A DNA stretch of 64,000 bases from Verrucomicrobiaceae bacterium (GTDB lineage Bacteria > Verrucomicrobiota > Verrucomicrobiia > Chthoniobacterales > JAATET01). The notes beneath the pieces were generated by a model, which was not told the origin of the DNA, did no database searches, and saw only the letters and a list, made by a program, of their open reading frames with translations. The stretch lies in contig JAIYAZ010000047.1 of the NCBI GenBank assembly GCA_027488755.1, forward strand, positions 1-64,000. Reading direction: 5' to 3'. A program made the translations under genes and the position numbers. Positions 1-64,000 of the stretch are shown in pieces; the first letter of the stretch is position 1; each line of letters starts with the position of its first letter.

Positions 1-245
1 CACGCCGACGCCCACGCCCACGCCCACGCCCACGCCCACGCCCACGCCCACGCCCACGCCGACGCCCACGCCCACGCCGACGCCCACGCCCACGCCGACG
101 CCCACGCCCACGCCCACGCCCACGCCCACGCCGACGCCTACGCCTACGCCGACGCCGACGCCCACGCCTACGCCTACGCCTACGCCTACGCCGACCGCGA
201 CGCCGACCGCGACGCCGACCGCGACGCCGACCGCGACGCCGACCC
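1..245. repeat. Hexanucleotide microsatellite (ACGCCC/ACGCCG/ACGCCT)n
   Basis: About 40 tandem hexamers of the form ACGCCN cover the first ~245 bases and continue past the left edge. They are read as Thr-Pro (later Thr-Ala-Thr-Pro) in the overlapping coding frame. Because the unit is six bases, loss or gain of units keeps the frame and only changes linker length. Confidence 0.9.
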
Positions 246-544
246 CCAGCGCCACGCCCACGCCCGCCCCGGCCATCAAGCTGGTGATTAAACAGCGCAG
301 TTACAGCGCGGACGGCCGAACGCTCATCCTCGAAGGCACCTGCCTCGGCGGCCAGGCGCCGGTCGTGGTCACCACGATCAACCGCACCACGCTGCGCACG
401 GTTAACGCCCGGCCGGACGGCTCCTTCACCGCGCGGGTGCGTCTCTTCGCCGGTCGCAACGCCATCAGCCTTTCCGCCCGGGATGCTCGCGGGAAAACCT
501 CTGCCATCCTGCGCCTCGTCGCGCGCCCGCAGCCGGCCCCGTAA
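2..544 (+). CDS. C-terminal end of a Thr-Pro-repeat exported protein (partial at left edge)
   Basis: The open frame enters from the left edge (first full codon at base 2) and stops at 542-544. The first ~80 codons are almost pure Thr-Pro dipeptides, shifting to Thr-Ala-Thr-Pro units near 190-245. A ~90-residue C-terminal domain follows (from about 271). It has alternating hydrophobic residues, a segment rich in Arg-Asn-Ala-Ile-Ser-Leu, and a Pro-rich end (RPQPAP). The domain resembles small bacterial Ig-like or glucodextranase-B-like beta-sandwich modules, which is inference. Thr-Pro linkers of this type are typical of secreted or cell-surface proteins. The N-terminus, any signal peptide and any catalytic domain lie outside the window, so function is unknown. 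A GTG at 284 lies inside the frame and is not a credible start because the frame is open upstream. Confidence 0.75.
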
Positions 545-860
545 CCCCGCGACGCCGCGTTATTGGCGCTGGATGACGACCCGCGCCGGCGTGGCGATGG
601 CGCCGACGCCCGTGTCCGCTCCGATGCGCACCACCTTGCGCCTCGGTCGCAGGACCTGAGCGGCGAGCGGGGCGAAAGGGCGAACGATGGACATGTCAAC
701 GCGGGGTGCCCGGCTTATCCGCCGGCCGGGGGAGGATGCCCAGTGACAATCCCTCGACCCGCGCGGGCATTGCGTCGGTTCCCCCGGCGCGATATAAATC
801 CGAATTCCGTGCCGCCATCCGGTTTCCCGCCCGCGCGCGCCGGGAGATTTTCTATTCATC
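545..860. other. 315-bp gap between the Thr-Pro protein and lysS
   Basis: No convincing gene is seen on either strand. A 44-codon minus-strand frame (560-694, ATG at 692-694) has no ribosome-binding site and was not called. The right-hand part carries a good promoter for lysS (770-798). No clear terminator is visible after 544. Confidence 0.6.
770..798 (+). promoter_or_regulatory. Sigma-70-type promoter of lysS
   Basis: TTGCGT (770-775) and TATAAA (793-798) are separated by exactly 17 bases. Transcription would begin near 805, giving a leader of about 55 bases before the lysS ATG at 861. The GGGAG at 842-846 could serve as a distant ribosome-binding site. Confidence 0.6.
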
Positions 861-2318
861 ATGGACGCGCCTTCCCATTCCGAACTCCTCGCCATCCGCC
901 GCCAGAAACTCGATGCGCTCGTTGCGGCGGGCGTCGATCCGTTCGGACGCGGGTTTGAGACGGATGGCCCCGTCGCCGACGTGCGCGCGAAGTTTGCCGA
1001 GGGCGCCACGCTGCGCCTCGCCGGCCGCATCACCGCCCATCGCGATATGGGCAAGAGCCAGTTTCTCGACCTGTCCGACGCCACCGGGCGCATGCAGATT
1101 TTTCTCCACGCCAAGGAAATCGGCGACGAGGCCTTCCACGTCTTCAAGCAGATCGATCTCGGGGATTTTCTCGGGGTCGAGGGCGAGGCGTTCATCACGA
1201 AAACCGGCGAGCCGACCGTGCGCGTGAAGCGTTTTGAAGTGCTCGCGAAATCCCTCCGCCCGCTGCCCGACAAATGGCACGGCGTTCAGGACACCGAGAT
1301 CAAATACCGCCAGCGCTACCTCGACCTCATCGCGAATCCCGAGTCGCGCGAGGTCTTCCAGAAACGCATCGCCATCGTCCGCGCCATCCGCCGTTTCCTC
1401 GAGGAGCGCGGCTTTATCGAGGTCGAGACGCCCATGATGCAGGCCATCGCCGGGGGCGCCGCCGCCGCGCCGTTCCAGACCCACCACAACGCGCTTGGCA
1501 TGGACCTCTTCCTGCGCATCGCGCCCGAGCTCTACCTCAAGCGCCTGCTCGTCGGCGGCTTCCCGAAAATCTTCGAGCTCAACCGCAACTTCCGCAACGA
1601 GGGCATCTCCCGCCGGCACAACCCCGAGTTCACCATGCTCGAGGCCTACTGGGCCTTCGCCGACTTCGAAAAAATGGCCGACCTCGTCGAGGAGATGGTC
1701 TGCCATCTCGCGGAGACAATCTGCGGCGGCCTCCTCCTAGAGCACCGCGACGCCGAGGGCAATGTGACGAAGACGATCAACCTGGCTCGCCCCTGGCGAC
1801 GCGCCCGCTACGCCGACCTCGTCGAGGCCGCCGTGCCCAGTTGGGCCGCGCTCTCGCCCGACGCGCGCCGCGCGAAATGCGCGGAACTGCACCTCGATAT
1901 CTCGCATTGCGTCGCCGACTACGAGGTCACGCAGCACGTCTTCGAAAAACTCGTCGAGGAGAAGACCATGGACCCGCTCTACGTCACCCATTGCCCGAAG
2001 GAACTCGTCCCGCTGGCAAAGCAGAACGCCGCCGATCCGAGTGTCGTGGACGTTTACGAGCTCGTCATCAACGGCCAGGAAATCTCGCCCGGTTACTCCG
2101 AGCTGAACGACCCCATCGTCCAGCGCCAGCGCCTCGAGGAGCAGAGCGGCGGCGAGACGCAGAAGATCGACCACGACTTTCTCGACGCGCTCGAATACGG
2201 CATGCCTCCCGCCGGCGGCATCGGCATCGGCATCGACCGCCTCGTCATGATGCTCACCGGCGCCGAGTCCATCCGCGACGTCCTCTTCTTTCCGCACATG
2301 AAGCCGCGGGCGGATTAA
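861..2318 (+). CDS. lysS: Lysine--tRNA ligase, class II
   Basis: The enzyme charges tRNA-Lys with lysine using ATP in the cytosol. The 485-residue length is typical of bacterial LysS. An N-terminal OB-fold anticodon-binding domain (about 50-140) is followed by the class II catalytic core. Motif 2 starts at Phe244 (FRNEGISRRHNPEF). Motif 3 is the glycine-rich GIGIGIDR around Asp459-Arg460, near the C-terminus. The ATG at 861 sits about 60 bases after a clear promoter. The stop at 2316-2318 abuts the left arm of a dispersed inverted repeat, so transcription may continue into the small exported-protein gene downstream. Confidence 0.97.
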   Translation: MDAPSHSELLAIRRQKLDALVAAGVDPFGRGFETDGPVADVRAKFAEGATLRLAGRITAHRDMGKSQFLDLSDATGRMQIFLHAKEIGDEAFHVFKQIDLGDFLGVEGEAFITKTGEPTVRVKRFEVLAKSLRPLPDKWHGVQDTEIKYRQRYLDLIANPESREVFQKRIAIVRAIRRFLEERGFIEVETPMMQAIAGGAAAAPFQTHHNALGMDLFLRIAPELYLKRLLVGGFPKIFELNRNFRNEGISRRHNPEFTMLEAYWAFADFEKMADLVEEMVCHLAETICGGLLLEHRDAEGNVTKTINLARPWRRARYADLVEAAVPSWAALSPDARRAKCAELHLDISHCVADYEVTQHVFEKLVEEKTMDPLYVTHCPKELVPLAKQNAADPSVVDVYELVINGQEISPGYSELNDPIVQRQRLEEQSGGETQKIDHDFLDALEYGMPPAGGIGIGIDRLVMMLTGAESIRDVLFFPHMKPRAD

Positions 2319-2421
2319 ACACGGAGAGCACGGAGGGCACGGAGATGGAGGAAAAATACCTTTCGCCTTTCGGTTGGCACCGCGGTCTCTCTCTCCGTGT
2401 CCTCAGTGTCCTCTGTGGTTT
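2318..2421. repeat. Imperfect inverted repeat of the CACGGAG / CTCCGTG family
   Basis: The left arm (about 2318-2344) is three copies of a CACGGAG-like unit spaced about 9 bases. The right arm (about 2389-2421) is its imperfect reverse complement (CTCCGTG, CAGTGTCC, CTCTGTGG). The arms enclose about 45 bases. This pattern matches dispersed palindromic elements that recur in planctomycete and verrucomicrobial genomes (recalled, not searched). The element supplies the ribosome-binding site, ATG and signal-peptide codons of the next gene. Confidence 0.7.
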
Positions 2422-2839
2422 ATGTCTTTTAGGTCCGGCCCAAGCCGCGAAGACCCGCCCGGAACTCATCTTCGAGTTGAAGGCCGCCCTGCTCGCGCAC
2501 GACCGCGCCGCCTTTGCCCGCTGCTTTTACCTCGGGGGCGCCGAAGAGCGCACGCGCGTCGAGATGGGCCGCATCCTCGACCAAATCTACGCCTGGCCAA
2601 CGCACGACATTTTTTCCACCGACCGCAAGGACCGCGGCCCCGCCCGCGTGATGGTCGACGGACGCCCCTATACCTTCAACGGTGACTGGCAGTTCCAGGT
2701 GCACATCTTCCTGAGCAAAAAAACCAAGACCGGTTATGTCTTCCCCGCCGGCATGGTGAGCGGCCGCGCCTTCGTGCTCGCGCTCGTGCCCGCCGGCCAG
2801 GCGCCCCGGCCCGCGCCGTCCCCTTCCCCTGCGCCATGA
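2345..2839 (+). CDS. Small exported protein with repeat-derived signal peptide
   Basis: 164 residues; I do not recognise a family. Residues 1-34 form a signal peptide with a Leu/Val-rich core ending in GPAQA. The mature part has a compact helical start (RPELIFELKAALLAHDRAAF), a beta-rich middle and a Pro/Ala/Ser-rich tail. The ATG at 2345 is the only in-frame ATG, and GGAGG at 2332-2336 lies 8 bases upstream. Both, and the hydrophobic core, lie inside the inverted repeat at 2318-2421. The stop overlaps the next ATG (ATGA, 2836-2839), implying translational coupling with the coaB-like gene. Likely periplasmic or surface-located; function unknown. Confidence 0.7.
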   Translation: MEEKYLSPFGWHRGLSLRVLSVLCGLCLLGPAQAAKTRPELIFELKAALLAHDRAAFARCFYLGGAEERTRVEMGRILDQIYAWPTHDIFSTDRKDRGPARVMVDGRPYTFNGDWQFQVHIFLSKKTKTGYVFPAGMVSGRAFVLALVPAGQAPRPAPSPSPAP

Positions 2840-3483
2840 CGCCGCCGATCCTCATCACGTGCGGTCCCGCGTCCGCCCCGCTCGACGAGGTGCGCCGGAT
2901 CACAAACTTCGCCACCGGGGAAATCGGCGCGCACCTTGCCAACGCCTTCGCCGCCGCCGGCCACCGCGTCGTCTGCTTCCGCGGCGAGGGCGCCACCTCG
3001 TCCCTGCCCTTCGCCGCCGGCGTGGACGTCCGCCCCTTCGCGACGAACGCCGACCTCGCCGCCCGGCTTGAGGCCTTCGGCCCGGCCGCCGTCGTGCTCC
3101 ACGCTGCCGCCCTCGCCGACTTCGAGGTCGATTTTGTGCGCGATCAGGACGGCGAACTCCTCACCGCCGCGAAGATTCCCAGCCGCGCCGGCCATTTGCT
3201 CGTCGGCCTCCGCCCCGCGCCCAAGATCCTCCCCGAGCTGCGCGCATGGTTCCCCGGGGCAACCATCATCGGCTGGAAATACGAACTCACCGGCGACCTC
3301 GCCGCCGCGCTGCACGCCGGGTCGCACCAACTCACCGAGGCGGGCGTCGATGCCTGCGTCGTCAATGGCCGCGCCTACGGCGAGGGATTCGGCCTGCTCG
3401 ACCCCGCCGGCCGCGTGCGCCACTTCGCCGACAAGGCGGAACTCTCCACCGGCCTCGTGCGCTGGCTGGATAGCCGGGCCTAG
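2836..3483 (+). CDS. coaB: CoaB-type phosphopantothenate-cysteine ligase domain protein
   Basis: 215 residues matching the DFP/CoaB half of the CoaBC enzyme of coenzyme A synthesis, which joins cysteine to 4'-phosphopantothenate. Visible hallmarks are the N-terminal ITCGPASAPLDEVRRITNFATGEIG segment (the family's G-P-T/A-x-E-x-I-D-x-VR-x-ITN nucleotide-binding start) and the following Rossmann-like strands. The CoaC decarboxylase half is absent, so this is a stand-alone ligase or a divergent paralogue. The ligase's usual C-terminal dimer/lysine loop is hard to identify here, so catalytic status is uncertain. It overlaps the upstream gene by 4 bases and shares CTAG (3480-3483) with the convergent carbonic anhydrase gene. 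Confidence 0.8.
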   Translation: MTPPILITCGPASAPLDEVRRITNFATGEIGAHLANAFAAAGHRVVCFRGEGATSSLPFAAGVDVRPFATNADLAARLEAFGPAAVVLHAAALADFEVDFVRDQDGELLTAAKIPSRAGHLLVGLRPAPKILPELRAWFPGATIIGWKYELTGDLAAALHAGSHQLTEAGVDACVVNGRAYGEGFGLLDPAGRVRHFADKAELSTGLVRWLDSRA

Positions 3484-4130
3484 CCGAGGTAACGCTCAAG
3501 CAGGGATTGCAACGCCCGGCTGGACTTCGGCTCGATCTCGCTCTCGGCGGAAATCGACACGCCGAGATCCTTCAGCAATCCGTCGCGCAGGCCGTAGACG
3601 CAGCCGTTCACCGTCAATTCCTGGCCGCGCAGCCACGCGTGGCGGATCACCGAATTCTCGCACAGGATGCGCACCTGCTCGATCACGTTGAGCTCGCACA
3701 GACGGTCGATCTGGTCCGACTCGTCGCGGGCGTCCTCCAGAAAGGCGCGATGCCGTTTCGCTAGCACGCTGATGGAGTGCAGCCAGTTGTCGATGAGGCC
3801 CATGTCCGCCGGATGCAGCGCCGCGCGCACGCCGCCGCAGCCGTAGTGCCCGGTCACCACAATCTGGCGCACCTTCAGCACCTCGACGGCGTATTGCACG
3901 ACCGACAGGCAGTTAAAGTCCGTGTGCATCACGAGGTTCGCGACGTTGCGGTGCACAAACACCTCGCCCGGTTTCAGCCCGACGATCTCGTTCGCCGGCA
4001 CGCGGCTGTCCGAGCAGCCGATCCACAGGTAGCGGGGCGTCTGCTGGTGCGCGAGATCCTCGAAAAAGGCGGGGTCCTCGGCCCGCATGCGGGCGGCCCA
4101 GGCGAGATTGTTCTGAAAAAGGCGGTCCAT
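3480..4130 (-). CDS. can: Beta-class carbonic anhydrase
   Basis: 216 residues, close to the 220 of E. coli Can. It interconverts CO2 and bicarbonate. Zinc ligands are visible: Cys39 in CSDSR, Asp41 with Arg43, then His95 and Cys98 in HYGCGG. The order and spacing are those of the beta class. No signal peptide, so it is cytosolic. Together with the dabB-dabA transporter at 32.5-36.4 kb this gives the cell both uptake of inorganic carbon and interconversion inside the cell, although the two loci are 28 kb apart. The gene converges on coaB with a 4-base stop overlap. Confidence 0.95.
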   Translation of the reverse strand: MDRLFQNNLAWAARMRAEDPAFFEDLAHQQTPRYLWIGCSDSRVPANEIVGLKPGEVFVHRNVANLVMHTDFNCLSVVQYAVEVLKVRQIVVTGHYGCGGVRAALHPADMGLIDNWLHSISVLAKRHRAFLEDARDESDQIDRLCELNVIEQVRILCENSVIRHAWLRGQELTVNGCVYGLRDGLLKDLGVSISAESEIEPKSSRALQSLLERYLG

Positions 4131-4240
4131 GCCGGGAAAAGCTGCGCTCGTTCTACCGGGGCGAAGCCGGGCAGGGAAAGATTTTCCGCCCCCGCACGCT
4201 TGCGCTTTCGTCCGCCGCGCGGCTTTGCTTTACTTCGGCC

Positions 4241-4408
4241 ATGAAACTTCCCCGCCTGCTCGTCGTCTGTTTCGCCCTTGCCCTCCTCGCCGGTTGCGCC
4301 GCGAGCGGCCCCGAGCCGACGCCGAACTCGACGGGCCCCTCGGCGCTCACCGATCCCGACCAGGCGGCCCCCGTCACGGGCGGTGGCGTGTTTGACGTCA
4401 ATCAGTAG
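4241..4408 (+). CDS. Small lipoprotein (55 aa)
   Basis: ATG at 4241, TAG at 4406-4408. Residues 1-18 form a lipoprotein signal peptide and LAGC at 16-19 is a good lipobox, so Cys19 should be lipidated. The mature 37 residues are Pro/Thr/Gly-rich with no recognisable fold. Such tiny lipoproteins are common in Gram-negative envelopes. It is divergent from can and about 60 bases upstream of ilvB. Function unknown. Confidence 0.65.
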   Translation: MKLPRLLVVCFALALLAGCAASGPEPTPNSTGPSALTDPDQAAPVTGGGVFDVNQ

Positions 4409-4468
4409 CGCGGGCCGACTCCGGCCTTGATTTGGCCGGCCATTTGAAGCAATCTGCACGATTCTTTT

Positions 4469-6241
4469 ATGGCTACCAAATCGTCCCAACGCTCCTCCGC
4501 CAAGGCCGCCCCCGAGCGCGGTCGCAAGATGAACGGCGCGGATATCCTCGTCGCCTGTCTCGAGCGTGAGGGGGTCGACACGATCTTTGCGTACCCCGGC
4601 GGCTGCTCGATGCCCATCCACCAGTCGCTCACCCGCTCGAAGAAAATCCGCACCATCCTTCCCCGCCACGAGCAGGGCGGCGTCTTCGCCGCGGAAGGCT
4701 ACGCCCGCGTCACCGGACGCGCCGGCGTCTGCATGGGCACCTCCGGCCCGGGCGCGACGAACCTCGTCACCGGCATCGCCGACGCGTTCATGGATTCCAC
4801 GCCCCTCGTGGCGATCACCGGCCAGGTGCCGCAGGACATGATCGGCCGCGGCGCGTTCCAGGAAACCGACATGTTCGGCATCACCCTGCCGATCGTGAAG
4901 CACAGCTACCTCGTGTGGGACATCAATGACATCCCGCGCATCGTGAAGGAGGCGTTTCACATCGCCACCACCGGCCGCCCCGGCCCGGTGCTCATCGACA
5001 TTCCGAAAAACATTCAAACTCAGGAAACCCAGCCGATCTACCCGAACGAGATCAAGCTCCGCGGCTACCGCACCGACTATCGCGCCGACGACGTCGCCCT
5101 GAACGAGCTGCTCGGCCTCATCGCCGAGGCGAAACAGCCCATGATCTACTGCGGCGGCGGCATCATCTCCGCCGACGCGCCCAAGGAACTGCTTGAGTTC
5201 GTCGAGCGCACGCAGATCCCCGTCGCCACCACCCTCATGGGCATCGGCGGCTTCCCCGAGACCCACCCGCTCTCGCTCAAATGGCTCGGCATGCACGGCA
5301 CCGTTTACGCGAACAACGCCGTGAACGAAGCCGACCTCCTCATCGCCATTGGCGTCCGCTTCGACGACCGCGTGACCGGCAAGGTCGAGAAATTCTGCGA
5401 GCACGGCACGATCGTCCACATCGACATCGACAACTCCGAGCTCAACAAAAACAAGGCCGTCAAACTGCCGATCCTCAGCGACGTGAAATACGCGCTGCGC
5501 CGCACGAACCAGCTCCTCAACCAGGGCGGCTTCAAGCGCACGAAAAATTTCACCCGCTTCCCCGCCTGGTATAAGCAGATCGACGCCTGGAAGAAGCGCT
5601 ACCCCCTCTCGTTCAAGGACACGCCCGACGTCATCCAGCCCCAATACGTCATCCAGCTCCTCGACGAGCTCACCAAGGGCGAGGCCATCATCACCACCGG
5701 CGTCGGTCAGCACCAGATGTGGGCCGCGCAGTTCTACAACTTCACCGAGCCGCGCCAGCTCGTCACCTCGGCCGGCCTCGGCTCCATGGGTTACGGCTAC
5801 CCCGCCGCCATGGGCGCGAAGGTTGCCCGCCCCGACAAGCAGGTCATCGACATCGACGGCGACGGCTCCTTCCTGATGAACGTCCAGGAACTCGCCACCG
5901 TCCACGTCGAGGGCATCGCCGCCAAGGCCATCATCCTCAACAACCAGCACCTCGGCATGGTCGTGCAGTGGGAGGACCGCTTCTACGGCAGCAACCGCGG
6001 CCACACCTTCCTCGGCGACCCGCGCGACCTCAACCGCATCTACCCCGACTACGTCCAGCTCTGCAAAGGCTTCGGCGTCACCTGCGAGCGCGTCATCCAT
6101 AAAAAGGATCTCAAAGCCGCCATCCAGCGCATGCTCGACTCGAAGGAGGCCTACGTTCTCGACGTGATGACCCCCTACACCGAGCACGTGCTGCCGATGA
6201 TCCCGACGCAGAAGACCTACAAGGACATCATCACCGAGTAG
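4469..6241 (+). CDS. ilvB: Acetolactate synthase, large (catalytic) subunit
   Basis: 590 residues; thiamine-diphosphate enzyme that condenses two pyruvates (or pyruvate and 2-ketobutyrate), the first common step of valine, leucine and isoleucine synthesis. Glu68 in RHEQG activates the cofactor. The C-terminal half carries the ThDP/Mg motif beginning GDGSFLMN and closing near NNQHLGM. The central FAD-binding region and the length fit the biosynthetic type rather than catabolic AlsS. The first ~20 residues (Ser/Lys-rich) precede the conserved MNGADILV start. A second ATG at codon 21 is an alternative start, and no strong ribosome-binding site decides between them. No ilvN regulatory subunit or ilvC lies next to it. 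Confidence 0.96.
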
Positions 6242-6273
6242 CGGCCAAAGGGCGCCGGTCTCCGGCATTCCCC

Positions 6274-6300
6274 GTTGCGTCCTCCGCGTCCTTCGCGTGA
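6274..6300. repeat. Single arm related to the CTCCGTGTCC repeat family
   Basis: The stretch GCGTCCTCCGCGTCCTTCGCGTG upstream of priA shows the same about-9-base periodic TCC-GCGTCC pattern as the right arm of the repeat at 2318-2421, but has no facing left arm. It looks like a degenerate half element. Confidence 0.35.
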
Positions 6301-6309
6301 GATCATCCG

Positions 6310-8517
6310 ATGCCTGAATTCGCGCGCGTCCTGCTGGATCAATCCGCCGGCAAGCCGCTCGATTACCGCATCCCCGAACCCCTGCGCGACCGCGTTTTCG
6401 TCGGCTCGCGCGTGCGCGTGCCGCTCCGCACCCGCGTCGTCCTCGCCACCGTCGTCGAAACCCTCGCGACCAGCGACACCCCCGGCGTGCGCGACCTCGC
6501 GGAACTCGTCAACGACGACGCGCTCGTCCGTCCCACCCTCCTCCGGCTCGCCCGCTGGATGGCCGACTACTACTGCTGCCCCGAGGAAACCGCCCTTCGC
6601 GCCGTCCTTCCCGTCGTTATCCGCAAGGCCGAAGTCACCCACAAGGAACGGCTCTTCGTCTCGCTCGAGCGGCCGCCCACCGCCGACGAACGCGCCGAAA
6701 TCGCCCGCCGCGCCCCGCGCCAGATCGAGACGCTCGACCGCCTTCTGGCCGCCGGCGTCCCCGTGGAACTCGCGGAATTCCCTGGCGGCCGCGCCGCCCT
6801 GCGCGGTCTCGAAAAACGCGGCCTCGTCTCGGTCGGTCTCCAGCGCGTGGCCCGCGACCCCGAGGGACAATACCTCCCCTCGCAGGACCTCACGCTCAAC
6901 GCCGAACAAGCCGCTGCGCTCCAGGTCGTCTGCGACGCCATCGACGATCCCTCCGCCGCCAAACCCATCCTCCTCCACGGCGTGACCGGCAGCGGCAAGA
7001 CCGAGGTGTATCTCCAGGGCCTGCGCCACGCCCTCGCGGCCGGCAAAAGCGCGATCGTGCTGGTGCCCGAGATTTCCCTCACACCGCAGACCGTCGAACG
7101 CTTCAAGTCCCGCTTCGCCGACATCCAGGGTCAGGTCGCCGTGCTCCACAGCCACCTCAGCGAGGGCGAACGCCACGACGAATGGCACAAGATCCACTCC
7201 GGCGGCGCGCGCATCGTTATCGGCGCCCGCAGCGCGATCTTTGCGCCGCTGGAAAACCTCGGCCTCATCGTCGTCGATGAGGAACACGAAAACTCCTACA
7301 AGCAGGACGAAGCCCCCCGCTACCACGCCCGCGACGTCGCCGTGTATCGCGGCGCGCTCGAGGGCTGCGCCGTCGTCCTCGGCAGCGCGACGCCGGCGCT
7401 GGAAAGTTTTCACAACGCCCGCACCGGCAAATACCGCCTCGTAGACCTGCCCGCCCGCATCGACGACCGCGACATGCCGCTCATCCGCGTCGTCGATCTC
7501 CGCCTGCAAAACCGCCAGAAGGGCCAGCCGCAGGTGCTCTCCGCCATGCTCTGCGCCGCCATCGAGCGCCGCCTCGCCGCCGGGCAGCAGACGATCCTCT
7601 TCCTCAATCGGCGCGGGTATTCCTCCGCGCTCATGTGCCAGGCCTGCGGCCACGTCGCCCAGTGCCCGAATTGCAGCGTCGCGCTCACCTACCACCGCGA
7701 CGACGAACGCATCCGCTGCCACCTTTGCGGCCACGCCGAACGCGCGCCCCATAAATGCCCGAGCTGCCGCGACCCCGGCATCCGCCACGCCGGCTTCGGC
7801 ACGCAGAAGGTCGAGGAATCCGTGCGCCGCGTCTTCCCCGCCGCCCGCGTCACGCGCATGGACGCCGACACCATGGCCCGCAAGGGCAGCTACCGCGATA
7901 CGCTCGACCAATTCCAGGCCCGCAAAATCGACATCCTCGTCGGCACGCAAATGATCGCCAAGGGCCTCCATTTCCCAAACGTCACGCTCGTCGGCATTGT
8001 CAACGCGGACATCGGGCTGCACATGGCCGACTTCCGCGCGGGCGAACGCACCTTCCAGCTCCTCACGCAGGTCGCGGGCCGCGCGGGGCGGGGCGACGCC
8101 GCGGGCGAGGTGCTCGTGCAAACCTTCACCCCCGCGCACCCCGCCATCCAGCACGCGCGCCACCACGACTTCCTCGGCTTCTGGGAGCAGGAGTCCGAGT
8201 TTCGCCGCGCCTTCGGGCACCCCCCCTTCGCCCGCTTCGTGCTCGTGACCGTGCGCGGGGAAAATCTCGAACGCACCGAGTTCACCGCGCAAACCCTCGC
8301 CCGCCGCCTGCGCGAGGCCCTGCCCGCCGAAGTCACCGTCGGCGATCCCGCCCCGGCCCCGCTCGCCCGCGTGAAGTCCGAACACCGCTTCCACCTCGGC
8401 CTGCGCGGGCCCAGCGCGCCCCGGATGAGCCGCGCGCTGCGCTCCGTGCTCGCGGCGCTGACCCTGCCGCGCGAAATCCGCGTGGCGGTCGATGTGGACG
8501 CGCTGCATCTTCTTTAG
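6310..8517 (+). CDS. priA: Primosomal protein N' (replication restart helicase)
   Basis: 735 residues. PriA recognises stalled forks and loads the replicative helicase. The N-terminal 3'-DNA-binding domain is followed by a helicase core with Walker A GVTGSGKT from residue 224 and DEEH at 323-326. A zinc-binding cysteine cluster (Cys443 to Cys486, CxxC pairs) interrupts the second helicase lobe, as in all PriA proteins. The C-terminal domain (SEHRFHLGLRGPSAP) is also typical. ATG at 6310 follows ilvB by 68 bases. Confidence 0.97.
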   Translation: MPEFARVLLDQSAGKPLDYRIPEPLRDRVFVGSRVRVPLRTRVVLATVVETLATSDTPGVRDLAELVNDDALVRPTLLRLARWMADYYCCPEETALRAVLPVVIRKAEVTHKERLFVSLERPPTADERAEIARRAPRQIETLDRLLAAGVPVELAEFPGGRAALRGLEKRGLVSVGLQRVARDPEGQYLPSQDLTLNAEQAAALQVVCDAIDDPSAAKPILLHGVTGSGKTEVYLQGLRHALAAGKSAIVLVPEISLTPQTVERFKSRFADIQGQVAVLHSHLSEGERHDEWHKIHSGGARIVIGARSAIFAPLENLGLIVVDEEHENSYKQDEAPRYHARDVAVYRGALEGCAVVLGSATPALESFHNARTGKYRLVDLPARIDDRDMPLIRVVDLRLQNRQKGQPQVLSAMLCAAIERRLAAGQQTILFLNRRGYSSALMCQACGHVAQCPNCSVALTYHRDDERIRCHLCGHAERAPHKCPSCRDPGIRHAGFGTQKVEESVRRVFPAARVTRMDADTMARKGSYRDTLDQFQARKIDILVGTQMIAKGLHFPNVTLVGIVNADIGLHMADFRAGERTFQLLTQVAGRAGRGDAAGEVLVQTFTPAHPAIQHARHHDFLGFWEQESEFRRAFGHPPFARFVLVTVRGENLERTEFTAQTLARRLREALPAEVTVGDPAPAPLARVKSEHRFHLGLRGPSAPRMSRALRSVLAALTLPREIRVAVDVDALHLL

Positions 8518-8544
8518 TTCATTGGTGGTCCAGACGAAGTTTCC

Positions 8545-10956
8545 TTGCGGCGCGTAACCCGATTCCTATCCCGATTTCTGCTCACCGCGCTCGTGCTCGG
8601 GGTTCCCGGGCTGCTCGTCTACTTTCAGTTCGTTGGGTTCAGCGCGGAATGGCGGGCGAGCCTCGCCGAGGCCCTCGGTGGCCGGGCCTTTGCGGTCGAG
8701 ATCGGGCGGCTCACCTTCCACCCGTTCGAGGGCATCGTCGCCGAGGGCGTGAACGTTCGCCAGCGCGCGCCGGAGGGACTGGAACTCGCCCGCATTGACC
8801 GGTTGGTCGTTTCGCCCAATCTCGCCGCCCTCCTGCGCGGCCAGATTCTCATCGACCGGCTGGACCTCGAAAACACCAACGTCGCGCTCCCCTTCGCCAC
8901 CGACGGCAAAAAGCCCGACGCCATTGTCGTCCGCGACATTTCCGCCTCGCTGCTGAGTGGCAGCGGGCAGGTGACGATCAGCCACGCCGACTGCCGGTTC
9001 GAGGGCATCGAAATCTCCGTGCGCGGGCACCTGCTCCTGCCGGCCGGCACCGCCCTCCAGCGGCGCAACCCGGGCGGCGGCCCCCTGCTGCCCGTGGCCA
9101 CGTTGCGCGCGGCCCTCGCCGCGCTGCGGCGCATCGAGTTCGCGGATCCGCAGCCCCGCCTGGACATCGAGGTGAGCGGGGATCTCTCTCGCCCCGAGAC
9201 GGTCGCGGCCGAGAAGGTCACGCTGCGCGCCGGCCGCGTGCGCGCGGGCAACCTGAGCTTTGACCGCGTGTTGCTCGACGGCAGCTACGTGGACCGGCAG
9301 GTGCGCATCACCAGCCTGCGGGCCAGCGGTCCCTCGGGGCAAGTGCAGGCTGCGGGGTCGTGGAATTTTGCCACCGGCGGCGGCCAGCTCGACGTGAGCG
9401 GGCGTCTCGCGGTGGCGCCGATCCTGGAGCTGGCGGGCCGGGCGGACCTCGCGTCGGTGGCGGCCTTTGACCGGCCGCCCGCGCTGGAGGCGGCGCTGAC
9501 CGTCACGCCCGGGGCGGAGCGCCCGTCCCTCGCGGTCGTCGGCGAGGTTTCCGTCGAGGACGCCCGCCTGCGCGGCGTGGAATTGCGCAGCTTGCGCTCG
9601 CAGTTTGCCTGGCGCGACGGGCGGCTCTTTTTGCAGGACGTGAACGTGCGCTCGGCCACGGGCACGGTGCGCGCGCAGGTTTTGCTCGCGCCGGGGGATT
9701 TCCGCCTGAACCTCGACAGCGAGGCCGACCCGCGGGAGTTCCTCCCGTTCTTCGGCCCGAACGAGCGGAAAATCATCGCGCTGCTCGACTTCAAGGACAT
9801 GCCGAAACTCTCCCTCCGGCTTTGGGGCGAGCGGCCCAAGACCGACGCGGTGTCCGGCAACGGCCACGTGCAGCTCGGCCGCACCGCCATGCGCGATTCC
9901 TGGGTGGACGCGGGCGAGGCCGACATCGTGATCGCCGACCGCGCCATCGCCTACCGCAAACTCACACTCCGCAAGGGCTCGCAGCGGGCCACCGGCGGTT
10001 TCGTCTACGACATGGGACGGCAGGAGGTGCGGCTCGAGGACGTGCGCTCGACGCTTTATCCCGCCGATGTGCTCATGTGGGTGGACCCCCGCATCGCCGC
10101 GACGGTGGCGGTCTACCGGTTCCGCGGGCCGCCGCAGATCCGCGCCGACGGCCTCACGCACATGAAGGATCCGTCGAAAAACGACCTGCGCATCGCGGTG
10201 AACGCTCCGGCTGGACTGGCCTATCAGCTCATCGGGCGCGACCTGATCTTCGGTGCGACGGAGGGCGACGTGCGCATCAAGGGCCAGCAGGTGCTGGCGG
10301 ATGTCCGCCGGGCCGAAATTTACGGCGGGCACGCCTCGGTTCGCACGCAGGTCTCCATCGCGCCGGATGATCCCTCCTTTGCGGCGCAGGTGGAGGTGGA
10401 CCGCGTGAATTTTCCCGCGCTGACGAAACTCTACTTCGGCTACGCAAAGTCGGAGGGGCGCATGAGCGGGCGTTACGCCTTCCGCGCCAGCCTGCGCGAA
10501 CCGACGAAAATGAAAGGGGAGGGGAGCATCCGGGTCGAAGACGGGCACGTGCTCGCCATCCCGCTCTTCGGTCCGCTCTCGGAGGTCATCGGGGCCATCA
10601 TTCCCGGGGCCGGCCACGAAAGCGCGCGACTCGCGACGGCGGACTTCACGATCGCGGACCAGCTCATCCGCACGAAGAACCTCGACGTCCAGGGCGCGGG
10701 GTTCGAGATTTTCGGCGAGGGGGCGGTCGGATTCCCGAGCGGGAAGATGGACCTCGCGGTGCGCATCAACGCGCGCGGCATTCCCGGGGTGGTCTTTTTC
10801 CCGGTGAGCAAGCTGCTCGAGTATGTCTCCACCGGCACGGTCTCGGATCCCCAATGGCGGCCGAAAATCATCCCGCGGGAATTCTGGTCCGTGCTGGGCC
10901 TGGGCGGCGCGCCGGAAGAAAAAAGCGAGCCGCCGCCCGCTCCGGCCTCCCGCTAG
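8545..10956 (+). CDS. AsmA-like inner-membrane-anchored periplasmic protein
   Basis: 803 residues. An N-terminal membrane anchor (about 8-30) is followed by long beta-rich repeats, and the C-terminal ~150 residues resemble the AsmA-like C-terminal domain (GSIRVEDGHVLAIPLFGPL, then KMDLAVRINARGIPGVVFF). Proteins of the AsmA/TamB class are thought to bridge inner and outer membranes and influence lipid transport. TTG at 8545 is the best start: the frame is closed by the priA stop at 8515-8517, the only earlier start-like codon is a rare ATT, and this start keeps the whole anchor. No strong ribosome-binding site is seen. The gene follows priA by 27 bases. Confidence 0.75.
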   Translation: MRRVTRFLSRFLLTALVLGVPGLLVYFQFVGFSAEWRASLAEALGGRAFAVEIGRLTFHPFEGIVAEGVNVRQRAPEGLELARIDRLVVSPNLAALLRGQILIDRLDLENTNVALPFATDGKKPDAIVVRDISASLLSGSGQVTISHADCRFEGIEISVRGHLLLPAGTALQRRNPGGGPLLPVATLRAALAALRRIEFADPQPRLDIEVSGDLSRPETVAAEKVTLRAGRVRAGNLSFDRVLLDGSYVDRQVRITSLRASGPSGQVQAAGSWNFATGGGQLDVSGRLAVAPILELAGRADLASVAAFDRPPALEAALTVTPGAERPSLAVVGEVSVEDARLRGVELRSLRSQFAWRDGRLFLQDVNVRSATGTVRAQVLLAPGDFRLNLDSEADPREFLPFFGPNERKIIALLDFKDMPKLSLRLWGERPKTDAVSGNGHVQLGRTAMRDSWVDAGEADIVIADRAIAYRKLTLRKGSQRATGGFVYDMGRQEVRLEDVRSTLYPADVLMWVDPRIAATVAVYRFRGPPQIRADGLTHMKDPSKNDLRIAVNAPAGLAYQLIGRDLIFGATEGDVRIKGQQVLADVRRAEIYGGHASVRTQVSIAPDDPSFAAQVEVDRVNFPALTKLYFGYAKSEGRMSGRYAFRASLREPTKMKGEGSIRVEDGHVLAIPLFGPLSEVIGAIIPGAGHESARLATADFTIADQLIRTKNLDVQGAGFEIFGEGAVGFPSGKMDLAVRINARGIPGVVFFPVSKLLEYVSTGTVSDPQWRPKIIPREFWSVLGLGGAPEEKSEPPPAPASR

Positions 10957-11176
10957 CGCCGATTTTTTCCGCCGTCCCCGGCGTGAGAAGATCGTCTTAG
11001 AATCTCGCGCCGTTGATAAATTTTTACTTTACCGGCTGGGGGTCCCTCGGGACGTTGCACGAAGGAGTTGTTTTCGAGAAATCAGGGTCCGGTCCCGGTT
11101 GCGTCTGAAATCGGCTCGCTTCGAAAGCGAAAAAACAACCCGCCGCTCCACCGGATAATTTCTCCGAATTCATTCT
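10957..11176. other. 220-bp gap upstream of the GH81-like gene
   Basis: No gene seen. It contains an AT-rich patch at 11009-11030 and a GATAAT at 11154-11159 that could be a -10 element about 18 bases before the ATG, but no matching -35 element is evident. An A-run follows a small hairpin near 11120-11135. Confidence 0.4.
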
Positions 11177-14100
11177 ATGATGCTCCGTTCCGCCGCCCTT
11201 CGGGCTTTGTCCCTCGTCATTGTTTTTTCGTGGGGCGCTTCCTCGGTGCTTGCCGATTCCGCCTACGACGATTGGGCAAATGCCAACGCCCTCAAGGGCG
11301 CCAATGCCAACCCCCGCGCCAACCCCGACGCCGATCGCTACCCGAATGCGCTCGAGTATGCCTTTGGCACCGACCCGAATGTCGCCGAGAGCAACTACGT
11401 CTCAGCGCCCGCGCTGGTGAGCGAGGCCGCGGGCACGAGCTTTCGCTACCGCGTCAAGTCGGCCACGGAAGGCATTGCCAGCTACCGCGTGCTCCGCTCG
11501 ACCGATGCCAAAAAATGGACCACCGCCCCGGGAGCACCCGTCGTGGTGAGTGACGATGGGGACGTGCGCACCTATTTGCTGCCCATTCCCGCCGCCGCTT
11601 CCAATGAGTTTTACCAACTCGAGGTCGCCGTGCCCTTCACCAGCGCCACGCCCCCGCCCAAGGCGCTGACGATCTCCGGCAACATCGGCAAGGGATACTG
11701 GGAGCTGCCGGAGGTTGCCACGGTGGTCATCCGCACCGAGCCACCCGGCGTGGTGGACGGCCCCGATAAAGGCAAACCGGATTACTCGAAATACCCCAGC
11801 GTCATCGGCAGCAGCCTCACGTCCTGGACCGACCAGGCCGAGGCGGAATACGTCGGGGCCAACAAAACCCTGCCCCGCCGCACGTGGCTTGGCTGGTTTC
11901 TGTGGGGAAATGGCACCCCGCCCCCCGGCGTGAACCCCGGATACCCGGTCACCGGAAACGCCACCACCACCGACTGGGATTACAATTCCTTCATCTACTC
12001 CGCGGGCGACAACGCCACCTCCTCCACGGCCGGCTGGCGCCCCACCCGCCTTGATCAACAGCCGCTCTACGCCATGCCGTTGGTGCTGAACTACAACTGG
12101 CCGCCCGCCATGTTCGGCTTCGTCAAGCAACCCCTTCTGCCCATCGAAACCGCCTACAAGGGTCAGTTCGGCTACTGGTCCGGGAAGAAGATCGTTCGCG
12201 GCGTCAACCTCAGCCAGCAGAACCCGTTCTTTTACCAGTATGGCAACCTGTTCGCCCAGAACCCCGCCGCCTGGCAACAGCTGTGGATGCGATGCATGAG
12301 CCGCCCGCTCGAAACGACGGTCATCGTGCCCAGCAACAAAACCCCGAACGAGCTCCTGGGCTCCGCGGGCAACGGCACCTGGAACGGCAACGGCACCCAG
12401 AGTTTCCCCTACCCGATGTGGGACGCGAACCTCAGCCCCGCGGAGCAGACCCCGTTTAACATCAAGGTCGACCGCCTCGGGGACTTCGACGCCGACATCG
12501 TCTGGGAGGGCGCGAATGCCCGCCTTTCGGACGCCAAAACCTACGCCCAGAACCGCTACGTGCGCACCAAGTTTGCCGAGCCGGGTCGCGGCAACTACCT
12601 CAAAATGACGGTCGCCCAGGGCTCGCCCCTTGTTTGGTGCGAATCGAACAACAACAAATACGCCATTTTCTACAACCTCGTCCGCGTCAACGTTCCGGGG
12701 CAGATCGACAACCCCGGCAACCAGACCCTCGGCTCGAAGGCGGCGACGATTGCCGGCGGCGACCTGCCCAACGGCGTGAGTTACGTCCTGCTCTACGGCG
12801 ACCACACGAACCCGAACCAATGGTATCACGAAGTCCCGCCGCAGTTCCCGGATGACGCGGGCCTCCCCGGCGGCTTCAACCCCCCCGGCAAGCAGCACAA
12901 CCACACCTACACCGCGATCTTCTACCGCACCGACACCGCCGAGCCGATCACCCTCGGCGACGGCGGCAAGAACTCCACCGCCAACAACGGCACCGACGCG
13001 GACGGCAACCCCTACTTCTACCTCCAGTTCAAAAGCGCGGCGAAAAACTGGTTCGTCGTCGGAGCCGTGCCCGCCATGCGCTACTACAACACCGACCCGC
13101 AGAGCGGCGGCATCGCCGAGGACAGCGAGACCGATCGCGTCGCCGCGGCCAAGGCCTGGGCCGAGGAAATGGCCAAGTATGCCTTCAACTTCTCGACCGG
13201 CACCGCGATCACCTACGCCGTCAAAAACATCTACCGCACCGAGACCACCTACGCCGTCAATCTCACGAACCCCTTCCTCGCAAAAAACCCCGGCGACACC
13301 GTCGCGGAGAAAATGACCACGGCCCGCCGCACCGTGCTCGCCGTCCCCCCCCACAGCTACCAGCCCATCACCCTCGGGCCCGACCTCACGAAAAAGCCGG
13401 TGCCACCCGCCACCACGCCGCCGCAGGTGGTCTGGAACCCCCTCGTGGAATTCGACGCGGCCTTCCCGGTCACGAAGCCGCTCGCGAACGCCAACAAAAA
13501 CAACAAGGACGACGCCACCGGCCGCTGGGAATATTGGACCCACCGCGGCAACGCGAAAACCATCGTCACCCAGCAGTTCACCACGGCTTATCCCGTCCAA
13601 AACCTGCTCCCGCTCATGCCCTCGCCGGACTACGCGGGCGCCGTCGATCTCTCCGGCATTCAGGCCATCAACGTCACCTCCCTCGGCGACGGCACTTACA
13701 CCAACGACATCCCGCCGCCCACGGTCTCCATCCGCCAGGTCGTCGGCACCGGCGCCCAGCTCAGCACCGAGCTTGCGCCCAATTCCACCCAACTGCTGAG
13801 CATCAAGGTCGACGCCCCCGGCTCCGGCTACGTGGATGGCAATCCCGCCCCGGGCATCAAGGTCACGATCGATCCGCCCACGGGCGCGAACCCCTTGCAG
13901 GCCACGGCCCGTGCCATCGTCAAGGGCGGGAAAATCGTGGACGTCCAGCTCACCAATTCCGGCAGCGGCTACGGCGCGGCCCCCGGTGCCGTCATCCAGC
14001 CGAACCTCGGCACCGGCGCCAGCCTCGCCGCCCAGCTCGATCCGAACACCGGCCAGCTCACCTACATCCAGGTGAACAACGGCGGCACGGGTTATCCCGC

Positions 14101-17100
14101 CGGCAACCCTGCGCCGATGGACATCGTGATCTCCGACCCCACCGCGCCCGCGCCGAATGCGGGCGGCCGCGTCGCGAAGGCCTTTGCCAACGTCGTCTCA
14201 CCGCAGGGCGGCGACGGCGTCACCGGCAGCATCGTTTCCGTGACCCTCAGCGACCCCGGCTTTGGTTACGCCCCCACGATCACCGTCAATCAGACGCTCG
14301 CCGGCAACCAGACCATCGACGCACCCGTCATCGTGCCCTCCTTCCAAAACGGCAAGGGCCCCATGCAGCTCGGCTCCGCCCGGATCATTTCGGCGGGAGC
14401 CGGCTTTGCCTTCTCCGATTCCAACAACCTCCCGCAGGCCACCGTCTGGGGCACGGGCACCGGCGCCAAGGCGGACGTCCTCTCGCCCGGCTCCGTCGTT
14501 TCCTTCACCAGCGGCATCACCGCGAGCGGCGGAAGCACCGGACGCTATCCCTACTCCGGCAACCTCACCAAGGACCTCGAAGGCATCATCGGGCAATTGC
14601 CGCCGACCACCCCCGGCGGTTCCGCCCCTGCGACCAAATGGGCAGCCGCCGCCAACATCAATAAAACCGATTACACCTTCGCGCTCACCAACGCCGGCAT
14701 GGATTACAGCCCCACTACGCCGCCCGAGGCCTACTTCATGGCCGACAACAACGTGAAGGTGGGCTGCATCGTGAACATCGGCGGACCGAAGTTCCAGGTC
14801 GTCGGGCTCTCGATCAATGGCAGCTCCGTCAGCGGTCCGCTCCCGCCCCTCAGCGAGCCGACCACGGTGCACTTCAGCTCCGGCAACGCCACCGCCACGG
14901 TCTACAGCACGTTCTCCCTCGCCCCGGGTGCGCTCTCGATGAACGCCTCCCTCTCGGCGAACTACCCCAAAAACACCCAGGTCAGCTTCATCGGCGGGAG
15001 CATCGAAACGAGCACCGCGGCGCTGCCCACCGTGTCCTTCAACTACACGGCCAGCGGCAATGGCACCCTCGGCATCGATCCCGCTTCGCTCAAGGTCGTC
15101 ACCCCCGGCAAAGGCTGGACCTACGCGGGCTCGCCCGCTGCCTTCGCCAACGTGCTGGGCGGCCGCGGCTTCGATGCTGTCCTCCGCGCCGTGCTGGGGC
15201 CCAACGGCGAGATTCTGCGCGTCGTCGTGCTCGACGGAGGCACCAACTATCCCGACCCCGCCGCGTCGCCGTTCTACGCGATCCCCAACGACTCGAGTGG
15301 CACCGGGGCGAATCTCACCGTGAGCGTCGATAAGACCACCGGCGCCATCGCCCGCGTCGATGTCGCGCCCAACGGCGCCGGCTCCGGCTACAAGAGCAGC
15401 ATCATCAACCTCTCGACCAGCCGCACCCAGACTTCCAACGAGGTCACCAATAATCCCAAGGGGCTCCCCGCGCAGATCGGCTTCGAACTCACCCCCGACG
15501 GCGGCCTCGGCAACGCGACCCTCGTGCGCCCCGGTTACGGCTATCTCGCCGACACGCAGACCGGGGCCACGCCGGAAAGCCCGGGCATCTTCCTCGACTT
15601 CAGCCCCAGCCCGGGCGGCCTTGCCCCCGCGGCCATCACCACGGGCCGGGCCGGCACCTGGGTGGGCCTGGTCATGCGCCCGAACGTCTCCCTCCAACAG
15701 GTCGCCTACGACTCGATCATCTACCAATACTCGCAGGATGCGGACAAATCGACCGGACCCTTCGGCGCCGGCTACGAGGGAGGCGCCGGCATTGACGGAT
15801 ACGCCCTCGCCGAAAAAACCGGCGCGACCGGCAAACTCCTCGGCGACATGTTCAATTTCCAGCAGCATCTGAAAACGGCCAAAATTTCCAACGGCAGCCT
15901 CGTCCCCAGCGGCTTCGCCTTTGAGAAGTCCGACGTCGGGGTGGACCGCTACCAGGACCCCGCCTTCCTCAAGAACTCCCCGATCGCCAACGTCGACAAC
16001 GGCCTCAAGCTTGCCGTGCAGGGCCTGCAGCGTTCGCTCACCCGCCTCTTCGACACCAACATCGCCAGCAACTCCATCTCGGCGAACAACTCCGCCTCCG
16101 CCTGGCAGATGAGTTACTTCAACCTCTACGACTTCGGCGTCGGCCGCACCGTCGTCAACCCCTCGACCATCCTGCCCTCCGGCGGCTGGATGAGCTCCAT
16201 CCTCAATCCGCCCGCCCTCGCGAACGGCAACCTCAAGGGCGAGCTCGCCCAGTGGACGCCCGGAAAACTCTGGAGCGGCTTCGGCGTGTCCGACCAGTGG
16301 AACGATCAGCATTACTTCTTCGGCTACTTCCTCACCGCCGCCGCGCTTGCCGGCATCTTCGACTACTCCTGGCTCGACGACGGGGCCACCCCGCCCGCCG
16401 ACCAGCCGCTCTGGGCCAGCCGCACGCAGATGGGCACCGCCATCGACCAGTGGCTCATGACCGTCGCCTACGACCCCGCCATCGACAGCGCCTACTACAA
16501 AATGCCAGCCGTCCCCGGCGCGAACGTTTCCTACCAGAAGTTCGCCTTCTTCGATCAATGGAACGGCCACGGCTGGGCCAGCGGCGTCGCGCCCGGTGTC
16601 GGCGGCACGATCTACGACGGCGGCAACCCCGCCGAAAAACGCAGCGAGGTCAACGTCTGGCTCATGCAGGGCAAGGGCAGCGGTCCCTTCGGCGACGAAA
16701 ACGAAAACTCCATCTTCGAGGGCCTGCAGGCCTGGTCCGGCACCGCGCTCTGGGGCGGCGCGACCGATCGCAAACCGATCTTCGACCTCGGCATTTACCT
16801 GCTCTCGAATGAAATGGCGGCCGGCGACGCCTACTTCCTCGACAAGAACTACAACCTCACCACCGACGGAGCCTTCTCCTGGGCGCCCGTGACCACCGTC
16901 GACTCCTCCCAGGTCACCAACAACGGAGGCAACACCGGCTACAAAATCGGCACCGACTTCACCAGGGGCAACCCCGAGGCCTTCTGGAAAGCCCCCGCCG
17001 CCTTCGGGGGCGCGGCCAGCGCCGGCAGCTCCATCGTTCTCAAGTCCGGCAACTCGGTCGATACCTTCTTCTACGGTTACCCCACCGGACCCAAGGCCAT

Positions 17101-17758
17101 CCAGGCCTTCCCGCCCGCCCCCTGGACCCTCTCCATGTCGCGGAACTCCCTCTACATGAAAAAATGGGCCGGCGCGCTCATGCGCCAGGAGTGGACCGAC
17201 ATGCTCGGCACCGGCCTCTTCAACGCGCCGGATTGGATCGCTCTCGCCATGTCGGCCGCCGTCTGCGGCGTGCCCTACTTCCCCGGCGATCAACCCTTCA
17301 AAATGACCGACCCCGTCGGCACCAAACCCCGGGGATCCACCTACATCCAGCGACTCCTCGCCCAATGGGTGACCCTGAACAACGGGCTCGGCGCCAGCCA
17401 GGTGCTGAACTCCGCCTTCAACCACCTCTCCACGATCACCTTCCTCCTCGCCCTGGACCAATACGGCACCCCCGATTGGACCTACATCGCCAAGGCCACC
17501 GACGAGAACGGAACCGAGGATGACGCCTCGATCCTCTTCACCGCCACCTTCTCCAAGGTCATCACCGACAACGGCGTGGACAAGGTCAAGACCACCTTCT
17601 TCGCCTTCAACCCCGGTTGGAACACCCGCTACGTGAAGTTCTACCGCCTCTCCGCGGATGGCACCCCGGCCACCCAACCCTCCTCCGGAGACAATCCCGT
17701 CATCCTCCCGCCCAAACGGCTCACCGCGATTCCGGCTGACCTCATCCCCGTCGAATAA
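11177..17758 (+). CDS. Giant secreted GH81-like endo-beta-1,3-glucanase with inserted GSGY repeats
   Basis: 2193 residues. Signal peptide 1-26 (ends VLA) is followed by a calcium-loop-like module (about 30-70, DADRYPNALEYAFGTDP) common in verrucomicrobial exported proteins. Residues ~150-850 resemble the GH81 N-terminal beta-sandwich. About 855-1460 is a block of repeats with GSGY/GTGY cores. About 1500-2150 resembles the GH81 (alpha/alpha)6 catalytic domain: NDQHYFFGYF around Asp1710-His1712, DQWNGHGWASG from Asp1793 (candidate acid) and NENSIFE ending at Glu1848. In canonical GH81 the last motif is close to NQESTSE. Here the first catalytic Glu position holds Asn1844, so activity is not assured. 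Secreted; likely binds or degrades beta-1,3-glucan. ATG at 11180 is an equally good start. The next gene begins immediately after the stop. Confidence 0.75.
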   Translation: MMLRSAALRALSLVIVFSWGASSVLADSAYDDWANANALKGANANPRANPDADRYPNALEYAFGTDPNVAESNYVSAPALVSEAAGTSFRYRVKSATEGIASYRVLRSTDAKKWTTAPGAPVVVSDDGDVRTYLLPIPAAASNEFYQLEVAVPFTSATPPPKALTISGNIGKGYWELPEVATVVIRTEPPGVVDGPDKGKPDYSKYPSVIGSSLTSWTDQAEAEYVGANKTLPRRTWLGWFLWGNGTPPPGVNPGYPVTGNATTTDWDYNSFIYSAGDNATSSTAGWRPTRLDQQPLYAMPLVLNYNWPPAMFGFVKQPLLPIETAYKGQFGYWSGKKIVRGVNLSQQNPFFYQYGNLFAQNPAAWQQLWMRCMSRPLETTVIVPSNKTPNELLGSAGNGTWNGNGTQSFPYPMWDANLSPAEQTPFNIKVDRLGDFDADIVWEGANARLSDAKTYAQNRYVRTKFAEPGRGNYLKMTVAQGSPLVWCESNNNKYAIFYNLVRVNVPGQIDNPGNQTLGSKAATIAGGDLPNGVSYVLLYGDHTNPNQWYHEVPPQFPDDAGLPGGFNPPGKQHNHTYTAIFYRTDTAEPITLGDGGKNSTANNGTDADGNPYFYLQFKSAAKNWFVVGAVPAMRYYNTDPQSGGIAEDSETDRVAAAKAWAEEMAKYAFNFSTGTAITYAVKNIYRTETTYAVNLTNPFLAKNPGDTVAEKMTTARRTVLAVPPHSYQPITLGPDLTKKPVPPATTPPQVVWNPLVEFDAAFPVTKPLANANKNNKDDATGRWEYWTHRGNAKTIVTQQFTTAYPVQNLLPLMPSPDYAGAVDLSGIQAINVTSLGDGTYTNDIPPPTVSIRQVVGTGAQLSTELAPNSTQLLSIKVDAPGSGYVDGNPAPGIKVTIDPPTGANPLQATARAIVKGGKIVDVQLTNSGSGYGAAPGAVIQPNLGTGASLAAQLDPNTGQLTYIQVNNGGTGYPAGNPAPMDIVISDPTAPAPNAGGRVAKAFANVVSPQGGDGVTGSIVSVTLSDPGFGYAPTITVNQTLAGNQTIDAPVIVPSFQNGKGPMQLGSARIISAGAGFAFSDSNNLPQATVWGTGTGAKADVLSPGSVVSFTSGITASGGSTGRYPYSGNLTKDLEGIIGQLPPTTPGGSAPATKWAAAANINKTDYTFALTNAGMDYSPTTPPEAYFMADNNVKVGCIVNIGGPKFQVVGLSINGSSVSGPLPPLSEPTTVHFSSGNATATVYSTFSLAPGALSMNASLSANYPKNTQVSFIGGSIETSTAALPTVSFNYTASGNGTLGIDPASLKVVTPGKGWTYAGSPAAFANVLGGRGFDAVLRAVLGPNGEILRVVVLDGGTNYPDPAASPFYAIPNDSSGTGANLTVSVDKTTGAIARVDVAPNGAGSGYKSSIINLSTSRTQTSNEVTNNPKGLPAQIGFELTPDGGLGNATLVRPGYGYLADTQTGATPESPGIFLDFSPSPGGLAPAAITTGRAGTWVGLVMRPNVSLQQVAYDSIIYQYSQDADKSTGPFGAGYEGGAGIDGYALAEKTGATGKLLGDMFNFQQHLKTAKISNGSLVPSGFAFEKSDVGVDRYQDPAFLKNSPIANVDNGLKLAVQGLQRSLTRLFDTNIASNSISANNSASAWQMSYFNLYDFGVGRTVVNPSTILPSGGWMSSILNPPALANGNLKGELAQWTPGKLWSGFGVSDQWNDQHYFFGYFLTAAALAGIFDYSWLDDGATPPADQPLWASRTQMGTAIDQWLMTVAYDPAIDSAYYKMPAVPGANVSYQKFAFFDQWNGHGWASGVAPGVGGTIYDGGNPAEKRSEVNVWLMQGKGSGPFGDENENSIFEGLQAWSGTALWGGATDRKPIFDLGIYLLSNEMAAGDAYFLDKNYNLTTDGAFSWAPVTTVDSSQVTNNGGNTGYKIGTDFTRGNPEAFWKAPAAFGGAASAGSSIVLKSGNSVDTFFYGYPTGPKAIQAFPPAPWTLSMSRNSLYMKKWAGALMRQEWTDMLGTGLFNAPDWIALAMSAAVCGVPYFPGDQPFKMTDPVGTKPRGSTYIQRLLAQWVTLNNGLGASQVLNSAFNHLSTITFLLALDQYGTPDWTYIAKATDENGTEDDASILFTATFSKVITDNGVDKVKTTFFAFNPGWNTRYVKFYRLSADGTPATQPSSGDNPVILPPKRLTAIPADLIPVE

Positions 17759-18697
17759 ATGAATACGACTTCCCGCCTCGCCCTGCTTGCCGCCCTCGCT
17801 GGCGCCAGCCTCCCGGCCCGCGCCGACATCGCCACCGCCGGCTCCCCGCCCGCCGGGCTCGTCACCATCACCGCCCCCGCCCGCAGCCAGGTCGCGCTTT
17901 CGTTGCCCCTCGACGCCACGACGGTCTTTGTCGGCGAGGTGAGCAGTGTCCTCAAACGCGGCATCGCCTGGCAGCTCTCACCGACGGACCTCGTTCCGCT
18001 GGTCGGCCCCCGCAACGCGCTCGTCCTCCGCTTCACCGGAGGCCGCAGCGCCGGCCTGTCGTTTCCCGTGCGCGCGCTGAATGCCGGGGCCCGGACCGCG
18101 TCGGTCAGCCTTGAACTCACGACCGAGGATCTCACCACCATGGTCAGCGTTGGCGATCCCTTTGAAATCCTCAGCGCCGATACCCTGGCCTCCGTGTTCG
18201 GGTCCGATGCCCGCGGACTCGTCACCAACGCCGACCCCGACCTCGCCGACAACGTCCGCATCCTTCGCGGCGGCATCTGGCAGGCTTATTTCCATGACGG
18301 CCGCGCGTGGCGCCTGCGCTCCGATCCCAAGGGGCCCTCGCGCGCCTTCACCGTCATCCTGCCCGGCCAGGGCTTTGTGTTGGCCCGCCGCGGCGCGTCC
18401 CCCTACCGGCTGGAACTCGTCGGCCGCGTGCCCGGCCGCGGCAGCGGCCCCGTTCTTCGCCGGGGCGAGCCGATTCTCGTTTCCAGCCCCCTGCCCACGG
18501 CCTTCCGGCTTGCGGACCTCGACCTGCGCCGACTCCGGGATGGGGATGCCGCCGTGGTGCTGCGCAACGGCCAGTGGACCCGCTTCGTTTATCGCGACGA
18601 AACCTGGGTCGCCGGCAACGGCAACGCCACGCCGCGAGGCCCCGTCCTTCCCGTGGGCAGCGCCGTTCTCCTCCAGCGCGCCGCGCCGGGCGAATAG
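17759..18697 (+). CDS. Exported TIGR02597-like protein, partner of the GH81-like gene
   Basis: 312 residues. Signal peptide 1-22 (ends PARA). The mature start (AGLVTITAPARSQVALSLPL, then VFVGEVSSV) matches the start of the exported protein at 61186-62283 in this window. Both continue with two similar halves, each ending in an IL/PGQG-or-VGSA-type strand before a basic VLxRR or VLLQR segment. I place both in the family catalogued as TIGR02597, recalled from verrucomicrobial genomes and not checked. The ATG follows the GH81 stop with no spacer (TAAATG), so the two are co-translated and probably work together at the cell surface. Molecular function unknown. Confidence 0.7.
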   Translation: MNTTSRLALLAALAGASLPARADIATAGSPPAGLVTITAPARSQVALSLPLDATTVFVGEVSSVLKRGIAWQLSPTDLVPLVGPRNALVLRFTGGRSAGLSFPVRALNAGARTASVSLELTTEDLTTMVSVGDPFEILSADTLASVFGSDARGLVTNADPDLADNVRILRGGIWQAYFHDGRAWRLRSDPKGPSRAFTVILPGQGFVLARRGASPYRLELVGRVPGRGSGPVLRRGEPILVSSPLPTAFRLADLDLRRLRDGDAAVVLRNGQWTRFVYRDETWVAGNGNATPRGPVLPVGSAVLLQRAAPGE

Positions 18698-18784
18698 CGC
18701 CTTTCTCCCGCGTCCGGCAAATCGCCCGCCGCCCGCCGGTTGCCCGGTCGCCTCCGTTAAGCCCCGTCCCCGCAGAAAACAAGA

Positions 18785-18816
18785 AAGCCCCGGCGGCCGA
18801 TGGCCAACCGGGGCTT
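18785..18816 (-). terminator. Rho-independent terminator after rpsR
   Basis: AAGCCCCGG (18785-18793) pairs perfectly with CCGGGGCTT (18808-18816), and inner GGCC/GGCC bases extend the stem. On the minus strand a T-rich stretch (from the complement of 18774-18784) follows, so it should end the DksA-like/rpmG/rpsR transcript. It also lies 88 bases after the 18697 stop and may act on the plus strand, though the plus side is less T-rich. Confidence 0.75.
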
Positions 18817-18839
18817 CCTTTCGGGTGGGGAAATCTTCC

Positions 18840-19079
18840 TTACTTCATCAGCAGCACGTTGCGGGCGCGCTTGATGGCATTGGTGATCTTGCGGTGGAGG
18901 TGCGCCGGCATGCCGGTGAGGCGGCGGGGTAGAATCTTGCCGCTCTCCGTGACGAAACGGCGGAGGATCTCAGGGTTTTTGTAATCGACGGCTTCGGGCG
19001 TCAGGTCGATGCGGCGACGCGGCATCGTGCGGTTGGCCCGGCGGAAATTCGCGCGGCGTTGGGGCGTTTTGGGCTGCAT
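18840..19079 (-). CDS. rpsR: 30S ribosomal protein S18
   Basis: 79 residues with the S18 core: a basic N-terminus, [30 protein letters not shown] and the C-terminal [13 protein letters not shown]. It binds 16S rRNA with S6 on the small-subunit platform. Last gene of a three-gene minus-strand unit, 1 base after the rpmG stop, ending at a strong terminator. Its partner rpsF is not adjacent. Confidence 0.96.
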
Positions 19080-19080
19080 G

Positions 19081-19254
19081 TTACTTGATCTCGCGGTGGA
19101 GGGTGTGCCGCTTGAGGAACGGGTTGTATTTTTTCTTTTCGAGCCGGTTCGGAGTGTTCGGGCTCTTCTTGTTGCGAGTGGTCATGTAGCGGGAGGTGGG
19201 TTTCCCCTCGGCCTTCGCTTCGGTGCACTCAATAGTGATAATGTCCTGTGCCAT
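19081..19254 (-). CDS. rpmG: 50S ribosomal protein L33, zinc-free type
   Basis: 57 residues from ATG at 19252-19254 to TAA at 19081-19083. Family features are the start [34 protein letters not shown] and the C-terminal RHTLHRE. Of the four zinc cysteines of C+ L33 proteins only Cys10 is left (the CxxC partners are Ala13 and non-Cys residues in YNPFLKR), so this is a C-minus paralogue that would not bind zinc. It lies between the DksA-like gene and rpsR with gaps of 5 and 1 bases. Confidence 0.95.
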
Positions 19255-19259
19255 GAGAG

Positions 19260-20024
19260 TTAGTCTTTCGTATCGGAGGTCGTGTCATCCTCTTCGCCTT
19301 CGGATTCCTCGTCGGTCAGACCGAAGAGGGAGGTGACGGGTTGGCGGTGGCGCTGGTAGCGATTGCGCTTCTCAAGCTCCGCCTGACATTCGACGGTGTA
19401 GCGGGTAAAGGGCAGCGCTTCAAGCCTGGCTTTCGGGATTTGCTTGCCCGACATCTCGCAGACGCCGTAGGCGCCGGTCTCGAGGCGTTTGAGGGCCTGG
19501 TCAATCTCGTAAAGGCTGTCCTGCTCCTGCGAGAGGAGACTGAGGGCGAAATCGCGGTCGTAGGCGTCGCTGCCGGCGTCGGCCTGGTGCATGCCGAAGG
19601 CCGAGGCGTCCCCGCCGGTCTGCGAGCGCAGGCTGTCCCGGGCGACCCCGTTCATGCTGTCCAGCAGCGTGTCCTTGAGGATGAGAAGTTTCTGGCGCTG
19701 GCTCTCGAGGAAAGGTGCGAGCTTCACGGGCGCATGGCCGTTCGAGCCGGGCTTCTTCACGACGACCACGGGCGGCTTGGCCGCGGGTTTGGTCACCTTC
19801 GCCGGCTTGGCCGCTTTGGCCGGAGCCTTCGCCGGGGCTTTCGCCGCCTTGGCGGGAGCCTTGGCCGGTTTCACGGGAGCCTTGGCCGCAACCGCCTTCG
19901 GTTTGACCTTGGGGGCGGGGGCCTTGCTGGCCAGCTTCTTCGGCGCGGCGGGCTTTTTAGCCGCCGGCTTGGCTTTGGGAGCCGGAGATTTCTTGGCGGC
20001 TTTCGCGGGTTTCTTACTGGCCAT
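19260..20024 (-). CDS. DksA/TraR-like protein with a histone-H1-like Lys/Ala/Pro tail
   Basis: 254 residues in three parts. Residues 1-95 are a low-complexity Lys-Ala-Pro tail like bacterial histone-H1-like proteins. Residues 105-220 match the DksA/TraR fold: a coiled-coil region with DRDFALSLL, then [14 protein letters not shown] and the zinc-finger region. The last ~18 residues are acidic. The usual four-cysteine finger is only half present: Cys189 and Cys213 remain, while the second and fourth positions are Ser192 and Glu216. DksA proteins modulate RNA polymerase with ppGpp; the basic tail suggests DNA or RNA binding. First gene of an operon with rpmG and rpsR, hinting at a link to ribosome-gene expression. 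The fusion role is inference. Confidence 0.85.
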
Positions 20025-20058
20025 GTGACAAATGCGCGGGATGGAAAAGGGTGGCGAA

Positions 20059-20085
20059 GTTATGGCGGGCGGACAGGGGACGCAA
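20059..20085 (-). promoter_or_regulatory. Possible promoter of the DksA-like/rpmG/rpsR operon
   Basis: On the minus strand TTGCGT (20085-20080) and CATAAC (20064-20059) are separated by 15 bases, slightly short for a sigma-70 promoter. The start codon is about 35 bases downstream. The -35-like TTGCGT is the same as in the lysS promoter. Confidence 0.3.
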
Positions 20086-20092
20086 GCGATTT

Positions 20093-20539
20093 CTACCGCC
20101 CGGTCAACAGGGCATCCGGAATCATCGCGATCAGCAGCGCGCTGCGGGCGCTCCAGCCCACCGTGCGCAGCCAGTTTGTGGCCACGAGGCGGCGAATGGT
20201 CCGGGGGTCGGGGGTGTCACTCAGGCGGTTGTGCGCGGGCACGGAAAAAACGGCGGTGGCCACCCACACGAGGAGAAGCAGCCCGAAGGCGGCGAGGAAG
20301 CGCGGGTCCGCCGCCAGCGGGGCGCGCAGGGCGATGAGCGCTCCCGCCGTGCCGACCTCGAGCAGCATCGGTGGCCCAACCACCCAGCCCGTGCGCCGCA
20401 CGTGCTCGCGCTCGTAGGCGACGAAACCGTCCCCCGGCACCCAGCCGAACAGCGGGTAGTGCACGACCTGCACGAACCAGATGAGTCCGGTCATGAAAAC
20501 CGTCGCGAAGACGTGGAGGCCAAAAAGCCAGAGGTCCAT
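20093..20539 (-). CDS. Four-helix integral membrane protein of unknown function
   Basis: 148 residues with four predicted membrane segments (about 5-25, 52-72, 80-100, 122-142). Conserved-looking polar residues sit in HYPLF (residue ~27) and AYEREHVRR (~41-49), with VATNWLRTVGW near the C-terminus. I recall unannotated homologues in Verrucomicrobia and Planctomycetes but know no function. The pattern of His/Glu/His near membrane ends could fit a metal or haem site, which is speculation. It lies between the DksA-like operon and glgX on the same strand, 39 bases after glgX, so it may share the glgX transcript. Confidence 0.7.
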   Translation of the reverse strand: MDLWLFGLHVFATVFMTGLIWFVQVVHYPLFGWVPGDGFVAYEREHVRRTGWVVGPPMLLEVGTAGALIALRAPLAADPRFLAAFGLLLLVWVATAVFSVPAHNRLSDTPDPRTIRRLVATNWLRTVGWSARSALLIAMIPDALLTGR

Positions 20540-20578
20540 CGCCTTTTGATACGAGCGAACCGGGCCGGGCGGTCGCGC

Positions 20579-22744
20579 CTACGCGCGGCCGATGAGCACG
20601 ACGACGCTGCGCTCGGTCACGGTGAGTTTCGTCTGGTTGGAAAGCAGGGGCTCGGTGCCTTCCTTCGGGTAGATGTCGGCGGGCTCCTCCGCGGCGGTGT
20701 CGATCGCGCGGAACCAGCGCTTGCGTTTCGGCAGCACGGGCAGCTCGAAGGTGAGCGGCTCGTGATACATGTTGAAGACCGCGTAGAGGAAATGCGCCGG
20801 ACCCCCGGCGGCCTTGGAATGGCGGCCGCAGAGCAGGAAGGCGATGCTGTGGCTGTCGAAGCCCCAGTCGGGCTTCCACGCCTTCACGCCGTGCCAGCTG
20901 ATGTCGGGGTAACCGCTGCCGACGCTGTCCTTGCCGGTGAGGAATTCCTCGCGGCGCAGCGCGGGCTGGGCCGCGCGGAACTTTGCCATCTCGCGGGCAA
21001 AGCGCAGGACGCCACGGTCGGCCTTCGTGAGCGACCAGTCGAACCAGTTCCACGGCTCGTCGTGGCAGTAGGCGTTGTTGTTGCCGCGCTGGGTGCGGCC
21101 GCATTCGTCGCCCATGGTGAACATGGGCACGCCCTGGCTGAGGAAGAGCAGGGCGAGCGAATTTTTCTGCATGCGCACGCGCAGGGCGTTGATCTCGGGG
21201 TCGTCGGTCTCGCCCTCGGCGCCGCAGTTCCAGCTCGCGTTCCAGTCGCTGCCGTCGCGGTTGGCCTCGCCGTTTTCGAGGTTGTGCTTTTCGTTGTAGC
21301 TCCAGAGGTCGTGCAGCGTGAAGCCGTCGTGGCAGGTGATGAAGTTCACCGAGGCGGTCGGCTTGCGGCCGGCGGCGGCGTAGAGGTCGGGCGAGCCGAG
21401 GATGCGCTGGACCATTTCGCCGACCACGCCGGGATCGCCCTTAAGGAAACGGCGGGAGGCGTCGCGGTATTTGCCGTTCCATTCCATCCAGCGGCCGTAG
21501 TCGGGAAAATGGCCGACCTGGTAGAGCCCGCCGGCGTCCCACGCCTCGGCGATGAGGTGGCAGCTGGCGAGGATGGGCGCGTGGGCGAGCTCCTCGATGA
21601 GCGGGGGATCGGCCAGCGGGGTGCCGTCGGAATCGCGCGCCATGACGGAGGCCAGGTCGAAGCGGAAGCCGTCGACGTGGAACTCGGCCGCCCAGTAGGC
21701 GAGCGAGTTGCGGATGAAATTGCGCACGACGGGGTGGTTGCAATTCACCGTGTTGCCGCAGCCGGTGTAGTTCGCGTAGCTGCCGTCGGGCAGCAGCATG
21801 TAGAAGGTGCGGTTGTCGATGCCGCGGAAGGAAAGGGTCGGGCCGCCTTCGCCGCCCTCGGCAGTGTGGTTGAAGACGACGTCGAGCACGACCTGGATGC
21901 CCGCGGCGTGCAGGTCCTTCACGAGCTGCTTGAATTCATCGGCCTGCCCGCCCGTTGCGCTGCTCGCGGCGTAACCGGCCTTCGGCGCGCCGAATCCCAC
22001 CGTGCTGTAGCCCCAGTAGTTGCAGAGCGTCTCGCCGGTGGTCGGGTTCGTGCGGGTGTTCTCGCACTCGTCGAACTCGAAGATCGGCATGAGCTCCAGG
22101 CAGTTCACGCCGATGGATTTGAGGTAGGGAATCTTCTCCGCGATCGCCGCGAAGGTGCCCGGGTGCTTCACGCCCGAGGTCTCGTGCCGCGTGAAGCCGC
22201 GCACGTGCATCTCGTAAATGACCAGGTCGGTGGCCGGCACGCGCAGGGGGCGGTCATGCCCCCAGTCGAAATCCTCGTCGCACACGCGGGCCCGCAGCGG
22301 GTAGACGCCGTGGTTCGCGGGCTGCATCCAGACTTCGCGGCCGCTGATCGCGCGGGCAAAGGGATCGAGCAGGATGTGGGAGCGGTCGTAGCGGTGGCCG
22401 GTCTGCGGGTCGTAGGGGCCGCCGAAGCGGTAGCCGTATTCGATCTGCGTCTCGTCGATCTCGTAGACAATCATCGCCCACACGTGGCCGATGCGGAACT
22501 CCGGGGGAAACGGGATCTCCGCAAACGGTTCGGTCTCCCCGCGCTCGAAGAGGACGAGCGTGCAGTCGGTGGCGTGGGCGGAGTAGATCGAAAAATTGAT
22601 GCCGCCCGGCACCAGGCTCACGCCAAAGGGCAGGGGATGTCCGTAGCGGAGCTTGTATTCACCGTGCTCGTGGGTGTGGTGGGCGACGGCGGCATCCTCC
22701 TGGCGGCGGTTGCGTGGCGGCGTGTGTTTCCCGATGGTTCCCAT
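20579..22744 (-). CDS. glgX: Glycogen debranching enzyme (isoamylase type)
   Basis: 721 residues from the ATG at 22742-22744; an in-frame TTG three codons upstream (22753) is less likely. It cleaves alpha-1,6 branches of glycogen. A CBM48 domain (about 35-140) precedes a GH13 barrel with DVVFNH at 288-293, the nucleophile Asp363 in GFRFDLASV, acid/base Glu400 in LIAEAWD and the CHDGFTLHD motif. The arrangement is that of GlgX/TreX. No other glycogen gene is adjacent. The first ~20 residues are poorly conserved and His-rich (HHTHEH). Confidence 0.93.
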   Translation of the reverse strand: MGTIGKHTPPRNRRQEDAAVAHHTHEHGEYKLRYGHPLPFGVSLVPGGINFSIYSAHATDCTLVLFERGETEPFAEIPFPPEFRIGHVWAMIVYEIDETQIEYGYRFGGPYDPQTGHRYDRSHILLDPFARAISGREVWMQPANHGVYPLRARVCDEDFDWGHDRPLRVPATDLVIYEMHVRGFTRHETSGVKHPGTFAAIAEKIPYLKSIGVNCLELMPIFEFDECENTRTNPTTGETLCNYWGYSTVGFGAPKAGYAASSATGGQADEFKQLVKDLHAAGIQVVLDVVFNHTAEGGEGGPTLSFRGIDNRTFYMLLPDGSYANYTGCGNTVNCNHPVVRNFIRNSLAYWAAEFHVDGFRFDLASVMARDSDGTPLADPPLIEELAHAPILASCHLIAEAWDAGGLYQVGHFPDYGRWMEWNGKYRDASRRFLKGDPGVVGEMVQRILGSPDLYAAAGRKPTASVNFITCHDGFTLHDLWSYNEKHNLENGEANRDGSDWNASWNCGAEGETDDPEINALRVRMQKNSLALLFLSQGVPMFTMGDECGRTQRGNNNAYCHDEPWNWFDWSLTKADRGVLRFAREMAKFRAAQPALRREEFLTGKDSVGSGYPDISWHGVKAWKPDWGFDSHSIAFLLCGRHSKAAGGPAHFLYAVFNMYHEPLTFELPVLPKRKRWFRAIDTAAEEPADIYPKEGTEPLLSNQTKLTVTERSVVVLIGRA

Positions 22745-22806
22745 TGCGGCCAAGGATGGCGGAAGCGGTCCCGCTTTGGAAATGCCGAATATTCGCCCCG
22801 GCCCGC

Positions 22807-23583
22807 TCAGCCCCGCTTTTCGATGAGCGCGTAGGCGTTGTGGGTGTGGATCGACTCGAAATTCTCGGCCTCCACGCGATACCAGCGGATGTTCGGCTCG
22901 GCCTCGCAGCGCTGCGCGACGTTGCGCACGAGGTCCTCGACGAAGACCGGGTTCTCGTAGGCCCGCTCGGTCACCGCCTTCTCGTCCGGCCGCTTCAGCA
23001 GACTGTAAAGCTCGCTGCTCGCGCTGTCCTCGACGAGGCGGATGAGATCCTCGATCCAGATCGGCTGCTGGAAACGCACGGCCAGCGTGACCTGCCCGCG
23101 CTGGTTGTGCGCGCCGTGGATGCTGATCGCCTTAGAGCACGGGCATAGCGTGGTGACCGGAACGATCACCGTGAGCACGAAATCGAGGACGCCGTTTTCC
23201 AGCGTGGCGTTGAACCTCGCGGTGTAATCGAGCAGGCCCCGTGCGCCGGTGACCGGCGCGGCCTTCTCGAGGAAAAACGGAAACTCAAACTCCACGTGCG
23301 CGCAGTCGCTGTGCAGCCGCTGCGTGAGCTGCTCGAGGATGTCGCGCAGATTGTCCACGTGCAGCACGTTGCCGTGGGAATTCAGCACCTCGACGAAGCG
23401 GCTCATGTGCGTGCCCTTGTGCTGGTGCGGGAGATCGACGGTCAGCTGCGCCGTGGCGACGGTCGCCTGCGTCTCGCGGGCCTTGTCGCGGATCCGGATC
23501 GGAAAGCGCAGGGCTTTCACTCCCACGCGGTCGATGGGCAGCTGGCGGTCGTCGGGCTCGCTTTGGGTGTCGCGCAATGACAT
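22807..23583 (-). CDS. folE2: GTP cyclohydrolase I, FolE2 (type IB)
   Basis: 258 residues. It converts GTP to 7,8-dihydroneopterin triphosphate, the entry to folate and to the 7-deazaguanine (preQ0/queuosine) pathway. Hallmarks are the LPHQHKGTHMSRF segment (about 51-63), the metal-binding Cys149 in CPCSKAIS and His159 in GAHNQRGQVT. Type IB enzymes can use metals other than zinc and are often used when zinc is scarce (established for the family). The gene is divergent from the FGGY kinase-queE-queD run, with a short direct repeat in the gap. queE and queD nearby suggest it feeds queuosine synthesis; folC at 40.3 kb shows folate is also made. Confidence 0.95.
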   Translation of the reverse strand: MSLRDTQSEPDDRQLPIDRVGVKALRFPIRIRDKARETQATVATAQLTVDLPHQHKGTHMSRFVEVLNSHGNVLHVDNLRDILEQLTQRLHSDCAHVEFEFPFFLEKAAPVTGARGLLDYTARFNATLENGVLDFVLTVIVPVTTLCPCSKAISIHGAHNQRGQVTLAVRFQQPIWIEDLIRLVEDSASSELYSLLKRPDEKAVTERAYENPVFVEDLVRNVAQRCEAEPNIRWYRVEAENFESIHTHNAYALIEKRG

Positions 23584-23594
23584 GGCGGAGAAAA

Positions 23595-23628
23595 TTCGGA
23601 AATGCTGAAACTCGGAAAAGCTGAAAGG
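23595..23628. repeat. Short tandem direct repeat between folE2 and the kinase
   Basis: CGGAAATGCTGAAA (23597-23610) and CGGAAAAGCTGAAA (23613-23626) differ at one base and are offset by 16 bases. They lie in the divergent gap and could be regulatory or a remnant repeat. Confidence 0.5.
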
Positions 23629-23672
23629 ATACGCCGATGCGGCCCCCGCCGCGCCATTGTTTTCCTCCGACC

Positions 23673-25067
23673 ATGACTGATTTTGTCCTCGCCCTCGATG
23701 CCGGCACCTCGTCGGCCCGCGCCGCCCGCTTCGATCTCGCCGGCCGCCGCGTGGAGGGATCCCTCGTTCAACGGAAGGTCGCCCTCCAGACCGCGCGCGA
23801 CGGCACCGCCATCCTCGACCCCGCCGACTGGCTCGCCACCATGCAGGCCTGCGTAAAGCGCGCCGCCGGGTCGGGCGGGCTGCAGGCGGTCGGATTTTCC
23901 TGCTTCTGGCACAGCCTCATCGGCACGGACGAATCCGGCAACGCGCTCACGCCGATCTACACCTGGGCCGACTCCCGCTGCCGGGACGATGCCGCCTCGC
24001 TGCGCCGCGAGTTCGATGAGGCCGCGCTGCACGCCGAGACCGGCTGCATGCTGCGGGCGTCGTTCTGGCCGGCCAAGCTCCGCTGGCTCCGCCGCACCGA
24101 TCCGCGGCTGTTTCGTCGCGTGAAACGCTGGATGTCCCCCGCCGAATGGCTGCAATGGCGCCTCACCGGCCACGCGACCTGCGCCCTCGGCATGGCGACG
24201 GGCACCGGGTTGTTCAACCCCGGCACGTTGCGCTGGAGCGAACGCCTGCTTGAAATCTCCGGCCTCGCCGCCGACCGGCTCCTGCCCGTGTCGGACGAGC
24301 CGGTCCCGTGGAAGGGTGTGCCTTGGGTGCCGGGCATCGGCGACGGCGCCGCCAGCAACCTCGGCTCCGGCGCGACCGCCCCCGGCCTCGCCGCCATCAA
24401 CCTCGGCACCAGCGCCGCGTTGCGGGTGATGAACTCCGGCCGCCGCGCGCGGGCGCCGTTCGGCCTTTTTGCCTACCGCGTCGACGCCGCGCGTTATCTC
24501 GTCGGTGGCGCGGTGAGCAACGCCGGCAACCTCCACGCCTGGGCGCGCCGGGAGTTTTCCCTGCCGCGGGACCCCGCCGCCCTCGATGCCGCCCTCGCCG
24601 CGCGCACCATGCCCGACCACGGGCTCACCGTCCTGCCGTTCTGGAACGCCGAGCGCGCCCCGCGCTGGAACGAGGACGCCACCGGAGTCATCGCCGGCCT
24701 GCGCCAGAGCACGACCGGGCTCGACGTGCTTCAAGCCCTGCTCGAAGCCTCCTATTACCGCCTCGCCTCCATCGCCGAGCGCATCGGCGGCGAGCCAAAG
24801 TGGATCGTCTCCGGCGGCGCCACCCGCTCCCGGCCGACGCTGGAGCGCCTCGCCAACATCCTCGGCGCGCCCGTTTACGTCAGCCCCGAGCCCGAGGCCT
24901 CGCTGCGCGGGGCGGCCGTTGTGGCCCTCGAACGCCTCGGCGCCCGCCCCGCCCCGCTCGCCTTCGGCCGGCCCGTGCGCCCCAACGCCCGCGCCCACGC
25001 CCGCCACCGGGCCGCCCGCGCCGCGCAGGAACGCCTCGAACTCGCCGTCGAATCCGCCGCCGCGTGA
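23673..25067 (+). CDS. FGGY-family carbohydrate kinase (gluconokinase-like)
   Basis: 464 residues from ATG at 23673. The N-terminal ATPase-fold start (FVLALDAGTSSARAARFDLAG) and the ISGG-type C-terminal site (WIVSGGATRSRPTLERLANIL) are FGGY hallmarks, and the central NLGTSAALR is the second phosphate-binding loop. The substrate cannot be read from sequence; gluconate, xylulose or a related sugar are candidates. An in-frame ATG 36 bases upstream (23637) would add 12 Pro/Arg-rich residues and is less likely. The stop overlaps the queE GTG start (GTGA, 25064-25067), an odd coupling of a sugar kinase to queuosine genes. Confidence 0.85.
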   Translation: MTDFVLALDAGTSSARAARFDLAGRRVEGSLVQRKVALQTARDGTAILDPADWLATMQACVKRAAGSGGLQAVGFSCFWHSLIGTDESGNALTPIYTWADSRCRDDAASLRREFDEAALHAETGCMLRASFWPAKLRWLRRTDPRLFRRVKRWMSPAEWLQWRLTGHATCALGMATGTGLFNPGTLRWSERLLEISGLAADRLLPVSDEPVPWKGVPWVPGIGDGAASNLGSGATAPGLAAINLGTSAALRVMNSGRRARAPFGLFAYRVDAARYLVGGAVSNAGNLHAWARREFSLPRDPAALDAALAARTMPDHGLTVLPFWNAERAPRWNEDATGVIAGLRQSTTGLDVLQALLEASYYRLASIAERIGGEPKWIVSGGATRSRPTLERLANILGAPVYVSPEPEASLRGAAVVALERLGARPAPLAFGRPVRPNARAHARHRAARAAQERLELAVESAAA

Positions 25068-25708
25068 ACCTCACCGTCAACGAAATCTACCTCTCCGTGC
25101 AGGGCGAAAGCACCTGGGCCGGCCTGCCCTGCGTGTTTGTTCGCCTCACCTTCTGCGACCTCCGCTGCACCTACTGCGACACGGAATACGCCTTTTACAA
25201 GGGGACCAAGCGCCCGGTCGACGACGTGCTCGCCGAGGTGCTCGCCATCGACTGCCCGCTCGTGGAAATCACCGGCGGCGAGCCCCTGCTCCAAAAAAAC
25301 GTCCTCCCGCTCATGGCCCGCCTCTGCGACGCCGGGCGCACCGTGCTCATCGAAACCAGCGGTGCCCACGACATTTCCGGCATCGACCCGCGCGTCCACC
25401 GCATCATGGACCTCAAAACGCCCTCCAGCGGCGAATGCGCCCGCAACCACTGGGAGAATATCCCGCACCTCGGACCCGGGGATGAGGTGAAATTCGTCCT
25501 CGGCTCGCGCGAGGACTACGAATGGGCCGCCACGCAGATCCGCGAACACCGCCTCGCCGAACGCGTCCGCGCTGTCCTCCTCAGCCCCGTCTTCGGCCGC
25601 ATCGACCCCCGCGACATCGTCGCCTGGATGCTCGCCGACAAGCTCCCCGCCCGCTTCCAGCTCCAGATGCACAAGTTCATCTGGGACCCCAGGACGAAGG
25701 GGGTCTGA
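25064..25708 (+). CDS. queE: 7-carboxy-7-deazaguanine synthase (radical SAM)
   Basis: 214 residues from GTG at 25064. It converts 6-carboxytetrahydropterin to 7-carboxy-7-deazaguanine for preQ0/queuosine. The radical SAM cluster motif is Cys31-x3-Cys35-x2-Cys38 (CDLRCTYC). EITGGEPLLQ is the SAM-binding GGE motif, and the N-terminal EIYLSVQGESTWAG is characteristic of QueE. The start codon overlaps the stop of the upstream kinase. queD follows after 46 bases. Confidence 0.95.
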   Translation: MNLTVNEIYLSVQGESTWAGLPCVFVRLTFCDLRCTYCDTEYAFYKGTKRPVDDVLAEVLAIDCPLVEITGGEPLLQKNVLPLMARLCDAGRTVLIETSGAHDISGIDPRVHRIMDLKTPSSGECARNHWENIPHLGPGDEVKFVLGSREDYEWAATQIREHRLAERVRAVLLSPVFGRIDPRDIVAWMLADKLPARFQLQMHKFIWDPRTKGV

Positions 25709-25710
25709 GC

Positions 25711-25741
25711 ATTTTGGATTTTGGATTTTGGATTTTGGATT
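25711..25741. repeat. Tandem heptamer ATTTTGG (about 4.4 copies)
   Basis: Four perfect ATTTTGG units plus ATT sit between queE and queD, in sharp base-composition contrast to the GC-rich surroundings. Similar ATTTTGG runs recur between genes in several phyla (recalled). No function is evident. Confidence 0.85.
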
Positions 25742-25754
25742 CTAGCCTCGCGCC

Positions 25755-26117
25755 GTGATCGCCCGCCTCACCAAAGACTTCCGCTTCGAATCCGCCCAGA
25801 CGCTGCCCAACGTCCCCGCCACCCACAAATGCGGCCGCATGCACGGCCACAGCTTTCTCGTGGAGATCAGCGTCGAGGGTGAAGTGAACCCCGAGACCGG
25901 CTGGCTCTACGACCACGCGGAAATCTCGAAAGCGATGAACCCCATCGTCGAACAACTCGACCACGCCTACCTCAACGACATTCCCGGCCTCGAAAACCCG
26001 ACCATCGAACTCATGGCCGCCTGGCTCTGGCGCAAACTCGCCCCCCAGCTCCCCGGCCTCGCCGAAATCGTCATCCACGAAACGCCCACCGCCCGCTGTA
26101 GCTACCGCGGGCTGTAG
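25755..26117 (+). CDS. queD: 6-carboxy-5,6,7,8-tetrahydropterin synthase
   Basis: 120 residues from GTG at 25755. It makes 6-carboxytetrahydropterin from dihydroneopterin triphosphate, the FolE2 product, and passes it to QueE. The segment HKCGRMHGHSF holds catalytic Cys26 and zinc ligands His30 and His32. The first zinc histidine of the usual AAH motif is Gln15 here (ESAQTLP), a variant I cannot judge by memory. The C-terminal ETPTARCSYRG carries the conserved Glu. Downstream, an exported-protein gene converges with a 5-base gap. Confidence 0.93.
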   Translation: MIARLTKDFRFESAQTLPNVPATHKCGRMHGHSFLVEISVEGEVNPETGWLYDHAEISKAMNPIVEQLDHAYLNDIPGLENPTIELMAAWLWRKLAPQLPGLAEIVIHETPTARCSYRGL

Positions 26118-26122
26118 CCGCG

Positions 26123-27355
26123 CTACTCCGCCGGGGTAGGGGAGGGGCTGGGCGTCCAAGTCGAGGCGGCGGTGATCGTGATGGGCGCCGTCAGTAGCGT
26201 GGCTCCTTCGGGAACGACCACCGTTGACACCTCCCAAATGAGACGTGGCTCGAAAGGACCGCGGCCCACAAGAAATGGCACTGGCAGCTTGATCGCGCCC
26301 GCCGGAACGACCTCATCCGTCTTTACGAGCTGGCTGCCGGGAACGACGGTTTCCTCGCCGATCGTGCCCTCATTGAACACCTCAAGGAATGATGTCATCG
26401 TTTCCGTCCGAGATACCCCCGGAGGAAAAACATACCAGTTTCCGGAAGTGATCGCGTAGAGGCCGAAATAGAAAAACCCAAGGCTTTGGAGGGAACCATC
26501 AGCCGGCTCCTTCCAGATTTCGTGGAGCTTCACATTCCCCGGAGGAAACGCATGAGCACCAACCGGGATCGGATCACTCGCCAGCACTCTTCGGTAGGGA
26601 ATACGAGGTGGCAAAGTCTCACCTGTGGCCGGATCAAATAGGGCGGAATATTCAAAAAAAGCCAGCGTGGAGACCAGTTCTTCCGGCACGACGGAACCCG
26701 GCGGGAACGCGACCCAACGCTCATCTATGCTGGCTACTAAGTTTCTGGTGGCCTCTCTGAGAACCACCATCGTGTCTACTGATCCGTAGCTTCCCCCATA
26801 ATTAGATGAACCGCCCGAAGTGATATACGAACCGCCCGAAGTGATCTCCACCCACTTCGCGCGATTCGGCACGATAAAGGCCGCGAGCGGGGCCGTGCCG
26901 CGCCGGCTGGCGCTGGCGACGATCTGACTGCCGAGGTCCGAGAAGGTGAGCGCCAGATTCCAGTAATGCGGCACGCGGGTCGCCGAGCCGCTCGGCTCCG
27001 CGATTTTGGGCACACCAGCGAGGCTCGCCTTGAGCGCGCGGAGCTCGGCGCGGGCGGTCTGGATCGTGCGGCTCGTGGCCGGGCCGGGCCGGGCGGCAAA
27101 CAGTCCCAACGTCGCGTTGGCCTGCCGGAGCTTGTTGGCTAGCCCGGGATAGCCGGCAGCCTGGTAGCGGCTCGCCACGGCATTCAGATACTGCCGCGCC
27201 GCCGCGGGGCCTTGATTGGCCACCTTGCGCAGCGCGAAGGGCTGCCCCAGCTGCTGGACCTTGGTGTCGTCGGCGATTTCCGCGCCGCTGGCCGCATGGG
27301 CGAAGGCCAGCGAAAGGCCCAGCCCAAGGCCGGCAAAGGAGGCGCGAAGATTCAT
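26123..27355 (-). CDS. Exported protein of unknown function with Pro-rich tail
   Basis: 410 residues from ATG at 27353-27355; an ATG eight codons upstream (27379) is also possible. A signal peptide (ends AHAASGA) precedes a helical region rich in Ala/Gln/Arg (about 20-110). The next part is beta-rich and contains repeated PPG turns (AFPPGSV, AFPPGNV, VFPPGVS) separated by 60-70 residues, which suggests a duplicated beta-module. The tail ends TPSPSPTPAE, like the Pro-rich tails of two other exported proteins in this window. A 21-bp tandem duplication at 26808-26849 encodes two ITSGGS units. Local G+C is lower than in neighbours. Family not recognised. Confidence 0.6.
   Translation of the reverse strand: MNLRASFAGLGLGLSLAFAHAASGAEIADDTKVQQLGQPFALRKVANQGPAAARQYLNAVASRYQAAGYPGLANKLRQANATLGLFAARPGPATSRTIQTARAELRALKASLAGVPKIAEPSGSATRVPHYWNLALTFSDLGSQIVASASRRGTAPLAAFIVPNRAKWVEITSGGSYITSGGSSNYGGSYGSVDTMVVLREATRNLVASIDERWVAFPPGSVVPEELVSTLAFFEYSALFDPATGETLPPRIPYRRVLASDPIPVGAHAFPPGNVKLHEIWKEPADGSLQSLGFFYFGLYAITSGNWYVFPPGVSRTETMTSFLEVFNEGTIGEETVVPGSQLVKTDEVVPAGAIKLPVPFLVGRGPFEPRLIWEVSTVVVPEGATLLTAPITITAASTWTPSPSPTPAE
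26808..26849. repeat. 21-bp tandem duplication inside the exported-protein gene
   Basis: Two adjacent 21-base units starting GAACCGCCCGAAGTGAT (26808-26828 and 26829-26849) differ at a few 3' bases. On the minus strand they encode EITSGGS and YITSGGS. The in-frame duplication suggests recent slippage. Confidence 0.8.
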
Positions 27356-27561
27356 CACTTGCAAGCGTATTCCTTGCAAGCAGGCCGCGTCAACCTCTCC
27401 GCGGGAAATTTTTTTGCCCCAAAATTCCCGCCCGCCCCGCTCTCTGGTCGCCCTCCTTAACGCGCCGGGGCGATTAAATAGGCGGCTGACGAATTTTTGG
27501 TTGCGCGCCTCGCCGAGCCGCGTAGGGTCCGCGCTCCTTCGGGAATTCCGTTCGTAACCGT

Positions 27562-28068
27562 ATGAAAAACTCCTCTTCCCATCTTCCGTCGTTTCCCTTC
27601 GCGCTGATCTTCGCGTTGGCGCTGCTGCTTGCCCTGCCGCTGGCCTCCGCCAGCCCGACCGCGCCCCGCATTTTTGGCGTCAAGACTACCGCCTACTCCA
27701 GCGGCCCCAAGGACAATGGCCCCTACGGTCCGAAAAACGCCCTCGGCAAACCGCTCAAGGCCGGCCCGGTCACCAGCGCGGCGGCCGACTGGTCGCGTTG
27801 GCCGGTGGGCACCCGCTTCCGCGTCGTCGAGACGGGCAAGACTTACGTCGTGGATGACTACGGCAGTGCCCTCGTCGGCACGGGCACGATTGACCTCTAC
27901 AAGTCGACCGACGCCCAGGTCGACCGCTGGGGCGTGCGGCGCGTGACCATCGAGGTGCTCGAATGGGGCTCGCCCGAACGCAGCCTGAAGATTCTACGCG
28001 AGCGGGTCACCGCCGCCCGCCACGTCCGCGAAATGGTGCGCTCCCTGCTGGATCAGGACGGCGCGTAG
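27562..28068 (+). CDS. Exported 3D-domain protein
   Basis: 168 residues with a signal peptide (about 1-31, ends ASAS). The C-terminal half matches the 3D (three-Asp) domain: TTAYSSG, then GTRFRVVETGKTYVVDDYGSAL and GTIDLYKSTDAQVDRWGVRRVTIEVL. 3D domains occur in cell-wall hydrolases such as MltA-like lytic transglycosylases and resuscitation-factor relatives. With only this domain it may be a small peptidoglycan-binding or hydrolytic protein in the periplasm. Divergent from the 26123-27355 gene across 206 bases. Confidence 0.8.
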   Translation: MKNSSSHLPSFPFALIFALALLLALPLASASPTAPRIFGVKTTAYSSGPKDNGPYGPKNALGKPLKAGPVTSAAADWSRWPVGTRFRVVETGKTYVVDDYGSALVGTGTIDLYKSTDAQVDRWGVRRVTIEVLEWGSPERSLKILRERVTAARHVREMVRSLLDQDGA

Positions 28069-28113
28069 GCCGCGCTTGCGCGCCCGACCGATTCGCCTAT
28101 TCTCGGCCCCCGC

Positions 28114-29088
28114 ATGAGCAAGATTCTCGTTGTTGGGGGCGCCGGTTACATCGGCAGTATTTGCGTCGAAGAACTTCTGAACGCCGGCCATCACGTCGGC
28201 GTCTTTGACAACCTCTCGGAGGGCCACCGCCGCGCCATCGACCCGCGCGTCCGGTTTTTCCAGGGCGACCTGGCCGACATCTCGGTCATCAAGCTCGCGC
28301 TCACCGAGTTCCAGCCCGACGCCGTCATGCACTTCGCCGCCAACGCGCTCGTTGGCGAGTCGATGACCAAGCCCGAGAAGTATTTCAACAACAACGTCTG
28401 CAACGGCCTGAACCTCCTCAACGCCATGCACGAGTGCGGCGTGAAGCGCCTCGTGTTCTCCTCGACCTGCGCCACCTTCGGCATCCCGGAAAGCGTGCCC
28501 ATCCACGAAGGCCTCCCGCAAAATCCGATCAACCCCTACGGCGAGTCCAAGCTCATCTTCGAGAAAATCCTCCGCTGGTATGACGAAATCCACGGCCTCA
28601 CCTTCGTCGCCCTCCGCTATTTTAATGCCGCCGGCGCCAGCGAGCAGTTCGGCGAGGACCACCGCATCGAGACCCACCTCATCCCGAACGTCCTGAAGGT
28701 CGCCCTCGGTCAGCGCCAGGCCGCCGAAATCTACGGCACCGACTACCCCACGCCCGACGGCACCTGCATCCGCGACTACATCCACATCCGCGACCTCGCC
28801 TCCGCCCACATGCTCGCCCTCGAGGCCCCGAAAAGCGCGTTCTACAACCTCGGCACCGGCGGCGGCACGTCCGTCAAAGAGATCATCGACACCTGCCGCG
28901 CCGTCACCGGCCACGAAATCCCCGTGCTGGAGCGCCCCCGCCGCGCCGGCGATCCGCCCCGTCTCATCGCGGCCTCCGAGAAAATCCGCGCCGAGCTCGG
29001 CTGGACCCCGAAACACCAGGACATCCGCAAAATCATCGAAAGCGCCTGGGCCTGGCACGTCAAACACCCGAACGGCTACGGCGACTAG
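28114..29088 (+). CDS. galE: UDP-glucose 4-epimerase
   Basis: 324 residues. Extended SDR enzyme that interconverts UDP-glucose and UDP-galactose, supplying galactosyl units for surface polysaccharides. The NAD-binding motif GGAGYIGS is at 8-15, catalytic Tyr142 and Lys146 are in PYGESK, and FSSTCATFG supplies the Ser/Thr. The family's C-terminal part is present (RAGDPPRLIAASEKIRAELGW). It precedes the lptD-like gene by 90 bases. Confidence 0.94.
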   Translation: MSKILVVGGAGYIGSICVEELLNAGHHVGVFDNLSEGHRRAIDPRVRFFQGDLADISVIKLALTEFQPDAVMHFAANALVGESMTKPEKYFNNNVCNGLNLLNAMHECGVKRLVFSSTCATFGIPESVPIHEGLPQNPINPYGESKLIFEKILRWYDEIHGLTFVALRYFNAAGASEQFGEDHRIETHLIPNVLKVALGQRQAAEIYGTDYPTPDGTCIRDYIHIRDLASAHMLALEAPKSAFYNLGTGGGTSVKEIIDTCRAVTGHEIPVLERPRRAGDPPRLIAASEKIRAELGWTPKHQDIRKIIESAWAWHVKHPNGYGD

Positions 29089-29178
29089 GCCGCTGCCCCT
29101 CACCCCGCGCCGCCGGGCGGTCCGCCCCGCAATTTTACCTTGCCCGCCCTGCCGCGCGCTCTAGCCTACCGCCGTCCC

Positions 29179-31452
29179 ATGAACAAGTTGTCGCGTTTCG
29201 CCACGCTCCTCGCCCTCCTGCTCCCGGTCTCTGCCTGGGCCCAGTTCGGCAGCTTTGGCGACGTCCCCGTCGACATCCAGGTCGACGAGACCATCGGCGA
29301 AACGCGCTTTGAAAACGGCGTCGCCATCGCCGAAAACGGCGTCCAGATCCACTACCAGGACATCTCGATTTACAGCGATTACGCGGAATACAACGCCGAG
29401 ACCCGCGACGTCCTCCTCGTCGGCGACATCCGCATCTACACCGGAGACAACGTCTTCACCGGCCAGCGTGCCCTCTACAACCTCGAAAGCCGCCAGATCC
29501 GCGCCCTCGAGTTCAAGGGCCAATACACCCCGCTCAAGTTCCGCGCCATGAGCATCCAGGCGCCCTCGCTCCGGCAGTTCAACGTCAACAACGCCTTCTT
29601 GACCACGGACGACTCGTCCGAGCCCGGATTCCACCTGCGCGCCCGCTCCGTCCGCATCTACCCCGACGACCGCGTCGTCTTCACGAACACGACCCTCTAC
29701 ATCGGCCAGCTCCCCGTCTTCTGGTTCCCCTACCTCTTCGCCTACACGAACAACACCGGCTTCGAGCTCCGCCCCGGCTACGACTCGAACTGGGGCTACT
29801 ACCTGCTCACCGGCTACAATTTCCCCATCGGCCCCGGCGGCAACGTCATCGCCACCGCCAAAGTCGACTACCGCACCAAGCTCGGCTTCGGCACCGGCCT
29901 TGACGCCAAGTGGCAGTTCGGCAAGGACGACCGCAGCTACGGCGTGTTCAAGTCCTACTACGCCTACGACATCGACCCCAGCTACCGCATGGCCCCCGGC
30001 GAGCCCGCGGAATCCGACGACAACGACCGCTACCGCATCCAGTTCAAGGACCGCCTCTTCCTCACGGACGACATCTACTTCACCGCGGACATGACGAAGC
30101 TCAGCGACCTCGACTTCCAGGAGGACTACTTCCCGAATGAGTTCACGGTCGACCCGCAGCCCGACAACTTCGTCTCCCTCACGAAGTGGGACGAATTCTT
30201 CACCCTCACGCTCCTCGCCCGCTGGCAGATGAACGACTTCTTCCAGACCACCGAGCGCCTCCCCGAACTCAGCCTCGATTTCAAGCAGCACCGGCTCTTC
30301 GACACGCCCATCTACTACGATGGCACGAACAGCATCGGCTACCTCAACCGCGCCTTCCCGACCAATTCCATCTTCCCCGACTACGACACCACCCGCTTCG
30401 ACACCTTCCATCAGTTCTCGCTCCCGAAAACCTACTTCGGCTGGCTCTCCCTCATTCCCCGGGTGGGCTTCCGCGGCACCTATTACAGCCAGTCCGGCCA
30501 GATCGTCAGCGACCCCACCCCGCAGCAGCAGCGGCAGCTCGTCGACGTCCAGGAAGGCACCGGAGACTCCACCTTCCGCGCGATCCTCAACTTCGGCCTC
30601 GAGGGCTCGTTCAAACTCTCGAAGCGCTACGAAAACATTCAGTCGAAGATGCTCGGCCTCGACGGCGTGCTCCACACCACCCAGCCCTATTTCAATCTCT
30701 CCTACGTCTATAACTCGGGCGACAGCCGCGATCAGATCCTCCAGTTCGACCGCGTCATTCCCGCCACCGAGCCCCTCCCGCTCGACTTCCCGCAGTTCAC
30801 CGCCATCGACTCCATCGACAACTGGAACATCCTCCGCCTCGGCGTGCGCAACCGCCTCACCACCCGGCGCGGCGACGAAAACTTCGAGTGGTTCGTCATC
30901 GATTCCTTCTTCGACGTGAACTTCAACAACCCCTACGTCGACAACGACAACGGCAGCGTCTCGAACTCCGTCAACCGCATCGAATTCCGCCCCGTGAACT
31001 GGGCCACCCTCCGCATGGAAGCCCAGGTCCCCCTCACCGACGACGGCTTCTACGACGTGAACACCGCCATCCTGTTCATGCCCTTCAAGGACATGCTCAT
31101 CCAGTTCAGCGACCGCTACATCCAGGACAATCCGTTCTTCGAGGACAGCAACCAGGTCTCCGGCTACGCCTACTACCAGGTCACCTCCAACTGGGGCGTC
31201 AGCGCCCAGGCCACCTACGAGGCCGAGGATAACCAGATGATCCTCCAGCGTTACCTCGTCCACCGCGACCTCACCTCCTGGATCGTCTCCTTCGGCGGCG
31301 AGGTCCGCGGGAACAAAAACAACAGCGGCGGCGTGGACAACGAATACGGCGTCGTCGTCTCCATGGCCCTCAAGGACGCCCCGCAGGTCAGCCTGCCCCT
31401 CGCCTTCGACCAGGGCACCGGCCCGCTCGGCACCGGCGGCGGCGACAACTAA
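29179..31452 (+). CDS. LptD/OstA-like outer-membrane protein
   Basis: 757 residues from ATG at 29179; a possible ATG at 29140 would place 13 residues before the signal peptide. Signal peptide 1-21 (ends AWA). Residues ~25-110 form an OstA-like domain (VAIAENGVQIHYQDISIYSDYAEYN, then GDIRIYTGDNVFTGQRALYN). The remainder is rich in alternating aromatic strands typical of a large beta-barrel. LptD inserts lipopolysaccharide into the outer leaflet. The family's conserved cysteine pairs are not seen (no Cys apparent), so this is a divergent LptD or a related organic-solvent-tolerance protein. It shares CTAA (31449-31452) with the convergent lysR gene. Confidence 0.8.
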   Translation: MNKLSRFATLLALLLPVSAWAQFGSFGDVPVDIQVDETIGETRFENGVAIAENGVQIHYQDISIYSDYAEYNAETRDVLLVGDIRIYTGDNVFTGQRALYNLESRQIRALEFKGQYTPLKFRAMSIQAPSLRQFNVNNAFLTTDDSSEPGFHLRARSVRIYPDDRVVFTNTTLYIGQLPVFWFPYLFAYTNNTGFELRPGYDSNWGYYLLTGYNFPIGPGGNVIATAKVDYRTKLGFGTGLDAKWQFGKDDRSYGVFKSYYAYDIDPSYRMAPGEPAESDDNDRYRIQFKDRLFLTDDIYFTADMTKLSDLDFQEDYFPNEFTVDPQPDNFVSLTKWDEFFTLTLLARWQMNDFFQTTERLPELSLDFKQHRLFDTPIYYDGTNSIGYLNRAFPTNSIFPDYDTTRFDTFHQFSLPKTYFGWLSLIPRVGFRGTYYSQSGQIVSDPTPQQQRQLVDVQEGTGDSTFRAILNFGLEGSFKLSKRYENIQSKMLGLDGVLHTTQPYFNLSYVYNSGDSRDQILQFDRVIPATEPLPLDFPQFTAIDSIDNWNILRLGVRNRLTTRRGDENFEWFVIDSFFDVNFNNPYVDNDNGSVSNSVNRIEFRPVNWATLRMEAQVPLTDDGFYDVNTAILFMPFKDMLIQFSDRYIQDNPFFEDSNQVSGYAYYQVTSNWGVSAQATYEAEDNQMILQRYLVHRDLTSWIVSFGGEVRGNKNNSGGVDNEYGVVVSMALKDAPQVSLPLAFDQGTGPLGTGGGDN

Positions 31453-32366
31453 GCCGCCCGCCGCGGCTTCCGGACCGCCCCTCGCGCCGGCGCCGGCGTC
31501 ATGCCCTTCACCAAATCCCGCACCAGCGGATTCGGGAACTTCCGGCTCGGCGTGATCGCGTAAAAGCTCTCCCGAATTTGCTCGATCCGGTGCAGCTCCA
31601 CCAGCGTGCGGCTCCTCAACTCGTCCCGCACCACCACCGGCGGGACCAGCGTCACCCCGTCCGTCTCCCGCGCCAGCAGACGCAGCATCGCCATATCGTC
31701 CACCTCCGCCGCAATGATCGGCCGGATGCCCGCCTGCTCCATCAACAGGTCAAACGCCGCCCGCACGTTGCTGTCCAGGCTCGGCAGCACGATCGGCGTG
31801 TCCCGCAGCGAATCCGGAAAACGAAAGCGCCGTCCCCGCCGCCGCCCGACAATGCTCACCTCCTGCTCGTCCAGCAGATGGCTGTGCCACCCCGTCTCCG
31901 CGTCGCGCCGCACCGGCAGATTCGACAGCACCAGGTCCACCGTGTGCGCCTCCAGCTGCACCAGCAGATCCCGCAACGATCCCGTGCGCACCACCACCTC
32001 CACCTCCGCCCTCGCCAGCAGCGGCCGCACCAGCTCCAGCTGGAAGTTGCGCGACAGCGTCGCCACCGCGCCGATCCGCAGGACCTGCCGCCGCGTCGGC
32101 GACCGATGCTGCAGCGCGTCCAGCAGCTCCTCGCCCGTGCGGAAAATCGTCTCCGCGTAGTCCAGCGCGATCCGCCCCGTCTCCGTCAGCTCCAGCCGCT
32201 TGTTCCGCCGCTCAAACAACTTCTGCCCCAGGCTCTCCTCCAGCTGGCCGAGCTGAATGCTCAGCGCCGAGGGCGAGAGACGCAGATGCTCCGCGGCCCG
32301 GGTCAGGTTTCCCTCCGCGGCGATCGCGCGGAAATAACGCAGGTGATGGTAGTTCAGGAAGCTCAT
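31449..32366 (-). CDS. LysR-type regulator (NhaR-like) divergent from dabBA
   Basis: 305 residues. The N-terminal winged helix (FLNYHHLRYFRAIAAEGNLTRAAEHLRLSPSALS) resembles NhaR-subtype LysR proteins, followed by the periplasmic-binding-like effector domain. It is transcribed away from dabB across a 94-base AT-rich gap with repeated ATCAAAC sites, the classic LysR arrangement, so it probably controls dabBA and itself. The inducer is unknown; for carbon-uptake operons low CO2/bicarbonate signals are plausible. Convergent with the lptD-like gene by a 4-base stop overlap. Confidence 0.9.
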   Translation of the reverse strand: MSFLNYHHLRYFRAIAAEGNLTRAAEHLRLSPSALSIQLGQLEESLGQKLFERRNKRLELTETGRIALDYAETIFRTGEELLDALQHRSPTRRQVLRIGAVATLSRNFQLELVRPLLARAEVEVVVRTGSLRDLLVQLEAHTVDLVLSNLPVRRDAETGWHSHLLDEQEVSIVGRRRGRRFRFPDSLRDTPIVLPSLDSNVRAAFDLLMEQAGIRPIIAAEVDDMAMLRLLARETDGVTLVPPVVVRDELRSRTLVELHRIEQIRESFYAITPSRKFPNPLVRDLVKGMTPAPARGAVRKPRRAA

Positions 32367-32460
32367 GCTGTTGTTTATAATATCAAACGATCATGTAAAA
32401 AACATCGATTGGATCAAACAATGGAAAATTCCGTATCCATGCAGCCGTCAACCAACCGCC
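32367..32460. promoter_or_regulatory. Divergent lysR / dabBA control region with direct-repeat operators
   Basis: An AT-rich island in GC-rich DNA. ATCAAACGAT (32382-32391) and ATCAAACAAT (32413-32422) are direct repeats exactly 31 bases apart, about three helical turns. A perfect TATAAT (32376-32381, plus strand) lies next to the first repeat, and TATTAT/TTATAA read on the minus strand. An imperfect hairpin ATGT-N5-ACAT lies between the repeats (32393-32405). The layout suits a LysR tetramer bound to two sites. Binding itself is inferred. Confidence 0.5.
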
Positions 32461-34029
32461 ATGAGTTCACCGCTGCCCGCCATCCTGCCGCTCCTCGCCG
32501 TCCTGCCGCCCCTGCTCGCCCTGTTCGTTCCGGCGACCCTCGCCAACCGCTTCCCGCTCGCGGCCGGCCGCCTCGCCGGTGCCGCCATGCTTCTCTCCCT
32601 CGGCCTCGCCCTCGTCGCCGCCCTCGAGCTCGCCGTGCTCGGCCGGCCGGTCCACCACGAGTTCCTCGCCGTCGGTCCCGCCGCCCTCACCGTCTACTTC
32701 GACGTGGTCACCGCCATCATGCTTGTCCTCGTGGCCTTCCTCGGCGCGGCGGTCACGGCCTTCTCCCGGCACTACCTCGCCGGGGACGCCCATCAGGGCC
32801 GGTTCTTTAAGGGACTCGCCCTCACCGTCGGCAGCGTCCTCCTGCTTATCGTCTCGGGCAACCTTGCGATGTTCACCCTCGCATGGATCGCCACCAGCCT
32901 CTCGCTCCACCAGCTCCTCACCTTCTACCCGGACCGGCCCGCGGCCCTGCTCGCGGCGCGGAAGAAATACGTCTTCAGCCGGCTGGGTGATCTCTGCCTC
33001 CTCGCCGCGCTCTTCGTGGCCTGGCAGCAATTCGGCACCCTCGACTACGCGAAGCTGTTCGCCGAAGCGGCCGACGGCGTCGGCGCCGGTCTGCCCACGC
33101 TCGGATTCCTCCTCGTCGCCGGCGCGATCCTCAAGTCCGCGCAGTTCCCCTTCCACGGCTGGCTGCCCGACACGATGGAAACCCCCACGCCCGTCTCCGC
33201 CCTCATGCACGCCGGCATCATCAACGCCGGCGGCTTCCTCGTCATCCGCTTCAGCCCGCTCGTCACGCTCTCGCCCGCCGCCCTCGACCTCCTCGCGGCC
33301 GTCGGCGCAATCACCGCGCTCTTCGGCTCGGTGGTCATGATTACCCAGACCAGCATCAAGCGCACGCTCGCCTTCTCCACCGTCGCGCAGATGGGCTTCA
33401 TGATGCTCCAGTGCGGCCTCGGCGCCTTTGCCCTCGCCCTGCTCCACATCGTCGCCCACTCGCTCTACAAGGCCCACGCCTTCCTCTCCTCGGGCGGCGT
33501 CATCGCGCAAATGCGGGCCGCCGGCTCCCCGCCCGCCCGGCTCCATCCCGGACTGCCCGGCGTGCTGGGCGCGTTCGCGGTGGCTGTCCTGCTCGTGCTT
33601 GCCGTCACGCTCCCGCTCGGCGCCGCCCCCTGGGGCGACCCCGCCAGGTTTGCGCTCTCATTCATCCTCGCCATCGCCCTCGCCCAGTTGCTCTGGAACT
33701 GGTGGACTCTCGCCGGCGGAGCCGCCTCGCTGTTCGCCGGGGTCGCCGTGGCGCTCGGCGTCTGCGTCCTCTCCTTCGGTCTGCACGCCGGCGCGCAATG
33801 GCTCGTCAACGGCAGCGTGGCCGCCGCCCCGTCCTCCGCGGTGCTCTGGCCGATTGCGATTCTCACGCCCCTGGCCTTCCTCCTCGTGGCCGCCCGGGTG
33901 TTCCTGCCGCCGTCCTGGGTTTCCACCCGCCTTGGCCGCGCCCTCTTCGTCCACGCCTACAACGGCTTCTACGTGAATACCTTCGCGAACCGCCTCCTCC
34001 ACGCGCTCCGCCTCTCCAAGTCCGCCTAA
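32461..34029 (+). CDS. dabB: DabB: proton-channel subunit of the DAB inorganic-carbon transporter
   Basis: 522 residues; about 13 membrane helices of the NuoL/MrpA proton-conducting family. Key segments are KSAQFPFHGWLPDTMETPTPVSALMHAG (about 222-249, with the conserved Lys, Glu and His) and TSIKRTLAFSTVAQMGFM. In the DAB system DabB carries a cation flux that energises DabA. ATG at 32461 is chosen because it begins the hydrophobic N-terminus; the frame extends upstream to 32365 through the operator region, which is not credible as coding. dabA starts 8 bases after the stop. Confidence 0.92.
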   Translation: MSSPLPAILPLLAVLPPLLALFVPATLANRFPLAAGRLAGAAMLLSLGLALVAALELAVLGRPVHHEFLAVGPAALTVYFDVVTAIMLVLVAFLGAAVTAFSRHYLAGDAHQGRFFKGLALTVGSVLLLIVSGNLAMFTLAWIATSLSLHQLLTFYPDRPAALLAARKKYVFSRLGDLCLLAALFVAWQQFGTLDYAKLFAEAADGVGAGLPTLGFLLVAGAILKSAQFPFHGWLPDTMETPTPVSALMHAGIINAGGFLVIRFSPLVTLSPAALDLLAAVGAITALFGSVVMITQTSIKRTLAFSTVAQMGFMMLQCGLGAFALALLHIVAHSLYKAHAFLSSGGVIAQMRAAGSPPARLHPGLPGVLGAFAVAVLLVLAVTLPLGAAPWGDPARFALSFILAIALAQLLWNWWTLAGGAASLFAGVAVALGVCVLSFGLHAGAQWLVNGSVAAAPSSAVLWPIAILTPLAFLLVAARVFLPPSWVSTRLGRALFVHAYNGFYVNTFANRLLHALRLSKSA

Positions 34030-34037
34030 TCCCACCC

Positions 34038-36449
34038 ATGTCCACTTCCGCACCCATGCCCACGCTCGCTTCTTCTGACATCCAAACCGCCGTCGATACC
34101 GCCACCCGGCGGGTCGCCCCCCTCTGGCCGCTCAGCCGCTTCGTGGCCGTCAACCCCTTCGTCGGCCTGGCGGACACGCCCTTCGTCGAGGCCACGGAAA
34201 TCGTCGGCCGCGCCAGCGGCTCGCCGCTCACCCTTCCGCCCGCCTTTTACCGGGAACGCTTCACGAGCGGCGTCATCACCCCCGCCGATCTTCTCAGCGC
34301 CTCGCGGGAAGCCTTCGCGAAGGCCGGCGAAGGGGCCGTCACTCCCACCGTCGAATCCCTCATCGCCGCCCTGCAGGCCGCGGACTGGACCGAACCCGCC
34401 GCCACGCTCACGCCCCTGCCCAGCGCGCTCCATGATGCCGCCCACGGCACGCGGTGGAGCCGCTTCTTCGTGGAGGAGGCCTCCAAATGGTGCGCCGCCT
34501 ACTACGACGAAGGTCAGGCCCTCTGGCGGTTTCCCTGGAAAGGCATTCCGCTCTTTGCGGCCTGGCGGCAGGCCGCAGCCTGCGACCGCAATCCCGAGGT
34601 CGCCGGCCTGCCCGGCTGGCGGAGCTTTGCCGCCTCGCTGGGGGACGATCCCCGGCTCGAAATCGAGCGCGGCCTGCGGCAGCTCAAGGTTCCCGCCCCT
34701 GCCGCCGCGGACTTTTGCCACCGGCTCCTGATGTCCATCAGCGGCTGGGCCGGTCACCTCCAGTTCCGGGCCCACGAAAAGGCCCTCGTCGGCGAAAAGG
34801 ACGACGCCATCGTGCATCTCCTCGCCATCCGCATGGCGGGTGAACTCGCCCTCCACGCCCGGCTCTGGAACGAATCCCTCGCCGCCGCGTGGAACGCGCA
34901 GATCGCCAATCCCCCCGGCCTCGCCGGCTCCGCTGCGCTTGCCCCGGCCCGCATCTGGCAACGGGCCCTCGAATGCGCCCGGCAGCGGGAACTCTTTGGC
35001 CGGATGGCCGCCGCGCCGAAAGTCGTCACGTCCGCGCGGCCGGACTTTCAGGCGGTCTTCTGCATCGACGTGCGGTCCGAAATCTACCGGCGGTCGCTTG
35101 AGTCTGTCGCCCCCACCGGCCAAACCATCGGCTTCGCCGGCTTCTTCGGGTTCCCGATTGAGGCCGTCCCCGCCGGGGAGACGCACGGCACGCCCCAATG
35201 CCCCGTGCTGCTCACGCCCGCCGTGAAGGTGCCCGCCCAGTCCACCGCCGCCGGGGTGCGGAAGATCGGCTCCCACAAGCGCTCCGCCACCGCCTGGGGC
35301 GGCTTCAAGTCCGCCGCGATCTCCAGCTTCGTCTTCGTCGAAACCGCCGGCCTCGGCTTCGCCGCGAAGTTTGCCCGGGATCTGACCCACCACTCAAAGA
35401 CCCCGGCCTGCTCCTCCTGCGGCGTTGCGACGGAGGGCATCGCCCTTGACCAACGGGTCGGCATGGCCGCCGGCGCGCTTCGGCACATGGGCTTTGCCGG
35501 TGGCGGTCTCGCCCGGGTGGTTCTGCTCTGCGGCCACGGCAGCGAGACGGCCAATAACCCCTACGGCTCCAGCCTGGATTGCGGCGCCTGCGGCGGCCAC
35601 ACCGGCGAGGCGAACGCCCGCACCGCCGCCGCCATTCTCAACGACCCCGCCGTCCGCAAGGGCCTCGGCGCCCAGGGCATCGAGCTCCCCGCCGACACCT
35701 GGTTTGTCGCCGGGCTGCACAACACCACAACCGACGCGGTCACGCTCTTCGACGTCGACGCCGCGCCGGCCACGCACGCCGCGGAACTCACCGCCCTCCA
35801 ACGGCACCTCGACGCCGCGACCGCGATCGCCCAAAAGGAACGCTCGCCTCTCCTCGGCGAAAATCCCGCCGCCCCCGGCCTCGCCGCGCGGATTCGGGAG
35901 CGGAGCCACGACTGGTCCCAGGTCCGGCCCGAGTGGGGCCTGGCCGGCAACTATGCCTTCATCGCCGCGCCGAGGTTCCGCACCGCCGGGCTCAAACTCG
36001 ACGGCCGGGTCTTCCTCCATGACTACCGCTACGAGGCCGACGCGGGTGAGGCCACCCTCGAGCTGCTCCTCGCCGCGCCGGTGGTCGTCGCCAGCTGGAT
36101 CAACCTCCAATACTTCGCCTCCACCGTGGACAACGGCCGCTTCGGCGCCGGAAACAAAACGCTCCACAACGTGGCCGCCGCCATCGGCGTCTACGAGGGC
36201 AACGGCGGGGACCTCCGGGTCGGCCTGCCCTTCCAGTCCGTGCACGACGGGCAGGAATGGCGGCACGAACCCCTCCGGCTCAGCGTTTGCGTCGAAGCGC
36301 CGCCCGAGGCCATGAACCGCATTCTCGAAAAACATCCCGAGGTTGCCGCCCTCGTCGCGAACGAGTGGATTCACCTCTTCGCCATCGGCGCGAGCGGTGC
36401 CGTCAGCGCGAAGTCCGACGGATGCGGCGGCTGGACGCCCGTCGCCTAA
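34038..36449 (+). CDS. dabA: DabA: zinc carbonic-anhydrase-like subunit of the DAB transporter
   Basis: 803 residues, the former DUF2309. DabA hydrates CO2 vectorially, driven through DabB, to accumulate bicarbonate in the cytosol. Zinc-site residues are visible: Cys342 and Asp344 in FCIDVRSE (with Arg346), His500 in CGHGSET and Cys515 in LDCGACGG. The His-Cys spacing of 15 equals that of the characterised Halothiobacillus protein (His524/Cys539, recalled). Family segments at the N-terminus include FVAVNPFVGL. The pair with dabB is complete. The gene shares CTAA (36446-36449) with the convergent bioA. Confidence 0.93.
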   Translation: MSTSAPMPTLASSDIQTAVDTATRRVAPLWPLSRFVAVNPFVGLADTPFVEATEIVGRASGSPLTLPPAFYRERFTSGVITPADLLSASREAFAKAGEGAVTPTVESLIAALQAADWTEPAATLTPLPSALHDAAHGTRWSRFFVEEASKWCAAYYDEGQALWRFPWKGIPLFAAWRQAAACDRNPEVAGLPGWRSFAASLGDDPRLEIERGLRQLKVPAPAAADFCHRLLMSISGWAGHLQFRAHEKALVGEKDDAIVHLLAIRMAGELALHARLWNESLAAAWNAQIANPPGLAGSAALAPARIWQRALECARQRELFGRMAAAPKVVTSARPDFQAVFCIDVRSEIYRRSLESVAPTGQTIGFAGFFGFPIEAVPAGETHGTPQCPVLLTPAVKVPAQSTAAGVRKIGSHKRSATAWGGFKSAAISSFVFVETAGLGFAAKFARDLTHHSKTPACSSCGVATEGIALDQRVGMAAGALRHMGFAGGGLARVVLLCGHGSETANNPYGSSLDCGACGGHTGEANARTAAAILNDPAVRKGLGAQGIELPADTWFVAGLHNTTTDAVTLFDVDAAPATHAAELTALQRHLDAATAIAQKERSPLLGENPAAPGLAARIRERSHDWSQVRPEWGLAGNYAFIAAPRFRTAGLKLDGRVFLHDYRYEADAGEATLELLLAAPVVVASWINLQYFASTVDNGRFGAGNKTLHNVAAAIGVYEGNGGDLRVGLPFQSVHDGQEWRHEPLRLSVCVEAPPEAMNRILEKHPEVAALVANEWIHLFAIGASGAVSAKSDGCGGWTPVA

Positions 36450-37732
36450 CCGCAAACCTCGTCGATCGCGCGGCGGATCGCTTCCACCGCGCGGTCGATC
36501 TGCGCCGTTGACACGCACAGCGGCGGCATCAGCACGATCGTGTCGAGCACCGGCCGCGTCAGCAGACCGTGCGCCCGCGCCGCCGTGCAGATCTGCCCCC
36601 CGCGCAACTCGTCCCACGGATAAGCCGAGGCCTTGTCCGGCCCAACCTCAATGCCCGCGATGAATCCGCAGCGGCGCACCTCGCGCACCCGCGGATGCGC
36701 GGCCAGTTCGTCGAGCCGTGTGTGCAGGTGGGCGATCTTCGGTTTGAGCGCCTCCAGCGTCCGCTCCTCCTCGAAGATCGCCAGATTCGCCAGCGCGGCC
36801 GCGCAGCCCAGCGCGCTGCCCGTGTAGCTGTGGCCGTAATAAAACGTCTTCAGCTCCGCCACCTCGCCGAGAAATTTCCGAAACACCCGCTCCGTCGTGA
36901 GCGTCGCCGCCAGGGGCAGGTAACCGCCCGTGAGCCCCTTCGCCAGGCACAGGAAATCCGGAAACACCCGCTCCTGCTCGCAGGCAAACATCGTCCCCGT
37001 GCGGCCGAAGCCCGTCATCACCTCGTCCAGAACCAAAAAGATCCCGTGCACATCGCACCACGCGCTCAGCTCCCGCAGCATCCCGGTCGGCCACACCCGC
37101 ATGCCGGCCGCGCCCTGGATAAGCGGCTCAATGATGACCGCCGCAATCGTCTCTGGCCGTTCCAGCCGCGCGAGGTCTTCCAGCCCGCCAATGCGCTCCA
37201 CCGGAAAATGCAGGCCCGCAAACCGCCCGTGAAACCCCGCGATGCCGCCCACGCTTGAGGCGCCCGCCGTGTCGCCGTGATACGCGCGGTCAAACGCCAC
37301 GAAGCGGTTCCGCTCCGGCCGCCCGTCGAGCTGCCAATACTGCACCGCCATCTTCAGCGCCGCCTCGATGGCCGTTGATCCGTCGTCCGAAAAAAACGCC
37401 CGCGTGAGCGTGTTGGTCGGAAAGAGCCCGCACAGCCGGGCCGCCAGCTCGGCCGCCGGAGCGTTCGTCGAGCCTAGGAACGACACATGCGCCACCCGGT
37501 CGAGCTGCGCGCGAATCGCCGCGTCGATCCGGGGATGGCGATGGCCGTGCACGTTCGTCCAGATCGAGGAATTCCCGTCGAGGTATTCGCGGCCGTGCTG
37601 ATCCCGCAGCACCGCGCCCTCGCCCTCCACGAGCATCAGCGGCTCATGCTCCGGCGCGCACCACGCCTTCATCTGCGTGAACGGATGCCACGTGTGCGCC
37701 TTGTCCGCGGCCAGGAGAACGTCAAGATCCAT
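36446..37732 (-). CDS. bioA: Adenosylmethionine--8-amino-7-oxononanoate aminotransferase
   Basis: 428 residues. PLP enzyme that makes 7,8-diaminopelargonate in biotin synthesis with SAM as amino donor. Family features are WHPFTQMKAW (residues 15-24), YLDGNSSIWTNVHGHRHP and the class III aminotransferase PLP lysine Lys265 in CLAKGLTGGYLP, with LDEVMTGFGRTG before it. No other bio genes are adjacent. accD at 39.4 kb provides a biotin-dependent step elsewhere in the window. Confidence 0.94.
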   Translation of the reverse strand: MDLDVLLAADKAHTWHPFTQMKAWCAPEHEPLMLVEGEGAVLRDQHGREYLDGNSSIWTNVHGHRHPRIDAAIRAQLDRVAHVSFLGSTNAPAAELAARLCGLFPTNTLTRAFFSDDGSTAIEAALKMAVQYWQLDGRPERNRFVAFDRAYHGDTAGASSVGGIAGFHGRFAGLHFPVERIGGLEDLARLERPETIAAVIIEPLIQGAAGMRVWPTGMLRELSAWCDVHGIFLVLDEVMTGFGRTGTMFACEQERVFPDFLCLAKGLTGGYLPLAATLTTERVFRKFLGEVAELKTFYYGHSYTGSALGCAAALANLAIFEEERTLEALKPKIAHLHTRLDELAAHPRVREVRRCGFIAGIEVGPDKASAYPWDELRGGQICTAARAHGLLTRPVLDTIVLMPPLCVSTAQIDRAVEAIRRAIDEVCG

Positions 37733-37817
37733 CCGCGCACTGTAGCGTCCCGCGGGCCGTCGCGCACGGGCGAACGCCGGGGCTGGCGGGATGCCCCGGG
37801 CCTGCTAGGCTGCGCGC

Positions 37818-38708
37818 GTGAATCCCCTCGGGAAACTCGCCCTCTACCTCGTCGCCGTCGTCCTCACGGCCTGCCTGCTCGCGCCCCCGGTGTATTGGTT
37901 TCTCCACGACGCGCATCCCTTCCTGCGCGACATGCCGTTCCACCGCTTCTTCAACCGCGTCGCCCTCGTCGCGGCCATCCTCTACCTCTGGCCCACCCTG
38001 CGCTGGATCAACGTCTGCAGCCGCGCCGAACTCGGCCTCGCGCGCAACCCCCACGCCGGCCGCGACCTGCTCCGCGGCCTCACGCTGGCCACGCTCCCCC
38101 TGCTCGCGCTCGCGGCCGTCTACTTCGGCTTCGAAATCTACCGCGTGCGCAACGAGATCAACTGGGCCAAATTCTGCCCCATCCTCGCCACGGCGGCGTT
38201 TGTCCCGGTGCTCGAGGAGGCGCTCTTCCGCGGCGTGCTGCTCGGGCTCGCCGTCCGCCAGCTCGGCCGCGTCAGCGGCGCCGTGGTGGTTTCGCTGATC
38301 TTTGCCGTCATCCATTTCGTGCGGCAGCACGGCGAGGTGACGGAGGTCCACTGGTGGAGCGGTTTCGCGCTGCTCGGCACGGTCTTCCCGCCGGCCGACG
38401 CCCGCGTCATCACCGCCTTTGGCGCGCTGAATCTTTTTGTGATCGGCCTGATCCTCGCCTACGCCACGCTGCGCACGCGGTCCCTCTGGCTCGGCATCGG
38501 GCTCCATGCCGCGTGGATCTTCGGCCAGCAGGCGCTGAACGTCATCGCCCGCTACCGCGTGAAGCCGCCCGACGCCCTGCTGCCGTGGTTCGGCCCGACG
38601 GTCGTAAGCGGCATGGTCCCCACCGGCCTCGTGCCGCTGGCGGCCCTGCTTGTCACCGGCGGGCTGGTCTGGTGGACTCTGCGCCGTGGGCGTGGGGCGA
38701 ATGCTTGA
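37818..38708 (+). CDS. CPBP-family intramembrane metalloprotease
   Basis: 296 residues from GTG at 37818, with about eight membrane helices. The CPBP/Abi motif Glu133-Glu134-x3-Arg138 (VLEEALFRGV) and His166 (FAVIHF) are present, with a third motif region before GLHAAWIFGQQ. These proteins resemble CAAX-processing proteases and are also linked to bacteriocin immunity. The substrate here is unknown. The stop overlaps the comF start by 8 bases. Confidence 0.85.
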   Translation: MNPLGKLALYLVAVVLTACLLAPPVYWFLHDAHPFLRDMPFHRFFNRVALVAAILYLWPTLRWINVCSRAELGLARNPHAGRDLLRGLTLATLPLLALAAVYFGFEIYRVRNEINWAKFCPILATAAFVPVLEEALFRGVLLGLAVRQLGRVSGAVVVSLIFAVIHFVRQHGEVTEVHWWSGFALLGTVFPPADARVITAFGALNLFVIGLILAYATLRTRSLWLGIGLHAAWIFGQQALNVIARYRVKPPDALLPWFGPTVVSGMVPTGLVPLAALLVTGGLVWWTLRRGRGANA

Positions 38709-39414
38709 GCCGGTTCTCGGTGCGTTGGCGGATCTCGTGTATCCGCCCCACTGCGTTGCCTGCGGGTGCCGCCAGCCCTCCGGCGTCTGGCTCTGCGCGG
38801 ACTGCGACGCCAAGGTCCGCCGGCTCGACGGCCCGAAATGCCCCGTCTGCTCGCGGCCGTTCGACGGAGCCATCGACATTTTCACCTGCCCGAACTGCCG
38901 CGGCGAGACCCTGCATCTTCATTTCGCCGTCGCCGTCGTGCGCGCCGAAGGCACGGCCCGTGACCTCATCCACCGCTTCAAATACGGACGCGAGTTCACC
39001 CTGCGCCGCGTGCTCGGCGACTGGCTGGTCGAGGCCTTTGACGATCCCCGCCTCGCCGATGCGTCCGAGGCGCAACTGGTGCCCGTGCCCCTGCACCCCG
39101 CCCGCCTCCGCGAACGGCGCTTCAATCAATCCGAGGCCCTCGCCGACTGGGTCGCGCGCCGGCGCGGCCTCCGCGTCGTGCAGCCGCTCCGGCGTTCCCG
39201 CCCCACGGTGACGCAAACGCATTTCGACCGCCGGCAGCGGATGCGGAACTTGCGCGCCGCCTTCGCTTTGCGCCACAATGCCCGGGTGAAGGATCATTCA
39301 TTCCTGCTGGTGGACGACGTGCTCACCACCGGCTCGACGCTGGACGAATGCGCGCGGGTGCTGCTTGAGGGCGGCGCGCGCTCCGTCCGCGCCATCACCG
39401 TAGCGCGGGGATAA
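38701..39414 (+). CDS. comF: ComF-family phosphoribosyltransferase-like protein
   Basis: 237 residues from ATG at 38701. The N-terminal zinc ribbons hold Cys18/Cys21/Cys32/Cys35 and Cys47/Cys50/Cys63/Cys66. A type I phosphoribosyltransferase domain follows, with the PRPP loop LLVDDVLTTGSTL near residue 200. ComF proteins act in DNA uptake in naturally competent bacteria and interact with PriA and other recombination proteins, but occur widely. In-frame codons upstream could extend it into the CPBP gene; this ATG gives the conserved start. accD follows after 8 bases. Confidence 0.9.
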   Translation: MLEPVLGALADLVYPPHCVACGCRQPSGVWLCADCDAKVRRLDGPKCPVCSRPFDGAIDIFTCPNCRGETLHLHFAVAVVRAEGTARDLIHRFKYGREFTLRRVLGDWLVEAFDDPRLADASEAQLVPVPLHPARLRERRFNQSEALADWVARRRGLRVVQPLRRSRPTVTQTHFDRRQRMRNLRAAFALRHNARVKDHSFLLVDDVLTTGSTLDECARVLLEGGARSVRAITVARG

Positions 39415-39422
39415 CTTCTGCC

Positions 39423-40265
39423 ATGGCCATTTTTCGCAAACCCGTCCTCAAATCCTCCTCCAAAAACCGCGAGATCCCCGAGGGGCTCTGGACCAAGTGT
39501 CCGTCCTGCGGCGAGGTCATCCACAACCTCGCGCTCGAGGAAAACCTCCGCGTCTGCCCGAAGTGCGAACACCATTTTCCCATCAGCTCGAAGGAGCGCA
39601 TCGCCTCGCTGGTCGACGAAGGCAGCTTCGAGGAAACCGACGCCAACCTCGTGGCCGTCGACACCCTCAAGTTCAAGGGCGTGGTCACCTATGAGGACGT
39701 GCTGAAAAAATACCGCGCGAAAACCGGCCTCAAGGACGGCGTCACCACCGGCACCGCCAAGGTCGATGGCCGCCCCGTCTCGCTCGCGGTCATGGACTTC
39801 ACCTTCCTCGCCGCCACCATGGGCTCCGTCGTCGGGGAAAAAATCACCCGCACCATTGAGCTGGGCACCAAGAAGAAAATGCCCGTCATCATCGTCTGCG
39901 CCTCCGGCGGCGCCCGCATGTATGAGGGCATGCTCAGCCTCATGCAGATGGCGAAGACCAGCGGAGCGCTCGCCCGCCACGCCCAGGCCAAACTGCCCTA
40001 CGTCGTCGTCCTTACGAATCCCACCACCGCCGGCGTCATGGCCAGCTACGCATCGCTCGGTGACGTCATCCTCGCCGAACCGAAGTCGATGATCGGCTTC
40101 GCCGGTCCGCGCGTGATCAAGGAGACCACCCACCAGGAACTCCCGCCCGGTTTCCAGACCGCCGAGTTCCTCGAAAAGCACGGCCTCGTCGACCACATCG
40201 TGCCCCGCGCCAAGATGCGCGGCCTGCTCGTGCAGTTGCTGGGCTACTTCGGCGCGAAAAAATGA
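39423..40265 (+). CDS. accD: Acetyl-CoA carboxylase carboxyltransferase subunit beta
   Basis: 280 residues. Transfers carboxyl from biotin carrier protein to acetyl-CoA, forming malonyl-CoA. The zinc ribbon is Cys26/Cys29/Cys45/Cys48, and the crotonase-like core carries ASGGARMYEGMLSLMQMAK. AccA is not adjacent. The stop overlaps the folC ATG (ATGA, 40262-40265), the accD-folC pairing seen in many bacteria. Confidence 0.97.
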   Translation: MAIFRKPVLKSSSKNREIPEGLWTKCPSCGEVIHNLALEENLRVCPKCEHHFPISSKERIASLVDEGSFEETDANLVAVDTLKFKGVVTYEDVLKKYRAKTGLKDGVTTGTAKVDGRPVSLAVMDFTFLAATMGSVVGEKITRTIELGTKKKMPVIIVCASGGARMYEGMLSLMQMAKTSGALARHAQAKLPYVVVLTNPTTAGVMASYASLGDVILAEPKSMIGFAGPRVIKETTHQELPPGFQTAEFLEKHGLVDHIVPRAKMRGLLVQLLGYFGAKK

Positions 40266-41413
40266 ACCCCGCCGAGGCGCTCGCGTGGCTTCACTCCATG
40301 CAGCAATTCGGAATCAAGCTCGGGCTCGACAACCCCCGCGCCCTCCTCGCGTTGCTCGGCCACCCCGAGCGCGAGGTGCGCTGCCTGCACGTCGCCGGCA
40401 CGAACGGCAAGGGCTCCGTCTGCGCCCTGCTCGACGCCGTCCTCCGCGCCGCCGGCCACCGCACGGGCCTCTACACCTCACCGCACCTCGTCGATTTCCG
40501 CGAGCGCATCCAGGTCGATGGGCGCTGGATCGCGCCCGAAACCGTCGCCCGCCTGCTCACCACCGTGCGCAACGGCACCCGCGACTGGCCGCACGCGCCC
40601 ACGTTTTTTGAAATCGTCACCGCCATCGCCCTCCGCCACTTCGCCGACGCGGGCTGCGATTACGTCGTTCTCGAGACCGGCATGGGCGGACGCCTCGACG
40701 CGACGAACGCCGTCACGCCGATCGTCTCCGTGCTCACGCCCATCGGCATGGACCACATGCAATGGCTCGGGGACACCGTGGAGAAAATCGCCGCGGAAAA
40801 AGCCGGCATCATCAAGCCGGGCGTGCCCGTTGTGAGTGCGCCCCAGGTGCCCGCCGCCGCCGCCGTGCTCACGGCGCATGGGCCGGTCGAGTTTGTCCAG
40901 TCGCCGATCCCCGCCGACCTGACCGTGGCCCTGCCCGGCTCGCACCAACGGGAGAATGCCGCGCTTGCCCTCGCGGCGCTGCGGGCGGCGGGCATCCCGG
41001 TCAGCGAAAATGCCGCGCGCGCGGGCCTGCGCAACGTCCGCTGGCCCGGCCGCTTCCAATGCCTCGGCGACCTCGTGCTCGATGGTGCGCACAACGCCCA
41101 CGGTGCCGCGCAGCTCGTGAAAACGTGGTGGGAGGTCTTCGGCGCGGCCCGCGTCCCCGTGATCTTCGGCGCGATGCGCGACAAGGATTACGCCGAAATG
41201 CTCCGCGTGCTCGCGCCGCTGGCGACCGAGTTTCGCTTTGTGCCGGTTGACAACCCGCGCGCCGTTTCCCCGGAGGAGCTTGCCGCCGCCTGGGCCGGAC
41301 CGGCGCGGGTTTACCCGTCGCTGCGCGCCGCGCTGGACGAAGTCGAGGGCCGCACGCTCGTCACCGGCTCGCTATTCCTCATTGGCGAGGCGCTCGCCCT
41401 GCTCGAGGGCTGA
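40262..41413 (+). CDS. folC: Folylpolyglutamate synthase / dihydrofolate synthase
   Basis: 383 residues. Mur-ligase-like enzyme that adds glutamate to dihydropteroate or folates. P-loop GTNGKGS at 46-52, then YTSPHLVDFRERI and the LETGMGGRLDATN motif. At 383 residues it is somewhat short for the family (about 420). Translationally coupled to accD. The convergent rpe ends 6 bases after its stop. Confidence 0.95.
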   Translation: MNPAEALAWLHSMQQFGIKLGLDNPRALLALLGHPEREVRCLHVAGTNGKGSVCALLDAVLRAAGHRTGLYTSPHLVDFRERIQVDGRWIAPETVARLLTTVRNGTRDWPHAPTFFEIVTAIALRHFADAGCDYVVLETGMGGRLDATNAVTPIVSVLTPIGMDHMQWLGDTVEKIAAEKAGIIKPGVPVVSAPQVPAAAAVLTAHGPVEFVQSPIPADLTVALPGSHQRENAALALAALRAAGIPVSENAARAGLRNVRWPGRFQCLGDLVLDGAHNAHGAAQLVKTWWEVFGAARVPVIFGAMRDKDYAEMLRVLAPLATEFRFVPVDNPRAVSPEELAAAWAGPARVYPSLRAALDEVEGRTLVTGSLFLIGEALALLEG

Positions 41414-41419
41414 GACCGA

Positions 41420-42073
41420 TCAACCGCGCAGGCGGGCGATTTCCGCCGCGCGATCCGCGGCCTTGAAAACCGACGTGCCGGCAACCAGCAGGTTCGCGCC
41501 GGCCGCGATTGCCGTGCGCGCCGTCTCGACCGTGATGCCGCCGTCCACCTCGATGTCAAAGTCGAGACCAAGCTCCGCCCGGCGCCGGGCGGCGAACTCC
41601 ACCTTGGCCATCGTCTCCGGCAGAAACGGCTGGCCGCCAAAGCCGGGGTTGACCGTCATCACCAGCAGAATGTCGAAGAGGCCCCAATACGGCTCGATGC
41701 GGGCGATGTCCGTCGGCGGACTCACCGCCAGCCCGGCCTTGCAGCCCGCTTCGCGGATGCGGCGCAACGTGTCGGCCACGTCGTGATCGGCCTCGACGTG
41801 GCAGGTGAGGGAATGCGCGACCTTGGTGAAGCGGGGGAAATAGTGGTCGGGCCGCGTGACCATGAGATGCACGTCGAGCGGAAGGGGCGTGTGGCGGCTC
41901 ACTGCCTCTACGAACGCCGGACCGAAGGAAATGTTGTCCACGAGATGCCCGTCCATCACGTCGCAGTGAATCCAATCCGCCCCGGCGGCGGTCACGGAGG
42001 CGACTTCCTCGCCGACGCGGGCGAAGTCGCTGGCGAGGATCGAGGGGGCGACGATGATTTTGCGGGCACTCAC
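41420..42073 (-). CDS. rpe: Ribulose-phosphate 3-epimerase
   Basis: 217 residues from GTG at 42071-42073. TIM-barrel enzyme of the pentose phosphate pathway. Motifs are DVMDGHLVDNISFGP, LDVHLMV, the catalytic VNPGFGGQPF and the metal/phosphate-site EVDGGI. It runs divergently from tadA across 47 bases. Confidence 0.96.
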   Translation of the reverse strand: MSARKIIVAPSILASDFARVGEEVASVTAAGADWIHCDVMDGHLVDNISFGPAFVEAVSRHTPLPLDVHLMVTRPDHYFPRFTKVAHSLTCHVEADHDVADTLRRIREAGCKAGLAVSPPTDIARIEPYWGLFDILLVMTVNPGFGGQPFLPETMAKVEFAARRRAELGLDFDIEVDGGITVETARTAIAAGANLLVAGTSVFKAADRAAEIARLRG

Positions 42074-42120
42074 GCGGATATTTTTAGCCGCCCGGCGGCC
42101 GGCGCGCTATACCGGAATCC

Positions 42121-42600
42121 GTGGATGCCGACGACCCGATTATCGATCTTGCCAGCGACGCCTACTTCATGGGCGAGGCCCTGCGCCAGGCCCACCGTGC
42201 CTACGAGGCGGAGGAGGTGCCCATCGGGGCCGTGGTCGTGCGCGAGGGGCGCGTGATCGCCCGCGCGTGGAATCAGGTCGAGACGCTCAAGGACGCCACC
42301 GCCCACGCCGAGATGCTTGCCATCACGCAGGCCGAAAACGCCGTGGGCGACTGGCGGCTCACCGATTGCGACCTCTACGTGACGAAGGAGCCCTGCCCGA
42401 TGTGCGCCGGGGCACTCGTGCACGCCCGCCTGCGCCGGGTGATCTTCGGCTGCGGTGACCCGAAGGGCGGCGCGGCCGGCGGCTGGATCAACCTGCTCCA
42501 AACCACCGAACTCAACCACCGCTGCGAGGTCGCCGGCGGCGTGCGCGCCGAGGAATCCGTCGGGCTCCTCCGCGCCTTCTTCGCCGAGCGGCGGCGTTAG
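42121..42600 (+). CDS. tadA: tRNA-specific adenosine deaminase
   Basis: 159 residues from GTG at 42121; ATG at codon 17 is an alternative. Converts A34 to inosine in tRNA-Arg(ACG). Zinc deaminase motif His62-Ala-Glu64 and Cys92-x2-Cys95 (PCPMCAGA), with the C-terminal helix typical of TadA. Shares TTAG (42597-42600) with the convergent GH43 gene. Confidence 0.94.
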   Translation: MDADDPIIDLASDAYFMGEALRQAHRAYEAEEVPIGAVVVREGRVIARAWNQVETLKDATAHAEMLAITQAENAVGDWRLTDCDLYVTKEPCPMCAGALVHARLRRVIFGCGDPKGGAAGGWINLLQTTELNHRCEVAGGVRAEESVGLLRAFFAERRR

Positions 42601-43688
42601 TCGAACACCGACAGATCCCACGCGTCGTGCCAGGTGATCGTGAAGCGGTCCGGGCCGAAGACGATGGGCAGCCACACGTAGCCGCTGCGGCAGTGATCCT
42701 CCGGTCGCCAGGTGTCGAACATCGCGATGAACGCGCCGGGGCGGCCCTGCACCGGCAGGATGAACGTGCTCTGCGCGCCGAACGTGAGGTCGGGGCCGAG
42801 CCGGTGGCGCGGCGTCGGGCCCACGCAGGGATTCCCGAGTTCGCGCCAGGGGCCGAAGATCGAGTCGGCCACCGCCGAGCGGGCGGCGTTCGGATTCCAG
42901 CCCGTGCAATGCGACGAGAGCATCCAGTAGCGGCCGGCGTGTTTGCAGAGCGCTGGGGCCTCGTGCCAGAGATACTCGAAGATGCGCGTCCACCGCCCCG
43001 TGTGGGTGAGGTGATCCGGCGCAAGCTGCGAGAGGTGCAGGGCGGCATTCTCCTCCGAGGAGAAGACGTGGTAGGCCGTGCCGTCGTCGTCCACGAAGAG
43101 CGTCATGTCCTTCGCCATCTGGCCGCCGTAAAAATCGCGCGCCAGAAAGTTCATCCGCGCCCGGTCCGGGTGCGGGCTGCCCCAGAACGCCGTGCCCAGC
43201 AGCTTCTGCGCCTCCTCGAGTCCATCGCGCTGTTCGGCGGTGACGTTTAGCGGCCAGGTGCCGGCGTCGGGCCGCAGCGAACGCAGGAAGCGGTAGGGGC
43301 CGGCGGGATGCTCCGCCACGGCGAGTCCGCTGCGGGCGGCCTTGCGTCCGTGGCCCTTTAACTCGAGGTGGAACCACATGACGAACTGCCCGGTGCTCGC
43401 GCTGCGAATCACCTTGGGCCGCTCCAGAATGCAGCCGCGGGTGATGTCGCTCGCGGGATCGTCCACCATCTCCAGCGCGATGCCGCGGTCGGTCCAGTTG
43501 TAGAGATCGGTCGAGGAATAAACGTGCACGCCGACCTCGCAGGTGTCGCCATCCTCCTTGTGCTCGCCGAACCAGTAATAGACGCCCTCGTGAAACAGGA
43601 CGCCCCCGCCGTGGGCGTTGATGGGCACGCCGTTATTGTCGAGCCAGGGTTCGTCGGGAAGGAACTGCGTGCGGGGGGTGGGGGACAT
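42597..43688 (-). CDS. Cytoplasmic GH43-like glycosidase (exo-beta-1,3-galactanase-like)
   Basis: 363 residues. Five-bladed beta-propeller glycosidase. The opening NNGVPINAHGGGVLFHEGVYYWFGEHK segment and DMTLFVDDDGTAYHVFSSEENA resemble the GH43 subfamily containing exo-beta-1,3-galactanases (GH43_24-like, recalled). WHEAPALCKHAGRYWML supplies the conserved Glu. There is no signal peptide, so it would act on imported oligosaccharides. It lies 10 bases downstream of the queA stop on the same strand and may be co-transcribed, with no obvious functional link. Confidence 0.8.
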   Translation of the reverse strand: MSPTPRTQFLPDEPWLDNNGVPINAHGGGVLFHEGVYYWFGEHKEDGDTCEVGVHVYSSTDLYNWTDRGIALEMVDDPASDITRGCILERPKVIRSASTGQFVMWFHLELKGHGRKAARSGLAVAEHPAGPYRFLRSLRPDAGTWPLNVTAEQRDGLEEAQKLLGTAFWGSPHPDRARMNFLARDFYGGQMAKDMTLFVDDDGTAYHVFSSEENAALHLSQLAPDHLTHTGRWTRIFEYLWHEAPALCKHAGRYWMLSSHCTGWNPNAARSAVADSIFGPWRELGNPCVGPTPRHRLGPDLTFGAQSTFILPVQGRPGAFIAMFDTWRPEDHCRSGYVWLPIVFGPDRFTITWHDAWDLSVFD

Positions 43689-43698
43689 GCCCCCGTAT

Positions 43699-44670
43699 CT
43701 ACACGATGAGCATGCAGTCGCCGTAGCTGAAAAAGCGGTAGCGTTCGCGCACGGCCTCCTCGTAGGCGGCGAGCACGGCTTCGCGGCCGGCGAGGGCGCT
43801 GACGAGCATGATGAGCGTGGACTTCGGGAGGTGGAAGTTCGTGAGGAGCGCGCCGACGCGTTGGAACTCGTAGGGCGGGCGCAGGAAGATCGCCGTGCGG
43901 TCGGAGCAGGGGGTGAACGGGCCGGGCGGCTGGCTTTCGAGCACGCGGGTGGTGGTCGTGCCGATGGCGACGATGCGGGCGGCGGCGTTCAGCCCGGCGG
44001 CGCAGTCGGCGTCGATGGTGTAGCGCTCCTCGTGCATGACGTGCTCGGCGATGTTCTCGGTCTTGACCGGCAGGAACGTCCCGGCGCCGACGTGCAGCGT
44101 GAGAAAGCTGTGGGGGAGGCGCGTGAGAATTTCCGGGGTGAAGTGGAGGCCCGCCGTGGGCGCGGCCACCGAGCCTTCGGGGCCGGCGTAGACGGTCTGG
44201 TAGCGTTCGTCGTCCTGCCGGTCGGCGGGGCGGTGCATGTAGGGGGGGATGGGCAGTTCGCCGAAATGCGCGAAATCGACCGGTCCCTCCGCCGCGAGCA
44301 GTCGTTCGCCCGTGGGCAGAATTTCCGTGACGGTGAGGCGCGTGCCGGCGGCGGCGAGCGTGGCACCCACGCGGAAGCGGCGGCCGGGTTTGACCATGCA
44401 CTTCCAGACGCGGGGGGAGACTTCCTCGAGGAAGAGGAGTTCGGCCTTCGGCTGTTCGCACACGACGCGGGCGCGGACGACGCGGGAGTTATTCAGCACG
44501 ACGCGGTCGCCCGGCCGCAGGTAGGCGGGGAAGTCGGTGAACATCCGGTGCTCGACGCGGCCCGTGCGGCGGTCAAGCACGAGCATGCGCGAGGCGTCGC
44601 GCCGCGCCAGCGGGCGGTCGGCGATGAGCTCGGGTGGGAGCGCGAAGTCGTAATCGGAGAGCTGGTCCAC
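43699..44670 (-). CDS. queA: S-adenosylmethionine:tRNA ribosyltransferase-isomerase
   Basis: 323 residues from GTG at 44668-44670. Converts preQ1-modified tRNA to epoxyqueuosine. Typical features are LSDYDFALPPELIADRPL at the start, the NNSRVVRARV segment, AAPTAGLHFTPEIL and the C-terminal HLPKSTLIMLVSALAGRE. It completes a set with folE2, queE and queD at 22.8-26.1 kb. Immediately downstream of the glycosidase-glycosyltransferase fusion (19-base gap), same strand. Confidence 0.96.
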   Translation of the reverse strand: MDQLSDYDFALPPELIADRPLARRDASRMLVLDRRTGRVEHRMFTDFPAYLRPGDRVVLNNSRVVRARVVCEQPKAELLFLEEVSPRVWKCMVKPGRRFRVGATLAAAGTRLTVTEILPTGERLLAAEGPVDFAHFGELPIPPYMHRPADRQDDERYQTVYAGPEGSVAAPTAGLHFTPEILTRLPHSFLTLHVGAGTFLPVKTENIAEHVMHEERYTIDADCAAGLNAAARIVAIGTTTTRVLESQPPGPFTPCSDRTAIFLRPPYEFQRVGALLTNFHLPKSTLIMLVSALAGREAVLAAYEEAVRERYRFFSYGDCMLIV

Positions 44671-44689
44671 GACGCGAAGGAGCGCGGGG

Positions 44690-47242
44690 TTACTTCTTCT
44701 GCACGCGGGTGAGACCGACCTTCTGCGCGGCGGCCCCGACGAGTTCGGCGACGCGGCGTTTGAGGCGGAAGGCGCGATAGCCGAGCACGCCCGCGAAGAT
44801 CGCGTAGACGATCTGCGGCGCGTAGTCCCAGCCGTCCATCGAGAACTGGCGGAAGGCGAGGATACCGAGCAGCACGACGTGGAAGAGCAGCGTGGTGGCC
44901 ACCATGTGGGTGGTGAGGCGCACGCGGGTGAGGGCCTTCGGGCCGCCGTGGTATTCCGTGACGCTGAGCATTTTGATGCCCCACCAGAAGCTGCCGTAGA
45001 CCTGGACGTCCCAGTCCTTCCAGCCGGTGTCCATCGAATAGCTCCAGCCCTCGCGCTCGAGGGCGTCGATCACGGCGGGGAGCAGGGCTTCGCGGCCGGT
45101 GCCGGTTTCCTCGTTCCAGAATTCGAGGTTGGTGATGCTGCCGCCCTTCACGGGGCGGTAGCCCTCCTCGGGCGCGGCGATGACGCCGGGCGGGGTGCGC
45201 TTGAACTTCAGCCACACGTAGTAGCGCGTCCAGCCGCGGACGAGCGGCTGGGAGAGCGCGAGGAAGATCACCAGCAGGCGGGCGCGGATGGTGTCGAACC
45301 GCGGCTCAAGCTTCGCGTGGATCATGTAACTGAGCGCCACGAGCAGCGTCGCGCCGAACATGAGGTAGGGCACGATGCGCAGGAAGGGCAGGGGGATCGA
45401 GGCGACGAAGATGGCGCCGGCGAGGGTGACCCATTCGATGCTGCTCACGTAGGCGGCGATCTCGGACTGCGGCGTCGGGTAGATGCACTGGAAGAGGCCT
45501 TCGCCGAAGACGCCGTGGTAGATCACCGGGCGGTTGATGAGCCAGGTGAAGCGCGGCGCGCCGTAAATCTGCCCGCGCCATTTGGCGGTGCCGGTCGGCC
45601 CGAAGAAAACGAGGTGCTTGAAGCGGAGGAGCGACTCGGCCTCGCCGTAGCCTTCCTGCTGCTTGCGGAAGGCCTGGAGGGTGAAGCGGCGGTAGTGCCA
45701 GACGATGGCCGCGGGGCTGAAGGCGATGACCTGCCCTTCCTGCTGGAGGCGCCAGCAGAAGTCCACGTCGTCGCCGGCCTTGCGATACTCGGGGTCGAAG
45801 CCGCCGATTTTTTCGAAGGCCCATTTGTGGAAGGCCATGTTGCAGCCGGGGATGTGCTCGGCGACGACGTCGGTGAGGAGCACGTGGCTGGGGCCGCCGG
45901 GCGCGGCGCTCACGCAGGCCTGAATCCAGTCCTCGGCGGGCGGCGAGATGTTCGGCCCGCCAACGCCGCAATAGTCGCCGCTCGTGAGGGTGTGCACGAG
46001 GTAGTAGAGCCAGTCGGGGTCGGCCATGCAGTCCGAGTCCGTGTAGGCGAGAATCTCGCCGGTGGCCGCGTAGCCGCCGACGTTGCGGGCGACGGAGAGG
46101 CCCTTGTTGACCTGCTGGATGTTGACGATCCACGGGTGGCGGGCGGCGATTTCCTGCGTGTTGTCCTTCGAGCCGTCGTCTACGAGGATGACCTCGTAGT
46201 TCGGGTAATCGACCTCCTTGAGCGACTCGAGGCAGCGTTCAAGCGTCTTCGCGCCGTTGTAGGAACAGACGATGACGGAGACCTTCGGGTAGGTGGCGAG
46301 GCCGATTTTACGCGTCATCGGCTCGTCGCCGGCGAAGTAGCGCTTCACCGCGGCGAGGGCCTTTTTCGGCGTGCGGTCGCGGCGGACGAGACCGAAGTTC
46401 CAGTCCATGATCTCGTTGCCGCCGCGGAACCATTCGTCGGTCCACGCGTAGAGCACGGTGCCCGCGAGGCCGCCGCGCACGACGCTCTCGATGTGCCAGG
46501 TGAGCATTTCGGCCTGCTCCTCCTCGGGGTGGCGGATGGTGTCCATGCCGAACTCGCCCATGACGAGCGGGCGGTCTTCGGCGAGGTTTTGGAGGCGGGC
46601 GAGGTAGCGGTCGAAATCCTCCTGGCGGTGGAGGTAGACGTTGAAGGTGTAGAAATCGACGTTCTGGGGGAGCAGGTATTCCGTGGGCGGGAAGCTCGCG
46701 TAGCTGTAGAGGGCCGTGGGGTCGGCCTCGCGGGCGACGTTGATGAGCTCTTCGACGAACTCGGTCACGCGCCGCGCGCCGAGCCAGCGCACCATGCTGG
46801 TGGGGATTTCGTTGCCGACGAGGTAGCCGAAGATGGCGGGGTGACCGGCGTTTTTCGCCACGCCTTCGCGCACGGCGCGCACGACTTCGCGGCGGATTTT
46901 GCGGTCGTTGAGGAACTCGATGTGCTCGGCCCAGGGAATCGTCACCAGCACCCGCACGCCGTGCGCGGCGCAGGCGTCGAGGAACCAGCGCGGCGGCACG
47001 TAGTAGACGCGCAGGAGATTGATGCCGGTGTCGGCGATGAGGGCGAGGTCCTTCGCGAGCTTGGCGGGATCACCGAAGTGCTCGCCCTCCGCGTCGGGCG
47101 CAAAGGGACCGTAGGTCGCGCCCTTGATGAAAAACTTCCGGTCGCCTTCGAAGAAAAACTTGGCCCGCACGCGGACCTTCTGCAGGGATTGCACGGCGTT
47201 AAGGCGTATCCCGTCCGCAGCAGGATTCAATGCGAATCGCAC
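44690..47242 (-). CDS. Glycosidase-glycosyltransferase (GH clan A-like + GT2) membrane fusion
   Basis: 850 residues if started at GTG 47242; a GTG at 47194 (codon 17) is equally possible and sits right at the domain start. Residues ~30-305 form a GH2/GH5-like TIM barrel with candidate acid/base Glu145 (LVGNEIP) and nucleophile Glu230 (VMGEFGMD). Residues ~319-545 are a GT2 domain: VSVIVCSYNG, Asp355/Asp356 (VDDGS), Asp402/Asp404 (TDSD) and GDDVDFCWR. Membrane segments follow at about 604-640, 655-672 and 780-822. There is no signal peptide or membrane span before the GT2, so the glycosidase and transferase should both be cytosolic. Probably makes or trims a surface polysaccharide; a chain-editing or transglycosylating role is speculation. 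It follows an ECF sigma gene by 15 bases. Confidence 0.8.
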   Translation of the reverse strand: MRFALNPAADGIRLNAVQSLQKVRVRAKFFFEGDRKFFIKGATYGPFAPDAEGEHFGDPAKLAKDLALIADTGINLLRVYYVPPRWFLDACAAHGVRVLVTIPWAEHIEFLNDRKIRREVVRAVREGVAKNAGHPAIFGYLVGNEIPTSMVRWLGARRVTEFVEELINVAREADPTALYSYASFPPTEYLLPQNVDFYTFNVYLHRQEDFDRYLARLQNLAEDRPLVMGEFGMDTIRHPEEEQAEMLTWHIESVVRGGLAGTVLYAWTDEWFRGGNEIMDWNFGLVRRDRTPKKALAAVKRYFAGDEPMTRKIGLATYPKVSVIVCSYNGAKTLERCLESLKEVDYPNYEVILVDDGSKDNTQEIAARHPWIVNIQQVNKGLSVARNVGGYAATGEILAYTDSDCMADPDWLYYLVHTLTSGDYCGVGGPNISPPAEDWIQACVSAAPGGPSHVLLTDVVAEHIPGCNMAFHKWAFEKIGGFDPEYRKAGDDVDFCWRLQQEGQVIAFSPAAIVWHYRRFTLQAFRKQQEGYGEAESLLRFKHLVFFGPTGTAKWRGQIYGAPRFTWLINRPVIYHGVFGEGLFQCIYPTPQSEIAAYVSSIEWVTLAGAIFVASIPLPFLRIVPYLMFGATLLVALSYMIHAKLEPRFDTIRARLLVIFLALSQPLVRGWTRYYVWLKFKRTPPGVIAAPEEGYRPVKGGSITNLEFWNEETGTGREALLPAVIDALEREGWSYSMDTGWKDWDVQVYGSFWWGIKMLSVTEYHGGPKALTRVRLTTHMVATTLLFHVVLLGILAFRQFSMDGWDYAPQIVYAIFAGVLGYRAFRLKRRVAELVGAAAQKVGLTRVQKK

Positions 47243-47257
47243 CCCGCGGCGGAGGCG

Positions 47258-47830
47258 TCAAACCGGCGATCCGATGATCTTGCGCAGTCGCATCATGCCG
47301 CGGCGGATGCGGGCCTTGATGGTGCCGAGCGGCTCGCCGAGGCGCTCGGCGATCTCGTTCTGGGTGAGGCCGCCGAAGTAGGCCATCTCGATGACCTCGC
47401 GCTGCTCGTCGTTGAGCTTGAGCACGGCCGCGCGGACCATGGCGCCCTTTTCCTGGGAATCGACGTCGTCGAAGGGACGGCGGTCGTGGATGAAATCGTC
47501 CTGGTCGGCCTCGGCGGTGGCCTCTTCGCGCAGGCGGATGCGGCGCTGCACGGAGCGGATGCGGTCGATGGCCTTGTTTCGCGTCATCGTCACCGCCCAG
47601 GTGAGCGGCTTGCCGCGGGTGACGTCATACATCGGCGCCTTTTCCCAGATCATGAAAAAGACCTCCTGGGCGACCTCCTCGGCGTCGGCCACGTCGTTCA
47701 AAACGCGCAGCGCCGTCGAATAAATGATGCCCGAGTATTTTTCGTAGAACTCCTCGAACGCGGCGCGATCCGCCATGGCAATCCGTCGGATCAACTCGAT
47801 CTCTGCCAGGTTGTCGGGGTGGAGTTCCAT
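47258..47830 (-). CDS. ECF-type RNA polymerase sigma factor
   Basis: 190 residues. Region 2 (about 20-95) includes ADAEEVAQEVFFMIWEKAP and a helix with TMTRNKAIDRIRS. Region 4 (about 130-185) has LNDEQREVIEMAYFGGLTQNEIAERLGEPLGTIKARIRRGMMRLR. It resembles the SigK-like ECF group, which is normally paired with an RskA-type anti-sigma gene, but none follows. Instead the glycosidase-glycosyltransferase fusion is downstream by 15 bases, suggesting the sigma factor controls envelope polysaccharide synthesis. Confidence 0.93.
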   Translation of the reverse strand: MELHPDNLAEIELIRRIAMADRAAFEEFYEKYSGIIYSTALRVLNDVADAEEVAQEVFFMIWEKAPMYDVTRGKPLTWAVTMTRNKAIDRIRSVQRRIRLREEATAEADQDDFIHDRRPFDDVDSQEKGAMVRAAVLKLNDEQREVIEMAYFGGLTQNEIAERLGEPLGTIKARIRRGMMRLRKIIGSPV

Positions 47831-47979
47831 GACGGGGTATAAGATGCGCTAATGATTGACGCGCGCCAAGGGTTTTAGCGGTTTCTCCCCCGAAAGGAGG
47901 GGGAATTGGCGGGAATTTCTTCCCATGGGCAAGCTGCGGCCGGGGCTGGGTGCATGCGGAAGAGAGGGCCGGTATGGCA

Positions 47980-48765
47980 TCAGGCGCGCGGAGTCATTCC
48001 CTGCATCACCAACTGCATGACGCGCACGCGGCCCCAGCGGGGCAGCAGGGCGAGCGAGTAGGTCAGGAATTTGGACAAGCCGCCGGGGACCACCGTCGTC
48101 CGCCGACCCATCGAGTGGAGCGTTTCGCGAGCCACCGTGGCGGGGGACATCGCCTTTCCGATTTTCATGCCGGCACGGGTTCCGAACTCGCTTGCCACCG
48201 GGCCCGGGGCGCTGGCCATCACGTGCACGCCGTGCGGCGAGAGTTCGTGGTGCAGGCCCTCGGCCAGCGATTGAACGTAGGCCTTCGTGGCGGCGTAATG
48301 CGCGGCCCGGGGCACGCCCTGGAAGCCGACGATCGAGCCGAGCAGGACGATGCCTCCGCGCCCGCGGGCGGCCATGCGCGGGGCGCAGTGCCGGGCCAGC
48401 ATCATCGGGGCGCGGCAGTTGACGGCGAGCATGGCCAGCTCTTCCTCGATCCGGGCATCCACAAAATCCCCGGAGGTTCCAAACCCGGCCGCCGCGATCA
48501 GGAGGCCCACGTCCATCCCCGCGATCGTGGAGATCACGCGCTCCACCTCCGTTCGCAGCGCGAGGTCGGCGGGCAGCACCAGGCATTCGGTTTTCAGCTC
48601 ATCCGCGAGGGACTCGAGTTCCGGCTGCCGGCGCGCGACCAGAATGAGATTCAGGCCGGCCGCGGCAAGCTGGCGCGCGAATTCCCGCCCGATGCCGGAG
48701 GATGCGCCGGTGACGATGGCCCAGGGGCCGTAGGTGTTTTTGAAGGATGGGTCGTGGGTTTTCAT
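47980..48765 (-). CDS. Short-chain dehydrogenase/reductase
   Basis: 261 residues. Classical SDR: nucleotide motif TGASSGIG near residue 19, the central NCRAPMMLARH region and the catalytic YAATK (Tyr-x3-Lys). Resembles DltE/YqjQ-like ketoreductases; the substrate is unknown. It begins 6 bases after the outer-membrane channel gene and is probably the last gene of the TetR-regulated efflux operon, so it may modify a toxic aldehyde or ketone that the pump also handles (inference). Confidence 0.85.
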   Translation of the reverse strand: MKTHDPSFKNTYGPWAIVTGASSGIGREFARQLAAAGLNLILVARRQPELESLADELKTECLVLPADLALRTEVERVISTIAGMDVGLLIAAAGFGTSGDFVDARIEEELAMLAVNCRAPMMLARHCAPRMAARGRGGIVLLGSIVGFQGVPRAAHYAATKAYVQSLAEGLHHELSPHGVHVMASAPGPVASEFGTRAGMKIGKAMSPATVARETLHSMGRRTTVVPGGLSKFLTYSLALLPRWGRVRVMQLVMQGMTPRA

Positions 48766-48771
48766 AAAGTA

Positions 48772-50175
48772 TCAGCCCTGCCAGCCGCCGCCCAGGGAGC
48801 GGTAGAGGCTCACGAGCGCGAGGCGGGCCTCGGTCTCGCTGGTGACAAGCTGGGCCTCGGCGGAGAGCCGGGTGAGCTCGGCCTGCAGCACGGTGAGGAA
48901 GTCCTCGAGGCCGCGCTCGTAGCGGGTGCGCGCCAACGAGGTCGCGTCGCGGCTGCTGGTGACCGCCAGTTTGAGGGACGCGGTGCGCTGCTGCTCGTAG
49001 GTCCAGAGGGTGACCTGCTCGCTGACTTCCCGCGCGGCGCCGAGCACGGTTTGTTCGAAAGTGGCGACGAGTTCGTCGTTGCGGGCCCTGACCTGGCGGA
49101 CCTGCGCCAGCACGCGCCAGAAGTCGAGGCCGGTCCAGGTGACCGCCGGGCCGAATGAGTATCCGCCCGCGCCGGGGGCAAAGAGTCCGGCGAAGCTGGC
49201 GGCATCGAGGCGCACGCCGCCGTTGAAGGAAAACCGGGGCAACAGATCGGCCTCGGTCACGCCGATGCGCGCCGTGGTCGCGGCCACGCGCTCGGCGGCG
49301 GCGCGCACATCCGGCCGGCGGATGAGGAGATCGGAGGGAATGCCGCCCGCAACCGCCGCGGGCATGGGGGGCAGCGGGGCCGGGCGCAGGAGCTCGGCGC
49401 GACGGTAGCCGGGGGCCTGGCCGAGAAGCAGCGCGATGCGGTCGGCGGTGGTCTCAATGGTGGCTTTGAAGGTCGGCACGGCCGCCACGGCGAGCTGGAG
49501 GTTCGCGCGGGATTGATCGAGCTCGACCTGCGTGATTTGGCCGGAGGCGAGCAGCGATTCGTTGAGAGCGACGATGTCGCGGAACGTGTCCGCGTTCGCC
49601 TCCTGCACGGCGAGGCGGGCCTGCGCGCCCCGCAGCTCCACGTAACGCCGTCCGACCTCCGCGCTGACGACGGCGAGAACGTCCTCGCGGTCGAATAACG
49701 CCGCGCGGGCATCGGCGGAGGCCGCCTGCACCTGCCGCCGCACCCGCCCGAAGATGTCGAGTTCCCACGTCGCGTCGACCGCGCCGGTGAAGAGTCCGCC
49801 GACCTGCATGGGCTGGCCCTGGTTGAGGTTTTCGTTGGTCTGCGTCTGCGTCCACGAGCCGCTGGCGGCCGGGGCCGGGAACAGGGCCGCGCTTTCGACC
49901 GCGACGAAGGCGCGCGACTGCCGCACGCGGGCCTCGGCGGCCTTCACGTCGAGGTTTGAGCGGCGGACTTCGGCGATGAGGCTGCGCAGGGTGGCGTCGC
50001 CGAACTGATTCCACCAATCGCGGGTGGCGGCCGCGCGGGTGAGCCGCTTTGCTCCGGAGCCATCCCACCGGGATTTTTCGGCGAGGGGCGTTGCGGGTTG
50101 CTGGTAGTTCGGCCCGACGGCGCAGCCGGCGAGCGCGAGGGCAAGGGCGAGAGCGGTGAGGCTTGGGGTTTTCAT
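48772..50175 (-). CDS. NodT/TolC-type outer-membrane efflux lipoprotein
   Basis: 467 residues from ATG at 50173-50175. Lipoprotein signal with lipobox LAGC (Cys18), then GPNYQQPATP typical of NodT-family RND/ABC outer-membrane factors. Two OEP repeats follow with long coiled-coil helices (SNLDVKAAEARVRQSRA and the matching C-terminal copy). Forms a trimeric export channel. The ATG overlaps the stop of the HlyD gene. Confidence 0.92.
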   Translation of the reverse strand: MKTPSLTALALALALAGCAVGPNYQQPATPLAEKSRWDGSGAKRLTRAAATRDWWNQFGDATLRSLIAEVRRSNLDVKAAEARVRQSRAFVAVESAALFPAPAASGSWTQTQTNENLNQGQPMQVGGLFTGAVDATWELDIFGRVRRQVQAASADARAALFDREDVLAVVSAEVGRRYVELRGAQARLAVQEANADTFRDIVALNESLLASGQITQVELDQSRANLQLAVAAVPTFKATIETTADRIALLLGQAPGYRRAELLRPAPLPPMPAAVAGGIPSDLLIRRPDVRAAAERVAATTARIGVTEADLLPRFSFNGGVRLDAASFAGLFAPGAGGYSFGPAVTWTGLDFWRVLAQVRQVRARNDELVATFEQTVLGAAREVSEQVTLWTYEQQRTASLKLAVTSSRDATSLARTRYERGLEDFLTVLQAELTRLSAEAQLVTSETEARLALVSLYRSLGGGWQG

Positions 50176-51089
50176 CGGGTCGAGAGCGCGGGGGTTTTGG
50201 GGGCGGGCACGAAGACGTCCATCTGCTGGCCGACGAAGATGCCGGCAGTGCCGGCGGGCAGGGCGTAGATGATCTGGACGACGCGGGTGTCCACGCGTTC
50301 GTCGGGGTTGCCGGTGAGCGACTGCTTCGGGCGCACGTAGGGCTCGACGCGGACGAATTCCAGGGGCACGCGGAGATCGCCGCGACCGCGCGGGCTCGCG
50401 GTGGCGCTGGCCCCGGCCGGGACGCGCCACGCGAGGTCCTCGGGGATGTCGGCCCGGAGGTGCAGGCGCGTGGTGTCCCCCATCACCACGAGGGGCGGAT
50501 CGATCCGGCCCGCGGGCGCAAATTCCCCGGGTCGCGCCTCGACCCGGAGAATCTCCCCGTCGATGGGGGCCCGGATGCGCTGGCGTTCGATTTCGACCGT
50601 GAGGCGGGTGACTTCGGCCTGGGTGCGGGCGGCGTCGGCGTCGGCCCGCGCGGCCTCGAATTTCCGGGTCTCAAGCTCCTCCTTGCGGATGGCGCGCGGA
50701 TCCTTGATGCCCTCGAGCAGTTCGAGCTTCATGCGGGCGTCGCCGGCGTTCGCGCGGGCGGCGTCCAGCGCGCTGCGGGCCGTGGCGAGATCGGCCTCGA
50801 GGTGCCGGGTTTCGAGGGTGAAGAGCACGTCGCCCCGTTTCACGTGATCGTGCGGGGCCACGGCGACCGCGGCGATGACGCCGGACACGGGGTTCGCGAT
50901 GGCGAGGTTCTCGCTGCGGGGCTCGACGAGCCCGCTGCCGGCGATGGCGCGCGGGGTGGGCGCCGCGGGCGGGGGACTCAAGGGCGGAGCGGAACGCGGG
51001 CGCGGGGCCATGATCCAGACGGCGACAAGCGCGAAGGCGAGGACGCCGCCGGCGACAAAAACGAGGCGGAGTTGCTGGGCGAGTTTCAT
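50172..51089 (-). CDS. HlyD/DevB-like membrane-fusion protein
   Basis: 305 residues. One N-terminal membrane anchor (about 8-28), a lipoyl-like half (SGVIAAVAVAPHDHVKRGDVLFTLE), a coiled coil (about 95-175) and a second lipoyl half with beta-barrel (RIRAPIDGEILRVEARPGEF). Links the inner-membrane ABC pump to the outer-membrane channel. Overlaps both neighbours by 4 bases, so it is translationally coupled. Resembles DevB. Confidence 0.9.
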   Translation of the reverse strand: MKLAQQLRLVFVAGGVLAFALVAVWIMAPRPRSAPPLSPPPAAPTPRAIAGSGLVEPRSENLAIANPVSGVIAAVAVAPHDHVKRGDVLFTLETRHLEADLATARSALDAARANAGDARMKLELLEGIKDPRAIRKEELETRKFEAARADADAARTQAEVTRLTVEIERQRIRAPIDGEILRVEARPGEFAPAGRIDPPLVVMGDTTRLHLRADIPEDLAWRVPAGASATASPRGRGDLRVPLEFVRVEPYVRPKQSLTGNPDERVDTRVVQIIYALPAGTAGIFVGQQMDVFVPAPKTPALSTR

Positions 51090-51784
51090 TGCGGTTCGTG
51101 GTGGTTGGTTTCGGAATGGGTGATGCGGCCGTCCTCCATGTGCGTGATGACGTGGGCGAACGGGAAAATGCGGTTGTCGTGGGTGACGACGAGCACGGCG
51201 CGGTCGGGGGAGAGCGCGGCGGCGGCGAGCATTTCCATGACGGCGTGGCCGGTGTGGGCGTCGAGCGCGGCGGTGGGTTCGTCGCAGATGAGGAGCGCCG
51301 GGTCGTGCACGAGGGCGCGGGCGATTGCGACGCGCTGCTGCTGGCCGCCGGAGAGTTCGGCGGGGCGGGCGTCCGCGCGGTGGGTCATTTCCAGGCGGCC
51401 CAGGACCTCTCGGGCCCGCGCGACGGCCCGGGCGTAGGGCACGCCGTCGGCGAAGAGCGGGACGGCGGCGTTTTCCGCGGCGGTGAGGCTGGGCAGCAGG
51501 TTGTATTGCTGGAAGACGAAGCCCAGGTTGCGGCGGCGGAAGGCGGCCTGGCGGTCGGGGGAGAGGGTGTCGATGTCCTCCCCGAGGACTTCAACGCGGC
51601 CGCTGGTGCGGTTCAGCAGTCCGGTGATGACCGAGAGCAGCGTGGTTTTTCCGCAGCCGCTCGGCCCCACGAGCATGCTGATGGCCCCGGTGGAGATTTC
51701 GAGGTCGATGCCCCGGAGCACTGGGGTGCGGGTGGCCCCGGTGCCGAATTCCTTGGTGAGTTGATGGCAGTGGACGGCGGTCAT
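51086..51784 (-). CDS. ABC transporter ATP-binding protein (DevA/MacB-like)
   Basis: 232 residues from ATG at 51782-51784. Walker A GPSGCGKT at 40-47, the Q-loop in FVFQQYNLLPSLTA, signature LSGGQQQRVAIARAL, Walker B LLICDEPTAALD and the H-loop VVTHD. Belongs to the LolD/MacB/DevA class that powers mechanotransmission permeases. Five bases after the permease gene. Confidence 0.95.
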   Translation of the reverse strand: MTAVHCHQLTKEFGTGATRTPVLRGIDLEISTGAISMLVGPSGCGKTTLLSVITGLLNRTSGRVEVLGEDIDTLSPDRQAAFRRRNLGFVFQQYNLLPSLTAAENAAVPLFADGVPYARAVARAREVLGRLEMTHRADARPAELSGGQQQRVAIARALVHDPALLICDEPTAALDAHTGHAVMEMLAAAALSPDRAVLVVTHDNRIFPFAHVITHMEDGRITHSETNHHEPQ

Positions 51785-51789
51785 GATGA

Positions 51790-52929
51790 TTATCCCCGGA
51801 AGACGATGGCCGGCTCGAGGCGCCGGAGTTTGCGCACGCTCAGCAGGCTGGCGGCGGCGACGATTGCCGCGATAAGCACCCAGGTGCCGGCCAGGATCTG
51901 CCAGCGCAGGATGAAGCCACGGAGGTGGGAAATGTCCTTGGTCGCGAGGAAGAACGCCGCCGCCATCGCCACGCCGAAGGCACAGCCGATGAACCCGATA
52001 ACCGCCGCCTGGAGCAGCACCATGCGGGTGAGTTTTCCGTTCGTGACGCCCATCGCCTTGAGGGCCGCGAACTGCTTCAGGTTCTCGATGGTGAAGATGT
52101 AGAACGTCTGTCCCGACACGACCGTTCCGACGATGATTGCCACCATCACGGTGATGCCGAAGTTCACCGGGATGCCCGTGTTGCCGATATAGTAGAGAAT
52201 CGTGCGCCAGCCCCAGGCCCCCTGCGGGAGGGCGGTGAGACCGGTTTCGGCCTCGATGCGGCGGCTCAGTTCGACGGGAGAAATACCGGGCCGTCCCTTC
52301 GCAAGGACGAAGCCGAGCGAGTTGCGCTCGCGACCGACGTAGTTCACGGCCAGGGAGTAGCGGGCGAAGACGACGGGCAGGGTTTGAAACGGCGCGGAGG
52401 CCTCGCAAATGCCGGTCACCACGGCGCGGCGGTCGTTGATTTCGACCTCGCGTCCCAGCGCGAGCGGTTCGCCCGGGAAGAGGTAGTTGTAGCCCGCCTG
52501 GTCGAGCAGGATGGCGTCGGGGTCGCGCAGGGACTCGATGTCACCGAGGACCATGCGGCGCGGAGCCCCCACCAGCGTCGCGTCGTCCACGCCCAAGAGG
52601 ATGACGGACCGGAAGAGGCCGCCCGGGGCCTTGGCCCGGGCGTTGTTTTTGAAGAACCGCTCGGCCCACTCGACGCCCTCGACGGATCGCACGCGCAGCA
52701 GGGCGTTTGAGGTCATGGGTTTCACCTCGTCGAAATTCTGCGTCCGCGGGTCCATCACCCACACATCCGCATCGACGACGTCCATGATCTGGCTCGTCGT
52801 CCGCGCCATGAGGCTCGAGAAGATTGAGGCCTGGTGCGAGATCAGAAACGCCGCGAAGGCCACCGAGAAGATGAGGCCGAGGTATTTCGCGCGGTCGTGA
52901 AGCAGCATGCGGAGGGCGACGTAATTCAT
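51790..52929 (-). CDS. ABC transporter permease (DevC/FtsX-like)
   Basis: 379 residues. One N-terminal helix (about 17-37), a large periplasmic domain, then three C-terminal helices (about 270-290, 310-340, 350-365). Sequence start MNYVALRMLLHDRAKYLGLIFSVAFAAF and MDVVDADVWVMDP are DevC-like. With DevA- and DevB-like partners and the outer-membrane channel it forms a complete tripartite exporter. First gene of the operon, preceded by a palindrome matching one at the tetR promoter. Confidence 0.88.
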   Translation of the reverse strand: MNYVALRMLLHDRAKYLGLIFSVAFAAFLISHQASIFSSLMARTTSQIMDVVDADVWVMDPRTQNFDEVKPMTSNALLRVRSVEGVEWAERFFKNNARAKAPGGLFRSVILLGVDDATLVGAPRRMVLGDIESLRDPDAILLDQAGYNYLFPGEPLALGREVEINDRRAVVTGICEASAPFQTLPVVFARYSLAVNYVGRERNSLGFVLAKGRPGISPVELSRRIEAETGLTALPQGAWGWRTILYYIGNTGIPVNFGITVMVAIIVGTVVSGQTFYIFTIENLKQFAALKAMGVTNGKLTRMVLLQAAVIGFIGCAFGVAMAAAFFLATKDISHLRGFILRWQILAGTWVLIAAIVAAASLLSVRKLRRLEPAIVFRG

Positions 52930-52954
52930 GGCAATGTGACAGAGGGTAAAAATG

Positions 52955-52967
52955 TGACGCAGAGTCA
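52955..52967. promoter_or_regulatory. TetR operator candidate upstream of the efflux operon
   Basis: TGACGCAGAGTCA, 26 bases before the permease ATG. It matches the perfect palindrome TGACTCTGAGTCA at 53736-53748 in all but two central positions. On the minus strand a TTAACT (-35-like) just precedes it, so a bound repressor would cover the promoter. Confidence 0.6.
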
Positions 52968-52993
52968 GTTAAGCGGCAAAAAAAGGGGCGGGG

Positions 52994-53713
52994 TTAGAGC
53001 TCATCGAAGGGGATGGCGAAATGCTGCTCCCGCATGCGGCGTTCGACGGTCGCGTAATCGTGGTCGTCGTAGAGGGGGCGCCAGCCATAGGCGTCGAGAA
53101 ACCGGTGGCGGTTGATTTGGAGGGTGTCCCGCACGGCATCACTCCAGCCCGCGGGAAAGGCTCCCTGGTTGGCCTGCACGAGCATGGCGCCCTTGGACAT
53201 GGTGAAAAGCCCGAGCAGGATTTGTTCGGGCGGGGTCTCGCGCCGGTCGATGTCTCCCGCCAGCAGGGCCTCGCGAATGATCCCCATGGCCGGCTCCATG
53301 ATCTGGTAGCTCGCGCTTTGGAGCCGCTGGCGGCGGCGTTCCGAGGTTTTTTCCCAGACAGAGGCCGTGCTCACAAGCTGCATGAGCTGGAAGGCGTGGG
53401 GCCGGCGTTCGTTGAGGAGATTGTCGGCGACGCCCACGGCCGCGGCGCGTTCCCGCGTGAGGCCCGGGAAGCGGGCGGCGTGGCGGAAGAGCCGGGCGCG
53501 CTCGTCGGTGAGGCGGATGACGACCCCGAGCAGAAGATCCTCCTTGGTTTCGAAGTGTCCGTAGATCGTTCCCTTGGAATACTCGATGCGCTCGGCCAGT
53601 TCATCGAGGTTGAGCCCGAGGTAACCCTTGGTCTCCAACAGCACGTGCGCGTGGTCGAGGATGAGGGCCTCGCGGGCCTCAAGCTCCCTTTGTTTGCGCG
53701 CGGTCGGTGCCAT
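52994..53713 (-). CDS. TetR/AcrR-family repressor of the efflux operon
   Basis: 239 residues from ATG at 53711-53713. An N-terminal helix-turn-helix (ALILDHAHVLLETKGYLGLNLDELAERIEYSKGTIYGHFETKEDLL) precedes an effector-binding domain. An in-frame TTG at 53749 lies inside the operator and -35 region and is rejected. It lies upstream of, and on the same strand as, the efflux genes, with matching palindromes in front of itself and the permease gene, so it probably represses both and is released by a pump substrate. Confidence 0.88.
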   Translation of the reverse strand: MAPTARKQRELEAREALILDHAHVLLETKGYLGLNLDELAERIEYSKGTIYGHFETKEDLLLGVVIRLTDERARLFRHAARFPGLTRERAAAVGVADNLLNERRPHAFQLMQLVSTASVWEKTSERRRQRLQSASYQIMEPAMGIIREALLAGDIDRRETPPEQILLGLFTMSKGAMLVQANQGAFPAGWSDAVRDTLQINRHRFLDAYGWRPLYDDHDYATVERRMREQHFAIPFDEL

Positions 53714-53720
53714 GAGCGCG

Positions 53721-53749
53721 AATTCAGCCGGAATATGACTCTGAGTCAA
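53721..53749 (-). promoter_or_regulatory. tetR promoter with overlapping palindromic operator
   Basis: On the minus strand TTGACT (53749-53744), 17 bases, TGAATT (53726-53721). The perfect 13-bp palindrome TGACTCTGAGTCA (53736-53748) overlaps the -35 element. A start about 7 bases after the -10 falls at or next to the ATG (53713), predicting a leaderless or nearly leaderless mRNA. Confidence 0.6.
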
Positions 53750-53823
53750 TAATTATTTTTCGAACCCTCCTTCGCCGGGATGCTCGCCGGTCCGAGCATC
53801 CGCGCCTCGCGAGAACCGTTCTG

Positions 53824-55095
53824 CTAGGCGGCCAGCGCCTCGGCGGCCACGCGGGCCGTTTCGGCGAGGTCGGCGGAGGTGTGCGCGAGCGAGAGGAAGC
53901 CCGCCTCGAACTGCGAGGGCGCGAAATACACGCCGCGCTCTAGGCAGGCGTGGAAAAAGCGGTTGAACGCCGCGCGGTCCGCGTGCATCGCGTCGGCGAG
54001 GTTGCGCACCGGGCCGGCCGTGAAATAGAGGCAGAACATCGAGCCGATGCGGTGGAACGTGAGCGGCCGGCCGGCGATCATTTCGCGCACCGCGGCCTCG
54101 AACTCCGCGCCGATCCGCTCGAGCTCCCGCCAGCCGTCCCGCCGCTCCAACTCGCGGAGCTGCGCCAGCCCCGCGCTGAGGGCGAGGGGATTTCCCGACA
54201 ACGTGCCGGCCTGATACACCGGCCCGTCGGGCGAGAGGTGGTCCATGATGTCCGCCCGCCCGCCGAAGGCCCCAACCGGCAGCCCGCCGCCGATCACCTT
54301 GCCCATCGCCGTGAGGTCGGGGCGAATGCCGCACCGCTCCTGGTAGCCGCCCGGCGCGAGGCGGAAGCCCGTCATCACCTCGTCGAAAATTAACAGCGCG
54401 CCATACTCGTCGCACACCGCCCGCAGACCCTCGTGGAAACCCGGCTCCGGCAGGTAGAGGCCCGCGTTGGCCGGCACCGGCTCGACGATGATCGCCGCGA
54501 TCTCGCGCCCGTCGCGGGCAAAGGCCGCGCGCACCGCGTCGAGGTCGTTGAACGGCAGCGTCGTCGTGAGTTCGGCCAGCGCGCCCGGCACGCCCGCGCT
54601 GTCGGGCCGGCCGTGGGTGAGCGCGCCCGAGCCCGCCTTCACCAGCAGGGAATCGACGTGCCCGTGGTAACAGCCCTCGAATTTGATGATCCGGTCGCGC
54701 CCCGTGAACCCGCGCGCCAGCCGCACGCAGCTCATCGTCGCCTCGGTGCCGCTGTTGACCATGCGCACCTTTTCCACGGACGGGACCAGCCGGCAGATCG
54801 TCTCAGCCATCTCGACCTCGAGCGGATTCGGGATGCCGAAACTCAGCCCGCGCTCCGCCGCCGCTTGCACCGCCGCGATCACCGGTGCGGGCGCGTGGCC
54901 CAGAATCGCCGGCCCCCACGTGCCCACGTAATCGATCAACTCCCGGCCATCCACCGTGCGCACGCGGCAGCCTGCGGCGGACTCCACGAAAAACGGCTCG
55001 CCGCCCACCGAGCGGAACGCCCGCACGGGGGAATTCACCCCGCCCGGGATGCGGAGTTTTGCGGCGGCAAAAAGGGATTCGGAACGCGTCGGCAT
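53824..55095 (-). CDS. hemL: Glutamate-1-semialdehyde 2,1-aminomutase
   Basis: 423 residues from ATG at 55093-55095. PLP enzyme that makes 5-aminolevulinate from glutamate-1-semialdehyde in the C5 haem pathway. [21 protein letters not shown] is the class III aminotransferase region, FDEVMTGFR the Asp-containing cofactor site, and Lys266 in [16 protein letters not shown] binds PLP. Length is standard. Upstream in-frame codons to 55158 are Pro/Ala-rich and not conserved. Confidence 0.97.
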
Positions 55096-55112
55096 GGGCA
55101 CGGGCGGCGCGG

Positions 55113-55562
55113 CTACTCGCGTTCCTTGTCGCGCACCGGCACCACCAGCACCGGGCACGCCGCGCGCTTGAGCACGCCGGTGACCACGCTGCCGGCGAAA
55201 AGGTGGTAAAGCGCGCCGTGCCCGTGGGAGCCCAGCACGATGAGGCCCGCGCCGTGCTCGGCCGCCTGCGCCACGATTTCGTCGGCCGCCAGCCCGATCA
55301 CCGCCGTGACCTCGGCGGACTCGTAGGGCGCGGCGAGGCGTTCGAGCTGCGCGTGCTGCGCGGCGAGATCCTGTTCGGTGAGGGCAGGCGGGGCGGTCTC
55401 GATGACGTCCATCGCCGCGCCCACCGGCACGTAGCTCGCGATCGGCTCCACCACGTGCAGCAGCACCAGCTTGGCGCCGAAGGCTCCGGCCTGCGCGGCG
55501 GCCTCGGCGATGACTTTGTCCGAGGCCTCACTGAAATCCACGGCGGCAACGATCGTCTTCAT
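55113..55562 (-). CDS. Universal stress protein (UspA family)
   Basis: 149 residues from ATG at 55560-55562. Rossmann-like ATP-binding Usp: start [18 protein letters not shown], and the ATP motif [24 protein letters not shown] (G-x2-G-x9-G-[ST] pattern) before PVLVVPV. Tandem with hemL, 17 bases upstream of its start. Role in stress or energy limitation is by family only. Confidence 0.9.
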
Positions 55563-55655
55563 GGGAGAAATGCTACGCCGCAATCCCGCCGGGGGAAACA
55601 ACGAACGCGGGACGGCGTCCGTCGCCCCCCGAACTTACGAAATCATCCGCAAAAA

Positions 55656-55686
55656 TTGACGCCCGGTCTTATAGGCATCATGATGC
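55656..55686 (+). promoter_or_regulatory. vapBC promoter with palindromic operator
   Basis: TTGACG (55656-55661), 17 bases, CATGAT (55679-55684). The perfect 12-bp palindrome GCATCATGATGC (55675-55686) covers the -10 element. Ribbon-helix-helix antitoxins such as VapB bind such palindromes to repress their own operon. The vapB ATG (55691) lies about 7 bases after the -10, so the mRNA may be leaderless; no ribosome-binding site precedes it. Confidence 0.55.
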
Positions 55687-55690
55687 GTCG

Positions 55691-55945
55691 ATGCGGACAA
55701 CAATCAGCATCAGTGATGGCATTCTTGCGGAGGTCCGCGAGCTGGCCCGGCAGCGGAAGCGGCCGTTTCGCGAGGTCCTGGAGGAGACGCTACAGCGGGG
55801 ACTCAGCGCGACCCCGGCCCCGCGGCGCCGCATTCGCCTGAAGACCCACCGGGTGGGGATCAAACCCGCCTACCGTGGCCAGAGCATGAACCAGCTCTAC
55901 GACCAGCTCGAAGCCGAGGAAGGCATTGCGCGGCAGGGGCGATGA
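55691..55945 (+). CDS. vapB: VapB-like ribbon-helix-helix antitoxin
   Basis: 84 residues. N-terminal MRTTISISDGILAEVRELARQRKRPFREVLEETLQRGL is a ribbon-helix-helix DNA-binding start, followed by a basic linker and a C-terminal toxin-neutralising tail (MNQLYDQLEAEEGIA). The stop overlaps vapC (ATGA, 55942-55945), ensuring coupled synthesis. Likely represses the operon with the toxin. Confidence 0.85.
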   Translation: MRTTISISDGILAEVRELARQRKRPFREVLEETLQRGLSATPAPRRRIRLKTHRVGIKPAYRGQSMNQLYDQLEAEEGIARQGR

Positions 55946-56370
55946 TCATTCCCGACGCCAACCTCCTGATATACGCGCACGACGAGACCTCGCCGCACCA
56001 CGCGCGGGCCAAAGCCTGGTGGGAGTCCGCGCTGTCGGGTCAGGAGCCAGTGGGGCTCGTCTGGGTGGTGGTGCTGGCTTTTACCCGTCTGTTGACTCAC
56101 CCGACGCTGGCCCAGCATCCGCTCTCGGTGACGGAGGTCCGGGAGATGGTCGAGCAATGGATGGAGTCCCCCGGCGTGCGCCTCCTGGGCCTTTCCGAAC
56201 AGGCCCTTCCGCGATTTTTCGACCTGCTTGAGGCGGCCGACGGCGGCGGCAATCTCTCCACCGACGCGCTCATCGCGCTGCATGCGCTGGAACATTCGGC
56301 CACGGTCTTCAGCAACGACCGGGATTTCGACCGCTTCCCCGGTCTCAAACGGATCAACCCGCTTTCCTGA
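55942..56370 (+). CDS. vapC: VapC-like PIN-domain ribonuclease toxin
   Basis: 142 residues. PIN fold with acidic residues Asp5 (IIPDANLLIYAHDE), a central Glu region and the STDALIALHALEHSATVFSNDRDFDRF segment, whose Asp residues complete the metal site. VapC toxins cleave tRNA or rRNA. A GGGG at 55936-55939 may help coupled translation. Confidence 0.87.
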   Translation: MIIPDANLLIYAHDETSPHHARAKAWWESALSGQEPVGLVWVVVLAFTRLLTHPTLAQHPLSVTEVREMVEQWMESPGVRLLGLSEQALPRFFDLLEAADGGGNLSTDALIALHALEHSATVFSNDRDFDRFPGLKRINPLS

Positions 56371-56526
56371 ACCCGCTCCCGCCGCGGAAACTTCCAACCG
56401 CGAGATCGACGCCCTGCTTGTCGCCGAAGATGCCGGAGATTGACCTTCCGGACGTCAATTACGCCGCGCGCGGCGGGTTCAAAAATCGGGCATGCGCCGG
56501 CGGGGTGGGGTGGGCATAGTGCGGGG

Positions 56527-57882
56527 ATGAGTGATTTGTTTGGCGGGGCGGAGGGGAATCCGGAGGCTGCGGACGCGCGGGCCGCGTTTGCGCCGCTCGC
56601 CGCGCGGATGAGGCCGCGTTCGCTCGATGAGGTGGTGGGTCAGCGGCACATCATCGGCGAGGGGAAGTTGCTGCGCCGGGCGATCGAGGCGGATCGGATT
56701 TCGTCGCTGCTGTTTTTTGGCCCGCCGGGCACGGGCAAGACGAGTCTGGCCCAGGTGATCGCGGCGACGACGCGGTCGCGGTTTGAGCGGTTGAACGCGG
56801 TGGAGAGCAGCGTGGCGGATTTGCGCCGGGTGCTGGCGGCGGCGACCGCGCGGGCGACGAACGGCGGGCCGCCGACGCTGCTGTTCGTGGACGAGATTCA
56901 CCGCTTCAACAAATCCCAGCAGGATGTGCTGCTGCCCGACGTGGAGAGCGGGCGGGTGCGGTTGATCGGCGCGACGACGCACAATCCGTATTTCTACGTG
57001 AATTCGCCGCTGGTCTCGCGCTCGCAGGTGTTCGCGCTGGAGCCGCTGGGCGAGGCGGAGCTGCGCGGGCTGATGGAGCGGGCGCTGGCGGACGCGGAGC
57101 GCGGGCTGGGCGGGCGGGGGATTGTGCTCGAACCGGACGCGGCGGCGCATCTGGCGGCGATCAGCGACGGTGACGCGCGCAAATGCCTGAACGCGCTGGA
57201 ACTCGCGGCGCTCACGACGGCGCCGGAGGCGGACGGGGCGGTGCGCATTACGCTCGCGGTGGCGGAGGAGAGCATTCAGCGCAAGGCCGTGGTGTATGAC
57301 GGCGACGGCGACGCGCATTACGACACGATCAGCGCGTTCATCAAGAGCATGCGGGGGAGCGATCCCGACGCGGCGTTGTATTGGCTGGCGAAGATGATTT
57401 ACGCGGGGGAGGACCCGCGGTTCATCGCGCGGCGGGTGGTGATCTGCGCGAGCGAGGACGTTGGGCTGGCGGATTCGAACGCGCTGGTGGTGGCCGCGGC
57501 GGCGGCGCAGGCGGTGGAGCTCGTGGGGCTGCCGGAGGCGCAGCTGAACCTCGCGCACGCGGTGACCTACATCGCCACGGCGCCGAAGAGCAACCGCGTG
57601 ACGACGGCGATCGGCGCGGCGTTGCGCGACGTGCGCGAGGGGCGCACGCTGGCGGTGCCGGCGCATTTGCGCGATGCCCATTACCAGGGCGCGGCGAAGC
57701 TGGGGCACGGCGAGGGTTACCAATACAGCCACGACTTCGAGGGCGGTTACGTGCCGCAGGCGTATCTGCCGGAGGGGCGGCGCTACTACGAGCCGACGGA
57801 GCACGGGCTGGAGAAACGGATCAAGGAGCGGCTGGAGTTTTGGCGGGCGCAGTTCGCCGCGGCGGCGGGGACGAAGGCGTGA
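56527..57882 (+). CDS. rarA: Replication-associated recombination protein A (RarA/MgsA)
   Basis: 451 residues from ATG at 56527. AAA+ ATPase related to clamp loaders that acts at stalled replication forks. Walker A GPPGTGKT at 65-72, Walker B LLFVDEIHRF and sensor residues in GATTHNPYFYVNSPL. The C-terminal tetramerisation domain carries MRGSDPDAALYWLAKMIYAGEDP. In-frame codons upstream to 56440 are not conserved. Confidence 0.96.
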   Translation: MSDLFGGAEGNPEAADARAAFAPLAARMRPRSLDEVVGQRHIIGEGKLLRRAIEADRISSLLFFGPPGTGKTSLAQVIAATTRSRFERLNAVESSVADLRRVLAAATARATNGGPPTLLFVDEIHRFNKSQQDVLLPDVESGRVRLIGATTHNPYFYVNSPLVSRSQVFALEPLGEAELRGLMERALADAERGLGGRGIVLEPDAAAHLAAISDGDARKCLNALELAALTTAPEADGAVRITLAVAEESIQRKAVVYDGDGDAHYDTISAFIKSMRGSDPDAALYWLAKMIYAGEDPRFIARRVVICASEDVGLADSNALVVAAAAAQAVELVGLPEAQLNLAHAVTYIATAPKSNRVTTAIGAALRDVREGRTLAVPAHLRDAHYQGAAKLGHGEGYQYSHDFEGGYVPQAYLPEGRRYYEPTEHGLEKRIKERLEFWRAQFAAAAGTKA

Positions 57883-57931
57883 CGCTTTTGCGCTGGGACG
57901 GGGGCATGCAAGCTGCTAGTTCGCTGACCCT

Positions 57932-58387
57932 ATGAGCGATCCCTTGCCGCCCGAGCCGCCCGCGTCCGTGCCGCCCCTGCCTCCGGCGCCCGCGCCGGTG
58001 CCGCCGCCCGCCCCGGGGGGAAGCTCCTCGGAGCGGCAGTGGTGCATTGCGATTCACCTTTCGGCGCTGCTCGGGGTGTTCGGCTGCTCGACGCCGGGCA
58101 TCAACGTGCTGGGGCCGCTCGTGCTGTGGCTGATCAAGCGGCCGGAGAGCGCGGCGCTGGATGCGACGGGCAAGCGCGTGCTGAATTTCCAGATCTCGTT
58201 CTCGATCTATTTCGCGCTGCTGTGGATCAGCTTTTTCGCGCTGAGCTTCGTGGTGGTGGGCTTCCTCGCGTTGCCGGCGCTGGGCGTGCTGGCCATCCTG
58301 TGGCTGGTCTTCACGGTGATCGGCGCGGTGAAGGAGAGCAACGGGGAGGTGTATGTCTTCCCGATGACGATTCAGTTCCTGAAGTAG
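57932..58387 (+). CDS. DUF4870-family membrane protein
   Basis: 151 residues. A Pro-rich N-terminal ~30 residues precedes three hydrophobic segments with the DUF4870 pattern: WCIAIHLSALLGVFG, then NVLGPLVLWLIKRPES (the conserved Lys/Arg turn), RVLNFQISFSIYF and a last helix. DUF4870 proteins have no established function. It lies 50 bases after rarA. Confidence 0.85.
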   Translation: MSDPLPPEPPASVPPLPPAPAPVPPPAPGGSSSERQWCIAIHLSALLGVFGCSTPGINVLGPLVLWLIKRPESAALDATGKRVLNFQISFSIYFALLWISFFALSFVVVGFLALPALGVLAILWLVFTVIGAVKESNGEVYVFPMTIQFLK

Positions 58388-58427
58388 CGGCGGGCGACGG
58401 GCGGAGGCGCGGGGGGATTTTTCCCGG

Positions 58428-58455
58428 TTGCGTTTCACGGCCGGCGGGCGATGAT
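58428..58455 (+). promoter_or_regulatory. Possible ssrA promoter
   Basis: TTGCGT (58428-58433), 16 bases, GATGAT (58450-58455). The mature tmRNA 5' end at 58469 would then come from RNase P processing of a short leader. The same TTGCGT is seen at the lysS promoter. Confidence 0.3.
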
Positions 58456-58468
58456 GAAAGGGCGAACT

Positions 58469-58827
58469 GGGGGCGTATTGGTTTCGACTGATCGTTCAAT
58501 GCCAGGCCCGCATGCCGAGGATGATTCGTTGGCCTCGTAAAAAATCGGATCAAACAAAATAAACGCAGATTACGAAGATCTCGCTCTCGCGGCCTAAGTT
58601 GCCGTGACGTGTTTGCCCTGACGCCTGCTGGGGGTCGACGCGAATGCAGCAGGCTGGCCGGGGGGTGGAGTGACCGCTACTCCCGGTGAATTCGAAAAAC
58701 GTGGTCGCTGGAGGAGCGGTGGCGTGTCGGCCCGCAGTCGTTCCTCGAGATCAAGGACCGCCTAAGCATGTAGAAGGTCGCGCAAAGCGCGGTTAGGACA
58801 GGGGTTCGAGTCCCCTCGCCTCCACCA
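58469..58827 (+). ncRNA. ssrA: Transfer-messenger RNA
   Basis: 359 bases. The 5' GGGGGCG pairs with CGCCTCC near the 3' end (one G-U), followed by A and encoded CCA. The start GGGGGCGTATTGGTTTCGAC and the T-arm AGGGGTTCGAGTCCCCT are diagnostic. The tag frame starts at GCA 58565-58567 and stops at TAA 58595-58597, giving ADYEDLALAA, a degradation tag with the usual LALAA/ALAA end. tmRNA with SmpB rescues stalled ribosomes and marks the products for proteolysis. Confidence 0.95.
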
Positions 58828-58835
58828 GTTTTTTT
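58810..58835 (+). terminator. Terminator-like T-run after tmRNA
   Basis: The CCA end at 58825-58827 is followed by G and seven T (58829-58835). The T-arm/acceptor hairpin plus the T-run can act as a Rho-independent terminator. Confidence 0.5.
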
Positions 58836-59002
58836 GCTCCGGGCGGGAGCGGGCCGGCCGCATTTTTCGGCCAAGATATGCTTGCAATCCCGGGGGGCAT
58901 TTCCGATTGCTACGGCAGTTCTGTTGCCGCGGTAAATCATCCGAAGATGTGCTACGAGGTGTGCAGGGCCCCCGAAACCAGCAAAACATCTCCTCTCTCA
59001 TC

Positions 59003-59389
59003 ATGGGCAACCGGCTCTACGTCGCCAATCTGGCATATCAAACCTCCGAAGCTGAACTGGAAGCGACCTTCCAGCAGGCCGGCACCGTCTCCTCCGTGCA
59101 GATCGTGCTCGACCGCGAAACGAACCGCTCGCGCGGCTTCGGTTTTATCACGATGGGCTCCGATGCGGAGGCCCAGGCGGCCATCGAACAGCTCAACGGC
59201 AAGGACCTCGGTGGTCGCGAGCTTCGCGTGAGCGAGGCCCGTCCGCGCGAGGATCGCCCGCCGCAGAAGCGCTCCTTCGGGGGTGGCGGCGGTGACCGCG
59301 GTGGCCGGAATTCCGATCGCCGGGAACGGAGCGACCGGGGTGATCGCGGTTACGATCGCGGCGATCGCGACGAGCGTTCGCGCTACTAA
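59003..59389 (+). CDS. RRM-type RNA-binding protein with Gly/Arg/Asp-rich tail
   Basis: 128 residues from ATG at 59003. One RNA-recognition motif (about 3-80) with RNP2 LYVANL (5-10) and RNP1 RGFGFITM (44-51), then a Gly-Arg-Asp-rich disordered tail (81-128). Similar to bacterial and cyanobacterial glycine-rich RNA-binding proteins, often cold-induced. The frame is open upstream to 58907 through non-conserved sequence. A strong terminator follows. Confidence 0.93.
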   Translation: MGNRLYVANLAYQTSEAELEATFQQAGTVSSVQIVLDRETNRSRGFGFITMGSDAEAQAAIEQLNGKDLGGRELRVSEARPREDRPPQKRSFGGGGGDRGGRNSDRRERSDRGDRGYDRGDRDERSRY

Positions 59390-59431
59390 TCGGCCAGCCG
59401 GATTCGCCCGGCGGCACCATTGACTTTTCGG

Positions 59432-59470
59432 ACGGCGGCTTCCCTGCGCGGGGGGCCGCCGTTTTCGTTT
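59432..59470 (+). terminator. Rho-independent terminator after the RRM gene
   Basis: ACGGCGGC (59432-59439) pairs with GCCGCCGT (59455-59462) and is followed by a T-rich tail TTTCGTTT (59463-59470). It lies 43 bases after the stop codon. It also overlaps the 3' end of the convergent membrane-protein gene. Confidence 0.75.
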
Positions 59471-60020
59471 ACCAGAGCGCGAGAGCGCAGATAACGAGCA
59501 CCCCGCCGTAGGCGATGCCGGCGAGGGCGGCGCCGCGGAAGCGGGCGGGCGAGGCGGTGAGCCAGGCGATGAGGTCGCGCAGGACGTAGGGCATGCCGAC
59601 GAGGAAGAGGCCGACGAGAATCCAGGCGTAGGCGAGGGTGACAAGGAGCAGGCGGGAGACCTCGGGCCGGAGGAAGGCGGCGTCGAGCGGGATGTCGGCG
59701 ATAAGCAGGGCGAGGATGCCGAGGGCGCGCACGGCGAGGAATTCCTCGAGGAAGCGCCAGGCGAGCACCGCGCCGACCGGGACGCCGATGGCGAGGATGC
59801 CGCGGAGGCGGGCGAATTCCCCGAGGTCGACGGTCTGCACGAGCCAGAACGACCAGATCGCGGCCAGGGCGAGCAGCGCGGTGCCGGCGGGGCGGCTGCG
59901 GGGCAGGGCGCGAAGGAAGCGGCCGACGGGGGCGGGGGAGAGCAGCGCGAAGGCGTGGGAGAGGATGAGCGCGAGGCCGACGGCGAGGCCGACGAGTTGC
60001 AGCGAGAAGGGGTAGATCAT
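59469..60020 (-). CDS. Multi-pass membrane protein of unknown function
   Basis: 183 residues from ATG at 60018-60020, with about six hydrophobic segments over the whole length. No charged catalytic motif is evident, and I recognise no family. The frame extends upstream to 60524 but that part is a shadow of rnc. Starts about 60 bases after the rnc stop on the same strand and could be co-transcribed. Confidence 0.6.
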   Translation of the reverse strand: MIYPFSLQLVGLAVGLALILSHAFALLSPAPVGRFLRALPRSRPAGTALLALAAIWSFWLVQTVDLGEFARLRGILAIGVPVGAVLAWRFLEEFLAVRALGILALLIADIPLDAAFLRPEVSRLLLVTLAYAWILVGLFLVGMPYVLRDLIAWLTASPARFRGAALAGIAYGGVLVICALALW

Positions 60021-60081
60021 GGAAAGGGGCGCGGCCGGCGGCGCGGGCGGTGCGCGCATGGTGCCACGAGCGGGCGCGAAA

Positions 60082-60861
60082 TCAATCCCGCGCCGCGGGG
60101 GCGGGGCGGCCCTTGGGCTTCGGGGCGGCGGGGCGCGGGGTTTCGCGGGCGGTCCAGAGCCGGGCTTCGAGGGCGGCGGAGGCGGCCTCCACCTCGGCCT
60201 GTTTTTTGCTGTGGCCGGCGCCGCGGGCGAGTTCCAGGCCCTCCCAGACGACGCGACACTCGAACTGCTTGAGGTGCTCGGGGCCGGATTGCGAGAGGAC
60301 CTCGTAGGCGGGGGCGCTGGGGGCGATGGCCTGGAGGATTTCCTGGAGGCGACCCTTGGGGTTGATTTCCTCGGGTTCTGCGGCCATCTGGGCGAAGTCG
60401 TCCTCGGTTTCGCGGAGGATGAAGTCGCGGGCCTCGTCGTAACCGCCGTCGAGGTAGATGGCGCCGACGAGGGACTCGAATGCGTCGGCAAGCGTGGAGG
60501 GGCGGGTGCGGCCGCCGCTGGCATCCTCGCCGCGGCCCATCATGAGGTGACCGCCGAGGCCGATGGCGCTGGCGTGGTTTTTGAGGCCGGCGCGGGAGAC
60601 GACGCGGGTGCGCAGCTTGGTGAGGCGGCCTTCGCTGAAGTCGGGGAAGAGCCGGTAGAGGTGCTCGGTGACGACGAGCTGGAGGACGGCGTCGCCGAGG
60701 AATTCCAGCCGCTGGTTGTCGAAGGGGTAGTTTTTCCGCTCGAGGGAGACGCTGGAGTGCGTGAGGGCCTCGGCGAGGAGGAGGGAGTTGCGGAACTTGT
60801 AGCCGACGCGCTCCTCGAGGGGATTCATCAGCGAGCGGGGAATCGGGGTCTTCGGGAGCAT
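60082..60861 (-). CDS. rnc: Ribonuclease III
   Basis: 259 residues from ATG at 60859-60861; ATG at 60826-60828 (codon 12) is an alternative that starts right at MNPLEERVGYKF. It cleaves double-stranded RNA, including rRNA precursors. Signature NQRLEFLGDAVL holds Glu53 and Asp57, and LADAFESLVGAIYLDGGY is the second metal-site helix. The C-terminal dsRNA-binding domain (about 165-235) precedes a Pro/Arg-rich tail. tRNA-Val lies just upstream on the same strand with a 9-bp perfect hairpin between. Confidence 0.95.
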   Translation of the reverse strand: MLPKTPIPRSLMNPLEERVGYKFRNSLLLAEALTHSSVSLERKNYPFDNQRLEFLGDAVLQLVVTEHLYRLFPDFSEGRLTKLRTRVVSRAGLKNHASAIGLGGHLMMGRGEDASGGRTRPSTLADAFESLVGAIYLDGGYDEARDFILRETEDDFAQMAAEPEEINPKGRLQEILQAIAPSAPAYEVLSQSGPEHLKQFECRVVWEGLELARGAGHSKKQAEVEAASAALEARLWTARETPRPAAPKPKGRPAPAARD

Positions 60862-60892
60862 GGATCAACAGGCCGCCGCCCCGTCCCGGTTG

Positions 60893-60913
60893 CGCCGGGG
60901 TCCAACCCCGGCG
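60893..60913 (-). other. Perfect 9-bp hairpin between tRNA-Val and rnc
   Basis: CGCCGGGGT (60893-60901) and ACCCCGGCG (60905-60913) with a 3-base loop. There is no T-run on the 3' side in either direction, so it is not a standard terminator. On the minus strand it lies in the transcript between the tRNA 3' end and the rnc start and could be a processing or regulatory stem. Confidence 0.4.
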
Positions 60914-60923
60914 AAGAAAAAGA

Positions 60924-60998
<75 letters not shown>

Positions 60999-61185
60999 AA
61001 TTGGGAACGGAAACGTTCGAGGAGCGAGGAACCTAGGGGGACCGCCGGGGTGGGTCAATCACGAAAATGTCGAAATCCGGAGGTCCTGCGGGGTGGGTTT
61101 TCGGGCAAAACAAAATCGTGGAAATGCGTGATGGACTGCGGTATGGAAGGGGATACTCGTTTTACCGGGGCTTCACTTTCCTCCC

Positions 61186-62283
61186 ATGAAATCTCTTTCC
61201 CTGTTTTCTTTGCTGGCGTCCTCCCTTCTCGGGGTGGCTCCGCTCACCGTTTTGGCGCAGAGTGCGGTCACCGAGCCGGTGGGGGCCATCACGCTCTCGC
61301 CGCTGCCGAATTCGGACACCGTGATGTCCGTTCCGCTCAACCGCCCGGCCGTTTTCAAAGGCTCCGTGGCGAGCGTGAGCGGGAGCCGCGTGCAGGTGCA
61401 GGGCACGCCGAACTGGACGACGAACCAATTTGTCTACGCCGCGGGCAACCAGACGAACACCTACTACCTCGCCATCACCGGCAACGGCACGAAGAGCGGG
61501 ATGTATTACACGATCACCGCGAACGACGCGAACGGGGTGACGGTGGACACCGCAGGTGACACGATCACCGGCATCGCCGCGAACACCGAGGTCCGCATCA
61601 TTCCTTATTGGACCTTCGGCACGCTCTTCCCGGCGGGCGCGGGGGTGTCGGCTTCGAGCAGCCATGGAACGCGGCCCACGGAGATTCTTACGACGAGCGG
61701 AGCTCAGGTCGGCATCAACACTTCGTTTGAAAGCACCTATTACTACTTCAGCGGGACCACCCCTGGGTGGCGAAAAGTTGGGGGCGGCCTTGCGACCCTG
61801 AAAAACGATGATGTGATTCTTCCGGATAGCTACTTCATCTATCGTCAAAACACCTCCAGCCAAAACACTGTGACCGTGGTGGGAGATGTTCAGGTCAAGC
61901 CGTTTGCCACCCCCGTCGGAACCCTCGCCGCCAACACCGCTCAGGACAATTTTGTGGCTTTTCCGGTGGCGGCTCCAATGACCCTGGCTCAGAGCAAACT
62001 TTTTGAGTCCGGTGCTTTCCTTGGCAGTTCTTCGCATGGATCGCGCGCCGATGAATTGCTTGTTTTCGACTCCTCCGCATCGGGGAAAAACATGAGCCCC
62101 ACCTATACTTACTATTACTTCACGGGGACCAATCCGGGTTGGCGGCGTGTTGGCGGCGGCTTGGGGACGGTCCGCGACACGGACGTTGTTTTTCAGCCCG
62201 GCCAAGGGGTAATTGTTCGAAAGGCGGCTCAGCCGTCCGCAACGACCTCGGTTGCTTCTTTGACTCCTCCCTACGCTCCCTAA
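61186..62283 (+). CDS. Exported TIGR02597-like protein with duplicated modules
   Basis: 365 residues. Signal peptide 1-25 (ends VLA). The mature start (GAITLSPLPNSDTVMSVPL, then FKGSVASV) matches the 17759-18697 protein. Two internal copies of a module are clear: SSSHGTRPTEIL ... TPGWRKVGGGL and SSSHGSRADELL ... NPGWRRVGGGL, each followed by an aromatic YYYF and a PG/PD-x-V strand. Likely cell-surface or periplasmic. Probably linked to the PEP-CTERM gene 19 bases downstream. Function unknown. Confidence 0.75.
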   Translation: MKSLSLFSLLASSLLGVAPLTVLAQSAVTEPVGAITLSPLPNSDTVMSVPLNRPAVFKGSVASVSGSRVQVQGTPNWTTNQFVYAAGNQTNTYYLAITGNGTKSGMYYTITANDANGVTVDTAGDTITGIAANTEVRIIPYWTFGTLFPAGAGVSASSSHGTRPTEILTTSGAQVGINTSFESTYYYFSGTTPGWRKVGGGLATLKNDDVILPDSYFIYRQNTSSQNTVTVVGDVQVKPFATPVGTLAANTAQDNFVAFPVAAPMTLAQSKLFESGAFLGSSSHGSRADELLVFDSSASGKNMSPTYTYYYFTGTNPGWRRVGGGLGTVRDTDVVFQPGQGVIVRKAAQPSATTSVASLTPPYAP

Positions 62284-62302
62284 GGACAGCCTAATTTTTC
62301 CC

Positions 62303-62986
62303 ATGCTTAATAAGACTGTTCTCGTCCTTGCAGGCTGGATCCTCGCGGTCTTGGCCTTTCCCGCTTCTGCCATTACGCTCAATATTGGTCTGGATAAGGT
62401 TTCTGCCTCCAATCTGAGCTCTGTGCCGGTTTCCACGCTGGCTTTGTTGGTTGTTCAAAACGGTAGCGGTGCGTTTACGGACCCTTCTGCCGGAGCCAGC
62501 CTGGCTCAAAACAGCTACCTGACGGGATCGTCCGGAAATGGTAATTACATTGCCTGGCGCGGGGATTTCTCCGGGGCGGGAACGGCTGGCGTGTTTCAGC
62601 AGAACATTGTGTTTACCATCGGAACCGCGGATGTTCCGACGAACGCACGGTTCGCGCTTTACTGGTTCCCCCAACTTACCACTTCGAACGTGACCTTACC
62701 GGCCGGGACTAGCTTCGGTTATTACAGCAGCTTGGATTCGACCCAGTTTGGCTCCCAGTTGGCGTGGAATGTGGGCTCGAACAATTCCGGCGTTTACAAC
62801 ATCAACGCCTACACCATCAACAATACGGGAAACCTTCCGTCCGCCAATCCTCTGACGGGCGGACTTCCGGATGCCACGCTCTCTGCCGTGAATATCGTGG
62901 CGGTGCCGGAACCGACGACGGTGGGTTTGTTTGGGGCGGCGGCTTGTTTGGCTTTGGTGCTGCGCCGGCGTTTGCGCCGGGCTTGA
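62303..62986 (+). CDS. PEP-CTERM sorting-signal protein
   Basis: 227 residues. Signal peptide 1-23 (ends ASA) and a C-terminal PEP-CTERM signal: VPEPTT at 201-206, a hydrophobic helix and an RRRLRR end. Such signals are processed by an exosortase (not in this window) as proteins move to the envelope or exopolysaccharide. The body is Ser/Asn/Thr-rich beta structure. Local G+C is visibly lower than the window average. A hairpin follows the stop. Confidence 0.92.
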   Translation: MLNKTVLVLAGWILAVLAFPASAITLNIGLDKVSASNLSSVPVSTLALLVVQNGSGAFTDPSAGASLAQNSYLTGSSGNGNYIAWRGDFSGAGTAGVFQQNIVFTIGTADVPTNARFALYWFPQLTTSNVTLPAGTSFGYYSSLDSTQFGSQLAWNVGSNNSGVYNINAYTINNTGNLPSANPLTGGLPDATLSAVNIVAVPEPTTVGLFGAAACLALVLRRRLRRA

Positions 62987-62990
62987 TTTT

Positions 62991-63012
62991 GCCCCGGCTC
63001 GTTTGCCGGGGC
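62991..63012. terminator. Hairpin after the PEP-CTERM gene
   Basis: GCCCCGGC (62991-62998) and GCCGGGGC (63005-63012) form a perfect 8-bp stem with a 6-base loop, four bases after the stop codon. The 3' side is A-rich, not T-rich, so termination strength is uncertain. Confidence 0.45.
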
Positions 63013-63070
63013 GGAAAAAGTTCCCAAACTGGGGCTTTGACCGCAGGCTCTTTGCGGCGATGGTGAGGGG

Positions 63071-64000
63071 ATGAAGCGCGTTGCGGTCCTTACGGGCGTC
63101 TTATTGGGTCTAGTTGCCCTTCGCGGCGAGGCGGGGATTCGGCCCGAACTGTTGATCGATGGGTTTGTGGCCCCGGTGTTCGCGACGGCGCCGCCGGGGG
63201 ATGAGAACCGCCTCTTTGTGGTGGAGCAGGGGGGCACGATTCGGATCGTCGATCTCGGGCAAAAGAAGATTTTGCCGAAGCCGTTTCTGACGATCGACGG
63301 GCTGGCGACCGGGGGGGAGCAGGGGCTGCTGGGGCTGGCGTTTGATCCGGATTACGCCCGCAATCGCACATTCTACGTGAACATCACGGTGGGTGGCGAC
63401 GGGAACACGGTCATCCGCCGGTATCAGACCTCCGCGAAGGATCCCAACCTGGCCCAAGCGAAGGGTTTTGTGAACGTCCTTGGCATCACGCAGCCCTACT
63501 CCAATCACAACGGGGGATGGATCGGCTTCGGGCCGGACGGATACCTCTACATTGCGTCGGGGGACGGCGGCAGCGGGAACGATCCCCAAAACAACGCGCA
63601 GAACCGGAACAGTCTGCTGGGCAAGATTCTGCGCATCGACGTGAAGCGGAGTTCGGGCGGGCGGGCCTACGCGATCCCGGCGGACAATCCGTTCGCCGCG
63701 GGCGGGGGCGAGCCGGAGATCTGGCATTACGGATTGCGGAATCCCTGGCGGTGCAGCTTTGACCGGAAAACGGGCGACTTGTGGATCGGGGATGTCGGGC
63801 AATCGGCCCGCGAGGAGATCAACGTGCAGCTCGCGGGCGAGGGGGGCGGAAAGAACTTCGGATGGCGGGTGTTCGAGGGCGATATTCGCACGCCGGAGAT
63901 TTCGGACGCGGTCCCGGGGAATGCCGTGGCGCCGGTATTCTCCTACTCGCACGCGGAGGGGTATTCGGTGACGGGGGGATACGTGATGCGGAACCGCTCC
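63071..64000 (+). CDS. PQQ-dependent sugar dehydrogenase (partial at right edge)
   Basis: ATG at 63071; the frame stays open for 310 codons to the edge. Signal peptide ends near GEA (about 20). It matches the glucose/sorbosone dehydrogenase family (PF07995), a six-bladed propeller: EQGLLGLAFDPDYARN, NHNGGWIGFGPDGYLYIASGDGG, LLGKILRIDV and EIWHYGLRNPWR followed by GDLWIGDVGQ. Family members oxidise aldose sugars with PQQ in the periplasm. The third gene of a short exported-protein cluster. The 3' part is missing. Confidence 0.9.
   Translation, partial: MKRVAVLTGVLLGLVALRGEAGIRPELLIDGFVAPVFATAPPGDENRLFVVEQGGTIRIVDLGQKKILPKPFLTIDGLATGGEQGLLGLAFDPDYARNRTFYVNITVGGDGNTVIRRYQTSAKDPNLAQAKGFVNVLGITQPYSNHNGGWIGFGPDGYLYIASGDGGSGNDPQNNAQNRNSLLGKILRIDVKRSSGGRAYAIPADNPFAAGGGEPEIWHYGLRNPWRCSFDRKTGDLWIGDVGQSAREEINVQLAGEGGGKNFGWRVFEGDIRTPEISDAVPGNAVAPVFSYSHAEGYSVTGGYVMRNRS

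Follow-up and report, generated by a model that had tools for sequence, protein, structure and literature searches.

A conserved glycosidase–glycosyltransferase fusion of the Chthoniobacterales that is co-inherited with an ABC exporter points to an apparently undescribed exported glycan

The window, i.e., the whole stretch of DNA analyzed in this study, comprises 64,000 nucleotides of contig JAIYAZ010000047.1 from a Verrucomicrobiaceae bacterium (assembly GCA_027488755.1). On its minus strand, it harbors a gene (44690..47242; 850 aa, GTG start) encoding the fusion of a glycoside hydrolase (GH) barrel with a GT2 glycosyltransferase, as deduced from the open reading frame (ORF), Pfam and homologues. 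A SigK-like ECF sigma factor gene (47258..47830, minus strand; 190 aa, with sigma-70 regions 2 and 4 identified by Pfam) is located upstream of it at a spacing of 15 nt, and a minus-strand gene identified from its sequence as queA-like (43699..44670) follows 19 nt downstream. In the original prediction, this region had been read as an ECF sigma gene followed by a glycosidase–GT2 fusion, and both the coordinates and the domains were confirmed by the ORF list and Pfam. The queA-like gene also adjoins the fusion in family f15, as seen from synteny; it represents an old neighbor, and a functional link to the fusion is not expected. Downstream of queA, a GH43-like gene was found (42597-43688; PF04616, 9.6e-16), which is not conserved beside the fusion. 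Scans for promoters and terminators revealed nothing above chance.

Profile match, fold alignment and structure model all assign residues 26-306 of the fusion protein (46325..47167, minus strand, as for all features of the protein) to a GH clan A-like barrel, and Pfam matched residues 16-303 with Glyco_hydro_72 (4.8e-8) and Glyco_hydro_2_C (1.1e-7). Within the barrel, Glu145 in a GNE motif (46808..46810) is the predicted acid/base and Glu230 in a GEFG motif (46553..46555) the predicted nucleophile. The GT2 domain, featuring a GT-A fold, extends over residues 314-545 (45608..46303; Pfam Glycos_transf_2, 8.5e-30 over residues 322-530) and contains a DxD motif, Asp402-Ser-Asp404 (46031..46039), as well as a GDDVD motif at residues 490-494 (45761..45775) representing the putative GT2 catalytic base. 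Hydropathy, the models and comparison delimit a C-terminal membrane part at residues 594-841 (44720..45463). A conserved small alpha/beta insert is located between its helices (residues about 700-780; window positions 44903-45145), for which the Pfam search returned no match. Hydropathy analysis detected no hydrophobic segment before residue ~590, in agreement with the predicted direct joining of the GH and GT2 domains with no membrane span between them.

The proposed catalytic residues are strictly conserved. Glu145 and Glu230, named as catalytic in the original prediction, were invariant in 69 of 69 order-level homologues and in 32 of 32 sequences including members of 35-50% identity. The same was observed for the aspartates of the DxD motif (Asp402 and Asp404) and the GDDVD motif (Asp492 and Asp494), both in the 69 order-level sequences and in all 32 sequences down to 35% identity. 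Since the catalytic residues remain invariant down to 35% identity, chance and decay are excluded. The fusion was found full-length and with the same domain order in 30 out of 38 relatives, at 62-92% identity, and matches at the GT2 level at most were obtained for the other eight (G007, G010, G013, G014, G016, G019, G023, and G031). The fusion was carried by 36 out of 388 genomes sampled from the phylum. The named matches were Chthoniobacterales and their relatives, Chthoniobacter flavus Ellin428 (locus L094) being one of them; the fusion is old and occurs almost throughout the order. A search of plasmids for the fusion returned GT2-level matches only, none of them covering 80%. One fusion match (G028:C6:223647-226136, L101) was reported with one in-frame TAG, which may reflect decay, an error, or the gene's end.

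Domain search and structure prediction recovered the expected clan A-like barrel, its family affiliation being favored as GH157 by sequence and tied with GH2 by fold. A profile built from 22 diverse barrel members matched LaGH157 (PDB 9fz9) best (E 3.7e-26, 95 bits), the next distinct protein being a GH2 enzyme (50 bits). Fold comparison by itself does not separate GH157 from GH2 beta-glucuronidases, both of which score Z about 30 (VIA-align versus 9g4n: Z 30.3, rmsd 2.9 over 298 residues, level with GH2 enzymes). By sequence, LaGH157 (PDB 9fz9, 9g4n, and 9g5g) is the nearest relative of the barrel with a solved structure, although the identity is about 20% and a GT2 is absent there. LaGH157 has been solved in the presence of laminari-oligosaccharides, and in the alignment Glu230 of the fusion corresponds to the glutamate replaced in 9g4n (E224A). 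No paper naming these three PDB entries was found in the open literature. Judged by the match to the LaGH157 chain rather than by a GH157 family model, the barrel appears to be nearest to GH157, a beta-1,3-glucanase family. Furthermore, 14 of the 22 barrel members matched Glyco_hydro_72 (beta-1,3-glucanosyltransferases) in Pfam. None of the 22 members matched GH17 with an E value of 0.01 or lower, and GH17 was absent from the PDB matches shown. Because LaGH157 is the best match and Glyco_hydro_72 is also matched, a beta-1,3-glucan-like substrate is hinted at and represents the leading guess. In the structure model, Glu145 follows strand 137-141 and Glu230 lies at strand 226-231, so that the predicted barrel presents its two invariant glutamates after strands 4 and 7 in a clan A-like manner. 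A second AlphaFold model, based on a deeper alignment, raised the mean pLDDT from 66 to 75, with values mostly between 75 and 95 for the barrel. The GT2 region was poor in the first model and residues 518-594 are unreliable in both, so that we make no claim on how the two active sites are positioned with respect to each other.

Evidence for the side of the membrane on which the barrel operates was provided by family f15. Members of 684-736 aa (L126-L132, L158, and L160-L164) keep the GH and GT2 domains and every catalytic residue and lack the C-terminal membrane part, and their N-termini exhibit nothing suggestive of secretion. Because these soluble forms possess neither a membrane segment nor a hint of secretion, a cytosolic site of action is most likely for the barrel; the short forms thus support the predicted cytosolic placement indirectly, but independently of topology prediction. 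Genome G347 of the same family encodes two fusion genes, one soluble and one long with an exporter gene beside it (L159 and L162), and the long copy was possibly acquired from another lineage.

Membership of the second domain in GT2 is clear (PF00535, 104 bits versus a cut-off of 23; Asp402, Asp404, and Asp492 invariant). The initial wording 'polymerase-like', however, had to be abandoned, because, in place of the QxxRW motif that marks processive synthases, 31 of 32 sequences carry QQxGYGxAE and the remaining one carries QQxGYAxAE. The arrangement of the BcsA and HAS type, with channel-forming helices on both sides of the GT2, is likewise absent. As QxxRW is lacking and the helices are few and all C-terminal, self-translocation of the product in the manner of BcsA appears unlikely. 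Among the NCBIfam models, that of MftF, the mycofactocin glycosyltransferase (TIGR03965), scored best on the GT2 domain (6.5e-43), reaching 147 bits versus the 280 bits of the curated cut-off. MftF differs in having no barrel, and no mycofactocin genes were seen near the fusion.

In families f16, f19, and f24, the gene that immediately follows the fusion encodes an MsbA/NdvA-like ABC half-exporter with a length of about 600 aa. Altogether, exporter and fusion are adjacent in four families, namely in G112 (f19), in five f16 genomes, in G326 (f24), and at the second copy in G347 (f15). The orthologue in the source genome (G000:C90:32956-34725) is unlinked to the fusion. In the phylum sample, a profile of seven exporter sequences separated orthologues with at least 711 bits from paralogues with at most 539 bits. 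The exporter remains below every curated cut-off (448 bits of the 602 required for MsbA and 301 of 585 for ChvA). Among the 38 relatives, fusion and exporter were both present in 30, with the exporter split over two contigs in G030, and both missing from eight; the uncorrected chance of this pattern is 2e-8, based on counts that ignore shared ancestry. The absences of both genes span four families, and since two of these (f2 and f8) also contain genomes with both, the two genes were probably lost together more than once. Across the phylum sample, 18 of 18 exporter genomes carried the fusion, and the exporter occurred in none of the 352 fusion-less genomes. Exporter genomes carry the fusion in its long form. 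A further 18 genomes, belonging to families f18 and f15, carry the fusion with neither the exporter nor the GT-B-like partner described below, so export is not required everywhere.

The GT-B-like partner is a protein of ~390 aa with a weak Glyco_trans_1_2 match, often encoded beside the exporter gene. Genes for a hexapeptide acyltransferase, for this ~390-aa protein, or for both come after the exporter gene in many relatives. The GT-B-like protein was present in 29 of the 30 fusion-bearing relatives versus none of the eight fusion-less ones, and its profile was matched in 17 out of 388 genomes of the phylum sample, all of them among the 18 exporter genomes. Two GT-B-like genes (~385 aa) lie back to back in the source genome (G000:C167:62225-64543, within L208), the phylogenetic pattern of this pair being equal to that of the exporter. 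Fusion, exporter, and GT-B-like genes are unlinked in the source genome, and G326 has one cluster in which a methyltransferase, a GT-B/GT2 fusion, and a GT2 accompany the fusion and the exporter. The exporter (C90) and the GT-B-like transferases (C167) are the true partners of the fusion, and all three co-occur almost perfectly throughout the phylum. The gene set is thus revealed by co-occurrence, although its members are unlinked in most genomes.

The best overall explanation, to which we assign a probability of roughly 55%, is that the fusion represents a membrane-held bifunctional enzyme of the cytosolic face whose product is exported by the dedicated ABC protein. The enzyme would be anchored in the inner membrane through the helices at its C-terminus, and its GT2 domain would use a nucleotide sugar as donor to extend an oligosaccharide or glycolipid. 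The GH157-like barrel, called retaining because of its two glutamates, would act in the cytosol as a transglycosidase or hydrolase on the GT2's own product. By cyclizing, transferring, or trimming the chain, it would set the chain length. GT-B-like glycosyltransferases, plus the hexapeptide acyltransferase in some genomes, would decorate the chain, and the MsbA/NdvA-like exporter would move the product across the inner membrane. We infer the chemistry of each step, the beta-1,3-glucan-like substrate, and the export of the product. The suggestion that the barrel edits or releases the growing chain fits its relationship to GH157 and GH72. Glycosidases partnering synthases are commonly looked for outside the cytosol; a cytosolic barrel fused to a synthase and co-inherited with an exporter would, if true, imply a different control of the length or shape of exported glycans.

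The nearest division of labor is that of rhizobial NdvB with NdvA, in which synthesis and remodeling take place on the cytosolic side within one large protein and a separate ABC exporter is used. The catalytic families differ, those of the NdvB type being GT84 and GH94, and the exporter described here is far below the ChvA cut-off. Regarding architecture, the pseudomonad 'Orphan'/NdvB GH17-GT2 proteins are the nearest described example, with a glycosidase barrel that precedes the GT2 on the same polypeptide. They possess a periplasmic GH17 barrel after a signal peptide, three helices before the GT2, and a Q(Q/R)xRW motif; the barrel was proposed to cyclize or remodel and the GT2 to elongate (PMC10237404). 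In contrast, the fusion of this study has a GH157-like, predicted cytosolic barrel with no GH17 match, neither a signal nor a helix before the GT2, no QxxRW, and a co-occurring ABC exporter. By the tests made, it belongs to neither type. No description of a GH–GT2 fusion of this kind was found in the open literature, to which the search was confined. The undescribed polysaccharide system postulated originally is therefore plausible, but its partners are not the sigma factor and lie elsewhere in the genome. The conserved fusion, the export pump, and the further sugar-adding enzymes together suggest an exported sugar polymer or glycolipid that is apparently undescribed. A more specific proposal, held tentatively and at somewhat less than even odds, is a new exporter-dependent pathway, in which a cytosolic GH157-like transglycosidase, fused to a non-processive GT2, would remodel the chain before export, GT-B-like transferases and the dedicated ABC exporter would complete the route, and the scattered genes would be inherited as one unit. 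In any case, a named and testable gene set is now available for the Chthoniobacterales, an abundant and poorly studied lineage of soil and freshwater.

Two narrower readings are about equally doubtful, each having perhaps one chance in a few. As a special case of the exported product, the GT2 might synthesize a cyclic or short linear beta-1,3-glucan, which the barrel would cyclize inside the cell, hence the need for an NdvA-like exporter. The GH157 and GH72 relationship, the exporter linkage, and the parallel domain logic of the pseudomonad GH17-GT2 proteins (PMC10237404) favor such a synthase, but the GT2's nearest NCBIfam model is MftF instead of a glucan synthase, GH17 is not matched, and the additional GT-B-like enzymes suggest a heteroglycan. 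Alternatively, GT2 and GT-B-like enzymes might build a lipid-linked glycan, the barrel trimming or transferring on the intermediate and the ABC protein acting as an MsbA/PglK-type flippase. This would be consistent with the exporter scoring best with MsbA models and with the membrane helices next to the GT2 in the long form, the form present in exporter genomes; however, the soluble short forms share the same active sites, and no lipid-linked sugar genes were seen beside the parts.

A strictly intracellular role, with glycosylation and editing of a small molecule or storage oligosaccharide kept in the cell, as by MftF for mycofactocin, and with the exporter as a lineage-specific addition, is rather improbable. 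MftF is indeed the best model for the GT2 domain, and the core enzyme can serve without exporter and GT-B-like partner in f18 and in f15 except for one copy, so that an intracellular role is possible there. The tight co-inheritance and the repeated exporter adjacency nevertheless argue against this reading in the source lineage.

Much less still speaks for an ECF sigma-controlled operon in which sigma gene and fusion together constitute the system, as was originally envisaged. The two genes are closely spaced in the window, the sigma gene also adjoins the fusion in G001 and L057, and both genes are probably co-transcribed in the source genome, where the sigma gene may affect the fusion in this way. 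Yet a sigma gene was found near the fusion in only 7 of the 56 homologous loci with at least 3.3 kb of upstream DNA, and within the same genus it was not directly upstream in two out of four genomes (G002 and G003). The upstream neighbor is frequently hemL or another housekeeping gene. By these neighbor counts, the sigma–fusion operon was ruled out as the unit. Within the order, housekeeping genes (hemL, queA, and others) dominate the fusion neighborhoods, which are uninformative on function. Least probable of all is a catalytically dead, carbohydrate-binding barrel. In general, GH-like folds within fusions need not be catalytic, but here both glutamates, together with the aromatic and acidic residues around them, show no variation down to 35% identity.

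The missing anti-sigma gene beside the sigma gene holds true for the window but is a local feature, as relatives (L047) encode an RskA_C anti-sigma factor at this place. In a related group, the genes are arranged as hemL, sigma, RskA_C anti-sigma, small membrane protein, fusion, and queA. The RskA_C gene lies between sigma gene and fusion (L047:6762-7478, with the same place in L050, L052, L053, and L058); it is absent in the source lineage, where the sigma gene remains. A conserved gene for a small membrane protein of 97 aa is located just upstream of the fusion on the opposite strand (L047:7624-7917, minus strand; also in L050, L053, and L058).
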